DNA of 64,000 bases from Acinetobacter rongchengensis (GTDB lineage Bacteria; Pseudomonadota; Gammaproteobacteria; Pseudomonadales; Moraxellaceae), in the NCBI RefSeq assembly GCF_003611475.1, contig NZ_RAXT01000013.1:1-64000 (forward strand), read 5' to 3'. Positions 1 through 64,000 of this stretch are shown piece by piece. The notes below the pieces were generated by a model. The model searched no databases and had not been told where the DNA came from. It was given only the letters and a program-made list of their open reading frames with translations. The position numbers were made by a program, and so were the translations under genes. Position 1 is the stretch's first letter. Each line of letters begins with the position of its first letter.

Positions 1-5
1 TTTTT

Positions 6-33
6 ATTTCGCATAACGCCCATTATGTTAAAT
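6..33 (+). repeat. XerC/XerD recombination site (pdif-like), left
   Basis: A 28 bp dif-like site. The XerC arm ATTTCGCATAA is followed by the 6 bp spacer CGCCCA and the XerD arm TTATGTTAAAT. The XerD arm is the canonical dif XerD arm. The spacer differs from the TGTATA typical of gammaproteobacterial chromosomal dif and resembles spacers of pdif sites known from Acinetobacter plasmids (from memory). A second copy in inverse orientation lies at 873-900, so the two enclose the gene between them. That this is a Xer substrate is inferred from the arms. Confidence 0.8.
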
Positions 34-101
34 GGACTATCTGATTCAACTTTCAGTGTGAATTTGCTATAAGTATCCTTGGCTGATTAAAGGTTAGAAT
101 A

Positions 102-842
102 ATGCTGTATGTTGATGAAAGTATTCAAAGTGACTTGGGGTATATTTGTATAGGTTTTGCTTTTTGTGAAGCTGATCCAGCTCTACTAGTTAAAAATGCG
201 TTAATAGAAGCAGGTTTTAATCCCAGTCAAGATGAATATAAAAGTAGTTATAAAATGAATGGTTCTGATTCTGCTGCTAGGCATCAATTACGAGAAGCTA
301 TATCAGCGATTGTAATTGAACACTGTAAAATAGGAATTTATATTGCTTCTAGTGACGAAAGAAGAGAGCTTTTAAAGCATATTGAAGATTGTAGTCGGCT
401 AATTATTCGAAATAACAAATTGAAAACGCCTCAATCAGTTTTTATTGATGAAGGCATTCATGGTTTAAAAATATATGATGATGAACTTATCATAGAACAT
501 AACCAAGATTCAAAAATAACGTCAGGAATACAACTAGCTGATTATATAGCTTATCACTGCTCTCTTTTATTAAAATCAAATTTACTTGAGTTTTCAAAAG
601 AAGTTTTAGTTAAGGGTCCACATCCATTAGAAAATGAAATGGTTGAATTGGATTGGCTAACAAGAACAGCATTAAGACGAAATTTTTTTCATGAATATCG
701 GGATGTTGAAAAAATTGAAGGTGATGATTGGGGATTTAAAATTAGTGAATATGGATTTTTCTGCTCTCCAAATTTAGATCCAAGAATTAAAGAAATTGCA
801 GAAGATACTTTTAAGGAAATGTATTTTGGATGTGTGTGGTAA
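102..842 (+). CDS. DUF3800-like protein in a Xer-flanked module
   Basis: A 246-residue cytoplasmic protein without signal peptide or membrane segment. It opens with YVDES and has a late motif SGIQLADYIAY at about residues 140-150. An N-terminal D-E-S and a late Q-x-AD-x-x motif are the hallmarks of DUF3800, a family with a predicted RNase H-like fold whose members often occur in mobile or defence contexts; the biochemical role is unknown. The gene is visibly more AT-rich than the core genes to its right. It is the only gene between two inverted pdif-like sites, which makes it the cargo of a Xer module. No partner antitoxin or toxin is present. The ribosome-binding site is weak (GGTTAGA). The family call is by motif only. 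Confidence 0.6.
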   Translation: MLYVDESIQSDLGYICIGFAFCEADPALLVKNALIEAGFNPSQDEYKSSYKMNGSDSAARHQLREAISAIVIEHCKIGIYIASSDERRELLKHIEDCSRLIIRNNKLKTPQSVFIDEGIHGLKIYDDELIIEHNQDSKITSGIQLADYIAYHCSLLLKSNLLEFSKEVLVKGPHPLENEMVELDWLTRTALRRNFFHEYRDVEKIEGDDWGFKISEYGFFCSPNLDPRIKEIAEDTFKEMYFGCVW

Positions 843-872
843 TAAATACTGATTATGTATAGATATTTCTAA

Positions 873-900
873 AATTAACATAATACGCCTTATGCGAAAT
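873..900 (-). repeat. XerC/XerD recombination site (pdif-like), right
   Basis: Read on the minus strand, the XerC arm is ATTTCGCATAA, the spacer GGCGTA and the XerD arm TTATGTTAATT. The XerC arm is identical to that of the site at 6-33 and the XerD arm differs at one position; the spacers differ at three of six. The XerD arms of the two sites face inward. Inversely oriented pairs around one or a few genes are the signature of dif modules on Acinetobacter plasmids. Confidence 0.8.
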
Positions 901-937
901 CATTTACGTTAATTGTTTTATTTCAATAAGTTGTAAT

Positions 938-980
938 CCATAAAAAAGCCTAACTTACGCAAGCAGAGGCTTTTTATGGA
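938..980. terminator. Bidirectional intrinsic terminator
   Basis: The inverted repeat TCCATAAAAA-AGCCT / AGGC-TTTTTATGGA encloses a loop of about 15 bases and gives U-runs on both strands. It lies between the DUF3800 gene (plus) and the end of the CcsA-like gene (minus) and probably serves both. Confidence 0.65.
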
Positions 981-1047
981 TTTTCCCCACCTCATCTCTT
1001 TGTTTTAACCATTGTTCTGCTATTTTGATTAGCCTAGCTCAATCAGC

Positions 1048-1857
1048 TTACCGATGCAAAATCATTTCCAATACAAATTTAGAACCAATAAATCCAATTG
1101 CCAATAAGAAGAATCCAATGATGGTAAAGCGAATAGCTTTTTGACCACGCCAACCAAATTTATAATGACCAATTAGCAATGCACCATACACAAACCAAGA
1201 TACAATACTGAAGGCTGTTTTATGTGCTAAGTGTTGAGCAAAGAAGTTATCAATCGTGAAGAAACCAAAACCTAAAGCGATGGTAAGCAGTAAAAAACCT
1301 GTCATTAACATATCAAACAATAATGATTCCATTGCTTGATAAGCAGGTAAGAAATTGACCCAAATACGTTTTTTTTGTTTCTTTTTCAGTTCACGGTTTT
1401 GAAACCAAATCAAAACGGCTTGTATGGTTGCCATGAGTAAAACCGCATAGGCGGATAATGATAAAATAATATGAATATCTAAACCAAAAGAATGTTGTTC
1501 CATGAATTGATCAGGTTTACTAAAACAAAAACCTAAAATCAGACCAAATGCAGCGACAGGAATCCCAATCAAATTTAACGACAATACAGGACGATAAGTA
1601 CTGTAGAGCATACTCAGTAATAACATTAAACCAGAGGTAAATGACATCAAATTAAAAACGTCATAGTTAATCCCTAGTGGTGTAACGACATCGTTATACA
1701 GTACACTTGCGTGTAAGATCAGTCCTAAACCTGACACGATGCCAATAAACCAAGGATTTGCAGGACGTTTAGACATTAAGTGCATAAACAGATACCAAAA
1801 TGAAGAGGTATAGGCAATTAATGCTAAAATCGTATAAACCAAGGGCAGGCTAATCAT
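1048..1857 (-). CDS. CcsA/YpjD-type inner-membrane protein (cytochrome c assembly family)
   Basis: A 269-residue polytopic protein with about eight hydrophobic segments. It belongs to the CcmC/CcsA haem-handling superfamily, in the branch of E. coli YpjD found next to ffh in many gammaproteobacteria. Family members move haem across the inner membrane for cytochrome c maturation, but the YpjD branch has no proven function. A histidine-containing segment near residues 120-130 (EQHSFGLDIHIILS) and another near 225 (AHKTAFSIVSW) are candidate haem-contact positions. The tryptophan-rich WWD signature of full CcsA proteins is not obvious, which fits the YpjD branch. It is divergent from ffh, with a 144 bp shared promoter region. 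Confidence 0.75.
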   Translation of the reverse strand: MISLPLVYTILALIAYTSSFWYLFMHLMSKRPANPWFIGIVSGLGLILHASVLYNDVVTPLGINYDVFNLMSFTSGLMLLLSMLYSTYRPVLSLNLIGIPVAAFGLILGFCFSKPDQFMEQHSFGLDIHIILSLSAYAVLLMATIQAVLIWFQNRELKKKQKKRIWVNFLPAYQAMESLLFDMLMTGFLLLTIALGFGFFTIDNFFAQHLAHKTAFSIVSWFVYGALLIGHYKFGWRGQKAIRFTIIGFFLLAIGFIGSKFVLEMILHR

Positions 1858-2001
1858 GTCAAACCTTTTTCAGGATGATGAATATTCATGTTATAAGATA
1901 TAAATTCCATGTGAACTACAGTATCCTATAGCATCTTGGGCATAAATTTTCTATTTTAAGAAAGATTTTTTTGCTACTAGCTATTTTAAGCGGATTTTGC
2001 A

Positions 2002-3408
2002 ATGTTTGATACCTTAACAGAACGACTCACGCAGAGTTTAAGAAATGTTACTGGCTCAGGGCAGCTAACCGAAGACAATATTAAAGATACGTTACGTGAA
2101 GTACGTATGGCACTTCTTGAAGCAGATGTTGCCTTACCTGTAACTCGTGAGTTTATTGCGAAAGTTAAGGAAGAGGCATTAGGTCAAGAAGTGATGACAC
2201 AGCTATCACCTGGTCAGGCTTTTGTGAAAATCGTGTATGACGAACTCACAAAGATGATGGGTGCGGCGAATGAAAGTCTTGATTTGGCTGCAAAACCTCC
2301 AGTTGTTGTGCTTTTAGCAGGTTTGCAAGGTGCGGGTAAAACCACCACTGCTGCAAAGCTTGCTCGCTTTTTAAAAGAGCGTCAAAAGAAAAAAGTAGCT
2401 ATGGTATCTGCCGACGTTTACCGTCCAGCAGCGATCAAACAACTACAAACCGTTGCAGCAGAAGTTGGTGTTGATTTTATCGAATCTGAGGCTTCAGAAG
2501 ACCCAATCAAAATTGCGCAACGTGCGATTGGTCAAGCGAAGATCAACTTCAATGATGTTTTGATTGTCGATACAGCAGGTCGTTTACATGTCGATGATGA
2601 CATGATGGACGAAATCAAAGCATTACATGCTGCGATTAATCCAACTGAAACTTTATTTGTTGTCGATGCGATGACAGGTCAAGATGCGGCAAATACTGCA
2701 AAAGCATTTAATGATGCATTACCGCTGACAGGTGTGATTCTCACCAAAACTGATGGTGATGCACGTGGTGGTGCGGCACTTTCTGTACGTGCGATCACAG
2801 GTAAACCAATCAAATTCTTAGGTATGGGCGAAAAGCTTGATGCCTTAGAGCCATTCCATCCTGAGCGTGTTGCACAACGTATTTTGGGTATGGGTGATGT
2901 CCTTTCTTTAGTCGAAGAAGTTGAACGTAAGATCGACAAAGAAAAAGCTGAAAAAATGGCGAAAAAATTGCAAAAAGGCGGTAGCTTCAACTTTGAAGAT
3001 ATGCTGATGCAATTTGAACAAATGAATAAGATGGGTGGCATGATGGGCTTCTTGGATAAATTGCCTGGCATGAGTAATTCAGGTATTCAAGATGCGATTG
3101 CGCAAGCGAATCCTGAAAAACAAGTGAAAAAAATGGAAGCGATTATCCAATCGATGACCATTAAAGAACGCCGTAACCCAGATTTGATGAACCCTAGCCG
3201 TAAAAAACGTATTGCAGCGGGTTGTGGTATGGATGTTGTAGAGGTGAATAAACTCATCAAACAACATGCGCAAATGGCGAAAATGATGAAAAAGTTTGCC
3301 AATCCATCGGGTATGGCGAAAATGATGCGTTCATTGAGCGGTATGCAAAAACAATTCGGCGGTGGCGGTGGTATGGGCCCATTGTTTGGAAACAATGATA
3401 AAAAATAA
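2002..3408 (+). CDS. ffh: Signal recognition particle protein Ffh (SRP54)
   Basis: GTPase of the bacterial signal recognition particle. It binds signal sequences on ribosomes together with 4.5S RNA and hands them to FtsY at the membrane. The 468 residues show the N domain (about 1-90), the G domain with P-loop GLQGAGKT at 107-114, DTAGR and TKTDGDARGG motifs, and a C-terminal M domain rich in methionine (FEDMLMQFEQMNKMGGMMGF and a Gly/Met-rich tail). The length is normal for the family. It is a single-gene unit ending in a strong terminator. The start ATG at 2002 gives the usual MFDTLTERL N-terminus. Confidence 0.98.
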   Translation: MFDTLTERLTQSLRNVTGSGQLTEDNIKDTLREVRMALLEADVALPVTREFIAKVKEEALGQEVMTQLSPGQAFVKIVYDELTKMMGAANESLDLAAKPPVVVLLAGLQGAGKTTTAAKLARFLKERQKKKVAMVSADVYRPAAIKQLQTVAAEVGVDFIESEASEDPIKIAQRAIGQAKINFNDVLIVDTAGRLHVDDDMMDEIKALHAAINPTETLFVVDAMTGQDAANTAKAFNDALPLTGVILTKTDGDARGGAALSVRAITGKPIKFLGMGEKLDALEPFHPERVAQRILGMGDVLSLVEEVERKIDKEKAEKMAKKLQKGGSFNFEDMLMQFEQMNKMGGMMGFLDKLPGMSNSGIQDAIAQANPEKQVKKMEAIIQSMTIKERRNPDLMNPSRKKRIAAGCGMDVVEVNKLIKQHAQMAKMMKKFANPSGMAKMMRSLSGMQKQFGGGGGMGPLFGNNDKK

Positions 3409-3430
3409 TAGATCGATATGATTTATAAAT

Positions 3431-3456
3431 AAAAAAGATGCTTCGGCATCTTTTTT
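3431..3456 (+). terminator. Intrinsic terminator of ffh
   Basis: Hairpin GATGC-TTCG-GCATC with a stable UUCG-type tetraloop, preceded by an A-run and followed by TTTTTT. It starts 22 bp after the ffh stop. Confidence 0.9.
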
Positions 3457-3622
3457 ATTGTGTAGAAAAAATGAATATAATAATTTTTTATTGTGATTTT
3501 ATAAGTGTATTGTGTGATAAATGTTAATTTATTTGCAAATAAAATGGTATCTATATTTAATTTAACTTAATAAATTCATCAATGGATGAATCCAATTTTT
3601 TGATATTGATAAGAAGAAAATA

Positions 3623-4222
3623 ATGAAAGTATACATAATTTATGGAAAGACCTCGTCTTCTCACGATCACTGGTATGCATGGTTAGCAGATAAAATCACT
3701 GCATGTGGTGCTGAGTGTACGCATATCGCTTTGCCTAATCCTGAAAATCCAGATTATGTCCAATGCAAACAAACCTTGATAAATCATCAAGTTCAGTGTG
3801 ATGAAGAGAGTATTTTCATTGCACATGAGTTTGGTGTGTTATCAACATTAGATTTGCTTTCGGCACATTTACAGCAAGGACAACAAGTTAAAGCTCTTTT
3901 TGTTATTTCTGCGTTTAACAAAATGTTAAATGCTAAACCTGAATATCATCAATTTATCCAAAAAATTGATATTGTTGATGAAATTATTAGAAGCAATATC
4001 GAGCAACGGTTTTTGTTTTTATCGAATAATGATTTAGATATTCCTGCACCTGTCAGTATTCAATTGGGACATTTATTGAATGCACAAATGTTTGAGGTAA
4101 AACAAGCTGGACAATTCCGTGCTCAAGATGGATTTAAAGAGTTTCCACAGTTATGGGAAAAAGTTGAAATTTTATTAAAGCCTACACGGGCGAAATTTGT
4201 GCAGGCTTCTTCTTTATTCTAG
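3623..4222 (+). CDS. RBBP9/YdeN-type alpha/beta-hydrolase homologue, catalytically dead
   Basis: A 199-residue protein with the layout of the RBBP9/YdeN serine hydrolases: N-terminal VYIIYGKTSSSHDHWYAWL, a nucleophile elbow, an acid loop (LSNNDLDIP) and a C-terminal AGxFxAxDGFxEFPxLW block. The nucleophile elbow usually reads GHSxG; here it is AHEFG, placing Glu69 where the catalytic serine belongs. The catalytic histidine of the usual GHF/GHFxAxDG motif is Gln164 (AGQFRAQDG). The scaffold is kept but two of the three triad residues are gone, so hydrolase activity is not expected. A binding or regulatory role is possible but unproven. It is convergent with coaX, 46 bp apart. Confidence 0.75.
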   Translation: MKVYIIYGKTSSSHDHWYAWLADKITACGAECTHIALPNPENPDYVQCKQTLINHQVQCDEESIFIAHEFGVLSTLDLLSAHLQQGQQVKALFVISAFNKMLNAKPEYHQFIQKIDIVDEIIRSNIEQRFLFLSNNDLDIPAPVSIQLGHLLNAQMFEVKQAGQFRAQDGFKEFPQLWEKVEILLKPTRAKFVQASSLF

Positions 4223-4268
4223 TGATTTCTTGATCGAGGTATGAGTGATGTATTCATTATTGAGCCAT

Positions 4269-5006
4269 TCAGAATGATACTTTTTCTTGATCTAAATAAA
4301 TTTTTAATCCTTGTAAAAGTAAATCAGGGCAAATGATAGGATCAAATTCTTCAAGAAATTGTGCAAATAAAGGTGCATCGCCGCCAGTTAGCACTAATTT
4401 TCGAGGGGATTGTTGCATGACTTGACGGATGGTGCTGAGTAATCCAAGTAAAATGCCATGATGCACTGCGTCAATGGTGTTGCGCCCAGGTGTTAACTCT
4501 GCAAAAGCAGCATCTGGGATTTTAATCCCTTTGGTTTTTTGAATGAGTGAGTCCCGTTGTAGGTACAAGTTTGGGAGAATATAGCCACCAAGATGTTGTA
4601 AACCTTGTGTTAAATCAATAGTGAGTGCTGTGCCACAACTGACGACACACAAATCTTCCTGTGCTTTTGCAACAGCTAAAACTTGTAACCAACGATCTAT
4701 CCCCAATTGTTCAATGTGGTCATAACCACAGCGTAAACCTGCATATTCAGCATGGACTTTGGCAAAACTCACAGGCACATCAAGCATTTTAAGTATTTTG
4801 ACAATACGTTCATTATTGGTTTTATCTTGAACAGATGAAATGCCTACTTTATCTAGCCCTAAACTACGGAAGTGCTGAATTAAACCGAGCAAAAGATCGG
4901 AAGGCGATTGAAGATGTAATTCTGCTGCCTGTTCAATGATCTGATCATCTTGTGTGATCCAATATTTAAGACGAGTATTTCCAATATCTAACCAAAGTGC
5001 TTTCAT
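4269..5006 (-). CDS. coaX: Type III pantothenate kinase
   Basis: Catalyses ATP-dependent phosphorylation of pantothenate, the first step of coenzyme A synthesis. This is the type III class, which is not inhibited by CoA. Visible motifs are N-terminal LDIGNTRLK (phosphate loop with Asp7), [10 protein letters not shown], the [11 protein letters not shown] segment and GGYILPNL. The length, 245 residues, is normal. It follows birA on the same strand with a 31 bp gap, a pairing seen in many proteobacteria, so the two probably share a transcript. Confidence 0.93.
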
Positions 5007-5037
5007 TGCCTTGCCTAATTTATTTGTGCTGTATCAT

Positions 5038-5793
5038 TTATTCAGCCACTAAACGTAACCTACCTTGATAGACATTTACAAAACCTTGCTGTGTCAACAA
5101 ATTTACAGAACCATCCTCATGGATGCCTTTGAAAATGCCTTCAATCGAATCATTGATTTGTTCGAAATGGACGTTCTGATCCATAAACGCTGCATAATGA
5201 TTAAAACGTGCTGCAAGATTATAACAACCATGGTTAAACCATTGTCCAGCCTGTTGAATGGCTAAATATAACTCACTGATCATTTGAATCCGATTTGGAT
5301 ATTCAACACCAAGTTGAACCACAGAGGTTGCTTGTTGCGTAATTTGTTGTTTTGGAATCGGTAAAAGATTAATTCCAACCCCAATAATCGCCTGAGTTGC
5401 TGAAATAGGTTCTACCAAAATCCCGCCCCATTTACCTTGAGCACTATACAAATCATTTGGCCATTTGATTTGCAGGTTGGCTAAGCTTTTAAAAGTTGGC
5501 ATTTGCAAGATATTTAAAGCAATTTCAAGTGCTAAACGACCATCTAAGGGTGTTCGTGTCTCAAGCAATGTGCTTAAATAAATATTACCGTTAGGGGATA
5601 TCCATTCCCTTTGATGCTGGCCTCGCCCTTGAGTCTGTGTTTCACTACAGACCAAAACTGTCTTTACTCCACTCAGCGCAATTTCTCGCACATCATCATT
5701 GGTCGATGTGGTGGTCTGTTTCAAAAGCAGCACTTCGGGGAGCTGATTTGCTTGTGTCAGGAGTTGTCTAAGATGACGAGTCTCTAAATCCAT
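5038..5793 (-). CDS. birA: Biotin--[acetyl-CoA-carboxylase] ligase, monofunctional
   Basis: Activates biotin to biotinyl-AMP and transfers it to the carrier lysine of acetyl-CoA carboxylase. The reading frame can be extended to 5820. I prefer the internal ATG at 5793 (MDLETRHL, 251 residues) because the upstream nine codons almost touch the start of the divergent gene at 5823; the choice is not certain. The biotinyl-AMP loop GRGQHQREW, the KWPNDLY motif and GGILVE are present. The roughly 60-residue winged-helix domain of bifunctional E. coli-type BirA is missing, so this protein should not repress biotin genes. The gene precedes coaX. Confidence 0.92.
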   Translation of the reverse strand: MDLETRHLRQLLTQANQLPEVLLLKQTTTSTNDDVREIALSGVKTVLVCSETQTQGRGQHQREWISPNGNIYLSTLLETRTPLDGRLALEIALNILQMPTFKSLANLQIKWPNDLYSAQGKWGGILVEPISATQAIIGVGINLLPIPKQQITQQATSVVQLGVEYPNRIQMISELYLAIQQAGQWFNHGCYNLAARFNHYAAFMDQNVHFEQINDSIEGIFKGIHEDGSVNLLTQQGFVNVYQGRLRLVAE

Positions 5794-5822
5794 GTTGAAT
5801 CTGAGAAAATGGAGGAACATTT

Positions 5823-6626
5823 GTGGAGTTAATCATATATTTAGCTATTGGTGCAATCGCAGGATTTACCGCAGGCCTATTTGGTGTAGGTGGTGGGTTA
5901 ATAATTGTACCAATCCTATACGTTGTTTTTACTCAAATGGGCTATGACCCATCTGTCATTATGCATATGGCACTGGGAACTTCATTGGCGACGATTATTG
6001 TGACTTCCATTAGTTCAGTGACAGCACATCATAAAAAGGGCGCAGTGCTTTGGAATGTATTTAAAAATTTAGCACCCGGTTTAGTGATTGGCGCTTTCTT
6101 AGGTGCAGGAATTGCCGATATTTTATCAGGACAACATTTGCAGTTGATTATTGGTGCATTTGCAATTTGGGTGGCATTTAAAATGTTTAGAGGTGCCAAT
6201 GTACAAGTTGATTCGTCTAAACAATTACCATCGGCATCGAAGCAAATGCTTGCAGGTGGCGGAATCGGGGTTGCTTCAGCAATCTTTGGTATCGGCGGTG
6301 GAAGTTTGACCGTGCCTTATTTAAATAAAAATGGGGTAGTGATGCAGAAAGCAGTAGCGACTTCAGCTGCTTGTGGTTTACCGATTGCAATAGCAGGGGC
6401 TTTAGGTTTTATGTTCTTTGGTGCACAAGAACAGACTGAAATTAAAAATGCGATCGGTTATGTACATATTTATGCATTCATTGGAATTAGTATCATGAGT
6501 TTTATTACAGCCAAAGTTGGTGCAAAAGTGGCGCATGCATTATCTCCAGCGATGTTAAAAAAATGTTTTGCATGTTTATTGACTACAGTTGGTCTTTATT
6601 TTATTTATCAGGGGATTACAAAATAG
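5823..6626 (+). CDS. TauE/SafE-family membrane exporter
   Basis: A 267-residue inner-membrane protein of the TauE/SafE (DUF81) family, associated with export of sulfite or organosulfonates. It has about eight hydrophobic segments and the duplicated family motif, FGVGGGLIIVPIL near residue 20 and FGIGGGSLTVPYL near residue 155. The start is GTG at 5823, supported by AGGA at 5812-5815. It is divergent from birA with almost no spacer, so the promoters overlap. The substrate cannot be read from sequence. Confidence 0.88.
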   Translation: MELIIYLAIGAIAGFTAGLFGVGGGLIIVPILYVVFTQMGYDPSVIMHMALGTSLATIIVTSISSVTAHHKKGAVLWNVFKNLAPGLVIGAFLGAGIADILSGQHLQLIIGAFAIWVAFKMFRGANVQVDSSKQLPSASKQMLAGGGIGVASAIFGIGGGSLTVPYLNKNGVVMQKAVATSAACGLPIAIAGALGFMFFGAQEQTEIKNAIGYVHIYAFIGISIMSFITAKVGAKVAHALSPAMLKKCFACLLTTVGLYFIYQGITK

Positions 6627-6680
6627 TATCCGATCAACGGTACTGTGTATGAAACCTGAGTTGACTTAAAAAGCATTAAA

Positions 6681-6754
6681 ATTGTCGGACAATGTCATAG
6701 AATTTAACGCTGAAAATCAGTTAAAAGTGAAAACAATCAAAATTGACATTGTCC
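6681..6754. promoter_or_regulatory. Palindromic operator region of the GntR/FCD regulator
   Basis: ATTGTCGGACAAT at 6681-6693 is a perfect 6+1+6 palindrome matching the TNGTNNNACNA consensus of FadR/FCD-type GntR proteins. In addition GGACAATGTCA (6687-6697) recurs as its exact inverse, TGACATTGTCC, at 6744-6754, just upstream of the regulator gene at 6781. The arrangement suggests two cooperating autoregulatory sites, possibly with a DNA loop; that part is inference. Confidence 0.65.
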
Positions 6755-6780
6755 AAAAATAATAACGCCGAGATAGGAAT

Positions 6781-7476
6781 ATGCATTTGGAAGAAGTAGA
6801 AAGCCTTTCAGAACAAATTGCCAAGCATATTAGTGAACAGATCATTAGCGGGGAATTGGTTGAAGGGGAACGAATACAAGAGCTACGTATCGCCAAAGAA
6901 CTGGATGTCAGTCGAGGCTCGGTGCGTGAAGCACTGTTGCTTTTAGAAAGAACTCATTTAATCGAAATTTTTCCTCGCCGTGGTGCAATTGTTTCTGAAA
7001 TGTCGGCCCAGCAAGTCCGTGCTTTGTTTGATACCAGTGCATTATTATTGGGGCAAATCGTACAACGTATGAGCGAAACTTGGCGTAACCATGAGGCTGA
7101 AGCGATTCAACAACTTCTCAATCATTTGGTTGAACAAGTCAAACAAGGCAATACTGAAAAATTTTATGATGGTGTGTTTCAATTCTTATCTGAACAGCAA
7201 GCAATGGTGGGCAATCCATACTTGATGAAATTTTATAAAGAATTGTTACCATCATTACGAAGAAGTTATTTTTTAACCTTAAATACTTCAAGACGTGAGC
7301 TTCAAGAAGCTTTAGAATTGTTGAAGTTAGTGATTGATGCAATTTTAATCCGAAAATCACAACAAGCTACTTTATTTATGGAAGATTTTTGTCGACACTT
7401 GCGTAACTTAGTGTTGGAATCTCTGACACGAATGAAACAAATCGAACTTGCTTGGGCGCGGAGATCGCGCCGTTAA
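6781..7476 (+). CDS. GntR-family transcriptional regulator, FCD subgroup
   Basis: A 231-residue repressor-type protein. The N-terminal winged helix-turn-helix covers about residues 8-75 (ISGELVEGERIQELRIAKELDVSRGSVREALLLLE). An all-helical FCD effector-binding domain follows (about 80-225). FCD regulators usually sense small carboxylates and bind TNGTNNNACNA sites, and such a palindrome lies 88 bp upstream. It sits 27 bp before smc, so it could be cotranscribed with smc, though it belongs to another process. The effector and target genes are not evident. The basic C-terminal end (WARRSRR) is unusual. Confidence 0.85.
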   Translation: MHLEEVESLSEQIAKHISEQIISGELVEGERIQELRIAKELDVSRGSVREALLLLERTHLIEIFPRRGAIVSEMSAQQVRALFDTSALLLGQIVQRMSETWRNHEAEAIQQLLNHLVEQVKQGNTEKFYDGVFQFLSEQQAMVGNPYLMKFYKELLPSLRRSYFLTLNTSRRELQEALELLKLVIDAILIRKSQQATLFMEDFCRHLRNLVLESLTRMKQIELAWARRSRR

Positions 7477-7503
7477 GTGGCGTTGATAAGTAATTAGGAC
7501 ATT

Positions 7504-10500
7504 ATGCGTTTAAGCAGCTTAAAACTTTCTGGCTTTAAATCTTTTGCCGATAGTACAACATTACAATTCAAAGATAACCGCACAGCGGTAGTGGGCCCGA
7601 ATGGTTGCGGTAAATCCAATGTGATTGACGCTATTCGTTGGGTAATGGGAGAGTCTAGCGCTCGCCAGTTACGTGGTGGGAGCATGCAAGATGTTATTTT
7701 TACAGGAACGGCAAAACGTAAACCTGTGGGAATGGCAAGTGTAGAACTGCGCTTTGAAAATACTTATGGCAAATTGGGGGGAGCATACAATGCTTATGCT
7801 GAACTCGCAGTACGCCGTCAGGTTAACCGTGATGGAAAATCTGAATATTTTCTGAATGGAACCAAGTGTCGCCGTCGTGATATTACCGATATTTTTCTTG
7901 GGACAGGTTTAGGACCACGTTCATACGCGATTATTGAACAGGGGATGATTAACCGTTTGGTTGATGCAAAACCTGAAGAAATGCGTGTATTCATTGAAGA
8001 AGCCGCAGGCGTGTCACGCTATCAAGCGCGTCGTCGTGAGACTCTACAACATCTCGAACATACCACTCAAAATTTAGATCGTCTTGAAGATATTGCTTCG
8101 GAATTAAAATCGCAGCTTAAAACCTTAAAGCGTCAGTCTGAAACAGCGGTTCAATATAAAACCTTAGAAACTGAAATTCGTACTTTAAAAATTGAAATTC
8201 TTTCTTTCCAATGTGAACGCAGTAGTCGTTTGCAAGAAGAATATACGGTTGAAATGGATCAACTGGGAGAGCATTTTAAACTCGTTCGCTCAGATATGAG
8301 TACTTTGGAACATGATTTAACCTCGACCAATGAGTTATTTCAGCGTTTGATTCAACAATCGACGCCTTTGCAAAATGAATGGCAACAAGCTGAAAAGAAA
8401 CTTTCTGAATTACAAATGACTTTGGAACAGAAGCAAACATTGTTTCAACAAAACTCTGAAGCTTTAGGACAATTAGAACAGCAAAAAATTCAGAATAAAG
8501 AGAAAATTCAATTGATGGAATTGCAATTGGAAACATTGCAAACGCAATTGGAACAGCAGTCTGAACACCTACAGCGTTCAGAAGCGGATACGCAACAACG
8601 TGGTCAAGCTTTTAGTGATATTAAAGCGCAACAACTGCAAGCACAGCAACAGTATGAACAGGTTAAAGTGCAAGTTGAAAAGCAGCAGCAACAAAAAGCA
8701 CAGATGCAGGCGCAGATTGAGCAGCTTGCAAAAAATGTAGCACGAATTGAGCAGCAAAAAGATACCTTAAAAACACAGGCAACACAGATCCAAAGTCAGT
8801 TCCAAACTGAAGATTTAACGCAGTTGGAACAGAATAAAGCTTCGGCTCACGAGACGATTGCTCAGCTAGAACAAAAACTGATTGAATCAAAATCCGAACT
8901 GGAGCAAGTTCAAGAGCAAATGAGTCAACAAAAAGTTCAGATTTCCAATTTGAAAGCTGAACTGCAAGTGTTGCAATCTGAACAGAAAAACTTAAACCAA
9001 TTGATGGCGAAAAGTGCAGTAAAAACAGATCACAATACAACTCAATTGATGCAAGTGCTTAAACTGAATGAACATGGTAAAACACATGCACATTTAGTCG
9101 AAAAGTTTTTAGCCAAATGGCTCTCTGCTCAACTTGTCGATGAGCATTCAGACTTTGCGGAAAGCATTGCACGTCAGCTTAAAGTGTCTACTTCTTTGGA
9201 TAAAATTCAATTCAATCAACTGCCATGTTTGGCTGATTGGATTGATTCACCACAATACTCATTGTGGAATCAAGTAGCGATCGCTGAAACACTGAGTCAT
9301 GCATTAACGTTACAAAACCAGTTAAGCAATGGGCAAAGTATTCTCACATTAGATGGATATCATCTTGGACAGGATTGGGTGATCGGTCTATTCTTTGATG
9401 AATCTAGTCAAGCAGCACAAGGTGCACTCAGTCATCGGATTCGTTTAGACGAAATTCAACAACAACTCGCTGATTTACAACCTAAATTGATTGAAGCCGA
9501 AGCTTTATTGCCAAACTTTAATCAGCAAATCAGTGATTTACAAAAACAGATCCAAATTGACCAAGACGCTTTAAAAAATCAGCAAAAAATATTACAGCAG
9601 TTTGATGTACAAATTGCCAAACAACAAAGTGCTGCTCAGGCATTTGAACTACAAAAAGTTCAATTAAATAGTCAGTTACAACAGTTAGACGAGCAGCTTG
9701 AAGAAGATGCAATGCAAAAGGACGATCTTGAAATTGACATGCATTCTGTCATTCTCAAGCTTGAACAAAATCTACCTGAATTTAAAACACTACAATATAA
9801 ATTGGATGAGTTAAATGAGCAGGTTGAGGAACAGCAACAACAGTTGCAACTCAAACAGCAAGATTTTGAAACGACTCGTCGTTTAGCAGAACAGAATAAG
9901 CAACAAATCGAATTGCTTGAAAAAGATGTCACATTTACCAAAGCGCAATATCAACAAATATTGGCGCAAATGGAACAAGCTAAAAAGTTTGTAGATCCCA
10001 TCCAATTGGAATTGCCAAGTTTAGAATCACAATATTCTGAGCAAGCACTACAAACTGAAAAATTGCAAAAAACTTGGCAAGAATGGCAAGTTGAATTGAA
10101 TAATATTCAATCTAAGCAGCAAAAACTGACCGAAATGCGTCATTTACATCAGCAAAATGATGAGCAATTACGCACCAAATTGGAAGAGAAACGTTTAGCA
10201 TGGCAGTCAGCAAAGTCTGATTTACAGCATTATTCAGATCAACTCAAAGAGATGAATGCGACGATTAAGCAAGGTGTGCTGATTGATTTACCTGTACATC
10301 AAGAAAAGTTTGAAAAAGCGCAACGTCAATTTGAAAAACTCGGTGCTGTGAATTTAGCGGCTTCTGAAGAATATGAAGAAGTATCTAAACGTTTTGATGA
10401 ATTAACTCATCAGATGCAGGATTTGGAAAATACGGTTGAGCAACTCAAAGATGCGATGAAGAGTATTGACCAAGAAACCAAAAAACTATTTATGGGAACT

Positions 10501-10956
10501 TTTGATCGGGTTAATAATGAACTCAAAATTTTATTCCCTAAAGTTTTCGATGGTGGTGAAGCAAGTTTAAGTCTTGAGGATGATTGGCAGTCTGGTGTTA
10601 AATTGATGGCTCGTCCACCAGGAAAGAAAAATAGCTCATTGGCGTTATTATCGGGTGGAGAAAAAGCACTGACTGCTTTGGCATTGGTTTTTGCAATCTT
10701 CCGTTTAAATCCTGCACCATTCTGCGTTTTGGATGAAGTTGATGCACCTTTAGACGATGCCAACGTCGGTCGGTTTTGTAATTTGGTAAAAGAGCTTTCT
10801 GATCAGGTTCAATTCATTTACATTACACATAATAAAGTTGCAATGACGATGGCAACCGATTTGCTGGGCGTGACGATGCCAGAACCAGGAACATCAAAAC
10901 TCGTCACTGTGAATTTGGAAGAGGCAAGAGAATACGGTTTAGCCGCGGAGTCGTAG
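7504..10956 (+). CDS. smc: Chromosome segregation ATPase SMC
   Basis: Condensin core subunit that organises and segregates the chromosome together with ScpA and ScpB, which are encoded in this window at 40.4-41.8 kb. In the 1150-residue protein the Walker A GPNGCGKS lies at 31-38, long glutamine-rich coiled coils flank a hinge at roughly 510-640, and the C-terminal ABC signature LLSGGEKAL is followed by Walker B FCVLDEVDAPLDDANV. The length is typical of SMC. The gene is followed one base later by zipA, so the two are likely cotranscribed. Confidence 0.97.
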   Translation: MRLSSLKLSGFKSFADSTTLQFKDNRTAVVGPNGCGKSNVIDAIRWVMGESSARQLRGGSMQDVIFTGTAKRKPVGMASVELRFENTYGKLGGAYNAYAELAVRRQVNRDGKSEYFLNGTKCRRRDITDIFLGTGLGPRSYAIIEQGMINRLVDAKPEEMRVFIEEAAGVSRYQARRRETLQHLEHTTQNLDRLEDIASELKSQLKTLKRQSETAVQYKTLETEIRTLKIEILSFQCERSSRLQEEYTVEMDQLGEHFKLVRSDMSTLEHDLTSTNELFQRLIQQSTPLQNEWQQAEKKLSELQMTLEQKQTLFQQNSEALGQLEQQKIQNKEKIQLMELQLETLQTQLEQQSEHLQRSEADTQQRGQAFSDIKAQQLQAQQQYEQVKVQVEKQQQQKAQMQAQIEQLAKNVARIEQQKDTLKTQATQIQSQFQTEDLTQLEQNKASAHETIAQLEQKLIESKSELEQVQEQMSQQKVQISNLKAELQVLQSEQKNLNQLMAKSAVKTDHNTTQLMQVLKLNEHGKTHAHLVEKFLAKWLSAQLVDEHSDFAESIARQLKVSTSLDKIQFNQLPCLADWIDSPQYSLWNQVAIAETLSHALTLQNQLSNGQSILTLDGYHLGQDWVIGLFFDESSQAAQGALSHRIRLDEIQQQLADLQPKLIEAEALLPNFNQQISDLQKQIQIDQDALKNQQKILQQFDVQIAKQQSAAQAFELQKVQLNSQLQQLDEQLEEDAMQKDDLEIDMHSVILKLEQNLPEFKTLQYKLDELNEQVEEQQQQLQLKQQDFETTRRLAEQNKQQIELLEKDVTFTKAQYQQILAQMEQAKKFVDPIQLELPSLESQYSEQALQTEKLQKTWQEWQVELNNIQSKQQKLTEMRHLHQQNDEQLRTKLEEKRLAWQSAKSDLQHYSDQLKEMNATIKQGVLIDLPVHQEKFEKAQRQFEKLGAVNLAASEEYEEVSKRFDELTHQMQDLENTVEQLKDAMKSIDQETKKLFMGTFDRVNNELKILFPKVFDGGEASLSLEDDWQSGVKLMARPPGKKNSSLALLSGGEKALTALALVFAIFRLNPAPFCVLDEVDAPLDDANVGRFCNLVKELSDQVQFIYITHNKVAMTMATDLLGVTMPEPGTSKLVTVNLEEAREYGLAAES

Positions 10957-10957
10957 T

Positions 10958-12019
10958 ATGGAAGTCACCACAATTGTTGGGATTGTTGTTGCAGTAATCA
11001 TCATCTTAGTGGGTTTAAGAATGGTGCTACGAAAACCAAATGATGCTGCACCATCGTTAGAATCTGAATTGCATATCAATCAAGAGTGTAATCAGCCTGT
11101 CATTCCACGTCATGTACGTGACCAATTACAAGCGGATCGATTGCCTGAAGACAAAGCACGTGTTGAACCGAGTTTAAGTGCGCTTGATTCTGTTGAAGTG
11201 GCAGAAGAAAAATCGCAACAGCTGACTGTTCAATCGACAGATATGGATCAAGTTAAGACTGAACTTAATGCTTTTGATTCATCAGAAAAAGACCTGAAAA
11301 TTGCTGTTGTAAGTGATTCAGAAACACAATCAGAATTACATATTGATGCTCAAACAGAGCAAACAGTTGAAACATCAAATTCTCTTACAACAGATACGTC
11401 TGCTGTTATTTCTGAAAATGAGCAGTCAACTGCTCACGTTGAAGATGCTAAACCTGTTGCTCAAGTTGAAGTGTTTCAGCTAAATGAACATGTGGAAACT
11501 GCTGAAATCAAAGAATTTGATGAAGAAAGTAGCATCTTGGATGTACATTTAAACCAACAACAACGTCATGATGATGAAAGTGTATTATCCAATGCAGAAA
11601 GTATCATTGCGTTGAATGTTTATCCAAATCCTCGTAAAGCTTTATCAGGTGATAAAACTTTAAAAGTGTTGTTAAAATATGGATTACGTTTTGGTGAGTT
11701 GATGTGTTTTCATCGTTATGAAAACCCAGAAGAGGAAAGCCCACTTTTATTTTCGGTGTTGCGTGTAACTGAAAATGGCCCTGAGGGGTTTGATTTAGAA
11801 TCATTATCGACCGAACAAGTTCAAGGCTTAGCCTTTTTCCTCGCTTTACCACATCCAAATGTGCAAAAAGGCTTTGATACCATGGTGAGTATTGCAGGCT
11901 TAATTGCACGTGAAATTGATGGAACAGTTTATGATGAAAACAATCTTGAATTTACACCTCAGTTAAAAGAACATTGGCGTCATACAGCGATTGATTATCG
12001 CTCAGGTCAAGAGGCTTAG
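10958..12019 (+). CDS. zipA: Cell division protein ZipA
   Basis: Inner-membrane anchor for FtsZ at the division ring. The 353-residue protein has one N-terminal membrane helix (about residues 5-24, TIVGIVVAVIIILVGLRMVL), a long acidic and low-complexity linker (about 30-200), and a C-terminal FtsZ-binding ZipA domain (about 205-345; IIALNVYPNPRKALSGDKTL and GFDTMVSIAGLIAREIDGTVYDE). The smc-zipA-ligA order is common in Acinetobacter and Pseudomonas. It starts one base after the smc stop. Confidence 0.93.
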   Translation: MEVTTIVGIVVAVIIILVGLRMVLRKPNDAAPSLESELHINQECNQPVIPRHVRDQLQADRLPEDKARVEPSLSALDSVEVAEEKSQQLTVQSTDMDQVKTELNAFDSSEKDLKIAVVSDSETQSELHIDAQTEQTVETSNSLTTDTSAVISENEQSTAHVEDAKPVAQVEVFQLNEHVETAEIKEFDEESSILDVHLNQQQRHDDESVLSNAESIIALNVYPNPRKALSGDKTLKVLLKYGLRFGELMCFHRYENPEEESPLLFSVLRVTENGPEGFDLESLSTEQVQGLAFFLALPHPNVQKGFDTMVSIAGLIAREIDGTVYDENNLEFTPQLKEHWRHTAIDYRSGQEA

Positions 12020-14476
<2,457 letters not shown>

Positions 14477-14510
14477 GCGATCTTTCTATTGAATACAATT
14501 CAATACCTTT

Positions 14511-14547
14511 AAAAAAAAAAGCAAAGACATTGAGTCTTTGCTTTTTT
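14511..14547. terminator. Bidirectional terminator of ligA and the reductase gene
   Basis: An A10 run, the stem GCAAAGAC-ATTGA-GTCTTTGC (14521-14541) and a T-run. It lies 35 bp after ligA and can also serve the convergent gene ending at 14641. Confidence 0.88.
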
Positions 14548-14640
14548 ATTTTTGTGCATTATTCAAGTTTGTTTCAACGCTCAAATTTAGACTATTCAGC
14601 TAAAATTTATCGAAATAGATTTGAAAATAATGCAAATGTC

Positions 14641-15708
14641 TTAAATATATTTTTTCACTACGCCGTCATCTAAAAGCTGTTGGAAGTGTTCAACTAAGCT
14701 GTTTTCAATATTACGATAAGTGATACCGAGTTCTCGTTTACTTTTATCTGCATTAAAAACAACAGGGTAGCCCATATTCTTTTCAATAAAATCACGTGAA
14801 TAACCAAAAGTTGGTCCGAATAACTTAAAGATTTTTTTCGGTACTTGGTTACGTGGGAATGGGAATTTTTGACCAAAATGCTGACGTAAAATTTTCCCCA
14901 TTTCCAGTAGACTGAGTGAACCACCACTAATGATATAACGCCCCGATGCATTTTCATTAAAAGCAGCAAGGATATGTGCATCTGCAACATCACGCACATC
15001 GACGATACCATTCCACATAGGTGGGACGCCAAACAAAGTCATACCATTGGCAAATTGTTCAAGAACTTCAACACTACCTGATTGTGTACTTGCAGTCAGT
15101 GAAGGGCCGAGAACTAAAGCAGGGTTAACACAGACCAAAGTCCAACGGTCTTGTGCATCTGCCATTTCCCAAGCTTTACGTTCAGCCATGACTTTAGAAT
15201 ATGGATAAGGTTGATGGGTTGTAGAACTGGTCGTATTCCAGTGTGATTCATCAAATTGATTTGCTTGAGTTTCCAAGATATCAATCGCATCACCATAAGT
15301 AGATGCAATACTTGAAGTCACAATGACACGCTTCACAGACTCTGTTTTATTGACACTGTTGAGCACATTTTCCGTTCCTAAAACTGCAGGTTCAATAATG
15401 TCTTTCACTGCATCTTTATAATTCGTGACAACAAATGGAGACGCCATGTGTAGCACGATTTCACAGTCTTGCATGGCCTCATCAAAAGAACCATTTTCGA
15501 GCAAGTTCGCTTTAAATAATTTCAATATGCCTGAGTTTTCTTGTGCAATTTTTTCTAAATGTGCAAAGCTTTGTTTTTTATTTAAATCACGAACTGTAGC
15601 GTGAACGGTATAACCTTGTTCGAGCAGTTTGCGAATCACCCAACTTGCAATATAGCCAGTCGCACCAGTAACAAGAATTGGGGCTGATGTATTTTCTTGG
15701 GACATCAT
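14641..15708 (-). CDS. NAD(P)-dependent reductase/epimerase of the extended SDR family
   Basis: A 355-residue cytosolic oxidoreductase resembling dihydroflavonol 4-reductase or aldehyde reductase. The Rossmann motif is VTGATGYIASWV near residue 14. The catalytic YxxxK motif is YPYSKVMAE near residue 170, with a serine in the preceding VTSSIAST segment. The start ATG at 15708 has a good AAGGA five bases upstream; a second ATG follows immediately. It is a single-gene unit, divergent from bfr across 386 bp. The natural substrate cannot be inferred. Confidence 0.82.
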   Translation of the reverse strand: MMSQENTSAPILVTGATGYIASWVIRKLLEQGYTVHATVRDLNKKQSFAHLEKIAQENSGILKLFKANLLENGSFDEAMQDCEIVLHMASPFVVTNYKDAVKDIIEPAVLGTENVLNSVNKTESVKRVIVTSSIASTYGDAIDILETQANQFDESHWNTTSSTTHQPYPYSKVMAERKAWEMADAQDRWTLVCVNPALVLGPSLTASTQSGSVEVLEQFANGMTLFGVPPMWNGIVDVRDVADAHILAAFNENASGRYIISGGSLSLLEMGKILRQHFGQKFPFPRNQVPKKIFKLFGPTFGYSRDFIEKNMGYPVVFNADKSKRELGITYRNIENSLVEHFQQLLDDGVVKKYI

Positions 15709-16094
15709 TTTTTTCCTTCTAATTTTTAATATTCAATATCATAAATATTAAATTTGATAATGTCTTCAAATATTACCATCAATAGAAACGTAATCAGTTG
15801 GCAGGAATGACAGCACATTACGAAACATAGAAATGTGCAATAGAGCCTCCGAAATAAGAAGCATTTTTAATGGTTACAAAATGAATCAGATCATATTTTC
15901 AAATAAAAAATGCCTTTAATGATCGATGAGTTTTTGCAAGAGGTTATTTTTTATATGGAAAATGAAGAATATGAATTGCAAATGCGTATGTTTCTCATTT
16001 TAATTTTATAAAAATCATAAACTTACGAATATTATGTTTTGCAAAATTTATAAAATTTGTCCATAATAGCTGAAAAGGGTATGGAGTTTTTGAA
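15709..16094. other. 386 bp divergent intergenic region, reductase/bfr
   Basis: AT-rich, with no ORF of note. It must hold the promoters of the two divergent genes. I looked for a Fur-type GATAATGATTATC-like site before bfr and saw none convincing. A GGGTATGGAG ribosome-binding segment precedes the bfr start. Confidence 0.4.
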
Positions 16095-16559
16095 ATGCGT
16101 GGCAATCCAGAAGTTGTAGACTATCTAAATATGTTGATCGGTGGTGAACTGGCTGCTCGTGATCAATATTTAATCCATTCTCGTATGTACGAAGATTGGG
16201 GCTTAAGCAAAATTTTCGAACGTATTGACCATGAAATGCAAGAAGAAGCATCACATGCAGACGCTTTGATTCGCCGTGTATTGTTCCTTGAAGGCACACC
16301 AAATATGAATCGTGATGATATTGTGACTGGCGAAGATGTAGTGACTTGCTTAAAAGCAGATTTAGCACTTGAGTATCATGTACGTGAAAAGTTGGCGCAG
16401 GGTGTAAAACTTTGTGAAGAGAAAGGCGACTATGTAACACGTGATATGTTACGTCAGCAAATGAATGATACTGAAGAAGATCATACCTATTGGCTGGAAA
16501 AACAGCTTCGTTTGATCGAATTGATTGGTTTACAGAATTATATCCAATCTCAAATGTAA
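16095..16559 (+). CDS. bfr: Bacterioferritin subunit lacking the haem-ligand methionine
   Basis: A 154-residue iron-storage protein of the 24-mer bacterioferritin family. The di-iron ferroxidase ligands are all present by alignment with E. coli Bfr: Glu18, Glu51, His54, Glu93 (E. coli 94), Glu126 (127) and His129 (130), and the WGL and LALE landmarks are kept. Position 52, Met in E. coli Bfr and the axial haem ligand, is Ala here (EEASH). Such subunits, as in Neisseria BfrA/BfrB pairs and Pseudomonas FtnA, cannot bind haem alone and act as homomers or with a second Met52 subunit encoded elsewhere. It is a single-gene unit with its own terminator. Confidence 0.92.
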
Positions 16560-16580
16560 GATTTTATTTTACAAACTGGA

Positions 16581-16616
16581 AAAGCCTTTAGATGCAAATC
16601 TAAAGGCTTTTTTATA
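16581..16616 (+). terminator. Intrinsic terminator of bfr
   Basis: The perfect 13 bp stem AAAGCCTTTAGAT-GCAA-ATCTAAAGGCTTT is followed by TTT, 21 bp after the bfr stop. Confidence 0.92.
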
Positions 16617-16678
16617 TGACCTAATTAAGTGAATCCTTGGTCTGTTTGAGTATTACAATCGATAATTCTATTGAATGT

Positions 16679-17254
16679 TTACTTCTTCTTCGCAAACTTT
16701 TGAACATCTGCCAAAACTTGTGCTGCATGCGTCTGTGTGTTCACACTGCTGTAGTGGTAAACAATATTACCTTGTGGATCTATTAAAAAAGTTTCTCGTT
16801 TGGCAATTTTTGCGATGCCTAAATTTCGAACTATGCCAAACTGGCTTGCAAGTTGGTGATTATTATCCGCCAAAATTGGAAAATTCAATCCAAGTTTTTC
16901 TGAGAATTTTTGATGTGATTTGACATCATCCAAACTTACCCCAAGCACTACCGCATTGTTTTTGATGAATTGTGGGTATAAAGTTTTGAATTGATTGGCT
17001 TCTTGTGTACATCCTGGAGAATCATCTTTAGGATAAAAATACAGGACAACCCATTTACCTTTGTATTGGCTCAATTCATGCCATTTTGAATTTTGGTCTT
17101 GTAATTTAAATTTTGGGGCAGGTTTTCCTACCCATTGTTTTTGATCTGAATCAAATTTAGACAAGATTGAATTTTCAGCATGACTGAATGTACTGTTTAT
17201 GAGTAAGGCAGAAATAGAAAGTAAGCCAATACTGACGAATTTTAATGATTTCAT
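16679..17254 (-). CDS. Exported peroxiredoxin, BCP/PrxQ type, 1-Cys
   Basis: A 191-residue thiol peroxidase with a clear signal peptide (MKSLKFVSIGLLSISALLINSTFSHA, cleavage probably after SHA), so it should work in the periplasm; BCP proteins are normally cytoplasmic. The AhpC/TSA thioredoxin fold carries the peroxidatic cysteine in YPKDDSPGCTQEA. The resolving cysteine five residues later, as in E. coli Bcp, is Asn, and there is no other cysteine, so it must be a 1-Cys enzyme needing an external thiol. A conserved Arg occurs in the KRETFLID segment. Confidence 0.88.
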   Translation of the reverse strand: MKSLKFVSIGLLSISALLINSTFSHAENSILSKFDSDQKQWVGKPAPKFKLQDQNSKWHELSQYKGKWVVLYFYPKDDSPGCTQEANQFKTLYPQFIKNNAVVLGVSLDDVKSHQKFSEKLGLNFPILADNNHQLASQFGIVRNLGIAKIAKRETFLIDPQGNIVYHYSSVNTQTHAAQVLADVQKFAKKK

Positions 17255-17415
17255 ATTGCATACTTTCCTAAATGAATTCTATTTCGATCTTAGCAAATTT
17301 TAAGCATCATCGTTGATAATAAATTGTTGGTATTTATTCCAAACATATGGATGATTTTGTGACTGGTCATGTTATTAATGAGTATTCATCTGAGAATAAT
17401 GATCAAGAGTAGCTA

Positions 17416-17814
17416 ATGGATATTGGTGCAGTTTTAATACAGCTTAAACCTAATGTTTTGACCCATGTTGATGCATGGCAAGCAGAACTCAATGCACGTA
17501 AAGATGAAGCAATTGAAACGTTAAAAGCAGAAGGTGTTAGGGTTGAATCATGGTTTTATTTAGAATTAGAGGGAAACAATTATTTATTGGCCTATACTCG
17601 GGCAGAGGATATTGAAAAAGCACATGCAGTGGCACGTAATAGCCATTTCCCAATCGACCAAGTACATCAGCAATTTAAACGTCATTGGTTGAAAGTGATT
17701 CCTGCAAAGTTATTACTCGATTTAGAAAACAACCAAGATTCAATAAGATTTAAAAAAAGCAATTTGAGTTTAAAATGCCCTAGATTTAAAAAACAGCCAA
17801 GCCTTATACTTTAA
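17416..17814 (+). CDS. DUF6176-like small protein
   Basis: A 132-residue soluble protein with a DUF6176-like core: an alpha-beta ferredoxin-like pattern in residues 1-100 with VESWFYLELEGNNYLLAYTRAEDIEKAH. No enzymatic motif can be seen and function is unknown. The tail after residue 108 is basic and lysine-rich, and looks like a poorly conserved extension. It lies 28 bp before the BioH-like gene on the same strand, so it may be carried on the biotin transcript without being part of the pathway. Confidence 0.6.
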   Translation: MDIGAVLIQLKPNVLTHVDAWQAELNARKDEAIETLKAEGVRVESWFYLELEGNNYLLAYTRAEDIEKAHAVARNSHFPIDQVHQQFKRHWLKVIPAKLLLDLENNQDSIRFKKSNLSLKCPRFKKQPSLIL

Positions 17815-17842
17815 AATACTCAATCATCGTTTAGAGTTTAAA

Positions 17843-18562
17843 TTGAATCAACGTATTTTACTCATCACAGGCTGGGGCGGTGGAACGAAACTGCTCAATT
17901 CACTTCAACATGCTTTACAACACAGAAACTATGATGTTGAACTGATCAATATATTCAATGCTTTAGATGAGGAAGTATTAAGTCAATATGTTGAAAAGGC
18001 TAAAACAGTTGATGTAATCATCGGCTGGTCATTGGGTGGGCAGCTCGCAACTTTATTGGTCGATCAAGTCGAAAAAAAATATTCTGAGAAAAAAATTCTA
18101 ATTACATTGGCATCGAACCCTTGTTTTGTTGCCAATTCTGAATGGCAAATCGCCATGGATCAATTGACATTTCAAAGCTTTAAACAATCCTTTGAAAATG
18201 ATGCAATTTTAACATTAAAGAAATTTGGTTATATGGTTTGCCAAGGTGTAGAAACGACAAAAGCTGATTTTCTGACTTTGCAAAGTTTAATACAACCACA
18301 AAAAATTGAGTTGCTCCAAGCGGGTTTAAAGCTTTTAGAAAATTTAAATCTTGTGAGTATCCTAAAAAATTATTCAGGATACCAATATCATTTATTCGCC
18401 AAACAAGATTATTTAGTTAGCTACAAAGTATGTGAAAACTTACAGCAATTAGCTGCAAAGTTTTTACAAACTGAATTAATCAGTGGCTCGCATGGCTTTG
18501 CCATTTTTAAATCTGAGGAAATAACTGACAAAATCTGCCAATATTTACAAAAATTGAATTAA
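17843..18562 (+). CDS. BioH-like pimeloyl-ACP methyl ester esterase
   Basis: A 239-residue alpha/beta-hydrolase that starts with LLITGWGGG and has the nucleophile elbow GWSLGG (near residue 63), an acid in FAKQDYLVS and histidine in SGSHGFAIF near the C-terminus, matching the BioH triad order. BioH hydrolyses pimeloyl-ACP methyl ester after BioC-dependent synthesis, releasing pimeloyl-ACP for BioF. Its place just ahead of bioA-bioF-bioC-bioD strongly supports this role. The frame begins with TTG at 17843; no upstream ATG or GTG is usable and the ribosome-binding site is weak. BioG-type function cannot be excluded from sequence alone. Confidence 0.78.
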   Translation: MNQRILLITGWGGGTKLLNSLQHALQHRNYDVELINIFNALDEEVLSQYVEKAKTVDVIIGWSLGGQLATLLVDQVEKKYSEKKILITLASNPCFVANSEWQIAMDQLTFQSFKQSFENDAILTLKKFGYMVCQGVETTKADFLTLQSLIQPQKIELLQAGLKLLENLNLVSILKNYSGYQYHLFAKQDYLVSYKVCENLQQLAAKFLQTELISGSHGFAIFKSEEITDKICQYLQKLN

Positions 18563-18665
18563 ATCTGTAGATGAGTGGTGAATATCGCAATTTCTTTTTG
18601 ATCCACACAGGTTTAAGATCATTAAATTGTTTTGTTGTAACTGATACGTGTACATGGAGTTTGGG

Positions 18666-19973
18666 ATGATTGATTTGATGGCTGAATTAAATGATCAACA
18701 ATTTGATCATGCACATATTTGGCATCCTTATACGTCAATGACCCATCCATTACCGACGTTTAAAGTCAAAAAGGCTTATGGCGCAACGATAGAACTTGAA
18801 GATGGTCGCCAATTGATTGATGGTATGTCATCATGGTGGTGTGCGATACATGGTTATAATCACCCTGAGCTGAATCAGGCAGTCATTGATCAATTACAAA
18901 ATATGTCGCATATCATGTTTGGTGGTTTTACTCATGATCCTGCAATACAACTAGGAAAATTATTACTCGAAATTACGCCACCCAGTTTAGATAAAATTTT
19001 CTACGCTGACTCAGGTTCAGTGGCTGTTGAAGTTGCTTTGAAAATGGCTGTACAGTTTTGGTCTGCTCAGGGAAATATTCAAAAAACTAATTTTGTTACC
19101 CCTCGTTCGGGGTATCACGGTGATACGTGGAATGCGATGTCGGTGTGTGATCCTGTCACAGGAATGCATCAGATTTTTGGTTCAAGCTTACCCAATCGTA
19201 TTTTTGTTCCTGCTCCACAAGTTGGTTTTTATGATCAATGGGATCAAAGTGACATTCTCGAACTCGAAAAAACCTTAGCCGAACATCATGCAACAGTTGC
19301 AGCGTTAATTCTGGAGCCGATTGTACAAGGTGCAGGGGGAATGCGCTTTTATCATCCAGAGTATTTACGCCAAGCGAAATTACTTTGTGAAAAATACAAT
19401 ATTTTATTGATTTTTGATGAAATAGCGACGGGTTTTGGTCGAACTGGCAAGCTGTTTGCATGGGAACATGCACAAGTTGAACCTGACATTATGTGCATCG
19501 GTAAAGGTTTGACGGGAGGCTATATGACACTTTCTGCAACCTTAACCAGCAAGCATGTCGCAGAAACCATCAGTCGAGGCGAAGCGGGCGTGTTTATGCA
19601 TGGGCCAACGTTTATGGCAAATCCATTGGCATGTGCTGTGGCTGTAAAAAGTACTCAATTGCTGGTTTCGCAGGATTGGCAAACCAATATTCATCGTATT
19701 GAAAATCATCTTCGACAGGTTTTAACGCCATTACAAGATCTTGAATATGTTCAGGATGTACGTGTATTAGGTGCAATTGGCGTGGTGGAGTTAAGCTTTA
19801 ATGTAGATATGAACAGCTTACAGCAAGAATTTGTGAAAAGGGGAATCTGGATTCGTCCATTTGGCAAGTTAGTCTACGTTATGCCACCCTATGTGATTTC
19901 AGAACAACAATTAAAAATATTGTTAGAACAACTGGTTGAGGTTGTGAATGGCATGCAGGAGCAGGTTGCATGA
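18666..19973 (+). CDS. bioA: Adenosylmethionine--8-amino-7-oxononanoate aminotransferase
   Basis: PLP enzyme that converts 8-amino-7-oxononanoate to 7,8-diaminononanoate using S-adenosylmethionine as amino donor. It has the BioA landmarks [39 protein letters not shown], the [11 protein letters not shown] motif and the Schiff-base lysine in [10 protein letters not shown]. The frame is open from a GTG at 18648; the ATG at 18666 is chosen because GGAG at 18656-18659 is correctly spaced. It overlaps bioF by four bases. Confidence 0.95.
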
Positions 19974-21139
19974 GTGGCGTGAATTCACATCTTGAACATT
20001 TTTCGCAACAAATAGATGAATTAAAACAGCAAGGCAATTTGCGTCAATTTACGACCAATATTCAGCAGCAACGTTTTATCACTATTGATCATCATCAAAT
20101 GCTGAATTTAGCTTCTAATGATTATTTAGGTTTAGCTGCGGATGCTCAGTTGCGTGAACAATTCTTTGATGAAACACCGAATGCTCAGCGAAGGATGAGT
20201 TCGTCTTCATCTCGCTTGCTGACTGGAAATTTTCCTGAATATGAGCAATTAGAAGCACGTTTAAGTCAAGCTTTTCATGGGCGAGCAGCACTGCTATTTA
20301 ATAGTGGTTATCACATGAATATTGGTATTTTACCTGCATTAGCAGACAGTAAAACCTTGATTCTTGCAGATAAATTGATTCATGCCAGTATGATTGATGG
20401 GATTCGTTTATCGAAAGCCAAATATATACGTTATCGTCATAATGATTTGGCTCATCTCACTCAACTTTTACAGCAATATCATGATGATGCTGAATTTGAG
20501 CGAATGATCGTGGTAACTGAATCAATTTTTAGTATGGATGGTGATGAAACTGATTTGGCTGCATTGGTTCAGATAAAAAAACAATTTTCTAAAGTCATGT
20601 TATATGTTGATGAAGCACATGCAATTGGGGTTCGCGGTGTTCAGGGCTTAGGTTGCGCTGAACAGTATGCAGTGATTGATGATATTGATTTTTTAGTGGG
20701 TGCTTTAGGTAAAGCAATGGCATCGATTGGTGGTTATTTAATTTGCCATAGCGTTATCCGTGATTACTTGATTAATCGTATGCGTCCCTTGATTTTTAGT
20801 ACAGCTCAACCACCGATTTGTATGGCATGGACAGATTTTATTTTTCAAAAAGTACAGGCTTTAAATTCGCAACGTCAGCATTTACAGCAAATGAGTCAGT
20901 CCTTACAACAAGCTGTTCAAAAGAAAGGTTTTGATTGTCCATCGACTTCACATATCGTACCTGTGATTATTGGTGAATCGAGCAAAACTGTTGAAAAGGC
21001 CAAAGCCTTGCAAAAAGCGGGTTTTTACATCATGCCAGTACGGCCACCAACTGTGCCACAACATCGTTCACGTCTGCGTATTTCCTTAACAACGCAAATT
21101 TTACATGCTGACATTGATCAACTTGTGACTTTATTGTGA
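19970..21139 (+). CDS. bioF: 8-amino-7-oxononanoate synthase
   Basis: PLP-dependent condensation of pimeloyl-ACP and alanine. The 389 residues have the alpha-oxoamine synthase fold with [30 protein letters not shown] and the PLP lysine in [13 protein letters not shown]. The start overlaps the bioA stop as ATGA, indicating translational coupling. The gene lies within bioA-bioF-bioC-bioD. Confidence 0.96.
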
Positions 21140-21154
21140 GGGCAGGTTAATACG

Positions 21155-21925
21155 ATGGATATTGATAAATCACAAGTGGCTTTGCGTTTTGCCCAAGCGG
21201 GAAAAAGTTATACTCAGCATGCTGTAGTGCAAAAGCAGATTGCACTACAGTTATTTAATTTAATTGTAAAATTTTACTCCAAAACCCATATCAAGTCTGT
21301 GTTTGAAATCGGTTGTGGTTCAGGAAACTTAACCCATCTTTTGATGCAAAATCTAAATATTCAACATTTGGTTCTCAATGATTTATATGTGCAAGTACAG
21401 CAACATTTTTCAACAGATCAAAAATTAGAGTGGTGCATTGGGGATATTGAACAACAAGACTTTCCACAGTATTTGGATTTGATTGTTTCGAGTTCTGCAT
21501 TGCAATGGATCGATGATCTAGAGGCAATTTTTCAAAAATCTTATCACAGTTTAAATCCTGATGGATATTTGTGTTTTTCGACCTTTGGACAAAAAAATTT
21601 ACAGGAAATTAAGGCCTTAACTGGACAAGGTTTGACTTATTTATCAATTGAAACGATTCAAGAAAAATTACGGAATAGTGGTTTTGAGGTCTTATATTTG
21701 TCAGAGCAAGTAGAGCATTTAAACTTTCAGTATCCCAAACAAGTTTTACAGCATTTAAAGGCGACGGGTGTTACAGCAACAGCTTCAAACTTCCGTTGGA
21801 CAAAACAAACGCTACAAGATTTTTATTCGAATTATCAAAAATTTATGCATCAAGATAAGTCTGGAGAAACTTTTTATTCACTGACTTATCATCCAATTTA
21901 TTGTATCGCTCGGAGAACACCATGA
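21155..21925 (+). CDS. bioC: Malonyl-ACP O-methyltransferase BioC
   Basis: Methylates malonyl-ACP with S-adenosylmethionine so that fatty acid synthesis can build the pimelate chain. It is a 256-residue class I methyltransferase: RFAQAGKSYTQHAVVQ at the N-terminus, SAM motif FEIGCGSGNLTHLL near residue 50, and the BioC-typical SSSALQWIDD segment. It is placed between bioF (15 bp upstream) and bioD (4 bp overlap). Confidence 0.93.
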   Translation: MDIDKSQVALRFAQAGKSYTQHAVVQKQIALQLFNLIVKFYSKTHIKSVFEIGCGSGNLTHLLMQNLNIQHLVLNDLYVQVQQHFSTDQKLEWCIGDIEQQDFPQYLDLIVSSSALQWIDDLEAIFQKSYHSLNPDGYLCFSTFGQKNLQEIKALTGQGLTYLSIETIQEKLRNSGFEVLYLSEQVEHLNFQYPKQVLQHLKATGVTATASNFRWTKQTLQDFYSNYQKFMHQDKSGETFYSLTYHPIYCIARRTP

Positions 21926-22566
21926 CCGCATCCATTTATTTTATTAGTGGGATCGATACTGGAATTGGTAAGACCTATACCACGGGGTATTTAGCCAAGT
22001 TGTGGAATGAGCAGGGGAAGAAAACCATCACCCAAAAGTTGATTCAAACGGGCAATATTGATATTTCAGAAGATATTGAACAACATCGTCAAATTATGGG
22101 AATGGGGTGGTTTCCTGAAGATGAAACTAAACTGACCATGCCTGAAATTTTTACTTATCCAGCTTCTCCGCATTTGGCGACCAAAATCGATGGTCGTGAA
22201 ATTGATTTTCAAAAAATTGAAAATGCGACGCAACAACTCGCTGAAAAATATCAAGTTGTTTTGCTGGAAGGAGCGGGTGGATTAATGGTTCCACTGACAA
22301 CTGACTTATTAACCATTGATTATATTGTAGAAAAAAAGTTTCCTGTCATTCTTGTCAGTTCAGGCAGATTGGGAAGCATTAACCATACTATTTTAAGTTT
22401 GGAAGCTTTAAAGAGTCGTGGTTTAGCATTGTATGCTTTGGCCTATAATTTAAATGATGAATCGCAAGATGCACTGATTTCGCAAGATACGGCTCAGTTT
22501 TTAAAGTCATATTTAGCAAAACATTTTCCAGATACGCTGTGGATTGATATTCCTGTTTTAAAATAA
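21922..22566 (+). CDS. bioD: Dethiobiotin synthetase
   Basis: ATP-dependent closure of the ureido ring from 7,8-diaminononanoate. The start ATG at 21922 overlaps the bioC stop (ATGA) and has a CGGAGA site upstream; an earlier in-frame ATG at 21901 lies inside bioC and is less likely. The 214 residues carry P-loop GIDTGIGKT, the catalytic lysine region, and LLEGAGGLMVPL. It is the last gene of the operon. bioB is not in the window. Confidence 0.95.
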   Translation: MTASIYFISGIDTGIGKTYTTGYLAKLWNEQGKKTITQKLIQTGNIDISEDIEQHRQIMGMGWFPEDETKLTMPEIFTYPASPHLATKIDGREIDFQKIENATQQLAEKYQVVLLEGAGGLMVPLTTDLLTIDYIVEKKFPVILVSSGRLGSINHTILSLEALKSRGLALYALAYNLNDESQDALISQDTAQFLKSYLAKHFPDTLWIDIPVLK

Positions 22567-22573
22567 GCATTGA

Positions 22574-23008
22574 TCAAAATGATTGTTTTGGGTAGATGTA
22601 TTTACGATAGATGGGTAGAAGAATCGGTAGTAATAAGAAATGAATTAAACTGGTTATCCAAGTGATGATAATCAGTGCTGCGATGTATGGTGGTACATCA
22701 ATTGCCCAAACAAAACTGAGTAGTGGTAACAGAATCGGTAAAATTGAACAAAAGGCAAAACTGATAAAAGGATGTTTTGCTGAATATTTTGAACAGAATA
22801 AGAAAGCGTAGCTTGCCATCCAAATACTATAAATAAAACAAGCTTGTAGAATTTCAGACATTGGATAGTTATTGTGTATTTGTAAAGACAATATTTCAGC
22901 ATTATCAATCTGTTCTTGCGTAGGAAATTGACCTTGATAAGCAATATAAGCACATACTGCTAACCAAATAAGTAGCAGTGGAATCAATATAAAATATCTT
23001 TTATTCAT
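22574..23008 (-). CDS. Small polytopic membrane protein of unknown function
   Basis: 144 residues with four hydrophobic segments (about 5-24, 55-75, 82-102, 108-130) and a basic C-terminus (IYRKYIYPKQSF). I do not recognise a family. It is convergent with bioD, the stops being only 8 bp apart with no hairpin between them, so transcripts from the two strands overlap. It is probably a real gene because the frame is clean and the membrane pattern consistent. Confidence 0.55.
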   Translation of the reverse strand: MNKRYFILIPLLLIWLAVCAYIAYQGQFPTQEQIDNAEILSLQIHNNYPMSEILQACFIYSIWMASYAFLFCSKYSAKHPFISFAFCSILPILLPLLSFVWAIDVPPYIAALIIITWITSLIHFLLLPILLPIYRKYIYPKQSF

Positions 23009-23220
23009 CTTCTTTATTTTTGGTTAATAAATAATCACTATAAAAATAGTGAGTTTTGAATGCAAGTTTTATCAGGCTTTGTTCTGTATGTATTCAGTTT
23101 AAAAGTCGTAATTTCTGTAATGAAGCATATTTTTGGAATATTTGATGTTATTTCTAAAGTGATAAAATTTATTTAAAAACAAAGTATGAATTTGGTTTTG
23201 AAAAATAATCTGATAATAAA

Positions 23221-23250
23221 AAACGCTAACAAACTGAATTGTTAGCGTTT
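23221..23250 (-). terminator. Intrinsic terminator of the exb operon
   Basis: The perfect 12 bp stem AAACGCTAACAA-ACTGAA-TTGTTAGCGTTT has T-runs on both sides. It lies 19 bp past the stop of the second exbD gene. Confidence 0.9.
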
Positions 23251-23268
23251 TTATTTGCTCATTGCAGC

Positions 23269-23691
23269 TTAATTTTCATTGGCTGCGATACCAATCTTTT
23301 TCACATTTAAGCGTTGAGCAGCGGCCATGACCATTGCAACATCTTTATATTCAGACATTTTATCAGGTTGTACTTTAATTTGATCTTGATCAGATTTTTG
23401 TGCAACACCTGCAAATAAAACTTCTAAAGCTTGTTTGTTTTCAACAGGCTGGCCATTCCAAAAGAGTTTACCTTGCGCATCAATACGTAATGTAATGGGT
23501 TCAGGTGGTTTCTCATTGGTTGGCGGTGGTGGTGCTCCGTTAGGTAAATCAATATTAATTGAGTTATTCGGAATTGGAATGGTGATAATAAACATGATCA
23601 ACAATACCAACATCACGTCAATAAGAGGAGTCATATTGACGTCTAACATCACATCATCATCGTCTTTATTGGAACCTACATTCATACCCAT
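23269..23691 (-). CDS. exbD: ExbD/TolR-family energy transducer, copy 2
   Basis: A 140-residue proton-channel partner of ExbB. A single N-terminal membrane helix (LIDVMLVLLIMFIITIPI) carries the conserved channel aspartate in the VNMTPLIDVML motif, and a periplasmic domain follows. It is the second of two tandem exbD genes, a pattern known from Xanthomonas-type TonB loci in which ExbD2 is needed only for some substrates. It lies 21 bp downstream of the first copy and is last in tonB-exbB-exbD-exbD. Confidence 0.9.
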   Translation of the reverse strand: MGMNVGSNKDDDDVMLDVNMTPLIDVMLVLLIMFIITIPIPNNSINIDLPNGAPPPPTNEKPPEPITLRIDAQGKLFWNGQPVENKQALEVLFAGVAQKSDQDQIKVQPDKMSEYKDVAMVMAAAQRLNVKKIGIAANEN

Positions 23692-23712
23692 AAGTTGTTC
23701 CTTCTTATCCGA

Positions 23713-24138
23713 TTATGGTGCAGCAACAGGTGTAGTGACAAATGCAATTTTGCCAATACCCGCCTGTTGAGTTGCACTGATGACTTCATCAATCGCTTCA
23801 TATTTGGTGACTTGGTCACCACGAATATGAACCTCAGGTTGTGGGCGTTTTTGCGCCTCGACCTGTAAACGACTAATCAATGTACTTTTATCTGCGATAT
23901 ATTTTTCATTCCAAAAAATATCTCCAGCCTTATTCACAGCGATTTGAATATTGATCGGCTTGGTTACATAAGGAACGTTTTTTTCCTCAGGTAACTTGAC
24001 TGGAACTGTATGAATCGCAACAGGTACCGTAATTAAAAAGATAATCAGCAATACCAACATAATATCAACCAATGGTGTGGTATTAATGGCTGAAATTACA
24101 TCATCTTCGTCACCATCTGAATTGATCATCATTCCCAT
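23713..24138 (-). CDS. exbD: ExbD/TolR-family energy transducer, copy 1
   Basis: 141 residues with the same layout as the downstream copy: cytoplasmic N-terminus, one membrane helix with the channel aspartate in AINTTPLVDIMLVLLI, and a periplasmic domain. The two copies are clearly diverged in the periplasmic part, so this is an old duplication. It lies 14 bp after exbB. Confidence 0.92.
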   Translation of the reverse strand: MGMMINSDGDEDDVISAINTTPLVDIMLVLLIIFLITVPVAIHTVPVKLPEEKNVPYVTKPINIQIAVNKAGDIFWNEKYIADKSTLISRLQVEAQKRPQPEVHIRGDQVTKYEAIDEVISATQQAGIGKIAFVTTPVAAP

Positions 24139-24152
24139 GGCTGATGCCTCGC

Positions 24153-25022
24153 TTATTTAATTTCGTTATTTTTAGTGCTATCGTTTTTGATTTCACCGCT
24201 TAATAAAACAGTATGTAAATCAGAACCAAAAGTACGAACATTATCTAATACAGCTTTGTTACGACGCGTTAACCAGTTGTAACCCAGTACCGCTGGAACA
24301 GCGACTGCAAGACCAATTGCTGTCATAATTAAAGCTTCACCTACAGGGCCAGCCACTTTATCGATAGATGCTTGACCTGAAATACCAATTGCAGTTAAGG
24401 CATGATAAATACCCCAAACAGTACCGAATAATCCAACGAATGGTGCAGTTGAACCTACTGTTGCTAAGAATGCTAAACCACCGCTTAAATGACTTTGGAT
24501 TTTATCAATCGCACGTTGAATAGAAATCGTTACCCAAGTATTGAAATCAATACGTTCTAGTAAATTACCACCATGTTTTTTGGTTGAATTAATGCCTTTT
24601 TCAGCAATGAAACGATAAGCACTTTCTTCTGCGAGCGTTTCAGCAGCACTGTCAATAGAAGCTGCTTCCCAAAATTTTGCTTCAGCTTCTTTACCTTGGC
24701 GTTTAATTTTTGCTTGTTGAATAAACTTAGTCACCATAATGTACCAAGTACCAATCGACATAAGTACCAAAATAAATAAGGTAGACTTTGCAACGATGTC
24801 ACCTTCACGCCACAATGCTTCTAAACCATAAGGGTTATGGGTAGGTGCTGCCGCAGGTTTTGGTGGTGGCGTGTGTATTTCACTATTTGTTGTTGCTGCA
24901 GGTGCAGTCGCAGGTGTTGCTGCTGATTCTTCAGCAAAAGCTGAATGAATTGGAAGTAATGTACTCGCAGCTAAAATTGTTGCTGAAGCAAATAGTTGAG
25001 CAGGTTTCATCATTTTATTCAT
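24153..25022 (-). CDS. exbB: ExbB/MotA/TolQ proton channel protein with signal-like N-terminus
   Basis: A 289-residue inner-membrane protein that forms the proton-motive pentamer driving TonB. The core has three membrane helices (about 70-92, 190-215, 230-255) and the family block GLFGTVWGIYHAL. An N-terminal extension of some 65 residues begins with a signal-like hydrophobic stretch ending in SAFAEE and continues as an Ala/Pro-rich periplasmic segment, as in the longer Pseudomonas-type ExbB proteins. It follows tonB by 31 bp. Confidence 0.92.
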   Translation of the reverse strand: MNKMMKPAQLFASATILAASTLLPIHSAFAEESAATPATAPAATTNSEIHTPPPKPAAAPTHNPYGLEALWREGDIVAKSTLFILVLMSIGTWYIMVTKFIQQAKIKRQGKEAEAKFWEAASIDSAAETLAEESAYRFIAEKGINSTKKHGGNLLERIDFNTWVTISIQRAIDKIQSHLSGGLAFLATVGSTAPFVGLFGTVWGIYHALTAIGISGQASIDKVAGPVGEALIMTAIGLAVAVPAVLGYNWLTRRNKAVLDNVRTFGSDLHTVLLSGEIKNDSTKNNEIK

Positions 25023-25053
25023 TCATAATCTCCAAAATTTTTTATGCAATTCA

Positions 25054-25740
25054 TTAATTCAGTACAAATTCATAAGGAATGTCATACCAAGATTCTTGAG
25101 GTTCACCATTTTTCATTGCAGGTTTGAAAGTACATAAGCTAAATGCTTTTAATGCTGCTTTATCGAGAGATTTTGCACCACTTTGTTTTTTAACTTTAGC
25201 TTCTTTCACTTTACCGTCAGTACCTACGTAAACTGAGATCAACACTTCACCTTGTTCCTCATTCTGTAATGCTTCGCGAGGGTAGTCAGGTCTTTTGCAT
25301 CCAGCTTCACCGCCAGATACACCACGTGTTTCACCAGCCGGTTTAACTGGTTCAGGGTCAGCCTTTTTCACAGGTGCAGGATCTGTATTCTGAATAGGGT
25401 TTGGACTATCAGATACAACTTGTTGAGTTGCTTTGACAGGTTGTGTTGTTTGAGTTTTTTCCACCTGTTTTATAACAGGTTTTGGATCAGGTGTTTGCAG
25501 TACTTTATCGACAAGCTTTGGTGGCTCAGGTGGAGTTTCGATTGGTTTTGGTTTGGGTGGCTCAGGTTTTTTGTCCTGAATAATCAGTAATTCAACAGGC
25601 TGTTCTACTGGTTTTTCACCATTTTTAGCTAAGCCTGTAATTAACCCATAGAGAACGATTAGATGCAGTAATATTACTACTCCAATACCAATCAGGCGTT
25701 TGGCAGAGTTATTTTCTAAATCTGAAAAATTCGTGCCCAT
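25054..25740 (-). CDS. tonB: TonB energy-transducing protein
   Basis: 228 residues from the ATG at 25740, chosen because AGGAG lies five bases upstream; the frame opens at 25764. There is a single N-terminal membrane helix (RLIGIGVVILLHLIVLYGLITGL), a long proline/lysine-rich periplasm-spanning section with EPPKPKP-type repeats, and a C-terminal TonB domain (YPREALQNEEQGEVLISVYVGTDGKVKEAKVKKQSG). It transmits the proton-motive force to outer-membrane receptors, most likely the adjacent one at 25892-28606. No Fur box is visible upstream. Confidence 0.93.
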   Translation of the reverse strand: MGTNFSDLENNSAKRLIGIGVVILLHLIVLYGLITGLAKNGEKPVEQPVELLIIQDKKPEPPKPKPIETPPEPPKLVDKVLQTPDPKPVIKQVEKTQTTQPVKATQQVVSDSPNPIQNTDPAPVKKADPEPVKPAGETRGVSGGEAGCKRPDYPREALQNEEQGEVLISVYVGTDGKVKEAKVKKQSGAKSLDKAALKAFSLCTFKPAMKNGEPQESWYDIPYEFVLN

Positions 25741-25844
25741 TGTTACTCCTGAAATGAGAGACAAACAATCAATAGTAAAAGTGAGACTATTTAAAAAATT
25801 GTTATTTCAATTCTGTTGTTTGGCTTAAGTGAAGTATTTAAATC

Positions 25845-25882
25845 TTGCAAACACCACCTAGATATTTAGGCGATGTTTGCAA
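25845..25882 (-). terminator. Stem-loop between receptor and tonB, possible weak terminator
   Basis: TTGCAAACA...CCTA pairs with TAGG...TGTTTGCAA around a six-base loop, with an internal mismatch region. It begins 10 bp past the receptor stop. The minus-strand sequence after it is only moderately T-rich, so partial read-through into tonB or mRNA 3'-end protection is as likely as full termination. Confidence 0.4.
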
Positions 25883-25891
25883 AACTCCCAT

Positions 25892-28606
25892 TTAGAACTT
25901 GTAAGTACCTCTTACGAAATACGCACGTCCTACTGGATCTGTATAGCGAGGGTCATAACCGTATTGGAAATTATCTGTTACGTTAGACGCTGAAGGTTCT
26001 TCATCAAAGATGTTTTTGATGCCTGCAGTCACTTCAAGATTTTTAAATCCACTATACGTACCAGAAATGTTGTATAGGGTGTAATCACTTACACGGTGAT
26101 TGTCATATTTCTCATCACCTGTTGTGTTTTGGTCTTTATAGCCACGCGTAAATTGTTGTTCAAAAACCATTTTCCAGTTTTCATAGCTCCAATTTACATT
26201 CGCAACATGTTTCCATCGAACGATTGCTGGGTCATCATAAGTACCAACAATACCTTCCCATTTTCCACCTTTTTCATCTTGGCGATCATACTTCATGATG
26301 TATGTACCATCGATGCCAAAACCAAAACGACCTGTTTTAGTTGTTGGAGCAAGATAGTTTAGACTTAAATCTACACCTTCAGTTTTGATGCCACCCATAT
26401 TCACTAATGTGGTGTTTACATACTTAATACGACCATCGGTATCACGAATGAAACGATCTGAATATTTGTCTGGATCATCAAAAATCATAGCGTCGCTGAT
26501 TGTAGAAATCAGGTTATCTACTTCAATATTGTAATAATCTGCAGTGAATACTAGGTTTTTGATTGGCTCTAAAACAAAACCAGCTGTATATGATGTTGAT
26601 TCTTCAGGTTGCAAATCAGGTGAACCGCCTTGCATACGTTTGAATTGAACATTACATTCAGTTTGGTATTGTGGGGAAGTCGCTGTACCACCTGGGCAGA
26701 GCACAGGGTCATTATATTTAGAACCTGTATAAGTTTCGCTCTGTGGTGCATTGATGTCATATAAGCTTGGTGCACGGAAACCAGTACTATATGAAGTACG
26801 GAACATCAACTCTTTCATTGGTTCCCAACGGAACGCAATTTTCGGGTTAAAAGTATCACCAAAGTCGCTGTAATCATCATAACGTGCAGCAAGTTGGGCT
26901 TCCAAATTCGCTAAGATCGGAATATGGAACTCAGTGAATAGCGCTGAGATATCACGATCACCTTCACTGATCGGTTTATTTGGGTCAATACCGCTACTTG
27001 GCACTTGGCTAACAATTGCTGAATTAACTTTTTGATCCCATTCTTGTTTAGTGAAGCTACCACCAAACGCAAAACCAACCTCACCCGCTGGCAGGGTGTA
27101 AATAGGACGAGATACAGTAAAATCAGCAGTTGTTGATTTTAGTTTACCTTTATTGGTGTCACCATTAACTTCAAAAGACTTCCAAAGATTTGAATCAGCT
27201 GAAGCACCGAATGGGTTGATTGAACCATCATTGAGTGCAGCTTGAAGGTTTGAGCGGTTTAGATAACCACCAGCAAAACTATCAGTTGCTTCACTTTGCG
27301 CATAAGTTACGCCACCATTCATATCCCAACCGTACGCTTCCCCCTCAACACCTGCAAAAATACGGTGTGAGTCGGTAGTGGTTTCGCTCATACGGTTGCC
27401 CGCTTGAGAACGTAGATAAAGTTGAATAGGCTTTCCGCTAATTCCATCTACACCAGGTGTGATGCCTTGACCAGGATAGTATTGGCTTGAAGATGGAAGT
27501 GATACTGAACGGCTGTAAACATCAGGTGCAATTGAGGTCGCTACTTTATTGCGCGAGAAAATATATTCGCCAACAAGATTGAACGTATCAGATAGTTTGA
27601 ATGTACCACGACCTAAAGCAGAAACAGTCTCAGTTTTAGGTGTAATACCAATCAGTGCTTGAGTATTTAAGTAACACAATCCACCATCTGCGACGACATT
27701 TGGTGCGTTATTACAATTACTGTCGCCATAAGGATTGGCAAGAAGACCAGTAGGTTTGCCATCTTTATCTAGAGGGCCACCATTTGGATCGTAAAAGTTT
27801 GCAGGGAAACCATTTGCAGAACTTGCATCTAAGCCAAGTTCTGGAAGGACACCACCACGACGGCTGACTTTACGGTCTTTTGCCATGATATTGTTTGTTC
27901 TACGATAATCAACAACACCGTAGATATTGAAACCTTGTTCGTCAAGGTCACCATAACCACCAAAGATTGAAATATCTTGTTGATCTCCACCAGATTCTTC
28001 AGGTTGAAGAGCACCAGCACTGATACTTAATCCTTCAAAAGATTTCTTGGTGATAAAGTTGATTACCCCAGCAATCGCATCAGCACCGTAAACAGCAGAT
28101 GCGCCATCACGTAAGATTTCAACACGCTCTACCATTGCCATTGGAATGATATTGAGGTTAGTGGTTGATGTACTGAAAGGACTATATGCTAAACGGCGGC
28201 CATTGAGTAAAACCAAAGTTTTATCTGTACCTAAAGCACGTAAGTTTGCGGATGAACCTTCAGTATTACTTGCCCCTACGTTTTGTGAAGTTGTGAAACC
28301 TGCTTGGTTTGCACTGACTTTCGTCAGTGCTTCTTCAACAGTGGTAATCCCTTGTTTCGCTAAATCTTCACCCTTTAAAATGGTGATCGGTGATGCACTT
28401 TGAGCTGCGACCCCTTTAATTGACGACCCCGTTACAGTCACTTTTGCGACTTTTGTTGGTTGATTTGTTTCTTCTGCTTCCGCAGCGTGAGCTAGCGACA
28501 GACACATCATACTTAAACTAAGCGCGCTTAATTTAAGTAACGATTTGCCAATCGTTGGCGATCCCAAAGAACGAACAGCGTTGTTCATTTTCATATTTTG
28601 AAACAT
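25892..28606 (-). CDS. TonB-dependent outer-membrane receptor
   Basis: A 904-residue receptor. The signal peptide ends in SLAHA near residue 42. A putative TonB box (AKVTVTG) and a plug domain follow (about 55-190; LRALGTDKTLVLLNGRRLAYSPF, VERVEILRDGASAVYGADAIAGVINFITKK), then a 22-strand barrel ending in the terminal aromatic RAYFVRGTYKF. It lacks the N-terminal STN signalling domain. The substrate is not readable. The plug type is common among receptors for peptides, sugars and other non-siderophore ligands, no Fur box is visible upstream, and the divergent locus is a peptide ABC system. Peptide uptake is therefore my inference. Confidence 0.9.
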   Translation of the reverse strand: MFQNMKMNNAVRSLGSPTIGKSLLKLSALSLSMMCLSLAHAAEAEETNQPTKVAKVTVTGSSIKGVAAQSASPITILKGEDLAKQGITTVEEALTKVSANQAGFTTSQNVGASNTEGSSANLRALGTDKTLVLLNGRRLAYSPFSTSTTNLNIIPMAMVERVEILRDGASAVYGADAIAGVINFITKKSFEGLSISAGALQPEESGGDQQDISIFGGYGDLDEQGFNIYGVVDYRRTNNIMAKDRKVSRRGGVLPELGLDASSANGFPANFYDPNGGPLDKDGKPTGLLANPYGDSNCNNAPNVVADGGLCYLNTQALIGITPKTETVSALGRGTFKLSDTFNLVGEYIFSRNKVATSIAPDVYSRSVSLPSSSQYYPGQGITPGVDGISGKPIQLYLRSQAGNRMSETTTDSHRIFAGVEGEAYGWDMNGGVTYAQSEATDSFAGGYLNRSNLQAALNDGSINPFGASADSNLWKSFEVNGDTNKGKLKSTTADFTVSRPIYTLPAGEVGFAFGGSFTKQEWDQKVNSAIVSQVPSSGIDPNKPISEGDRDISALFTEFHIPILANLEAQLAARYDDYSDFGDTFNPKIAFRWEPMKELMFRTSYSTGFRAPSLYDINAPQSETYTGSKYNDPVLCPGGTATSPQYQTECNVQFKRMQGGSPDLQPEESTSYTAGFVLEPIKNLVFTADYYNIEVDNLISTISDAMIFDDPDKYSDRFIRDTDGRIKYVNTTLVNMGGIKTEGVDLSLNYLAPTTKTGRFGFGIDGTYIMKYDRQDEKGGKWEGIVGTYDDPAIVRWKHVANVNWSYENWKMVFEQQFTRGYKDQNTTGDEKYDNHRVSDYTLYNISGTYSGFKNLEVTAGIKNIFDEEPSASNVTDNFQYGYDPRYTDPVGRAYFVRGTYKF

Positions 28607-29335
28607 CCTTTTTTGTTGTACTTAGCGATATTGCTGCATTGCCTTCTAGCAATTCAAGTGCCAACTATATAATTATATGTTTTAAAAATATACAATATAT
28701 TGATAAAAATTTACGTTATTAGTGTTGAATATCCTTATTCATTCGTGACTTGATAGTTGAAAAAAATGTTTGGAATTAATTTAAAAGAATGTTAAAGCAG
28801 TATTAAGAAATGGTTAAAAAATGATCAATTGGCTATATTTTAGTGCATTTTTTATTCATTTATCGGTTTGTTTAATATATTTTATACGATGCATAATTTA
28901 TTTTTATGTGTTACGGTAAATTGATTAATTATTTATAATCAATCTATTGTGTGTATAAAATATAGTCTTTGATAAAATAAATGGGCAATTTTGAAACATC
29001 AGTGTATTTTAATTGTGCATTATGAATTGTTTTGATATTGGTTATCTGAATTTAATATTTAGGTGAAAACTATAGGAATCGATAGGATGTCGATACATGA
29101 TAAATAACTAATTAATGTGGTAATTTTACGGTAAAAGGAAATTAAATTTAGCCCCAATTAGGAGTAGTGGCATGAAATTAGCTTTGCATTTAGGACTGTT
29201 CTATTGTCCAATTTTTCACTATTGTTAAATTAGCACTGCAGCAAAATTCAAGACGTAGTGAATTACAGGATGACAAACAAAGTAAAAAGTTCTGTCAAAA
29301 CATAATCTTATTTTATAAAAAATGTAGGTACGAAT
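28607..29335. other. 729 bp AT-rich divergent control region
   Basis: Lies between the receptor (minus) and the peptide-transport operon (plus). The part from about 28680 to 29100 is very AT-rich with no ORF I would defend. The last 180 bp hold a short ORF with a good ribosome-binding site (separate entry). Both operons must be driven from here. I saw no Fur-type palindrome. Confidence 0.45.
29172..29228 (+). CDS. Possible 18-codon leader peptide upstream of peptide-transport operon
   Basis: The ORF MKLALHLGLFYCPIFHYC begins at an ATG preceded by AGGAG at 29160-29164, the best ribosome-binding site in this region. It ends 107 bp before the first substrate-binding protein gene, whose own start is a weak TTG. 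The peptide contains two Cys, two His and several aromatic residues. It may be a translated leader that controls the operon, or a degenerate remnant of a longer gene. I see no terminator/antiterminator pair after it. Evidence is the start context only. Confidence 0.35.
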   Translation: MKLALHLGLFYCPIFHYC

Positions 29336-31114
29336 TTGGAATTTAAACGTTTACACGTTGCACTGATGGCTTGTGCAATGAGTTGTGGGGGAGTGGCGAT
29401 TGCAAAATCACCAGCGCAGCCAAATAAAGTCTTAAATTTGGCATTTGAAGCGCCAGATGATGGTTTTGATATGGTGAAAACCTATAATTTTTATAGCGGT
29501 AATATTGCTGAAGTGATTTTTGAACCGTTATTGAAATACGATTACCTTGCTCGTCCTGTCGTACTGGTTCCAAATACAGCGCAAGCAATGCCAAAAATTG
29601 AACAAGAAGGCAAAATCTATACCTTTAAAATTCGACCAGGTATTTATTTTTCAGCTGACCCTGCTTTTAAAGGCAAAGCCCGAGAGCTCACTGCACAAGA
29701 TTATATTTATTCAATACAACGTATTAGCGATCCTAAAAACCGTTCACCTGCATTTAATTTTATTGATGGAAAAATCGTAGGTATGGACCAAGCGGTTGCC
29801 AATGCCAATAAAACTGGGAAATTTGATTACGATGCGCCGATCGCAGGCTTAAAAGCTTTAGATCGTTATACTTTGCAATTCACTTTGACTCGTCCAGATT
29901 ATAATTTTCAATACATTCTTGCTTATGTCGCCTTTAGTGGGACTGCTAGGGAAGTTGTTGAGTTTTATGGTGATCGTGTGGGTCAACATCCTGTAGGAAC
30001 AGGGCCATACCAACTCAGTAAATATGTGCCTCGTAGTAAAATTGAATTGGTTGCAAACCCTGAATATCGTGGTTTTGTTTGGGATTTTAAATCGACTGGT
30101 ACGGCTTGGGATAACAAGTTAGTCAAACAAATGTCAGGCAAAAAAATGCCTCAAGTCGGTAAAGTCACGGTCAGTATTATCGAAGAAGAGCAGTCTCGTT
30201 GGTTAGCCTTTAAATCTGGACAATTGGATTTTGATAAATTGACCTCAAATGCGGTTCCGCAAGCTCTCAACGGTAATCAACTTAAACCAGAATTACAAAA
30301 ACAAGGTATTCAACATTTTCCCAATAAGGATGCTGAAATCACCTACACCATGTTCAACATGAAAGATCCGATTGTTGGTGGCTTTAGCTTAGATAAGATT
30401 GCTTTACGTCGTGCCATTAGCATGTCTTATAACCAAACTGAAGCGATAAAACAGCTTTATAAAGGTCAGGCGGTTAAGGCTGAAATGTTTATTCCAGATG
30501 GTGTACAAGGTAATAATCCAAAATATAGAAGCAGCGTGGGTTATAACCCCTTGTTGGCAAATAAGTTGCTCGATCGTTTTGGTTATAAAAAAGGCAAAGA
30601 TGGCTATCGTACTTTACCGAATGGCCAACCTTTAACGCTTAGATACAACACTGAAAATAGCTCAAGTTCAATTATTCATTCTGAGCTTTGGAAGAAAAAC
30701 CTAGATGCCATTGGGGTTCGTGTTGAATTCAAAGTCAGTAACTTTGCCGACAACATGAAAGAAGCCATGCAATGTAAATATATGATGTGGGGCGGTGCAT
30801 GGATTGCAGATTATCCTGAAGGAGAAAACTTCGCACAGTTATTGTATGGACCAAATTCTGCGCGTGGTAATTTAAGTTGTTATCAGTCAAAAGCTTATGA
30901 TGCACTTTATGATAAGGCGATGGTCTTATTACCTGAAAAACGATTACCTTTCTATGAACAAATGAACCGTCAAATAGAAGCGGATAATCCGTGGATTGTT
31001 CATACCACACGTGTTCGAAATTGGTTAATTCACCCTCAAGTGCAAGGTTATAAAGCTCATCCAATGATGAATACCACGTGGCAATATCTTGATGTACAAC
31101 CTGTCAAAAAATAA
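29336..31114 (+). CDS. Peptide ABC transporter substrate-binding protein (SBP family 5), first copy
   Basis: A 592-residue periplasmic binding protein of the DppA/OppA family, which captures di- or oligopeptides for an ABC importer. The signal peptide MEFKRLHVALMACAMSCGGVAIA is cleaved before KSPAQP; there is no lipobox cysteine at the cleavage site. Family landmarks are PVGTGPYQLSKY, the TFKIRPGIYFSADPAFKG block and IALRRAISMSYN. The start is TTG at 29336 with AGG seven bases upstream; no better start fits the signal peptide. It is followed 14 bp later by a second, related binding protein, the product of an old tandem duplication. Confidence 0.9.
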   Translation: MEFKRLHVALMACAMSCGGVAIAKSPAQPNKVLNLAFEAPDDGFDMVKTYNFYSGNIAEVIFEPLLKYDYLARPVVLVPNTAQAMPKIEQEGKIYTFKIRPGIYFSADPAFKGKARELTAQDYIYSIQRISDPKNRSPAFNFIDGKIVGMDQAVANANKTGKFDYDAPIAGLKALDRYTLQFTLTRPDYNFQYILAYVAFSGTAREVVEFYGDRVGQHPVGTGPYQLSKYVPRSKIELVANPEYRGFVWDFKSTGTAWDNKLVKQMSGKKMPQVGKVTVSIIEEEQSRWLAFKSGQLDFDKLTSNAVPQALNGNQLKPELQKQGIQHFPNKDAEITYTMFNMKDPIVGGFSLDKIALRRAISMSYNQTEAIKQLYKGQAVKAEMFIPDGVQGNNPKYRSSVGYNPLLANKLLDRFGYKKGKDGYRTLPNGQPLTLRYNTENSSSSIIHSELWKKNLDAIGVRVEFKVSNFADNMKEAMQCKYMMWGGAWIADYPEGENFAQLLYGPNSARGNLSCYQSKAYDALYDKAMVLLPEKRLPFYEQMNRQIEADNPWIVHTTRVRNWLIHPQVQGYKAHPMMNTTWQYLDVQPVKK

Positions 31115-31128
31115 CCATATTTAAGTTG

Positions 31129-32943
31129 ATGAAAATGATGAAGGACAATCTCAATCGGAAATTGAAGCAAATCGGGGTGAGTGTTTTGTTGGGAAGTCTG
31201 TTTCTCACGGGCACGATGAATGTATTTGCAAAAAGTCCAGCCGATCCAAATAAAGTTTTACGTTATGTTTTCCCTGTTGCTGAAACAGGTTTTGATCCTG
31301 CGGGAACACATGATTTGTATTCTGCGCATGTGCATAACTCTATTTTTGAAGGCTTATATACTTACGACTACTTAGCATCTCCTGCAAAGTTAACAACGCG
31401 TACAGCCGTGGCGATGCCTGAGGTCAGTAAAGATGGTTTGACCTATACTTTTAAAATTCAAAAAGGGATTTATTTTGCCAAAGATCCTGTATTTAAAGGC
31501 AAATCGCGTGAGTTAACGGCACAAGATTATGTCTATTCTTATAAACGTTTACTTGATCCAAGTTTACGTTCACCAAACAGTTGGTTACTTGATGACAAAA
31601 TCGTAGGGATGGATAAAGTCCTTGCGCAAGCTAAAAAAACAGGCAAGTTCAATTATGATATGCCTGTTGAAGGTTTATATGCCCCAGATCGCTATACTTT
31701 AGTGATCAAACTCAAACAACCGGATCAAAACTTCCCAATGTTATTGGCACATCAACCCGCGGGTGCTGTGGCAAGAGAAGTGATTGAGCATTATCGTGAT
31801 AAAGCAGGTTTTGCGATGGCAAATCCTGTCGGGACAGGACCTTATGTACTTGCTAAATGGACGCCGGGTTCACGTATTATTCTCAAAGCAAATCCAGACT
31901 TTCGTGGTTATGTTTGGGATTTTAAAGCCTCTTCACCTGAAGATCAGAAAATCGTCAATGCGATGAAAGGCAAAAAAATGCCTCAAATCGGTGTTGTTGA
32001 TATTCAAGTGATGGAAGAAGGGCAGTCTCGTTGGTTATCTTTCAGTAAAGATGAAACAGACCTTTTTGTTTTAGATGGTGAACTCACTGTTCAAGCAATT
32101 CAGGATGGTAAATTGAAACCTGAGTTAGCTAAAAAGGGCATTCAACTTTCTCGTATTGTTGATCCATCAATTGATTATCATTATTGGAATATGCAAAACC
32201 CTGTAGTGGGTGGATTGACCAAAGATAAGATCGCTTTGCGTCGAGCAATGGCGATGGCGTATTCGGCAGATAATCAAATTAAAATTTTGTTAAAAGGGGA
32301 TGCACAGAAACTGCAATACCCAATTCCTTATGGCATTGTGGGTCACGATCCAAATTATAAAACCAGCATTCCTTATTCAGTTAAAGCAGCTAATTTATTG
32401 TTAGACCGTTATAACTATAAAGTCGGTGCAGATGGTTGGCGAACATTGCCAAACGGCAAACCACTTGTGATTGAAATGACATTGTCAGGCAATACCTTGA
32501 AGAGCCAACAAGGTGCTGAGTTTTGGAAAAAGACTTTAGACAATATCAAAATCAAAATGACCACCAAGTCGATGCCTTTTGCTGAAGCTCTCAAAGCCGA
32601 AAAACAATGTAAAACCATGTTTAAAGGCTCCGCTTGGATTGCCGACTATCCTGATGCAGACAACTTTATGCAGTTGTTCTACAGCAAAAATATTCATGTC
32701 ACCAATAATGGCTGTATGAAAATTCCTGAATTTGACCGTTTATACGAACAAACCCAGAAAATGAATCCTGGGCCTGAACGTGATGCACTTTATCGCAAAA
32801 TGGCACGTATTCTTGAAGTGTATATGCCTGTTCAGATGGAATCGACCCGTTATAGAAATGCACTCGCCCAACCTCGTGTGATTGGATTTAAAAAACATCC
32901 AATTATTCCTTCTGAGTGGATGTATTTCGACATTAAAAAGTAA
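31129..32943 (+). CDS. Peptide ABC transporter substrate-binding protein (SBP family 5), second copy
   Basis: A 604-residue paralogue of the upstream protein with the same landmarks: signal peptide ending in NVFA before KSPADPNKVL, FKIQKGIYFAKDPVFKG, PVGTGPYVLAKW and IALRRAMAMAYS. The N-terminal half is visibly more alike between the copies than the ligand-contact regions, which suggests different peptide preferences. Several ATG codons (31129, 31135, 31138) are possible starts; I take the first ATG. It lies between the first copy and a secreted peptidase. Confidence 0.9.
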   Translation: MKMMKDNLNRKLKQIGVSVLLGSLFLTGTMNVFAKSPADPNKVLRYVFPVAETGFDPAGTHDLYSAHVHNSIFEGLYTYDYLASPAKLTTRTAVAMPEVSKDGLTYTFKIQKGIYFAKDPVFKGKSRELTAQDYVYSYKRLLDPSLRSPNSWLLDDKIVGMDKVLAQAKKTGKFNYDMPVEGLYAPDRYTLVIKLKQPDQNFPMLLAHQPAGAVAREVIEHYRDKAGFAMANPVGTGPYVLAKWTPGSRIILKANPDFRGYVWDFKASSPEDQKIVNAMKGKKMPQIGVVDIQVMEEGQSRWLSFSKDETDLFVLDGELTVQAIQDGKLKPELAKKGIQLSRIVDPSIDYHYWNMQNPVVGGLTKDKIALRRAMAMAYSADNQIKILLKGDAQKLQYPIPYGIVGHDPNYKTSIPYSVKAANLLLDRYNYKVGADGWRTLPNGKPLVIEMTLSGNTLKSQQGAEFWKKTLDNIKIKMTTKSMPFAEALKAEKQCKTMFKGSAWIADYPDADNFMQLFYSKNIHVTNNGCMKIPEFDRLYEQTQKMNPGPERDALYRKMARILEVYMPVQMESTRYRNALAQPRVIGFKKHPIIPSEWMYFDIKK

Positions 32944-32993
32944 GCAAAATTGAATGATGTAGAAAAATGAATAAATTGAAAATTGGAGAAAAC

Positions 32994-35003
32994 ATGAAAA
33001 CTCAAGCCTTTAAACTGACGACACTCTGTATGTTAAGCATGGGGATTAGCCAAGTTGCATTCGCTGATACTGTACGTAGTACTTTACCTAAGTTTCAGAC
33101 TAAAGATATTCCCGCTCAGTGTGATGCGACCATTGCAAAGACCAAAAAACAACTGACTGATTTTGAAAAAATTAAGTTAAAGAAGCATGCAGAGGCAGGG
33201 CCAATTTTAGCCAAATGGGATCAGATTTTTGCTGAGTTTGAAGATTTTTATGGGCCAATCAATTTATATAGTAATGTAGATCCGAGTGCAGACTTACGTA
33301 AGGCTGCTGAAGATTGTGAAGTGAAGATCAGCCAATTCCAAACTGAAGTTTATCAAAACTCAAAGCTCTATCAACAAATCAAAAAAACTAAAGCCAGCAA
33401 TGATATAGATGCTAAATACCGTCAAGATATTTTAGATGGATTTGAAGATACAGGGGTACAACTTCCTGCGAAAAAACAAGCACGTTTAAAAGTTATCTTG
33501 GATGAACTGACCAAGATTCAACAAGAATATGCACGTAATATTCGTGATAATCCTGAAAAATTAGAATTTACACCAGCAGAGCTCAAAGGATTACCTGACA
33601 GCTATATTGCTGCTTTAAAGAAAAATGATAAAGGGAACTATTTACTGGGTTTTGATTATCCAGAATATCGTCCATTTATGGAATTGGCGGATAATGATGA
33701 TGCGCGTAAGCGTTATCAAATCGCCTATACGCGTCGTGGTACAGAAAAGAATTTAGTTTTATTAAAACAAGCTATGGACTTACGTTATGAGCTTGCACAA
33801 TTATTCGGTCAGGCAAGCTATGCAGATTGGGCGCTTAGAAACCGTATGGCGAAAAACCCTGAAACTGTGAATAAGTTCTTAAATGAAGTACACAGTACCG
33901 TTGCACCTTTAGAGAAAAAAGAAGTACAAGCATTACGTGAGTTTAAAGCTGAAACCTTAAAAATTCCTGTAGAAAAAGCAGAAATTGATCGTTGGAGTGA
34001 AGGCTATTGGAGCGAGAAATTACGCCAAGCTAAATATAAGATTGATCAAGAAAAAATGCGTGAATATTTCCCAACCCAAGCATCTCAAGACTGGTTATTT
34101 GCGATTTCATCTGATTTATATGGTATTGAGTTTAAGCCTGCCAAAGTGGATGTTTGGCAAGATGAAGTGGAATATTATGACGTAACAGATAAAAAAACGG
34201 GTCAATTGCTCGGTGGCTTGTATATGGACAAATTCCCTCGTGAAGGGAAATATGGCCATGCTGCGGTTTGGGGTGTAAAAGGCGGCAGTACACTGACACA
34301 GCGTAAACCGATTTCGGCACTGGTGACGAATTTTAACCGTAAAGGTTTAAACAGTGATGAGTTGGAAACTTTTGTACATGAGTTTGGACATGCACTGCAT
34401 GGTATCTTGTCGAATACGCGTTATACCTCTCAATCAGGAACTGCAGTAGAGCGTGATTTTGTTGAAGCACCTTCTCAAATGTATGAAGAATGGGCGCGTC
34501 GTAAAGAGAGCTTATCTAAACTGGCTGATTATTGTAAACCTGCTTGCCCACGGATCGATGATGAGTTGATTGCCAAACTCAAAGCAGTGAATAATTATGG
34601 TCGTGGTCTGTTCTATTCGCGTCAAACTTTATATGCACAATTTGATATGGCATTACACACAGCAGACGCACTAAAAACTCAACCTTTAGATGTTTGGAAA
34701 AAACTTGAAGGCGTTACAGCTTTAGGTTATGTACCAACCACAGAATTCCCAGGTCAGTTTGGACATATCATGGGCGGTTACCAAGTCGGCTATTATGGTT
34801 ATATGTGGTCTGAGGTGATGGCTTTAGATATGTTGTCTGCGTTTGGAAATAACTTAAACAATCCAGAAGTCGGGCAACGTTATCGTCAAACGATTTTATC
34901 TCAAGGCGGTCAAAAGAAAGCATCGCAATTGGTGGTGGATTTCTTAGGTCGTGAACCTGATAACAAAGCTTTCTTTGATGAAATTACTGGTCAACGTGAT
35001 TAA
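32994..35003 (+). CDS. Secreted M3-family metallopeptidase (Dcp/oligopeptidase A type)
   Basis: A 669-residue zinc peptidase with the M3 motif HEFGH at residues 462-466 (nucleotides 34377-34391) and the downstream glutamate in FVEAPSQMYEEW. A signal peptide (MKTQAFKLTTLCMLSMGISQVAFA, cleavage before DTV) predicts a periplasmic enzyme. The ATG at 32994 is chosen because GGAG lies five bases upstream and it gives the signal peptide directly; an upstream ATG at 32967 would add nine residues. Sitting inside a peptide ABC operon, it likely trims imported peptides to a size the binding proteins and permease accept. Confidence 0.9.
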   Translation: MKTQAFKLTTLCMLSMGISQVAFADTVRSTLPKFQTKDIPAQCDATIAKTKKQLTDFEKIKLKKHAEAGPILAKWDQIFAEFEDFYGPINLYSNVDPSADLRKAAEDCEVKISQFQTEVYQNSKLYQQIKKTKASNDIDAKYRQDILDGFEDTGVQLPAKKQARLKVILDELTKIQQEYARNIRDNPEKLEFTPAELKGLPDSYIAALKKNDKGNYLLGFDYPEYRPFMELADNDDARKRYQIAYTRRGTEKNLVLLKQAMDLRYELAQLFGQASYADWALRNRMAKNPETVNKFLNEVHSTVAPLEKKEVQALREFKAETLKIPVEKAEIDRWSEGYWSEKLRQAKYKIDQEKMREYFPTQASQDWLFAISSDLYGIEFKPAKVDVWQDEVEYYDVTDKKTGQLLGGLYMDKFPREGKYGHAAVWGVKGGSTLTQRKPISALVTNFNRKGLNSDELETFVHEFGHALHGILSNTRYTSQSGTAVERDFVEAPSQMYEEWARRKESLSKLADYCKPACPRIDDELIAKLKAVNNYGRGLFYSRQTLYAQFDMALHTADALKTQPLDVWKKLEGVTALGYVPTTEFPGQFGHIMGGYQVGYYGYMWSEVMALDMLSAFGNNLNNPEVGQRYRQTILSQGGQKKASQLVVDFLGREPDNKAFFDEITGQRD

Positions 35004-35017
35004 AAGGAATTAATACT

Positions 35018-35956
35018 ATGTTGGCATATATCATACGCCGTATTTGGCAAATGATACCCACGATGTTGGGGGTTGTTTTGCTTATATTTTTCCTATTTAA
35101 CTGGGTCGGAGGCGATCCAGCTTATATTCTTGCAGGGAAAATGGCGAATCCAGAACAAATTGAAAATATCCGTCAACAATTGGGGGTAGATCAACCTTAT
35201 TACATCCAGTTATGGATATTTATCAAACAAATCGTCACTTTTGATTATGGTTTTAGTTGGAGTACAGGGGAGTCAGTATCTGACATTATCCTGACTCGCT
35301 TAGGGCCTTCACTCACCATATTGATTCCATTGGTTATTTTACAAACTGTGGTTTCTATTATCCTTGCTTTAGCCGTTGCAGCAGTACGAGGTTCTTTGAC
35401 TGATCGTATGGTGATGATGCTATGTACGATTGGTATGTCGATCAGTATTTTGGTGTATATCATTGTTTTTCAATACGGTTTGGCATACAAGCTCGGTTGG
35501 TTCCCAGTACAAGGCTGGAGTGATAGTCTGAGTGAGAACCTGTTTAAATACTCATTATTGCCTATTCTCATCATGTTAGTCGTGAGTATTGCACCGACTT
35601 TACGTTTATACCGTAGCTTTGTTTTAGATGAAGTCAATCAAGATTATGTGCGTACTGCACGTGCAAAAGGTGTCGGTGAAAGCCGTATTCTTGGCATACA
35701 TGTATTGCGTAATGCTTCGATTCCGATTGTTACAGATGTGATGGCGAGTTTACCAGCATTGTTGATTGGTGCATTTTTAATTGAACGTTTCTTTGGTATT
35801 CCGGGCATTGGGCGAGAAGTCATTATTGCAGTAGAGCGTAGTGATTTCCCAGTTATTAAAGCCATTACGGTTTATGTCGCTGCGGCAACCATGATTTTTA
35901 ACTTGATCGCTGACTTGATTTATAAAGTGATTGATCCACGTGTACAGTTGAAGTAG
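35018..35956 (+). CDS. Peptide ABC transporter permease, DppB type
   Basis: A 312-residue inner-membrane permease with six membrane helices and the ABC-permease coupling motif EVNQDYVRTARAKGVGESRIL near residue 205, followed by FLIERFFGIPGIG. The N-terminal MLAYIIRRIWQMIPTMLGVVLLIF is typical of DppB/OppB. It starts 14 bp after the peptidase gene and is followed 7 bp later by the DppC-type partner. Confidence 0.93.
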   Translation: MLAYIIRRIWQMIPTMLGVVLLIFFLFNWVGGDPAYILAGKMANPEQIENIRQQLGVDQPYYIQLWIFIKQIVTFDYGFSWSTGESVSDIILTRLGPSLTILIPLVILQTVVSIILALAVAAVRGSLTDRMVMMLCTIGMSISILVYIIVFQYGLAYKLGWFPVQGWSDSLSENLFKYSLLPILIMLVVSIAPTLRLYRSFVLDEVNQDYVRTARAKGVGESRILGIHVLRNASIPIVTDVMASLPALLIGAFLIERFFGIPGIGREVIIAVERSDFPVIKAITVYVAAATMIFNLIADLIYKVIDPRVQLK

Positions 35957-35963
35957 GTGAGCC

Positions 35964-37106
35964 ATGCTTGGAACTTTATTAAAAAGCAAAGCTGAAGCTC
36001 AAGATCATTCAGCTTCTCCTGGGTTATGGCGTTTAGCCATGCGTCGTTTAAAAGCAGATCGAATTGCGATGGTTTCGCTCTTTGTTGTGCTGTGTTATTT
36101 CGTGATGCTTATTCTGTCGATGTCTGGGTTAATTGCATCAAACTGGAATAAGGAAGTGGCTGTCAGCTATGCACCGCCTACATTTATAGGTGCGGAGCAA
36201 AACACTACTGATCCTGCTAAAAAGGCAGCTGTTGTTGAAGCATTGCCTGAAAATCCTGTCGACCCTTTAAAAGATGTGATTAAAGAGTTAAATACTCAAA
36301 TTGCGACTGAGCAAACTACTGGTGGCGTGATTGATTACTATGGGGTGCAAGACCCTTTGGCTGAAGATATGCAAGCCATTGATCAACAATTAGGTGGGCA
36401 TTTACTCGACCAGCAAACTGAATTAAAGCAAACTCTACCTTTTGGTGCGGACAAATGGGGGCAGGATGTTCTGCTTAAAACCATTAAAGGCGCTGAAACT
36501 TCAATTATTGTGGGCGTCGTTGCAGCCTTAGTTGCTGTTGTGATTGGGACAATTCTTGGGGCAATTGCCGGTTATTTTGGTGGTTGGGTCGATGATGTTC
36601 TGAACTGGTTTTACAATATTTTCACATCAATTCCTTATTTATTGTTGGTTCTCGCAATTGCAGCGGTATTACAACAAAAAGGGATTCTTTCCATCGTCCT
36701 GATTCTCGGGCTAACAGGTTGGACAGGGGTGTTTCGTTTAATTCGCGCAGAATATATGAAGCATACTTCTCGTGAGTATGTACTCGCAGCCAAGGCGATT
36801 GGGGTAAGTAACTATCGGCGTATGTTCGTACACATTTTCCCGAATGTAAGTCATATTGCTTTGGTGCAAATGTCGATTCTTGTGGTTGCATTCATTAAAT
36901 CAGAAGTTATTTTAAGCTTCTTAGGTTTTGGTGTTCCTGTTGGTGTAGTGTCATGGGGAAGTATGTTGAATGAAGCGCAAAGTGAATTGATTTTAGGAAA
37001 ATGGTGGCAATTGGTTGCAGCTTCAGTCGCAATGGCAATATTAGTAACAGCATTTTCAATGTTTACAGATGCATTGCGCGATGCATTAGACCCTAAACTC
37101 AAATAA
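35964..37106 (+). CDS. Peptide ABC transporter permease, DppC type, with long periplasmic insert
   Basis: A 380-residue partner permease; DppC/OppC proteins are usually about 300. The first membrane helix covers about 33-58 and the core permease domain starts near 178, with coupling motif SREYVLAAKAIGVSNYRRMF and C-terminal GSMLNEAQ. The extra length sits in the loop at 59-175 between helix 1 and the core, which is hydrophilic and predicted periplasmic, ending in the family motif LPFGADKWGQDVL. The insert could contact the binding proteins; that is inference. Confidence 0.92.
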   Translation: MLGTLLKSKAEAQDHSASPGLWRLAMRRLKADRIAMVSLFVVLCYFVMLILSMSGLIASNWNKEVAVSYAPPTFIGAEQNTTDPAKKAAVVEALPENPVDPLKDVIKELNTQIATEQTTGGVIDYYGVQDPLAEDMQAIDQQLGGHLLDQQTELKQTLPFGADKWGQDVLLKTIKGAETSIIVGVVAALVAVVIGTILGAIAGYFGGWVDDVLNWFYNIFTSIPYLLLVLAIAAVLQQKGILSIVLILGLTGWTGVFRLIRAEYMKHTSREYVLAAKAIGVSNYRRMFVHIFPNVSHIALVQMSILVVAFIKSEVILSFLGFGVPVGVVSWGSMLNEAQSELILGKWWQLVAASVAMAILVTAFSMFTDALRDALDPKLK

Positions 37107-37117
37107 GGAGCGTCAGA

Positions 37118-38857
37118 ATGTCAGAACAACAAACTACAACTTCTGCGCTGCTTCGTGTAGAAAATTTAAGTGTTAGCTTTAAAGGTGAAAATAAACAATT
37201 TATTGAAACAGTGAAGGGAATTTCTTTTGAAATTCCGCCGAATACGACGGTTGCACTCGTGGGCGAGTCGGGGAGTGGTAAATCGGTAACTTCACTTGCA
37301 ACAATGGGGTTGTTACCTGTAGGGCAGTCTCGAATTGCAGAACAAAGTAAAATCATTTTTGAAGGTATAGACTTACTCAGTTTACCGCCTAAGAAGATGC
37401 GAGAAATGTGTGGTAAAGAAATTGCCATGATTTTTCAGGAGCCAATGTCTTCATTGAACCCCGTTTTTACGGTAGGCGATCAAATTGCTGAGATTTTGCG
37501 CTTACATCTTAATATGGGGCGTAAACAAGCAAGACAACGTGCTTTAGAATTATTAAAGGAAGTCGGTATTCCTTCACCTGAAACTAAAATTGATGCATTC
37601 CCAAGTCAACTTTCAGGTGGTCAACAGCAACGTGTCATGATTGCTATGGCGATTGCTTGTGAGCCTAAGTTATTGATTGCGGATGAACCAACGACGGCAT
37701 TAGATGTCACCATTCAAAAACAAATTTTGGATTTGCTTGAAGACCTACGTAAACGCCGTCAGATGTCGATGCTGTTTATTACCCATGATTTAGCCTTGGT
37801 GAGTGAAATTGCAGATGAAGTGATTGTGATGCGTCATGGCGAAATTCGTGAACAAGGTTTAGCCAAAGATGTTTTGGAGCATCCTAAAGATGCTTATACC
37901 AAAGCATTGCTTATGTGTCGTCCTCAACTGTCACATCGACCATATCGTTTACCGATGATCAGTGACTTTATGAAGCGAGAAGGCGACCAATGGGTAGAGG
38001 CGCAGAATTTATCTGAGGCAAATCGGGCTGAACGTAGTCGTGGTTTGGTCGGCGATGAAGAGATTATTCTTGAAGTCCAAGACCTCAAGAAGTCATTTTA
38101 TAGTCGTAAAGGGCTTTTTGGAAAAGATGAGTTTAAAGCGGTAAAGGGTGCTTCTTTTAAACTGGCTAAGGGTAAAACTTTAGGTTTAGTTGGTGAATCT
38201 GGCTCGGGTAAGACCACGATTGGTTTATTGTTGATGCGTTTACAAGAATCAACGGGTGGAAAAGCATTATTTGAAGGTAAAGATATTTTAGCAATGTCTG
38301 AAAAAGAATTTGCTCAATATCAGCGTAAAATTCAAATCATTTTCCAAAATCCATATGCATCTTTGAATCCACGGTTTACAGTGGGACAAATTTTGATGGA
38401 GCCGATGCAAGTTCATCACATTGGTGCAAATGATGCAGAGCGTAAAAAAATGGCGCTTGAATTATTAGAGCGAGTGAGTTTGCCTGCACAAGCTTTTGAT
38501 CGTTATCCGCATGAGTTTTCAGGTGGTCAGCGCCAACGTATTGCGATTGCACGTTGCCTAACTTTGAAGCCTGAAATTTTAATTTGTGATGAATCAGTTT
38601 CTGCTTTAGATGTATCTGTACAAGCGCAAGTTTTGAATTTACTTCAAGATTTACAAGATGAGTTTGGCTTAAGCTACATTTTCATTTCGCATGATTTATC
38701 TGTTGTAAAGTATATTTCAGATCAAATTATGGTAATGAACCATGGTGATATTGTTGAAATTGAAAACTCGGATGAATTATATCGAGCGCCGAAACATGAG
38801 TACACCAAACGTTTATTGAGTGCTATTCCTCAAGGGAGTATTGAGCATATTGGTTAG
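37118..38857 (+). CDS. Peptide ABC transporter ATPase, fused DppD-DppF
   Basis: A 579-residue protein with two complete ABC ATPase domains joined in one chain, as in E. coli GsiA/YejF. Domain 1 (about 10-265) has Walker A GESGSGKS, signature LSGGQQQR and Walker B LLIADEPTTALD. Domain 2 (about 305-575) has GESGSGKTT, FSGGQRQR and ILICDESVSALD. Each half carries the oligopeptide-type C-terminal extension. It is the last gene of the operon, 11 bp after the permease. Confidence 0.94.
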   Translation: MSEQQTTTSALLRVENLSVSFKGENKQFIETVKGISFEIPPNTTVALVGESGSGKSVTSLATMGLLPVGQSRIAEQSKIIFEGIDLLSLPPKKMREMCGKEIAMIFQEPMSSLNPVFTVGDQIAEILRLHLNMGRKQARQRALELLKEVGIPSPETKIDAFPSQLSGGQQQRVMIAMAIACEPKLLIADEPTTALDVTIQKQILDLLEDLRKRRQMSMLFITHDLALVSEIADEVIVMRHGEIREQGLAKDVLEHPKDAYTKALLMCRPQLSHRPYRLPMISDFMKREGDQWVEAQNLSEANRAERSRGLVGDEEIILEVQDLKKSFYSRKGLFGKDEFKAVKGASFKLAKGKTLGLVGESGSGKTTIGLLLMRLQESTGGKALFEGKDILAMSEKEFAQYQRKIQIIFQNPYASLNPRFTVGQILMEPMQVHHIGANDAERKKMALELLERVSLPAQAFDRYPHEFSGGQRQRIAIARCLTLKPEILICDESVSALDVSVQAQVLNLLQDLQDEFGLSYIFISHDLSVVKYISDQIMVMNHGDIVEIENSDELYRAPKHEYTKRLLSAIPQGSIEHIG

Positions 38858-38879
38858 TGATTATTGAATTTGGGACAGG

Positions 38880-39112
38880 TAAAAAGCCACTCAAACGAGT
38901 GAATGTTGATCAAGTAACAGTAATTCAGTAGTTACTCATCCTAAGAATCTCCCCTAACCCCTCTTTAAAAAAGAGGGGGAACTACTGAGAATTTAAAATA
39001 ATTTTAGATTCTTGGTACTCCCTCCTTTATCAAAGGTGAGGAGTATGCTCCGCAAGGGGGAGGATTAAAAAAGACTTAACTGATCAGCATTACTCAAATG
39101 AGTGGCTTTTTA
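38880..39112. terminator. Bidirectional terminator stem split by a repeat element
   Basis: The left arm at about 38880-38917 (AAAAAGCCACTCA...GAGTGAATG.TGATCA) is repeated in inverse orientation at about 39073-39112 (TGATCAGCATTACTC...TGAGTGGCTTTTTA). The arms would form a long stem ending in T-runs on both strands, suited to terminate both the dpp-type operon and rluB. Each arm also has a local CACTC/GAGTG hairpin. About 150 bp, including a palindromic repeat, now separates the arms. Confidence 0.5.
38946..39066. repeat. Dispersed palindromic repeat, copy at 39.0 kb
   Basis: About 120 bp bounded by CTAAGAATCTCCCCTAACCC on the left and GGGGGAGGATTAAAAAA on the right, which are imperfect inverses. 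Internal hairpins are CCCCTCTTT-AAA-AAAGAGGGG and GGAG-TAT-GCTCC. A related element with the same ends lies at 53588-53695. The GCTCCGCAAGG core is shared with the 12.2 kb region. Confidence 0.65.
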
Positions 39113-39135
39113 TTCAGATTCAAAGTTTTAACGAA

Positions 39136-40371
39136 TTAAAACTTTTTGAATCCTTTATTTACAACAAAAGGTTTTTTCTTTTCAGGCTGTTCACTGCGCT
39201 CTTCACGGTCTGCATAATCACGACGTTCATTGAAGCTAGGGCGACTTTCAGTGCGTCTGTTTTGACCATAGCGGTTTTCAGAGCGATCATTATGATAGCT
39301 ATTGCCACGATTTTCAGAACGGTCGTTATTATAACTATTGCCACGGTTGTCTGAACGATGATTGTTATAACCATTGCCACCTGAACGTGCTTTGTTAAAG
39401 CGATTTTCAGAGCGTTCATTGCGACTATCAAAACGATTTTCTGAACGGTTTTGACCATACTGGCTAGTCGTTGGTTGATAATCACGCTGTTCTGGTTGAT
39501 TGCTATGAACGACTTCACCTTCAGTATCACGGCGTTGTTGACGTAAGAACCCACCACGACGTGCCGCCATTGGTTTATCTTGCATACGTTCAGTACGACG
39601 TTTCGCCATACCAAATAAACCTGTACCTTGACGTGGCTTAAGTTCAACCGCTTTAGTGAGGTTGTCGATATCATTCTTATCGAGTTCCATCCAACGACCA
39701 GTACGCAACTCACGTGGCAAAATAACCGTACCATAGCGAGTACGTAACAAACGGCTAACCTTTAAACCTTGTGATTCAAAGATACGGCGAACTTCACGGT
39801 TACGACCTTCTTTTACCACAACTTGGTACCAACGGTTGATCCCTTCACCACCAATTTCAGTAAAAGATTCAAATTTTGCAGGACCATCATCTAAAACAAC
39901 ACCTTTAATCATGTTGTTTTTCAACTGTGGTGTTACTTCACCCATAACACGAACAGCATACTCACGTTCGATTTCATTCGATGGATGCATTAAACGATTG
40001 GCAAGTTCACCGTCATTTGTAAAAAGCAGTAAACCTGTAGAGTTGATATCTAAACGGCCCACCATCACCCAACGGTCATTGGCAATCGTTGGAAGATGTT
40101 CAAATACAGTTGGACGTGACTCAGGATCATTACGTGAACAGATTTCACCTTCTGGTTTGTAATAAATCAAGACACGACGACGAATTTCATCTTCAATTTG
40201 GAATTGAACTTTACGACCATCGATGCGAAGCTCATCAGTTGGTTCGATACGTTCACCCACTTGAGCAACCTGCCCATTGACACTTACACGACCAGCCGCA
40301 ATGACCTCTTCCATATAACGGCGAGAGCCCAAACCAACTCGTGCGAGTACCTTTTGCAATTTTTCACTCAT
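39136..40371 (-). CDS. rluB: 23S rRNA pseudouridine synthase RluB with repetitive RNA-binding-like tail
   Basis: Modifies 23S rRNA (U2605 in E. coli numbering). It has an N-terminal S4 domain (KLQKVLARVGLGSRRYMEEVIAAGRVSVNG), a catalytic RsuA/RluB domain with the aspartate in GRLDINSTGLLLFTNDG, and EGRNREVRRIFES. The catalytic part ends near residue 250. The remaining 160 residues are a hydrophilic tail rich in Asn, Arg, Ser and Gly with repeats of the type NDRSENRGNSY, probably a disordered RNA-binding extension. It is downstream of scpA-scpB on the same strand. Confidence 0.93.
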   Translation of the reverse strand: MSEKLQKVLARVGLGSRRYMEEVIAAGRVSVNGQVAQVGERIEPTDELRIDGRKVQFQIEDEIRRRVLIYYKPEGEICSRNDPESRPTVFEHLPTIANDRWVMVGRLDINSTGLLLFTNDGELANRLMHPSNEIEREYAVRVMGEVTPQLKNNMIKGVVLDDGPAKFESFTEIGGEGINRWYQVVVKEGRNREVRRIFESQGLKVSRLLRTRYGTVILPRELRTGRWMELDKNDIDNLTKAVELKPRQGTGLFGMAKRRTERMQDKPMAARRGGFLRQQRRDTEGEVVHSNQPEQRDYQPTTSQYGQNRSENRFDSRNERSENRFNKARSGGNGYNNHRSDNRGNSYNNDRSENRGNSYHNDRSENRYGQNRRTESRPSFNERRDYADREERSEQPEKKKPFVVNKGFKKF

Positions 40372-40412
40372 GACAGCATAACCTTAGCAATAATCATCAA
40401 CAGTGCACCTAT

Positions 40413-41003
40413 TTAAGACTTTGGAGCTTGCGCATCCAAAGCCATAAAAGCTTCCTTGGCGTCCTGTAGGGGAGGCAATTGATCTATAGAAATTAGACCA
40501 AAAGCATTTAAAAACTGTGGCGTTGTGACTAACAACGCAGGTCTTCCTGGGAGTTCTCGGAAACCAGATTCCTTAATCCAGTTCCAATCGAATAATGTCC
40601 TGAGGATCTGACTATTATTCGTTACTCCACGTATTTGTTCAATATCAGCACGTGTAACAGGCTGATGATACGCAATCACTGCAACTGTTTCTAACAGAGA
40701 TGGCGATAATCTTGTTGGTCGATCAGGCCAAACTTGTGCAATCACATTTCGATATTTTGCGCGAACTTGAAAGCGATAGCCTAAAGCGGTTTCAACCAGT
40801 TCAATCGAACGGCCATGTTGCAAAATCGACAATTGTTGCAAATGTTGGCGTAATTGTTGTTTAGAATATTGATCTTGGAACGCTTCTTTTAAACGTGCCA
40901 ATGATATGGGCGCATCGCTGGCAAAGATAATCGCTTCCAATTGCATTAAAACTTCGTGATGCAACTCATCAACATTGAATGCATTATTTTGATCAATCGT
41001 CAT
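40413..41003 (-). CDS. scpB: Segregation and condensation protein B
   Basis: A 196-residue kleisin-associated subunit of the SMC-ScpAB condensin. It has two winged-helix domains, with the family block LLETVAVIAYHQPVTRADIEQIRGV near residue 103 and GRPALLVTTPQFL. Its start overlaps the scpA stop by four bases. Its partner smc is at 7504-10956, so all three condensin genes are in this window. Confidence 0.94.
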   Translation of the reverse strand: MTIDQNNAFNVDELHHEVLMQLEAIIFASDAPISLARLKEAFQDQYSKQQLRQHLQQLSILQHGRSIELVETALGYRFQVRAKYRNVIAQVWPDRPTRLSPSLLETVAVIAYHQPVTRADIEQIRGVTNNSQILRTLFDWNWIKESGFRELPGRPALLVTTPQFLNAFGLISIDQLPPLQDAKEAFMALDAQAPKS

Positions 41004-41791
41004 GCATGTGCTCCTTGAATCGAAAGCGGAGCTTCAACACCTGAAGAAATAATTTGAACTTTTTGCTGACGTGTTAATTCTAAAATAGCCATAAAAGTAA
41101 CAACCATGCCCATACGACCTTGGCTAGGCTTGAGTAATTCTTGGAAATTGAGTACTTCGCCCGTTTTAACCATCAGTTCAATATAGGCGATTCGCTCCTC
41201 AAGTAAAACAGGTTCTTGTTCGATTTTGTGAGTAATCGGTTCAGGGCGATTGAAAATGCAGAACAAGGCATCTCTGAGCATTTCCACTTCATAGCCTTCG
41301 TATACTTTGGGAATATGACCAATAGATACACTGGTCATATAAGTATCCCGATCTAAAACAGGCATTTGCCCTAAACGTTCAGCAGCTTGCTTAATACGTA
41401 AATAGGTTTCAAGACGGTCAATTAATTCTTGTTTTGGATCTTTTTCAATATTTACTGTTTTAGGTTTTGGCAATAACAAACGTGATTTTAAATCTGCTAA
41501 TAATGCTGCCATGACCATATAGTCTGCGGTTAACTCAATGTTCAAGGACTTCATATTGTCCATGTATGATAAATATTGAGCAGCAATTGGGGCAATATCG
41601 AGTTGTAATAAATCAAAACCGTTTTTTTGAATCAAATAAATTAAAAAGTCGAGTGGTCCTTCGAAATGCTCCAGCAGGATTTCGAATGCAGCAGGTGGAA
41701 TATACAAATCTTCTGGAATGGTTTCATGCCATTCATCCAATACTCGGATGTGGGAAACCAATTCCATAGAATCATGTGATGTTTGAGTCAT
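41000..41791 (-). CDS. scpA: Segregation and condensation protein A
   Basis: A 263-residue kleisin that bridges the SMC heads. The N-terminal block FEGPLDFLIYLIQKNGFDLLQLDIAPIAAQYLSYM and the following DYMVMAALLADLKSRLLLPKP are diagnostic. The first 45 residues form a short acidic extension. It is the first gene of scpA-scpB-rluB. The 293 bp upstream, to the stop of the next gene, shows no ORF and should hold the promoter. Confidence 0.94.
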   Translation of the reverse strand: MTQTSHDSMELVSHIRVLDEWHETIPEDLYIPPAAFEILLEHFEGPLDFLIYLIQKNGFDLLQLDIAPIAAQYLSYMDNMKSLNIELTADYMVMAALLADLKSRLLLPKPKTVNIEKDPKQELIDRLETYLRIKQAAERLGQMPVLDRDTYMTSVSIGHIPKVYEGYEVEMLRDALFCIFNRPEPITHKIEQEPVLLEERIAYIELMVKTGEVLNFQELLKPSQGRMGMVVTFMAILELTRQQKVQIISSGVEAPLSIQGAHA

Positions 41792-42084
41792 TACAATTTA
41801 TTAGCCACGCGAATTTTCAAAGGCATGTTTTATCGTACTGCCACTCAATGAAACATGGACATTGGAGAGAGGTGGAGACGAATTACAAAAAGATAGTAAG
41901 CCTATTTTAAAGGAAAAGCACGTAGGAATACATTGCTAAATCATAAAAAACGATAAAAACCTGAAAATAAATAGGGATTTTTTTAATTTATGCTGTGGTT
42001 GAAAAATATTTTTGAAAATATAGACGGGTTCGGTTTCATCACTCTATTTAACTATTGCTTCGCTATTTTGCAACGCTATTCGTT

Positions 42085-42837
42085 TTAAGTTTTTTGAAAA
42101 ATTTTGTCATAGCGATAACTTAATATATGTATTCTGATAATTAACACGTTGGTAAGCAGTACCATCAAGAAATAAAACCAGCCTATATATTTTTGATTTT
42201 GATATTGTTTCATAAGTTCTGCAAAAGATAATTCTTCTGTTGCAGTTTTTAAATGGAGTAGAAGAACATTTTGGTCTGAAAAATAAGGAGGATTAGAAAA
42301 ATATTTAATTTGGGAAAATTGTTGCTCAAATTTTTCTAATTGTGTGCAACCTTTTTTAGCTTTCAGAAAATCGCACCTAATTTTGAATTGAGGCTGTCCT
42401 TGTTGGTCTAATAATTCAATATCTGTGTAATAAGTTTTACTTCGACCTGAACCCGTTTGGTATTTATGGACATGAATCTTCCCTTCAGCTTCTTTATGAG
42501 TTGCTGTTAATTCTGCGAAAGGTAATGCTTTGATGGTTTTAAAGGTTGAAAGCGTTGCAAAAAAGGGCATATTGGTAATGGCTAATGCTACAATGATAAT
42601 TATGCAATTGAGGAAGATAGACTCTTTTTTTTCACTTATTTCTTTCGTTTTATTTTTAAAAATAACCAAGCTTGAAAATAATAAAAAGAAAAAAGGAGCT
42701 AACCCCGTAAAGTCTAAACTATTAAAAATATCAAAACCGATGAATATAGCCAACATGATTAATGTGTAAGCTATAGAAAAATAGGCATTATTTTTTAGGA
42801 TTTGATAGGATTCTTGAGCTTTTTTTAGATTTCTCAT
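42085..42837 (-). CDS. Membrane protein of unknown function
   Basis: 250 residues with about four membrane segments (roughly 18-38, 42-60, 75-95 and 218-240), and between the last two a soluble stretch of 120 residues with KYQTGSGRSKTYYTDIELLDQQGQPQFKIRCDF. I do not recognise a family. The middle domain looks like a small beta-rich extracytoplasmic domain. The start has a GGA site five bases upstream. It lies just outside the putative end of the 42.9-52.0 kb island. Confidence 0.6.
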   Translation of the reverse strand: MRNLKKAQESYQILKNNAYFSIAYTLIMLAIFIGFDIFNSLDFTGLAPFFFLLFSSLVIFKNKTKEISEKKESIFLNCIIIIVALAITNMPFFATLSTFKTIKALPFAELTATHKEAEGKIHVHKYQTGSGRSKTYYTDIELLDQQGQPQFKIRCDFLKAKKGCTQLEKFEQQFSQIKYFSNPPYFSDQNVLLLHLKTATEELSFAELMKQYQNQKYIGWFYFLMVLLTNVLIIRIHILSYRYDKIFQKT

Positions 42838-42878
42838 GGATTTCCATTGTTTTTATTTTTAACTTCAACTAAATAAAA

Positions 42879-42902
42879 AATCCCGCCATGAAAGACGGGA
42901 TT
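42879..42902 (-). terminator. Minus-strand intrinsic terminator
   Basis: Read on the minus strand, AATCCCG, a ten-base loop and CGGGATT are followed by TTTTTATTT. It lies just upstream of the 42085-42837 gene and about 310 bp past the IclR gene stop. If the adjacent island is an insertion, this hairpin is a candidate for the original terminator of nrdB. Confidence 0.75.
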
Positions 42903-43005
42903 CGTCATGCCACACATTGTTTGTCATTTCTAGATTGTTAACTTCAATGACTTAGGAAGTATTGCGACACATGATGACAATGATCAGCGACACAACCTTT
43001 GTCAA
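42900..43005 (+). mobile_element. Left end of a putative transposon-like island: array of 17 bp sub-repeats
   Basis: Three degenerate copies of CGACACATAAGTTGTCA in plus orientation: CCACACATTGTTTGTCA at 42910-42926 by the line numbering (one base either way), CGACACATGATGACAA near 42965-42980, and CGACACAACCTTTGTCA at 42988-43004. The outermost 30 bp (42900-42929) match the inverse of 51979-52008 at 23 of 30 positions by eye. Spaced sub-repeats at one end and tight ones at the other is how Tn7 arranges its TnsB sites. Confidence 0.5.
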
Positions 43006-43213
43006 TTTTTAAAATTGAACGTATTAGTTATATAAATAGTTATTACTTAACACATGTTCTTTCCTTTGTATTAAGTTAACCGACTTCACCTTTGTACTGT
43101 ATTTTAAAAACTTATAAGTAAAGTACTTTGCCACTTTATCTTCATGTGTATATAGAATTATTTGTTTGTAACTCATCTAAATTTAGTCAAACTTGAATTT
43201 ACTATCTATCCAA

Positions 43214-43975
43214 TTATGATAGCTTCTTGTGTGCTTCCTCATACATCATCGTATTAGCACCTAACTGTTTTGAAATTGTAATACCATACTTCATTAAATG
43301 AGGGATATAACTATTAATTGTTTCGTTTGTAAGTCGCTCTGATGGTCCTGAAATAGTTAAAGCACCTTGTAGATGTTGGCTTCCATCTAGAACAGGTACA
43401 GATAGAGATGATGTCTCTGGATCACGCTCTCCAAAAGAACTTGCCCAATAATTTTCTTTGATTGGCTCTAATTTAGCGTCTATTTGTTTTTTTGAAAATG
43501 CAGACAATATTTTTCCAGAAGCACCTACATTAACTGGGAAAACATCACCTTCAGAGATCGAAACTTTTACAGATCGAACAGGTTCAATACGAAACAAGAC
43601 TACACGGCTTTCATTATCCAAGATGTAGAAAGAAGAGGTTTCACCTGTTTCCTCCGAAATCTTCTCAAGGATAGGATAAATAATATCTTTTAAATTGAAT
43701 GAGTTTTGATAAATTCTAGCAAGCTTAAGAGGCATAATACTTAAAGAGTAGAGCCCATCAGTACTTTTACGAATATAACCATGTCGTTCTAACGAATTAA
43801 GAAGTCTAAGGATAGTACTTTTATATAGTTTTGTACGTCTTGAGATTTCTGCTAGAGATAGGCTTGGATTCTCGATATCGAATGAAGCTAAGATGAGTAA
43901 AGCTCTGTCTACGGCAGCAACACCAGAGTTCTGCTTGTCATCTGAACCTAAATCTTCATTTGATAAATTTGTCAT
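43214..43975 (-). CDS. IclR-family transcriptional regulator
   Basis: 253 residues. The N-terminal winged helix-turn-helix (about 18-80) contains SLAEISRRTKLYKSTILRLLNSLERHGYIRK; the C-terminal IclR effector domain (about 95-245) contains SVSEGDVFPVNVGASGKILSAF. It is the only regulator in the island and the likely reader of the two GTTCTA-type operators at 46.4-46.5 kb. In Acinetobacter the IclR proteins PcaU and PobR bind triple repeats of this kind and activate catabolic genes. It follows the CitMHS gene on the same strand but is separated from it by a terminator. Confidence 0.88.
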   Translation of the reverse strand: MTNLSNEDLGSDDKQNSGVAAVDRALLILASFDIENPSLSLAEISRRTKLYKSTILRLLNSLERHGYIRKSTDGLYSLSIMPLKLARIYQNSFNLKDIIYPILEKISEETGETSSFYILDNESRVVLFRIEPVRSVKVSISEGDVFPVNVGASGKILSAFSKKQIDAKLEPIKENYWASSFGERDPETSSLSVPVLDGSQHLQGALTISGPSERLTNETINSYIPHLMKYGITISKQLGANTMMYEEAHKKLS

Positions 43976-44072
43976 AGAAAAGAAACCTAAATACTTCCGA
44001 TAAAACCAACAAGTAGCAGTATAGCTTTAATTTAAAAAGACAAATAGATTCTTGTTTAGTTTTATAGTAATA

Positions 44073-44104
44073 AAGGGACGATATACATTTATATATCATC
44101 CCTT
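44073..44104 (-). terminator. Intrinsic terminator of the lactonase-transporter operon
   Basis: AAGGGACGATATA-CATTTA-TATATCATCCCTT pairs with one wobble. On the minus strand it is followed by TTATTACT. It starts 11 bp past the CitMHS stop and separates that operon from the IclR gene. Confidence 0.8.
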
Positions 44105-44115
44105 GTGCATGTTTA

Positions 44116-45387
44116 TTAAATTAGTCCGATTAGAATAGCTGCCACATACATGACTACACATGTACCTGTACACCAAAGAATGCTGTTTTTTTGATTTTCA
44201 GCATAGTCAACATTTGTTAATGAACAGAGTAAATATGTTGAAGCTACCATTGGGCTAAGAAGATGAATTGGTTGACCAATTAGACTTGCAATCGCCATTT
44301 CATTTGCTCCAACACCGTAATGTGATGCAGTTTCAGCCAAAATAGGTAATATGCCAAAATAAAATGCATCATTTGTCAAAATGTAGGTAAAAGGCATACT
44401 AATGAAAGCTGTAATCGAAGCCAAGTGACTACCTGACGATTCAGGAATAACAGATATTAGATGTTGTGCGATTGCATCAATCATTCCTGTTCCAGACATG
44501 ATCCCGACAAAAATACCCGCAGCAAAAATTAATGTTGAAACTGCGAGGACGCTATCGGCATATTTACCAATTAATTTCTTTTGTTCCGAAAGTTGAGGGA
44601 AATTGACGACTAAACCAATACAGAAAGCTAGGATGAATAAAGGAGCCAAAGAAATATAATTTTTGATCATCACAAAAATAAGCAAGGCTGTTAAGGCTAA
44701 GTTAAACCAAGATTTCCATTTTGGAGTATTTTGTTCCTCGTGGATTAACTCTTCATCATGTTCAATTTGGTGTATTCCTAAACGTTTGCGTTCTTTTAGA
44801 CCAAGATAAAATGCAACAAATAGAACCCATACTAAACCAATAGCCATTACAGGAATCATTTGTAAAAAGAGTTCTGTAGGATCTATTTTTAAAGCACTTG
44901 CGGCACGGGAAAAAGGTCCTGCCCAAGGTAAGATATTCATTACACCAATAGATAATAGTAGAACTGTTGCCATTACCTGAGGGCGAATTCCAATCTTCTT
45001 ATATAAAGGTAATAGTGCTGTAGCAACGATAATATATGTGGTCGCTCCATCACCATCTAAGCCTACACAAATCCCTAAAATTCCAGTACCTACAACAATT
45101 TTGAGGGGATCACCTTTCACAATTTTTACAATTAACTTAATCAAAGGATTAAATAGACCTGCATCAGTCATCATGCAGAAATACAAAATCGCAAACGTGA
45201 TCATGATTCCTGTTGGTGCAAGCTTTTTAATCCCATCGACCATCATGTCACTGAGTTCAGCACTATGACCTGTAAAGATTGAAAAAATGACAGGTATGAG
45301 GACAAGAGCTGTGAGTGCAGAGAGACGTTTAGACATCACTGCATACATAAATATAGCAATCATGCTATAGCTAAGAAAAACTAACAT
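44116..45387 (-). CDS. CitMHS-type di/tricarboxylate transporter
   Basis: A 423-residue inner-membrane symporter with about eleven hydrophobic segments. The CitMHS pattern includes GVGLDGDGATTYIIV-like GICVGLDGDGATTYIIVATALLPLY near residue 110 and a mirrored C-terminal half with LTNDAFYFGILPIL. CitMHS proteins import metal-citrate complexes or related hydroxy-carboxylates with protons. The start has AAGGA eight bases upstream. It lies 35 bp after the lactonase gene. In this context the substrate is likely an organic acid fed into the CoA-transferase/lyase pathway. Confidence 0.85.
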   Translation of the reverse strand: MLVFLSYSMIAIFMYAVMSKRLSALTALVLIPVIFSIFTGHSAELSDMMVDGIKKLAPTGIMITFAILYFCMMTDAGLFNPLIKLIVKIVKGDPLKIVVGTGILGICVGLDGDGATTYIIVATALLPLYKKIGIRPQVMATVLLLSIGVMNILPWAGPFSRAASALKIDPTELFLQMIPVMAIGLVWVLFVAFYLGLKERKRLGIHQIEHDEELIHEEQNTPKWKSWFNLALTALLIFVMIKNYISLAPLFILAFCIGLVVNFPQLSEQKKLIGKYADSVLAVSTLIFAAGIFVGIMSGTGMIDAIAQHLISVIPESSGSHLASITAFISMPFTYILTNDAFYFGILPILAETASHYGVGANEMAIASLIGQPIHLLSPMVASTYLLCSLTNVDYAENQKNSILWCTGTCVVMYVAAILIGLI

Positions 45388-45422
45388 AAATCAGTCCTTG
45401 ATTTATCAAAACATTGAGAGAT

Positions 45423-46349
45423 TTAAGAATGCGAGAACATTGGTTTACCGCAATGCTCTAATTCTGTTGTTAATATTGATCCAGTTGATGAATCAATAAT
45501 AAATAGTTGATTATTGTTCTTTCCGCCAAAAGCTAAGTTGGTAATTGTTCTACCTGCGGTACATGCTTTGATACGGTAGAGAGGTTCAGCGTATTTATTA
45601 AAAACCCAGACACATGCATGACCAGCATCGCAAACATAGAGATTACTTTCGTTATCTAAAGCAAGCCCATCAGCACCACTGATACCGCCTGCCAAAGATG
45701 TGAATATGCCTACTTTTGATGTTGAACCATCTTTTAATAGTGGTAAGCGCCAAATAGCATTACCTCTTGTCATAGCAACAAATAATGCTTTTTCTTCCAA
45801 ATCCATAACAAGACCATTTGGACTAGGTGCATTATTAATCAGACAATCTAATTGATCTAACTCTAAGTCATAGCAGAAGACACGTCCTGTAGGATCATGC
45901 ATTCCAGTTTGCCCTTGATCAGTAAAATAGAGTTTTCCATTTTTCGCAAAAAATAGGTCATTCACACCTTTAAAGCCTTCACTTTTACGATGAGTTAAAA
46001 ATGGTGAGATCGTTCCTGATTGAGGATCTAATTTCATTATTCCATTTTTATAATCAGCAATATAAATCATGCCATCGGTATGAATTTTTAGACCATTTGG
46101 CCATCCATCATATTCGGTAACAAGATGCCATTCTCCTGCTGGTGTAATTTTAAAAATACGGCCATAGGGAATGTCAGTTACATATAAATTTCCTTCAAGA
46201 TCAAAAGATGGGCCTTCTAAAAAAGAAGTAACCTTCTGACCAGGTTTATTTGCTCTCACCCAATCTGAATTTCCATCTTTCCTGTATTTTTCAGGAAGTT
46301 GAGTGAAAATTTTCGTAGAGATTTCTTTTGGAGGATTAAAAAGACTCAT
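45423..46349 (-). CDS. SMP-30/gluconolactonase-family protein
   Basis: A 308-residue six-bladed propeller of the SMP-30/LRE family, with FLEGPSFDLEGNLYVTDIPYGRIFKI, PNGLVMD and GADGLALDNESNLYVCDAGH. The metal-binding glutamate (Glu in LEGPSFD), asparagine (NGL) and aspartate (ADGLALD) are in the expected order. These proteins usually open sugar or hydroxy-acid lactones, with no signal peptide here, so it is cytoplasmic. It is the first gene of a two-gene operon reading away from the IclR-type operator at 46372-46397. Confidence 0.85.
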   Translation of the reverse strand: MSLFNPPKEISTKIFTQLPEKYRKDGNSDWVRANKPGQKVTSFLEGPSFDLEGNLYVTDIPYGRIFKITPAGEWHLVTEYDGWPNGLKIHTDGMIYIADYKNGIMKLDPQSGTISPFLTHRKSEGFKGVNDLFFAKNGKLYFTDQGQTGMHDPTGRVFCYDLELDQLDCLINNAPSPNGLVMDLEEKALFVAMTRGNAIWRLPLLKDGSTSKVGIFTSLAGGISGADGLALDNESNLYVCDAGHACVWVFNKYAEPLYRIKACTAGRTITNLAFGGKNNNQLFIIDSSTGSILTTELEHCGKPMFSHS

Positions 46350-46371
46350 AACAATATTTCCTTGAATCTAC

Positions 46372-46397
46372 GTTCTATTAAGTAGAACGATGTTCTA
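46372..46397. promoter_or_regulatory. IclR-type triple-repeat operator, lactonase side
   Basis: GTTCTA-TTAAG-TAGAAC is a perfect 6 bp inverted repeat with a 5 bp spacer (46372-46388), followed by a third direct copy GTTCTA at 46392-46397. It lies 23 bp upstream of the lactonase start. Three repeats, two inverted and one direct, copy the architecture of PcaU and PobR sites in Acinetobacter. Confidence 0.7.
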
Positions 46398-46504
46398 TTT
46401 ATTTATGTTTGATGATTAGTTAATCAAAGTCAAGTTTTTTCTCAATCTAATTATTAGATCAAAGTCAAACCAGATTAGTGGATATTTTTTATTTGCATTT
46501 AAAA

Positions 46505-46530
46505 TAGAATGATGTTCTACTAGATAGAAC
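46505..46530. promoter_or_regulatory. IclR-type triple-repeat operator, lyase side
   Basis: This is the mirror image of the site at 46372-46397: TAGAAT (46505-46510), GTTCTA (46514-46519), TAGAAC (46525-46530). It has the same spacing, the same 26 bp span and one diverged unit, and ends 53 bp before the lyase ATG. The mirrored pair means one regulator can control both operons symmetrically. Confidence 0.7.
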
Positions 46531-46583
46531 AAGGCGAAATCTATTTCTAGGTTTCCAGTGTTTTTACTTGGTAGGTAAAAGGT

Positions 46584-47522
46584 ATGAGCAGTCAAAAGGA
46601 CATAGATATTTTGGTTAGTGAGGTAGGTCCTCGCGATGGTTTGCAAAGTATTAAGCAGACTATGCCAACTGATATGAAGAAAATGTGGATTTCAGCTTTA
46701 TCTGAAGCGGGAGTGAGAGAAATTGAGGTGGGATCGTTCGTACCACCAAAATTATTACCGCAAATGGCCGATTGTGCTGATCTAGTTCAGCATGCCTTAA
46801 CTTTAGAAAATGTCTTTGTTACTGCGTTAGTACCAAACTTACGTGGTGCAGAATCCGCATTTAAATCTGGTGTTCAAAAAATAACGATTCCTGTTTCTGT
46901 TAGTGAACCTCATTCATTGTCAAATGTAAGAAAAACTCACGAGCAGATGTATTCAGAGGTTGCATCCATCATTGCATTGCGAAACGAGCAATATCCGAAT
47001 GTTTTGGTTGAAGCAGGATTATCGACGGTATTTGGATGCACGATCCAAGGGGTGGTGACCGAACAAGAAAGCTTATTCATGGCCAACAAAATGGCTGCCC
47101 TAGGTGTTGATGAGGTGGGTTTAGCAGACACCGTTGGATATGCCACACCTTTACAAGTTAAAAGCTTGTTTAAGCAACTGAAAATTGAATTAGGAAATAT
47201 TGCGGGTAGTGCACATTTTCATAATACACGAGGGCAAGGATTAGCGAATGTACTTGCGGCATATGAGGTTGGGGTAACAACTTTTGATGCTTCACAAGGT
47301 GGAATTGGTGGATGTCCTTATGCGCCTGGTGCATCAGGAAATATTGTGACTGAGGATCTTGTTTTCTTACTTGAAAGTATGGGACTCCGCACCGGTATTG
47401 ATATTGAAAAGTTGGTAGCCGCTAGAGAGTGGTTGAAAAAAGCATTACCAAATGAACCGCTATATGGATTTATCCCTGATGCAGGTGTCGGTAAAGCTTT
47501 TAAATATGCAAAGGATATGTGA
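46584..47522 (+). CDS. HMG-CoA-lyase-like enzyme (DRE-TIM family)
   Basis: A 312-residue metal-dependent aldolase/lyase that splits 3-hydroxy-acyl-CoA such as 3-hydroxy-3-methylglutaryl-CoA. It shows EVGPRDGLQ with Arg17-Asp18, GSFVPPKLLPQM, the metal histidines His211 and His213 in HFHNTRGQ, and the active-site cysteine Cys244 in GGIGGCPYAPGASGN. True HMG-CoA lyases read HFHDTYGQ, so the Asp-to-Asn and Tyr-to-Arg changes next to the metal site suggest a related but possibly different substrate. It is the first gene of a four-gene run in which the CoA-transferase starts one base after its stop. Confidence 0.87.
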   Translation: MSSQKDIDILVSEVGPRDGLQSIKQTMPTDMKKMWISALSEAGVREIEVGSFVPPKLLPQMADCADLVQHALTLENVFVTALVPNLRGAESAFKSGVQKITIPVSVSEPHSLSNVRKTHEQMYSEVASIIALRNEQYPNVLVEAGLSTVFGCTIQGVVTEQESLFMANKMAALGVDEVGLADTVGYATPLQVKSLFKQLKIELGNIAGSAHFHNTRGQGLANVLAAYEVGVTTFDASQGGIGGCPYAPGASGNIVTEDLVFLLESMGLRTGIDIEKLVAAREWLKKALPNEPLYGFIPDAGVGKAFKYAKDM

Positions 47523-47523
47523 A

Positions 47524-48723
47524 ATGAGTATTGAAAAACAAAACAGTCTTCCGCTATCAGGTATTCGTGTACTTGAATTTGTTCATATGGTCATGGGACC
47601 TGCATGCGGATTAATGTTAGCAGACCTTGGAGCAGAGGTTATTAAGATCGAACCGCTACCTCAGGGTGATAATACACGTCGTTTGATGGGGTCAGGTGCT
47701 GGCTATTGGATGACCTATAATCGCAATAAGAAAAGCCTTTCAGTTGATATTAAAACTGAAAAAGGAATGAATCTTGTCAAGGAGTTGATTGCTACAGCCG
47801 ATATTGTGATTGAAAATTTTCGGCCAGGTGCAATGAAAAAACTCGGCTTAGATTATGAAGGTGTAAAAGCCATTAAGCCTGACATTATCTATGGTTCAAT
47901 GAAAGGCTTTTTACCCGGTCCTTATGAACATCGAACAGCACTTGATGAAGTGGTTCAAATGATGACAGGTCTAGCCTATATGACGGGTCCTGTGGGACGG
48001 CCTTTAAGAGCAGGTGCTTCCGTTAATGATGTTATGGGTGGAATGTTCTGTGCGTATTCAATTCTTGCAGCCCTATATCAAAGACAGTTGACAGGTGAAG
48101 GACAATTCGTTGAAACCGGATTGTTCGAGAACTCTGCATTTTTAGTAGCACAGCATATGATGCAGCGAGCAATCACTGAACAGCCAGTTGCGCCGATGCC
48201 AAATCGTGTTTCAGCTTGGGCTGTATACGATGTTTTTAATACGCAAGGGAACGAACAGGTATTTATTGGAGTTGTTACAGATTCACAATGGGTCGCTTTC
48301 TGTGAAGCCTTTGACTTGAACGGTCTCAAAAATAATCCTGATTACGCTTTAAATAATCAACGAGTTACAGCAAGAGACGTAATCTTACCAATCATTCGAG
48401 ATGCATTAGGCGCTCTTCAAAAGTCAAAAGTAATGGAGCTATGCGAAAAGGCTGGTTTACCATTTTCCCCAATTCAACGTCCAGAAGACTTATTCCACGA
48501 TAATCACCTAAATCAGTCAGGTGGTATGGGCGAGCTCAAACTTGAAAATGGTAAGCAAGTTAAAGTGCCGTTACTCCCATTCACAATGAATGGCCACCGT
48601 TTTGGTGTACGAGAGAATGTACCTCAAGTTGGTGAGAATACTGTAGAGATTCTTACTTCCTTAGGTTATGACGCTGCTGAAGTACAACATTTAACTGAAA
48701 CTGACATTATTAAATGTAGCTAA
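47524..48723 (+). CDS. Class III CoA-transferase (CaiB/BaiF family)
   Basis: 399 residues from the ATG at 47524, chosen because AAGGA lies eight bases upstream and the start falls just after the lyase stop; the frame is open further up inside the lyase gene. N-terminal LSGIRVLEFVHMVMGPACGLMLADLGAEVIKIEP is diagnostic. The catalytic aspartate that forms the acyl-anhydride is Asp169 in GASVNDVMGG, the same number as in formyl-CoA transferase. It would activate a carboxylic acid, for example from succinyl-CoA, for the neighbouring lyase. The human succinate-hydroxymethylglutarate CoA-transferase belongs to the same family. Confidence 0.9.
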   Translation: MSIEKQNSLPLSGIRVLEFVHMVMGPACGLMLADLGAEVIKIEPLPQGDNTRRLMGSGAGYWMTYNRNKKSLSVDIKTEKGMNLVKELIATADIVIENFRPGAMKKLGLDYEGVKAIKPDIIYGSMKGFLPGPYEHRTALDEVVQMMTGLAYMTGPVGRPLRAGASVNDVMGGMFCAYSILAALYQRQLTGEGQFVETGLFENSAFLVAQHMMQRAITEQPVAPMPNRVSAWAVYDVFNTQGNEQVFIGVVTDSQWVAFCEAFDLNGLKNNPDYALNNQRVTARDVILPIIRDALGALQKSKVMELCEKAGLPFSPIQRPEDLFHDNHLNQSGGMGELKLENGKQVKVPLLPFTMNGHRFGVRENVPQVGENTVEILTSLGYDAAEVQHLTETDIIKCS

Positions 48724-48765
48724 TTGTTGGCCATTTAATTTATGTATTATGCAAGGATTGCATAT

Positions 48766-50079
48766 ATGAATACTTTAAATAAACTCCCTGATAATTGTAA
48801 TTCGTCTCATCAAGATGCCTGTGATCGAGCTATTAAAAAAGCGGCTTTACGCTTTATTCCATTATTAGCATTAGCCTATTTTTTCAATTATCTAGATCGT
48901 ACTAGTGTTGGTTATGCTGCACTGCAAATGACTGATTCCCTTGGTTTAACAGCAGCTCAGTTTGGTCTGGGTGCGGGAATCATGTTTATTGGTTATTGCT
49001 TATGTGAGATTCCTAGTAATTTAGCAATGTATAAATTTGGGGCCAGAGTTTGGATGGCCCGAATTATGATTACATGGGGGATAGCAGCGGCGGCAACGGC
49101 TTTTGTTGTTGGCCCCTATTCTTTTTATATTGTGCGATTCCTGTTGGGCGTTGCTGAAGCGGGCTTTTTCCCTGGCGTAATTTTCTTTTTAACTATTTGG
49201 TTCCCACTACAATATCGAACTCACATTCTTGCACTGTTCACGATTGCTACCCCAATATCCTTTTTGGTAGGTGGCCCACTCTCTATTTGGCTTTTGGGTT
49301 TTCATGGTCATTTAGGGCTGGAGGGATGGCAATGGATGTTTTTGGTTGAAGGTTTGCCAGCATGTATTCTTGGGGTAATTACATACAAAGTGTTAGTAAA
49401 TACTCCAACAGAAGCAAAATGGCTAACTGAAGAAGAGCGTCAAGCATTGACAGCTTCCCTGTCAAACGAAAAGAAAGCTGGTGCAAGTAAGCATAACTTT
49501 AAAGAAGTTTTAAAAGATGTAAGAGTTTGGATTTTAGGATCGATCACTTTTAGCTTCACTTTAGGTACTTATGGCATTGGCATTTGGTTACCTCAAATGC
49601 TTAAAGCTCAGGGCGTTGAATTAAGCTTAATTGGTTGGATCGCGGCTATTCCGTACTTCTTTTCTACTATTGGATTACTTTTTTGGGCTAAACATGTTGA
49701 TAAAACAGGTAAACCAATCAAAAACCTTGTTATCGCACTTTTATTGGCTGGTATTGCATTATTAGTGGCTGTTAATTTGTCAGGACTAGTCCCTGCATTG
49801 ATCGGTATTACCATTGCATTAGTCGGTACAATTTCTGCAAAAACCATTTTTTATACACTTCCAGGCAAGTTTTTATCAGGGCAAGCCGCAGCAGGAGGTA
49901 TTGCTTTAATTAACTCAATTGGAGCATTCGGTGGGTTTGTTGGACCATTCTTAATGGGTTATTTAAAAACAGCAACTAACTCGTTTAATAGTGGTTTCAT
50001 GATAATGGGTAGCATCTTGTTCTTCGCAGTATTCATGACATTGGTATTAAATTTCTTTATGAAAAGAGAATCGGTATAA
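48766..50079 (+). CDS. MFS transporter, anion:cation symporter (ACS) family
   Basis: 437 residues from ATG 48766, chosen over 48742 because AAGGA (48753-48757) is correctly placed. It has twelve membrane helices; the N-terminal FFNYLDRTSVGYAALQM and GVAEAGFFPGVIFFLTIWFP motifs are typical of ACS transporters such as those for tartrate, phthalate and 4-hydroxyphenylacetate. Thus the island encodes two inner-membrane acid transporters of different families. It ends 33 bp before a strong terminator. Confidence 0.87.
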   Translation: MNTLNKLPDNCNSSHQDACDRAIKKAALRFIPLLALAYFFNYLDRTSVGYAALQMTDSLGLTAAQFGLGAGIMFIGYCLCEIPSNLAMYKFGARVWMARIMITWGIAAAATAFVVGPYSFYIVRFLLGVAEAGFFPGVIFFLTIWFPLQYRTHILALFTIATPISFLVGGPLSIWLLGFHGHLGLEGWQWMFLVEGLPACILGVITYKVLVNTPTEAKWLTEEERQALTASLSNEKKAGASKHNFKEVLKDVRVWILGSITFSFTLGTYGIGIWLPQMLKAQGVELSLIGWIAAIPYFFSTIGLLFWAKHVDKTGKPIKNLVIALLLAGIALLVAVNLSGLVPALIGITIALVGTISAKTIFYTLPGKFLSGQAAAGGIALINSIGAFGGFVGPFLMGYLKTATNSFNSGFMIMGSILFFAVFMTLVLNFFMKRESV

Positions 50080-50111
50080 ATTCCGACTCTTTTTTTCAAT
50101 CTTTTACCTTA

Positions 50112-50152
50112 CCGCCTTTAATCCTAATTCTCAGTTAAAGGCGGCCTTTTTA
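50112..50152 (+). terminator. Intrinsic terminator of the lyase-transferase-MFS operon
   Basis: The 10 bp stem CCGCCTTTAA / TTAAAGGCGG with a 13-base loop is followed by CCTTTTTAAT, 32 bp past the MFS stop. Confidence 0.88.
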
Positions 50153-50240
50153 ATAAAAAAGTATTGCTCTATTGATTCATAGGGTTGTACTAACTCGTCT
50201 AAAAATTAGTCAGGATGACTAAAAAAGCAAGGAAAAGTTG

Positions 50241-51539
50241 ATGATGAAAATCATGTTCAAAAAATCTGTGAATGATTTTAAAAAAGTATTTTTAAGTGTT
50301 TTAGTGTTTTCTCCTGTAATGGTACATGCAGAAAATATCGATGATGAAGTCAAAGAGCTTAGAGCAGAAATCTTAGAATTAAAAAAAATCGTGCAACAGC
50401 AGAGTTTTGATTCTAAGAAAAGTATAGATACGATTTCTACACAATCAGATAAATTACAGGCTGATACGACACAAACACAGAAATTAATTCCTGCACCAGT
50501 ATTCGTTACAAAATCTGGATCTAGTGTAAAGCTTTATGGATTTATTCGCGGAGATGCTTCTTATCAATTCAAAGGTGGTAATGGAATTTTTAACCGTATA
50601 AATAAAGTTGAACTAGAAGGAAGCAATAAAAATGAAGATCGTTTCTATAGTACCGTTACAACGAGTAGATTGGGGTTGGATTTTAAGAGCGAACAGAAAG
50701 ACCAACCAGTTTCAGGCAAGTTAGAGATCGACTTTCGAGGAGGATCAAATAATGATACGGTCAGAATTCGACATGCCTATTTAAATTATAAAAATCTTTT
50801 GATTGGTCAAACTACATCTAGTTTCTTAGATACCGATAATAATCCAGCCATGCTTGATTTTGGATCACCCCTTGGTATTGGTACTAAACGTACACCCATG
50901 CTCCGATATGCAGATAACTTAAATGCCCAAACTAAATTCTTCCTTGGTTTAGAGCAAGGCCAAACTGACAATCGACTACCTTCCTTTACTTCAAAATTAA
51001 AATATAGTCTTTTAGATGATAAGGGATCTGCTTCTATTAGAGGATTAGCACAAGAAGTTCGATCACGTGAACTCGATAATGCGACTGAATTCAGTTGGGG
51101 TATCGGAATAGGTGCAAATTATAAAATCACCAATGATTTAGAAGTCAATGCGGACTATTCCCATGTTAAAGGAGATTCTACTTTTCTTTTATACACTAAT
51201 GCTGCATACAACTCTGAGCAAAATCAAAATGCCATTAATTTGAATGAATTTGATGCATTTTCTGTAGGCCTCAGTTATCAAATTAATCCTAAGCTTCTGG
51301 GTACAATTGCTTATGGTGCTATGTTTTCGGATGATAGTAACAAGTTTGCAGAGATAGCTAAGAATGACGCAGACACCTCTCAGAATAAAGAATTACAACA
51401 AGCATGGATTAATTTGATGTATTCGCCAATAGCACCTTTAACATTTGGTGTGGAATACATATATGGTGAAAGAGAGACTTTTACAGGTGAAAAAGGTAAA
51501 GATAGTCGATTAAGTACTATGGTGAAATACAATTTTTGA
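50241..51539 (+). CDS. DcaP-like outer-membrane porin
   Basis: A 432-residue porin from ATG 50241 (AAGGA seven bases upstream). The signal peptide ends in MVHA before ENIDDEV. A short coiled-coil region (DDEVKELRAEILELKKIVQQQS) follows, then a beta-barrel opening with SGSSVKLYGFIRGDASYQF and ending in the aromatic KYNF terminus. The coiled coil plus LYGFIRGD start is the DcaP pattern, trimeric Acinetobacter porins that take up dicarboxylic acids. It has its own promoter region and terminator and completes the transport route for the island. Confidence 0.85.
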   Translation: MMKIMFKKSVNDFKKVFLSVLVFSPVMVHAENIDDEVKELRAEILELKKIVQQQSFDSKKSIDTISTQSDKLQADTTQTQKLIPAPVFVTKSGSSVKLYGFIRGDASYQFKGGNGIFNRINKVELEGSNKNEDRFYSTVTTSRLGLDFKSEQKDQPVSGKLEIDFRGGSNNDTVRIRHAYLNYKNLLIGQTTSSFLDTDNNPAMLDFGSPLGIGTKRTPMLRYADNLNAQTKFFLGLEQGQTDNRLPSFTSKLKYSLLDDKGSASIRGLAQEVRSRELDNATEFSWGIGIGANYKITNDLEVNADYSHVKGDSTFLLYTNAAYNSEQNQNAINLNEFDAFSVGLSYQINPKLLGTIAYGAMFSDDSNKFAEIAKNDADTSQNKELQQAWINLMYSPIAPLTFGVEYIYGERETFTGEKGKDSRLSTMVKYNF

Positions 51540-51660
51540 TAATGTGCTCATTAGTTTAAATGCTTCTCCAATCATGAATTGAGGAAATGTAAATGTGTGC
51601 TGATACTGAAGTTGGAATACAGTAACTCCCCAGACAAATTATCTTCTCTTATAAAGACTA

Positions 51661-51691
51661 AAAAATAGAGCCTAATGGCTCTATTTTTTTT
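51661..51691 (+). terminator. Intrinsic terminator of the DcaP-like porin gene
   Basis: The perfect 12 bp stem AAAAATAGAGCC-TAAT-GGCTCTATTTTT continues into a T-run. Confidence 0.9.
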
Positions 51692-51900
51692 GATTTCGTG
51701 AAATTAATGAAATTTGTAACAATCTCGAAATATGTGCGAAAAATCTCACATCAATTGTCTTTCAGCGCTGTCATTTAGCGAAAGTTCTTGTAGAACACCA
51801 TTTAATTTTATTTTAGAAATCCAAATTTAAATGACACCTGTCATGTCGTTCAACGGTCGTTATTGGGTTTTGAATCATATAATTTATTATTGATAGTAAA

Positions 51901-51923
51901 AAAGGCTGCGAATTGCAGCCTTT
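51901..51923 (-). terminator. Minus-strand intrinsic terminator beyond nrdB
   Basis: AAAGGCTGC-GAATT-GCAGCCTTT with T-runs on both strands. It is 94 bp past the nrdB stop and separated from it by the repeat array, so it now serves nrdB but would lie inside the island if the array marks its end. Confidence 0.85.
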
Positions 51924-51938
51924 TCATTTGGTCGTCTA

Positions 51939-52008
51939 TGACAACTTATGTGTCGTTCTTTGCCAACTTATGTGTCGCAAATGACAACTTATGTGTCACG
52001 TGACGATT
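51939..52008 (-). mobile_element. Right end of the putative transposon-like island: tight array of 17 bp sub-repeats
   Basis: Three near-identical copies of TGACAACTTATGTGTCG at 51939-51955, 51961-51977 (one change) and 51982-51998 (last base changed), with a period of 22 and 21 bp. They are inverted relative to the degenerate copies at 42910-43004. The outermost 30 bp (51979-52008) form the inverted match to 42900-42929. The end is about 10 bp from the nrdB stop codon. The spacing suits multi-site transposase binding as in Tn7, Tn552 or IS21 relatives. Confidence 0.6.
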
Positions 52009-52016
52009 AAAAAAAC

Positions 52017-53300
52017 TTACCAGCTCAGCGCACCGCCAGTTTGATAGTCTGTTACACGCGTTTCGAAGAAATTCTTCTCTTTACGTAAGTCCATCATTTC
52101 AGACATCCATTGGAATGGATTGTTTACACCAGCAAACTGCTCAGGTAAACCTAACTGAGCTAAACGACGGTTACAGATGAATTTCAAATATTCTTCCATC
52201 ATCGCGGCATTCATACCCAATACACCACGTGGCATCGTGTCTCGAGCATATTCGATTTCAAGCATTGTCCCTTCAAGAATCATTTGAATGATTTCTTCTT
52301 GGAACTCAGCAGTCCACAAGCTCGGGTTTTCAATCTTGATTTGGTTAATCATATCGATACCAAAATTCAAGTGCATAGATTCATCACGTAAAATATATTG
52401 GAATTGCTCAGCAACACCATTCATTTTATTACGACGGCCCATAGACAAGATCTGACTGAAACCACAATAGAAGAAGATACCTTCAAGAACACAATAGAAA
52501 GCAATCAAGTTACGAAGTAAGATTTGATCGTTTTCAGGGGTGCCTGTTTTGAAAGTAGGATCACTTAAAGATTGAGTATACTTCAAGCCCCAAGCTGCCT
52601 TACGCGCAACCGATGGAACTTCACGATACATATTGAAGACTTCGCCTTCGTCCATGCCTAAAGATTCGATACAGTATTGGTAAGCATGTGTATGAATCGC
52701 TTCTTCAAATGCTTGACGCAAAATATATTGGCGACATTCAGGGTTGGTAATATGACGGTATATCGCCAGTACTAAGTTATTGGCTACCAATGAATCCGCA
52801 GTTGAGAAGAAACCTAAAGAACGCATCACAATGGTACGCTCATCTTCAGTTAAGCCATTTTCAGACTTCCAAAGTGCGATGTCATGGTTCATGTTGACTT
52901 CTTGTGGCATCCAGTGATTTGCACATCCGTCTAGGTACTTTTGCCAAGCCCATTCATATTTAAATGGTACAAGTTGGTTTAAGTCTGCACGACAGTTGAT
53001 CATTGCTTTATCATCAACTTGTACACGTTGCGCACCCATTTCAAGTTCTTCTAAGCCTGGTGCAACATCTAAGCTTTCTAAGGCGTGAGATGCTCTTGCC
53101 AACGAATCGGTTGGATTTGTTGCTCGACTTGCACTGGTTCCAGTGGGTTGTGCAGCTGCCAAATTCTGCGATGGCTGCTTTGCATCAGATACCACCTGCG
53201 AATCAGTCGTTTTTTTCTGTTCGACGGGCGCAGGCTGGTGAGCTTGTGCAGCTTGTTTCGGTTCATCATCTTCAAAATCGTCCCAACTTAGGATAGACAT
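52017..53300 (-). CDS. nrdB: Ribonucleoside-diphosphate reductase beta subunit, class Ia
   Basis: Carries the di-iron tyrosyl radical that starts ribonucleotide reduction in NrdA. Start at ATG 53300 ([16 protein letters not shown], 427 residues, GAAGAGAG upstream); the frame opens at 53339. Radical-site block [12 protein letters not shown] supplies Glu, His and the radical Tyr; DESMHLNFG supplies the C-terminal iron ligands. An N-terminal stretch of about 80 residues is low-complexity (Gln/Ala/Ser-rich) and longer than in E. coli. It is downstream of nrdA and a small membrane-protein gene. Confidence 0.95.
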
Positions 53301-53441
53301 CGTTGTTCTCTCTTCGTTGTTAATATCTGTGTTTGACATCTCTTAAACGAAGATGTCACTACTATACGCTTATTCTGTGTAAGCAAAATTAAGTTTTACC
53401 GATCGCTGAGCTGTTCTTGTTCGAAACAACAGATATCTACA

Positions 53442-53573
53442 CTACTTATTTTGATTACGCTTTTGCTGCTTACGGATTGCAAAGAACGCATAGACCGCAG
53501 GCACGTAAAAAATTAAAAAGGCTAAGATCAGTGCGATTACGCCTAACTCGTAGTTATGACTTAAATTGAACAT
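53442..53573 (-). CDS. 43-residue single-span membrane protein between nrdA and nrdB
   Basis: A short ORF from ATG at 53573 to TAG at 53442, with AGAGG seven bases upstream. The product begins MFNLSHNYELGV, has one long hydrophobic helix (about residues 10-33, IALILAFLIFYVPAVYAFFAI) and a strongly basic end (RKQQKRNQNK), so it should be an N-out or N-in single-span inner-membrane peptide with a cytoplasmic basic tail. Start context, reading-frame composition and position within the nrd unit support a real gene. The function is unknown; a link to ribonucleotide reduction is only positional. Confidence 0.65.
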   Translation of the reverse strand: MFNLSHNYELGVIALILAFLIFYVPAVYAFFAIRKQQKRNQNK

Positions 53574-53587
53574 TTCTTAGCCTCTTT

Positions 53588-53695
53588 GAAAACCTCTCCC
53601 TAACCCTCTCCTTTAAAAAAGGAGAGGGGACTCAACACTGTTTTAAATGAGCCTTGTCCCCCTCCTTCTAGGAGGGGTTAGGGGAGGATTAAAAA
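53588..53695. repeat. Dispersed palindromic repeat, copy at 53.6 kb
   Basis: About 108 bp with ends CTCTCCCTAACCC and GGGGTTAGGGGAGGATTAAA, near-perfect inverses of each other. It holds two inner hairpins, CTCTCCTTT-AAA-AAAGGAGAG and CCCCTCC-TTCT-AGGAGGGG. Related in ends and plan to the 38946-39066 element. It lies directly after the nrdA stop inside the nrd unit, where it may form a strong structured spacer in the mRNA. Confidence 0.7.
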
Positions 53696-53696
53696 A

Positions 53697-56522
53697 TTAC
53701 TGACAAGCTTCGCAATCAGGATTGTCGATTGAACATGCCATTGGTACTGGAGCCGCTTGAGAGAAACCATCTTCTTCAGCAGCAACTTCAGCCTTAACTT
53801 CTGGGGCTACCGCAGCGACTGGAGCAGCAACAGTTGTCGGTTTAACAGCGTTCAATGCACCTGTGTTGATCGTAGATTTCTCAGCAGATGTTGCACCTAA
53901 TGCACGGAGGTAATAAGTGGTTTTAAGACCACGTAACCATGCCATTTTATAAGTAATGTCCAATTTCTTACCATTTGCACCCGAGATGTAAAGGTTAAGA
54001 GACTGAGCTTGATCAATCCATTTTTGACGACGAGAAGCAGCGTCTACGATCCAGCGTGTATCCACTTCAAATGCAGTTGCAAAGATTGCTTTTAATTCTT
54101 CAGGAATACGTGCAATTTTTTGTACTGAACCTTCAAAGTGTTTCAAGTCATTGACCATGACTGAATCCCAAAGACCACGGTCTTTCAACGCACGTACTAA
54201 GTACGGGTTGATCACTGTAAATTCACCAGAAAGGTTTGATTTTACATAAAGATTTTGGAAAGTCGGTTCGATTGACTGAGAAACGCCACAAATATTCGAA
54301 ATGGTTGCTGTTGGTGCAATTGCCATCACGTTTGAGTTACGCATACCGTCTTTTTGAACTTTGCTGCGTAATGTATCCCAATCCAAACGTTGTGTACGGT
54401 CAACTTCAAACATACGTTCAGGGCGAGATTTCGCAACGATGTCTAAAGAGTCGATTGGTAGAATCCCTTGATCCCACAATGAACCTTTAAATGTTGAATA
54501 AACACCACGCTCAACAGCCAAATCACTCGAAGTTTGGATCGCGAAGTAGCTAATCACTTCCATAGATTCATCAGCAAAGTCTACAGCTTCATCTGAACCA
54601 TAACCGATACCCAATTCATATAAAGCATCTTGGAAGCCCATGATACCCATACCCACTGGGCGGTGTTTCATGTTTGAATTACGTGCTTGCTCAACGGCAT
54701 AGTAGTTAATGTCAATCACGTTATCGAGCATACGAACAGCGGTCTTCACTGTACGTGCCAATTTCTCACGGTCTAATGCACCACCTTGAACGTGTTGAAC
54801 AAGGTTGATCGAACCTAAGTTACATACTGCGATTTCATCTTTATTGGTATTTAATGTGATTTCAGTACATAAGTTTGATGAATGTACGACACCGACGTGT
54901 TGTTGCGGTGAACGTAAGTTACATACGTCTTTGAATGTGATCCATGGATGGCCTGTTTCAAACAACATAGACAGCATTTTACGCCATAAGTCTTTCGCAC
55001 GGATTTTCTTATGAAGCATATTGCTTTCTTTGGCAATACCTTCGTAGTACGCATAGCGTTCAGCGAATTCGACACCCGTCAAATCATGTAGGTCAGGAGT
55101 TTCAGATGGTGTGAATAATGTCCATTCAGCATCTTCAAAAACACGTTGTATGAATAAGTCTGGAACCCAATTCGCAGTATTCATGTCATGGGTACGACGA
55201 CGGTCATCACCGGTGTTTTTACGAAGCTCTAGGAATTCTTCAATGTCTAAGTGCCAAGTTTCAAGGTATGCACATACTGCACCTTTACGTTTACCACCTT
55301 GGTTTACCGCAACAGCAGTGTCATTGGCAACTTTAAGGAATGGTACAACACCTTGTGATTTACCATTGGTTCCTTTGATGTATGAATTCAATGCACGAAC
55401 TGGCGTCCAGTCATTGCCTAAACCACCTGCCCATTTTGAAAGAAGCGCATTGTCACGCATCGCACCATAGATGTCATAAAGATCATCTTGGATTGTCGTT
55501 AAATAACAGCTAGACAACTGTGGACGTAATGTACCTGAGTTAAATAAGGTCGGTGTAGACGCCATATAATCGAAGCTAGACAATAAGTCATAGAATTCAA
55601 TTGCACGTTCTTCACGGTTGTCTTCATTTAAAGCCAGACCCATCGATACACGCATGAAGAACAATTGCGGAAGTTCGAAACGCACATCATTAGAATGAAT
55701 AAAGTAACGGTCAAATAAAGTTTGTAAACCTAAATATGTAAATTGATTTGAGCGTTCAGGTTTGATCGCAGCAGCCAATTTCGCAAGGTCAAAGTTTAAA
55801 AGTTCAGGAGATAAAAGTTCGAGCTCGATCCCTTTTTTCAGGTAAGTTTCAAGCGCATCACCTTCATTGGTATCAACAGCCAAACCTAAGAATTTAAGAC
55901 CAGTTACCACCAAATCATCACGTAATAAACGTGCAGTCACATAAGTGTAGTTAGGTTCTTGTTCGATACGAGTACGTGTCGCCATCATCATCGTAGTTGA
56001 GATGTCTGACTGTTTTACACCGTTATATAAGTTTTTAACTGTTTCATCGACAATGGCTTGAACGTCAATCCCTTCTAAGCCTTCGCTTGCTTTTGCAATC
56101 GTCGCTTGAAGTTTACCCAAATCTAGAGGCTGAAGCTGACCATTCGTATCTAAGATTTGTAAGGTTGGATGATGATGAGCACCTGTTTGTTTACGTGCTT
56201 CAGAGCGTTGCTCACGGTAAATCACGTAAGCACGAGCAACTTTTTGTTCGCCAGTACGCATAAGTGCCAATTCAACTTGATCTTGAATTTCTTCAATGTG
56301 AATTGTTCCACCCGAAGGTAAACGGCGATTAAAAGTATTCATAACCATTTCTGTTAATTGTGTAATACGGTCATGAATTCGGCTTGAGTCAGCACTTTGT
56401 TGGCCTTCAACAGCTAAAAAAGCTTTACCAATCGCTACAGATATTTTATCTGCATCAAAAGCGGCAACGTCACCAGTGCGTTTAATCACTTGCAGTTGAC
56501 CTGGGGTTGTAATGGCGTTCAT
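53697..56522 (-). CDS. nrdA: Ribonucleoside-diphosphate reductase alpha subunit, class Ia, two ATP-cones
   Basis: Catalytic subunit that reduces ribonucleoside diphosphates. I place the start at ATG 56522 (MNAITTPGQLQVIKRTG, 941 residues); the frame extends to 56600, but NrdR boxes at 56617-56662 argue for a shorter protein. Two ATP-cone domains occur in tandem (about 8-105 and 115-215), as in Pseudomonas NrdA, so allosteric control is probably complex. The catalytic core has SSCYLTT and NLCTEITLN (active-site Cys, Asn and Glu), and the C-terminal shuttle cysteines are in DNPDCEACQ. Confidence 0.95.
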   Translation of the reverse strand: MNAITTPGQLQVIKRTGDVAAFDADKISVAIGKAFLAVEGQQSADSSRIHDRITQLTEMVMNTFNRRLPSGGTIHIEEIQDQVELALMRTGEQKVARAYVIYREQRSEARKQTGAHHHPTLQILDTNGQLQPLDLGKLQATIAKASEGLEGIDVQAIVDETVKNLYNGVKQSDISTTMMMATRTRIEQEPNYTYVTARLLRDDLVVTGLKFLGLAVDTNEGDALETYLKKGIELELLSPELLNFDLAKLAAAIKPERSNQFTYLGLQTLFDRYFIHSNDVRFELPQLFFMRVSMGLALNEDNREERAIEFYDLLSSFDYMASTPTLFNSGTLRPQLSSCYLTTIQDDLYDIYGAMRDNALLSKWAGGLGNDWTPVRALNSYIKGTNGKSQGVVPFLKVANDTAVAVNQGGKRKGAVCAYLETWHLDIEEFLELRKNTGDDRRRTHDMNTANWVPDLFIQRVFEDAEWTLFTPSETPDLHDLTGVEFAERYAYYEGIAKESNMLHKKIRAKDLWRKMLSMLFETGHPWITFKDVCNLRSPQQHVGVVHSSNLCTEITLNTNKDEIAVCNLGSINLVQHVQGGALDREKLARTVKTAVRMLDNVIDINYYAVEQARNSNMKHRPVGMGIMGFQDALYELGIGYGSDEAVDFADESMEVISYFAIQTSSDLAVERGVYSTFKGSLWDQGILPIDSLDIVAKSRPERMFEVDRTQRLDWDTLRSKVQKDGMRNSNVMAIAPTATISNICGVSQSIEPTFQNLYVKSNLSGEFTVINPYLVRALKDRGLWDSVMVNDLKHFEGSVQKIARIPEELKAIFATAFEVDTRWIVDAASRRQKWIDQAQSLNLYISGANGKKLDITYKMAWLRGLKTTYYLRALGATSAEKSTINTGALNAVKPTTVAAPVAAVAPEVKAEVAAEEDGFSQAAPVPMACSIDNPDCEACQ

Positions 56523-56616
56523 TGTCAGCGTAGCTCCATTGTCATCATTGTTATGTTTATGGACCATTTGAATCGGATATATTGTACAAAATATTATCAC
56601 GATGTTTGAGGACTAA

Positions 56617-56662
56617 ACACAATACTTAGTGGTTTAATTTAATTTAGAACACAAGATACGGT
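56617..56662. promoter_or_regulatory. Paired NrdR boxes upstream of nrdA
   Basis: ACACAATACTTAGT at 56617-56630 matches the NrdR-box consensus ACACWATATATWGT at 12 of 14 positions. ACACAAGATACGGT at 56649-56662 matches at 11 of 14. The two starts are 32 bp apart, three helical turns, which is the spacing NrdR needs. NrdR represses ribonucleotide reductase genes when dATP is high. Confidence 0.7.
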
Positions 56663-56824
56663 AATTTTTAAGGTAGATCAATATTGACATTTTAAGAATG
56701 TTTTATCCCTAAACAATAAATTTTTATTTGCTTCTTTCTTCCTAAAAGAACCGTTTTTGTTATATGCCTTATTTGACAAGGGCATAGCATAACAAAGTCC
56801 GCAAAGAGTGCTTATAGATAAGTG

Positions 56825-56833
56825 TGTGGATAA
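56825..56833 (-). promoter_or_regulatory. Perfect DnaA box upstream of nrdA
   Basis: TGTGGATAA is the exact inverse of TTATCCACA. It lies about 300 bp upstream of nrdA in the nrdA-bfmR divergent region. DnaA acts on the nrd promoter in E. coli, so a regulatory role is plausible; a single box could also be chance. Confidence 0.4.
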
Positions 56834-57027
56834 GTCAAAAAGAGATAAACTGTTTAGACATAATATGAACAATGAAATATTTTGTTTAAAAAACTATCTG
56901 GTTAAAGCATGTAAACAAGAATCTAAGCGGCATGTCTGTTTGTAAAAGAAAAGTGCCAATAATTCAATCATTAATAAAAATATAACAAATTGATGCACTC
57001 ATGTATCAGTTTGGTGAATGAGGTCTT

Positions 57028-57042
57028 GTTTACATTGTAAAC
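57028..57042. promoter_or_regulatory. GTTTAC/GTAAAC palindrome upstream of bfmR
   Basis: GTTTAC-ATT-GTAAAC is a perfect 15 bp palindrome ending 80 bp before the bfmR ATG. A further TGTAAACA lies at 56910-56917. BfmR is known to regulate its own promoter; this is a candidate site, not a known one. Confidence 0.45.
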
Positions 57043-57122
57043 GTGTGTATATTGCAAAACATAGTGTGTTGAATCTGCGAGATTTGTACGCAGATACCGT
57101 AATTAAATACAGGGGCAAATAG

Positions 57123-57839
57123 ATGAGCCAAGAAGAAAAGTTACCAAAAATTTTAATCGTTGAAGATGATGAGCGTCTGGCTCGCTTGACTCAAGAATAT
57201 TTAATTCGCAATGGATTGGAAGTTGGGGTAGAGCCTGATGGTAATCGTGCAATTCGTCGAATCATTGCCGAACAACCAGATTTAGTTGTACTTGATGTAA
57301 TGTTACCAGGTGCCGATGGCTTAACTGTTTGTCGTGAAGTGCGTCCACATTATCATCAACCGATTTTGATGTTAACAGCACGTACAGAAGATATGGATCA
57401 AGTCCTTGGTCTGGAAATGGGTGCAGATGACTATGTCGCTAAACCTGTACAGCCACGTGTTTTACTTGCACGTATTCGTGCTTTATTACGTCGTACGGAC
57501 AAAGCACCTGAAGATGAAGTGGCACAACGTATCGAATTTGATGATCTAGTGATTGATAATGGTGGACGTTCAGTTACTTTGAATGGTGAACTTGTCGATT
57601 TTACCAGTGCTGAATATGACTTATTGTGGTTGTTGGCTTCAAATGCAGGTCGCATTCTTTCTCGTGAAGATATCTTTGAGCGCTTACGTGGTATTGAATA
57701 CGATGGTCAAGACCGTTCGATTGATGTCCGTATTTCACGTATTCGTCCAAAAATTGGTGATGATCCAGAAAATCCAAAACGTATTAAAACAGTACGAAGC
57801 AAAGGTTATCTTTTTGTTAAAGAAACCAATGGTATGTAA
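57123..57839 (+). CDS. bfmR: Response regulator BfmR
   Basis: A 238-residue OmpR-type regulator, close to A. baumannii BfmR (recognised from its sequence), which controls envelope, capsule, biofilm and pilus genes. The receiver domain has the acidic pocket VEDDE, phospho-acceptor Asp58 in VVLDVMLPGADG and lysine in YVAKPVQP. The C-terminal winged helix has RSIDVRISRIRPKIGDDPENPKRIKTVRSKGY. Start at ATG 57123 with GGGG-type spacing after ACAGGGGCAAAT. Its sensor partner bfmS follows 51 bp later. Confidence 0.97.
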   Translation: MSQEEKLPKILIVEDDERLARLTQEYLIRNGLEVGVEPDGNRAIRRIIAEQPDLVVLDVMLPGADGLTVCREVRPHYHQPILMLTARTEDMDQVLGLEMGADDYVAKPVQPRVLLARIRALLRRTDKAPEDEVAQRIEFDDLVIDNGGRSVTLNGELVDFTSAEYDLLWLLASNAGRILSREDIFERLRGIEYDGQDRSIDVRISRIRPKIGDDPENPKRIKTVRSKGYLFVKETNGM

Positions 57840-57890
57840 TAGCAATAACATTCATCCCTTTATGTGTCATTCCTTTTAAGGACAACTTCG

Positions 57891-59519
57891 GTGTCAAAAC
57901 ACAGCATATTCCTGCGTATCTACGCAGGACTTGTTATTCTTGTGGTTTTAGTTGCGCTATTTGGATATTTGTTGGTGCAAATCATCAACTATCAACGTGC
58001 GCAAGAATATCGTGAATCATTGACAGATGGCATTTCCTTTGTCATCAGTGAAGGTGTGGCACGTCAACAAACTGAACAACAACGTTTAGATTGGATTTCT
58101 GATGCATTTGATTTATTGGAATTGCCGATTTACTATTTGGATGCGCAGAAGGTTGATTTGTCACGCACCGAAGAAAAGCGTATAGAAAGCCAAAAAGCGG
58201 TTGTGCGCTATGATGCTGAACAGGGGATTGCCTATTTAGTTCTAGGCATTCGAAATGATCCTAAGCACTATTTATATATCAAGGTCGATCAAATCGGTGA
58301 GCGTCAAATGAAGGCCTTGCCTGTCTTTATTTTAGATTACTTGGTTTATTACCCTGGGCAAGAACGAGAATACCTTAAAAAAATCCAACAGCATTTTTAC
58401 TATGATGTTGGGGTAGAAAAAATTTCTCAGCTAAATTTAGATTCTGAGCAAATTGGACGACTACGTTCAGATCAAAGCGTGATTTTATGGCGTGATAGTG
58501 CGACAGCACGAGGTACAACAATATCAATCGTCTCTCCATTACCTAACTCACCTACAGACGTATTGGTCATGGGGCCAGTGCCGATGTTTAACTGGATGCC
58601 AGTTAAATTGGCTGCGGGTATTACATTACTGAGCATGTTCTTACTGTGCTTAGGGGTTTATGGTTTGATTGTGCCAATGCAACGTAAGTTGAAACAGGTC
58701 AATGAAGCCTTAGATATTATGAAAACAGGGGATATGTCGCAACGTGTTCCTGTTGAAGGTCATGATGAAATGGCGAGCTTGGCGACCAGCTATAACAGCA
58801 TGTCTGACCATATACAGCGTTTGATCGAGGCGCAACGCGAGTTAATGCGCGCCGTATCACACGAGTTACGTACTCCCGTTGCACGAATACGCTTTGGTAT
58901 GGAAATGTTGGCCGATGAAGAAGATTATGAATATCGCTTACAACAAGTAGAAATGATTGATAAAGACATTGAGGCGTTAAATACTCTCATTGATGAAATC
59001 ATGACCTATGCCAAGTTGGAGCAGGGCACACCTTCTTTAGATTTTGAAAAAATTGCTTTAATCGATGTATTGCAACAAGTCGCAACTGAAACAGAAGCGT
59101 TGAAAACCCAGAAAATCATTCATTTGAATCCACTTGCCGCAGATGTTGTTGTCGATGCTGAACGTCGTTATTTGCATCGTGTGGTGCAGAACTTGGTTGG
59201 TAATGCTGTGCGTTATTGTGATAACCAAGTTAATATCAGTGGTGGTATCGATCATCAAAAAAATATGGCGTATGTCTGTGTTGAGGATGATGGACCAGGG
59301 ATTCCAGAAGAAGATCGAAAGCGTGTCTTTGAAGCATTTGCCCGTTTGGATGATAGCCGCACACGCGCTTCAGGGGGCTATGGTTTAGGTTTGTCGATTG
59401 TCAGCCGTATCGCTTATTGGTTTGGCGGAACCATTCAGGTCGATCAAAGCCCTGAATTAGGGGGAGCAAGGTTTACGATGTCATGGCCAATCAATCGCTT
59501 TAAAAAGAAAAAATCTTAA
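57891..59519 (+). CDS. bfmS: Sensor histidine kinase BfmS
   Basis: A 542-residue membrane kinase from GTG at 57891 (AAGGA eight bases upstream; SKHSIFLRIYAGL matches the usual BfmS N-terminus). An earlier ATG at 57864 would add nine residues. Membrane helices are near 10-32 and 238-262 and enclose a periplasmic sensor domain. HAMP then follows, then the histidine box AVSHELRTPVARIRFGMEML, N box LVGNAVRYC, and the G boxes DDGPGIPEEDR and GGYGLGLSIV. It phosphorylates and dephosphorylates BfmR. Confidence 0.96.
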   Translation: MSKHSIFLRIYAGLVILVVLVALFGYLLVQIINYQRAQEYRESLTDGISFVISEGVARQQTEQQRLDWISDAFDLLELPIYYLDAQKVDLSRTEEKRIESQKAVVRYDAEQGIAYLVLGIRNDPKHYLYIKVDQIGERQMKALPVFILDYLVYYPGQEREYLKKIQQHFYYDVGVEKISQLNLDSEQIGRLRSDQSVILWRDSATARGTTISIVSPLPNSPTDVLVMGPVPMFNWMPVKLAAGITLLSMFLLCLGVYGLIVPMQRKLKQVNEALDIMKTGDMSQRVPVEGHDEMASLATSYNSMSDHIQRLIEAQRELMRAVSHELRTPVARIRFGMEMLADEEDYEYRLQQVEMIDKDIEALNTLIDEIMTYAKLEQGTPSLDFEKIALIDVLQQVATETEALKTQKIIHLNPLAADVVVDAERRYLHRVVQNLVGNAVRYCDNQVNISGGIDHQKNMAYVCVEDDGPGIPEEDRKRVFEAFARLDDSRTRASGGYGLGLSIVSRIAYWFGGTIQVDQSPELGGARFTMSWPINRFKKKKS

Positions 59520-59614
59520 TGATGAAAAACTTTATTGTGAATTGAAGCATGTTTGGAGTTTAAAATTTAAACGTGAATTTCGACGTAATCAATTGTTAGA
59601 AATCAATCGACATT

Positions 59615-59646
59615 AAAAAGCGCCAATCTAAGTTGGCGCTTTTTTT
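59615..59646. terminator. Bidirectional terminator after bfmS
   Basis: AAAAAGCGCCAA-TCTAAG-TTGGCGCTTTTTTT. It lies about 100 bp past bfmS and 12 bp past the convergent small gene, so it can serve both. Confidence 0.92.
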
Positions 59647-59657
59647 GTATTCAAGGT

Positions 59658-60008
59658 TTATTCTAGGGTGGTTGCATCAGGCACAATAAACGGTTTGCCT
59701 TCTTTTAATGATTGTAATGCATCAGCATTAAAGTCAATTAACAAGCTATTTTGTTCAGCATCAATTTTAAAACCACTGATAATTTTTTGATCCCCTTGAA
59801 TGGTATCAATACGATATTCATCTGCAATATTCAAAATACCTTCTAAATTTGTCGTTGTTGCTGCTAAATCTTGACGAAACAGTTCGTAAATATCCCTGAG
59901 ATCAAAAATAGCATTTTGCGCATCAGGGTGCTTTTTGACATAGTTTTCAAGATGACGAATGATCAATTGGGCAAACAGAAAATAATTAGGTTTACTTGAG
60001 AATTCCAC
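59658..60008 (-). CDS. Conserved-looking 116-residue protein of unknown function
   Basis: A soluble acidic protein. N-terminal YFLFAQLIIRHLENYVKKHPDAQNAIFDLRDIYELFRQDLAAT looks helical. The C-terminal half (about 55-110) alternates short hydrophobic and acidic stretches, as in a small alpha/beta fold. There is no signal peptide, membrane segment or recognised motif. It has its own promoter region, which looks AT-rich, and shares the bfmS terminator. Family unknown to me. Confidence 0.6.
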   Translation of the reverse strand: MEFSSKPNYFLFAQLIIRHLENYVKKHPDAQNAIFDLRDIYELFRQDLAATTTNLEGILNIADEYRIDTIQGDQKIISGFKIDAEQNSLLIDFNADALQSLKEGKPFIVPDATTLE

Positions 60009-60751
60009 GTTGTTTTTGCTCCTAAGTTATCGATTTAAAATTATTGATAAGTTATTCATTCTTAGCATACACAGGAAAATGATTGAATGTTGTATAAACT
60101 TAATTAATCCATGTTGTTAAATTGAAATTTTTCAATGCTTAAAGGCCGATTTATTTTGAGTGAGGTAGGTGAAAAGTAGGGACTTACATTGTTTAGTGTT
60201 TTAAACAAGAGATTTGATGTATGAAGTCAATATTTAATTTTGATAATTTTATATTTAAATAATGTTAAAATAATAATTATTTTTTTAATTTTTATCATAA
60301 TTTGATAATTTGATTTAATTTCGCCTAGGTTAAATTTATTTTATTATATAGAATGTAACAAAATATTTATAAATTAAAATTCACAAATTGATCCAAAAAA
60401 TTGATTTCATCGTAGAAAAAAGCACTAAAAAAGCACATTTTTATCTACTAGCATGGTACTAAGCTACTGATTTGTCATTTTTAATTCATATAGCACATTT
60501 GTAGTTCGGAAAATATAATGATAATAGAGGTTTATATTTAATAAAACGATAAAAAGCAGCTGTATTGGCTTAAATAATGCTGAATTATGTATTTTGCATA
60601 AAAAATCATCCGAAAGACTTAGAGTGATTGGCTAGCAAGAGATGACATCAATCGGGTACAATTGTTCAGATTTATTTTGTGTTTGGTGTATTTACTAGGC
60701 CAATACATACATTCTTTAGTTAATAATAGGCCTGCCAGGAGTTATCCCCGC
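60009..60751. other. 743 bp AT-rich leader region before nuoA
   Basis: Very AT-rich (60200-60420 is largely A and T) and without a convincing ORF; an open frame upstream of nuoA from 60662 lacks a ribosome-binding site. TGTATTGGC near 60561 and GCCAATACA near 60699 form a 9 bp inverted repeat 130 bp apart of unknown meaning. It must hold the nuo operon promoter. Confidence 0.45.
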
Positions 60752-61300
60752 ATGAGTGCCATTACTCCATACGAATGGGCAATTATTGCCTTCGTGATCG
60801 GCGTTACATTTCTATGTGTTTTTATGCTCACAGTTCCTTTGCTCCTTGGGGGTAAATCTTGGGGACGTGCGAAGCAAGAGCAATTTGAATCAGGTGTGGT
60901 AAGTGCTGGTGGTGCACGTATCCGCTTATCTGCAAAATTCTATTTGGTTGCAATCTTCTTTGTCGTGTTTGACTTGGAAGCACTGTACCTATACGCATGG
61001 GCGAATTCTGTTCGTGAAGTGGGTTGGGTTGGTTTTGCAACTGCGGCTGTATTTATTTTAGTTTTGCTTGTTGGTTTGGTTTATGAGCTTTCAACGGGCG
61101 CACTTAACTGGGCACCTTCAGATCGTCGTAAAGCAGCAGGTATCAAACCTAAAGTAGGTGCGCCGAATATGGACCTTGCAGAGATTACCCGCTTCAACTC
61201 TATTGAAGAGTTAGTTGTTGACCCTACAGGTACAATTCCAGCTCAATCATCAGGTCGTGTGAAATCTAAATCTCCGACTATGTCACTGAATAAGGAGTAA
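60752..61300 (+). CDS. nuoA: NADH-quinone oxidoreductase subunit A
   Basis: Membrane subunit of complex I. 182 residues from ATG 60752 ([14 protein letters not shown]), preceded by AGGAG at 60737-60741; the frame is open 90 bp further up but the extra stretch looks like leader. There are three membrane helices and the NuoA motifs FESGV and [27 protein letters not shown]. The C-terminal 45 residues are a hydrophilic extension beyond the E. coli protein. First gene of the nuo operon. Confidence 0.95.
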
Positions 61301-61307
61301 CTCGGGA

Positions 61308-61985
61308 ATGAAATATACTTTAACCCGTGCGAATCCAGAAGCTGAGCAATATCCACTTCAAGATCGTCAAATTGTGACAGATCCACTTGAAGAAGAAGTG
61401 AATAAAAATGTGTTCATGACTCGTTTAGAGGACGTGGCACATACAGCTGTGAACTGGGGCCGTAAAAATTCATTATGGCCTTTCAACTTTGGTACGTCAT
61501 GCTGTTACGTAGAATATGCAACGACTTTAACAGGTGTGCATGATTTATCACGTTTCGGTGCCGAAGTTATTCGTGCTTCACCACGTCAAGCCGATTTAAT
61601 GATCGTTGCAGGGACATGCTTTGTAAAAATGGCGCCTGTAATTCAACGTTTGTATGAACAAATGCTTGAACCTAAATGGGTGATCTCAATGGGTGCATGT
61701 GCGAACTCTGGTGGTATGTACGATATTTATTCAGTTGTACAAGGTGTAGATAAGATTATTCCTGTTGACGTGTACGTTCCAGGTTGTCCACCTCGTCCTG
61801 AAGCACTCATCCAAGCATTGATGTTGTTACAAGACCAAATTCAATTAGAGCGTCGTCCACTTTCTGCAGTGATCGGTGATGATCTTAAGCCAGTGTATAA
61901 GCCAAAGATGATGCCTGAACGTGATCGTAAGAATGCAGAACGTATTGCTGTTAAAAACTTACGCTCTATGGACGAAATTGAGTAA
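61308..61985 (+). CDS. nuoB: NADH-quinone oxidoreductase subunit B
   Basis: Carries the N2 iron-sulfur cluster of complex I. The 225 residues have the adjacent cysteine pair in [11 protein letters not shown], further ligands in [11 protein letters not shown] and [12 protein letters not shown]. It starts 7 bp after nuoA. An 86 bp gap to nuoC follows. Length is typical. Confidence 0.96.
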
Positions 61986-62071
61986 TTTTTACTGATGAAT
62001 ATTTGACATATCTGATGGATATGATCATCAGGAAATTTCACAGAATTTGTATTAAATAGGAAGCCAAGCCA

Positions 62072-63859
62072 ATGGCTGAAACTGAAATTGCTATGCCAGA
62101 ATCGACTCCAGTCGATTCACGCCCAGCATTTGCGATTGTAGAAGATCTCAAAGCCAAATTTGGTGAGAACTTTTACGTGCAACCGACGTTTGAAGATTTT
62201 CCAACGGTCTGGGTTGAGCGCGCACGTGTACAAGACGTTTTAATGTACCTGCGTACAGTACCACGTCCTTATGTGATGCTGTTTGACCTGTCAGCAGTAG
62301 ATGAGCGTTTACGTACTCATCGTGAAGATTTACCTGCATCTGACTTTACGGTTTTCTATCACTTGCTTTCTTTAGAGCGCAATAGTGATATTCGTATCAA
62401 AGTCGCATTGAATGAGAATGATATTAACATTCCAACAGCGACCAATATTTGGCCAAATGCCAACTGGTACGAGCGTGAAGCTTACGATATGTTTGGGATC
62501 AATTTCGAGGGGCATCCAATGCTTCGTCGTATTTTGTTGCCGACGTATTGGGAAGGTCATCCACTGCGTAAAGAATATTCTGCACGTGCGACCGAATATA
62601 CGCCGTATATGCAAGACAAAGCAAAACAAGATTTTGAACAAGAACATCTTCGTTTCGTTCCAGAAGACTGGGGTTTAAAGCGTGGAAATGACGATGAAGA
62701 CTTCATGTTTCTTAACTTGGGGCCTAACCATCCATCTGCTCATGGTGCTTTCCGTGTAATTTTGCAGCTTGATGGTGAAGAAGTGAAAGACTGTGTACCT
62801 GATATCGGTTATCACCACCGTGGTGTGGAAAAGATGGCTGAACGTCAGACTTGGCACTCTTTCATTCCATACACAGACCGTGTGGACTACTTGGGTGGTT
62901 GTGCACAAAACATGCCTTATGTGATGGGTGTGGAGCAAATGGCAGGAATTACTGTTCCTGATCGTGCGCAATGTATCCGTGTGATGATGTCAGAATTATT
63001 CCGTATCAATAACCACTTGTTGTATATCGGTACTGCAATTCAGGATGCGGGCGGTATGACCCCTGTATTCTATATGTTTGCGGATCGTCAAAAAATCTAT
63101 GACGCAATTGAAGCGATCACAGGTTTCCGTATGCATCCAGCTTGGTTCCGTATTGGCGGTACTGCACACGATTTACCAAACAACTGGCAAAAACTCATTC
63201 GTGAAATTCTCGAATGGATGCCTAAGCGTATGAATGAATACTACACCGCTGCATTGCGCAACTCAGTATTCATTGGTCGTACTCGTAATGTTGCACAGTA
63301 CGATGCAAAATCTGCATTGGCTTGGGGTGTGACTGGTACTGGTCTACGTGCGACAGGTATTGATTTTGACGTTCGTAAATATCGTCCATACAGTGGCTAC
63401 GAAAACTATGATTTCGAAGTGCCATTAGAGTATGAAGGCGATGCTTATGCACGTGTGATGGTGCATTTCCATGAAATCAACCAATCATTGAAAATCATTA
63501 AACAATGTTTGGATAATATGCCATCTGGTCCGTATAAAGCAGATCATCCATTGGCTGTTCCACCACCAAAAGACAAGACTTTACAAGATATTGAAACTTT
63601 GATTACGCACTTCTTGAGCGTGTCATGGGGTCCTGTAATGCCAGCAGGTGAAGCGTCTGTCATGGCTGAAGTTGTGAAAGGTGCATCTAACTATTACTTG
63701 ACTTCAGATAAGTCAACAATGAGTTACCGTACCCGTATTCGTACGCCAACATTCACCCATCTACAGCAAATTCCTTCCGTGATTAACGGCAGTCTTGTAT
63801 CTGACTTGATCATTTATTTAGCGACGATTGACGTCGTTATGGCTGACGTGGATCGCTAG
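62072..63859 (+). CDS. nuoC: NADH-quinone oxidoreductase fused subunits C and D
   Basis: A 595-residue fusion of NuoC (about 1-185; [49 protein letters not shown]) and NuoD (about 205-595; [43 protein letters not shown]). The fusion is usual in gammaproteobacteria. The NuoD part contacts ubiquinone through the conserved His in NHPSAHG. Ribosome-binding site AGGAAG lies upstream. Confidence 0.96.
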
Positions 63860-63872
63860 GGGTAGACGCATT

Positions 63873-64000
63873 ATGATGATTTTGACTGATAAAAAGCCAC
63901 GTGTGAATGTCGAAGGGATTTTGACTGCGGATGAAATCCATGAAATTGAACATCACATTGGTCATTATCCATACCCACGTGCAGCATCTTTGGATGCGCT
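63873..64000 (+). CDS. nuoE: NADH-quinone oxidoreductase subunit E, truncated by window edge
   Basis: Starts at ATG 63873 (an in-frame ATG follows at 63876) and runs off the window after 42 codons (MMILTDKKPRVNVEGILTADEIHEIEHHIGHYPYPRAASLDA). The IEHHIGHYPYPRAASLDAL block is the NuoE N-terminus. The GGGGTAG ribosome-binding segment lies 8-14 bases upstream. Its place after nuoCD is as expected. Confidence 0.92.
   Translation, partial: MMILTDKKPRVNVEGILTADEIHEIEHHIGHYPYPRAASLDA

Follow-up and report, generated by a model that had tools for sequence, protein, structure and literature searches.

A D-type dif module beside ypjD in the Acinetobacter chromosome, and class-specific elements at XerC/XerD sites

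How does a gene enclosed by two XerC/XerD sites come to lie beside ypjD and ffh in a chromosome, and is it exchanged there? The question is raised by the first 900 bases of the window, a 64,000-nucleotide stretch of the Acinetobacter rongchengensis genome whose base 1 is base 1 of contig C35 (81,118 bp; assembly of 4.10 Mb in 248 contigs). A class-2 site on the forward strand (6–33, spacer CGCCCA) and a class-1 site on the reverse strand (873–900, spacer GGCGTA) bound the module, class-1 denoting an NNNGTA spacer with TTATGTTAATT and class-2 an NNNCCA spacer with TTATGTTAAAT. Scored against the consensus ATTTCGCATAA-N6-TTATGTTAAAT, the left site is an exact match (0 mismatches) and the right site has 1 mismatch; the two-site chance test gave an expectation of 0.01 per window, and none of 100 shuffles contained two sites. 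The two 28-bp sites are inverted, with their XerD arms facing inwards as in a D-type dif module, and enclose an interior (34–872) with a GC content of 0.308, against 0.381 for the whole window. The single open reading frame (ORF) between them (102–842, forward strand) encodes 246 residues and matches DUF3800 (PF12686) at 24.7 bits, above the Pfam gathering cut-off of 21. The region 6–900 is therefore a D-type dif module in the chromosome with a DUF3800 gene as its cargo, and the positions, orientation and spacers of the sites and the one AT-rich gene between them are as the initial annotation had described.

The DUF3800 protein was present in one of the 175 Acinetobacter genomes searched, and the sister species A. 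piscicola carries unrelated DNA at this place; the gene and its sites are thus not fixed in all relatives, whereas fixation would, by the terms of the annotation, have refuted the module. A search of genome contigs for relatives of the protein gave 22 candidates, none of which was confirmed, and its relatives on plasmids (7 records, 25–29% identity) belong to other genera only. No defence system was found in a PADLOC run, and a single-sequence structure model of the protein (mean pLDDT 41) was too poor for use.

To the right, the module is followed by a sequence element, termed E1 (901–1042, reverse strand), by the ypjD/ccsA-like gene that forms the right border of the slot (1048–1857, reverse strand) and by ffh (2002–3408, forward strand); the Cytochrom_C_asm and SRP54 domains found by Pfam confirm both gene neighbours. 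Rightward from ypjD, A. piscicola LW15 is 91.6% identical over approximately 10 kb. A scan of the whole genome at up to 3 mismatches located 27 sites, with 0 in the reversed control, and sites with the spacer CGCCCA, or with a spacer one base off GGCGTA, also occur on other contigs. As the annotation had anticipated, neither window site is dif: identification of either as the main chromosomal dif, the left one included, was rejected because their spacers differ from the TGTATA of dif, a single site near the terminus, and an exact TGTATA dif sits on contig C236. A position of the slot beside dif in relatives was likewise rejected, dif and ypjD being 0.76–1.04 Mb apart in four single-contig genomes (G009, G011, G016 and G020).

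E1 adjoins the XerC arm of the class-1 site. The window copy scores 77.4 bits with a profile model that includes it; a model built from plasmid copies only (17 rows) gives 50.2 bits (E = 1.2e-14). The E1 alignment contains two GTGGAAC-type repeats, a terminator-like hairpin (937–980 in the window, reverse strand, as read from the sequence) and an AT-rich stretch ahead of the XerC arm. A different element, termed E2, stands ahead of class-2 sites. Class specificity was assessed with held-out models on loci fetched by site pattern alone, the sites coming from 60 loci that were the first 30 per pattern and not a random draw (of the 175 genomes, 133 and 116 had matches to the respective patterns); identical copies were excluded, as were sites whose XerC flank was shorter than 120 bp. 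Among the matches listed, E1 was found at 25 of 40 class-1 sites, 1 of 30 class-2 sites and 0 of 11 dif sites, and E2 at 0 of 40, 13 of 30 and 0 of 11, respectively, the dif sites being drawn from other families in the order (5), from Acinetobacter (5) and from the window's genome (1). An initial E1 model, trained on 16 rows of which 10 came from named ypjD loci, found E1 at 24 of 40 class-1 and 0 of 30 class-2 sites among the matches listed, and the Fisher p values for class specificity in that run were 2e-8 for E1 and 3e-6 for E2.

The two site classes thus bear different elements on their XerC side, E1 at class-1 and E2 at class-2, and neither element was found on the XerD side of the sites among the matches listed. 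We propose, from sequence comparison, that E1 and E2 are cis elements of the sites. In the same set of listed matches, 15 of 40 class-1 and 17 of 30 class-2 sites lack their own element; an IS-end sequence stands beside the XerC arm instead at 5 class-1 and 7 class-2 sites, and the rest have neither. At five loci (L201, L205, L216, L229 and L257), some sites without E1 and E2 have a GGGAGCT...CTCCC hairpin immediately next to their XerC arm.

Both elements occur on plasmids. Positions 1–1050 of the window matched 210 plasmid records, 208 of them from Acinetobacter, over the span 824–1034 among the 40 matches listed; the E2 of the window's genome matched 608 records (607 from Acinetobacter), only 13 of which cover 80% of the query. 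In the 16 plasmids inspected, which were picked by likeness to window 1–1050 and give no measure of E1 frequency, orfX is the annotated gene directly beside E1 in 11; elsewhere the neighbour is a small ORF (L197), a rep gene (L071) or no annotated ORF (L073), and one plasmid (L198) has no E1. On the 5,594-bp plasmid p8_010062 (L074, 1200–1328), E1 stands past a relaxase gene with no Xer site and is followed by a GTGCAC inverted repeat. Several plasmids carry an E2–E1 bracket around cargo, for example tet(39) on L075 and L190, and the alcohol dehydrogenase module of p2ABAYE is also bracketed by E2 and E1. E1 accompanies xrs105 and xrs06, and E2 accompanies xrs38 of p2ABAYE. FtsK-independent cleavage is reported for xrs38 and xrs66 in the accessible text of PMC11705084; E2 as its cause was rejected because xrs66 of p1ABAYE lacks the element.

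We consider it likely that the dif module of the window occupies a docking slot for Xer recombination in the chromosome, and that its cargo is exchanged with plasmids through XerC/XerD. Both alternatives offered in the initial annotation, a plasmid module that had entered the chromosome and a chromosomal cassette system using Xer, find support. No exchange event was observed in the data, which counts against it.

The spacing of the elements bears on whether they belong to the sites at all. In the copies with a site that retain the exact motif (49 of 61 for E1 and 35 of 44 for E2, counts that near-copies among plasmids inflate), the E1 motif CGTGRAAC starts 96 bp ahead of the XerC arm in most cases (40 of 49; 95–97 bp in 47 of 49), the intervening stretch having a mean pairwise identity of 0.56, and the start of the E2 motif ATTGGC lies 121–126 bp from the arm in 35 of 35. 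A conserved element thus stands at a nearly constant distance on the XerC side, as at cer and psi, with the motif decayed in the window's own E1. That copy lacks both exact motif copies, and the exact motif is missing in 10 of the 15 ypjD-linked E1 copies; chromosomal E1 may therefore not be maintained.

It is quite conceivable, if somewhat short of probable, that E1 is instead the terminator region of orfX and E2 the region upstream of genes such as brnT, both unrelated to Xer, the slot being a captured plasmid fragment whose cargo differs by ordinary recombination. The position of E1 directly after orfX on 11 of the 16 inspected plasmids and the terminator-like hairpin within it speak for this explanation, as do the E2 copies that adjoin brnT on several plasmids, the E1 without a site past the relaxase gene of L074 and the motif decay in chromosomal copies. 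However, the elements track site class and not neighbour: E1 also follows ypjD, rep (L071) and relaxase genes, and E2 has other neighbours too, among them the Dus gene in the window's genome. Distances measured on the same molecules (19 of 32 rows, those with an exact motif) point the same way, the motif-to-XerC distance being 88–97 bp, and 95–97 bp in 18 of 19, whereas the distance from stop codon to motif varies over 48–123 bp in the 19 cases; the distance from stop codon to XerC arm is mostly 126–154 bp, and 218–219 bp in three.

The slot was surveyed in 80 named Acinetobacter loci fetched by ypjD. A Dus-family gene, which we take to be dusC (the family was assigned by a Pfam run on one copy), follows ypjD within the available stretch in 75 of them, and the gap between the two genes is at most 120 bp in 32. 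E1 begins a few bases past ypjD in 15 of the 80 loci, in 8 of which E2 also stands before the Dus gene; near E1, no site could be recognised in 5 of these 15. With the plasmid-only model, E1 was found after ypjD in 14 of the 80, and in 4 of 20 loci of a further ypjD set that overlaps the 80. In A. piscicola, which is without the slot, homology to the window's genome ends at the ypjD stop codon and resumes approximately 60 bp ahead of the Dus gene, with other genes in between. On contig C184 of the window's genome (L046, from base 20000; 8602–11427), further copies of E1 and E2 occur with one intact and one degenerate site, perhaps another slot.

Cargo ORFs (at least 70 residues, ATG start) differ between most carrier species at the position adjacent to E1: in this between-species comparison, the first gene beside E1 is common to only one pair of the 15 carriers (L098 and L103). 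Other genes are shared within the interval, mostly closer to the Dus gene, including a cold-shock-like gene in L093 and L142 (the first ORF found in L142), an ABC-type gene in L103 and L125, and a gene of approximately 460 codons in L113, L134, L141 and L142. Cargo families include an SBF transporter with an FMN reductase (L141), read as an arsenic cluster, as well as TauE (L140), GNAT (L101), TetR (L116), DUF1232 (L113) and GAD-like/Tdi1 (L098). Pfam assigned no family to the cargo of L144, L127, L096, L110 and L125; a run on one OrfX and three cargo proteins gave none. In genome G010 (L052, 2937–5331), the cargo is a beta-lactamase-family gene (PF00144), and the interval contains a second module too, with four sites of alternating orientation ahead of the Dus gene. 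An 81-residue amino-terminal piece in genome G015 (L051, 13078–13323) resembles the L052 beta-lactamase by eye and is a possible remnant of earlier cargo. Compared between species, the ypjD neighbourhood thus indicates that the interval up to the Dus gene is reused, mostly with different cargo.

A single insertion at ypjD in an ancestor, passed on by vertical descent and then lost in many species, could also account for this distribution, the window's slot included; we judge this unlikely. In a tree of ypjD and ffh, 14 of the 16 carriers (window included) fall in one 16-row group (SH-aLRT 86), and in all those carriers the element starts a few bases past ypjD, as a single insertion would have it. 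The window's genome and A. indicus, however, stand apart from this main group, and the carrier state, labelled without 4 of the 80 loci (L118, L139, L149 and L155), requires 5 changes (14.7 in shuffles), at least 4 of them forced by starred branches. When 64 E1 copies were placed in a tree, the window copy grouped with plasmid and other genome copies (10 rows; 96/93), and the identity to its closest ypjD-linked copy is 0.62, against 0.75 for its closest plasmid copy; the rows were partly picked for likeness to the window, which favours the plasmid grouping. The simplest reading of these sequences is that the window's E1 would be a separate arrival from a plasmid.

The left end of the slot falls at a contig boundary. 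The window opens with TTTTT (1–5), the first bases of C35 and a possible 5-bp duplication from an unassembled IS1202-type insertion. The Dus gene of the window's genome lies on contig C199 (491–1420), which starts with an E2 in the expected orientation (12–159; 61.5 bits, E = 3.2e-18, with a model untrained on this copy) and, when reverse-complemented, ends in TTTTT in the same reading direction as the start of C35. Contigs C35, C12 and C9 each end exactly 5 bp outside an XerC arm, the position that IS1202-family elements use according to the accessible text of PMC10132070. On C9 (L040), an intact IS1202-type element (1842–3333; 457-residue transposase at 1896–3269; TGGGC on both sides) lies 5 bp from the XerC arm of a site at 3334. 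Because of these contig ends and the intact example on C9, an unassembled IS at the left end of C35, in the gap to C199, is plausible; the C9 transposase is the only one of IS1202 type found in the window's genome, and no IS was seen at the C35 and C199 ends. A break in the T-run would fit the spacing as well or better, ATTGGC lying 118 bp from the end of C199, or 123 bp if both T-runs abut. Synteny, E2 and the contig ends suggest that C35 and C199 are adjacent. In A. indicus (L093, 10820–12477), E1 follows ypjD and is succeeded by an IS1202-like transposase gene and a class-1 site, an order like that suspected at the left site of the window. A plasmid or an assembly error in place of a chromosomal slot is very improbable: the left site does sit at a contig end in a 248-contig assembly, but the sequence continues without a break from the right site through E1 to ypjD and ffh, E1 holds the same place in other species, and the usual neighbour, the Dus gene, has a matching E2 at its contig end.

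In the exchange that we favour, it is probably the Xer recombinases of the cell itself that swap genes in the slot, whose order would be ypjD, E1, class-1 site, cargo, class-2 site, the gap, E2 and the Dus gene; the same E1/E2 bracket encloses cargo on Rep_3 plasmids. Because the two sites differ in spacer, the cargo should not excise alone. By the most likely route, a plasmid with a matching pair of sites would recombine first at one site class, forming a cointegrate, which XerC/XerD recombination at the other class would then resolve with the cargo exchanged. We infer the agency of XerCD, this two-step route and the plasmid origin. A more specific version, a two-lock cassette exchange, is doubtful though worth stating: class-1/E1 and class-2/E2 would serve as matched docking ends, with E1 and E2 as accessory sequences, perhaps read in trans by OrfX, and ypjD–Dus slots would be lasting places through which adaptive genes pass between plasmid and chromosome. 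The decay of the E1 motif, the E1 without a site on L074, the sites without elements and xrs66 without E2 all count against it.

The initial annotation knew such modules from Acinetobacter plasmids, which holds, but chromosomal dif modules and extra chromosomal sites had also been published, as the accessible parts of PMC6449649 and PMC12907356 show. Accessory sequences are stated to be absent at such sites in the available text of PMC7399989 and PMC11705084. The latter, as far as its text is accessible, describes XerCD cointegration between plasmids in the laboratory, with no excision, rare cointegrates and no exchange of genes between sites in its experiments. Phrases on flanking or accessory sequences in the accessible portions of PMC12907356 and PMC13141974 yielded nothing relevant, and DUF3800 is absent from that portion of PMC12907356. 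No description of E1, E2 or the ypjD–Dus slot was recognised in the literature searched, which was available in part and mostly without subscription papers, so that a prior description is possible. For the movement of dif modules, class-specific flanks with their near-constant spacing offer a concrete candidate that can be tested; such flanking DNA may help to explain how these genes move. A chromosomal locus kept by a whole species group with changing cargo would make chromosomes regular exchange partners.

The sites cer of ColE1 and psi of pSC101 have a longer element on their XerC side, at a defined distance from the core, and architectural proteins bind this accessory sequence, making recombination intramolecular. 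E1 and E2 resemble them in being XerC-side elements at defined spacing; unlike cer and psi, there are two elements, tied to two site classes. In recombinase-mediated cassette exchange, two incompatible sites flank a cassette that can be replaced by another with the same pair; by analogy, the slot would be a natural counterpart that uses the host's XerCD. The dif (pdif) modules of Acinetobacter Rep_3/OrfX plasmids, as described in the accessible text of PMC13141974, share with the window 28-bp sites, inward XerD arms, one cargo gene and two spacers, and plasmids examined here have the same E1/E2 bracket, whereas the window's module is chromosomal and lies beside ypjD. Chromosomal module islands (PMC12907356) and additional sites (PMC6449649) are alike in lying away from the main dif; the available text of these papers covers isolates or site counts, whereas the present comparison traces a single locus through several species, with cargo that changes and flanks specific to the site class.
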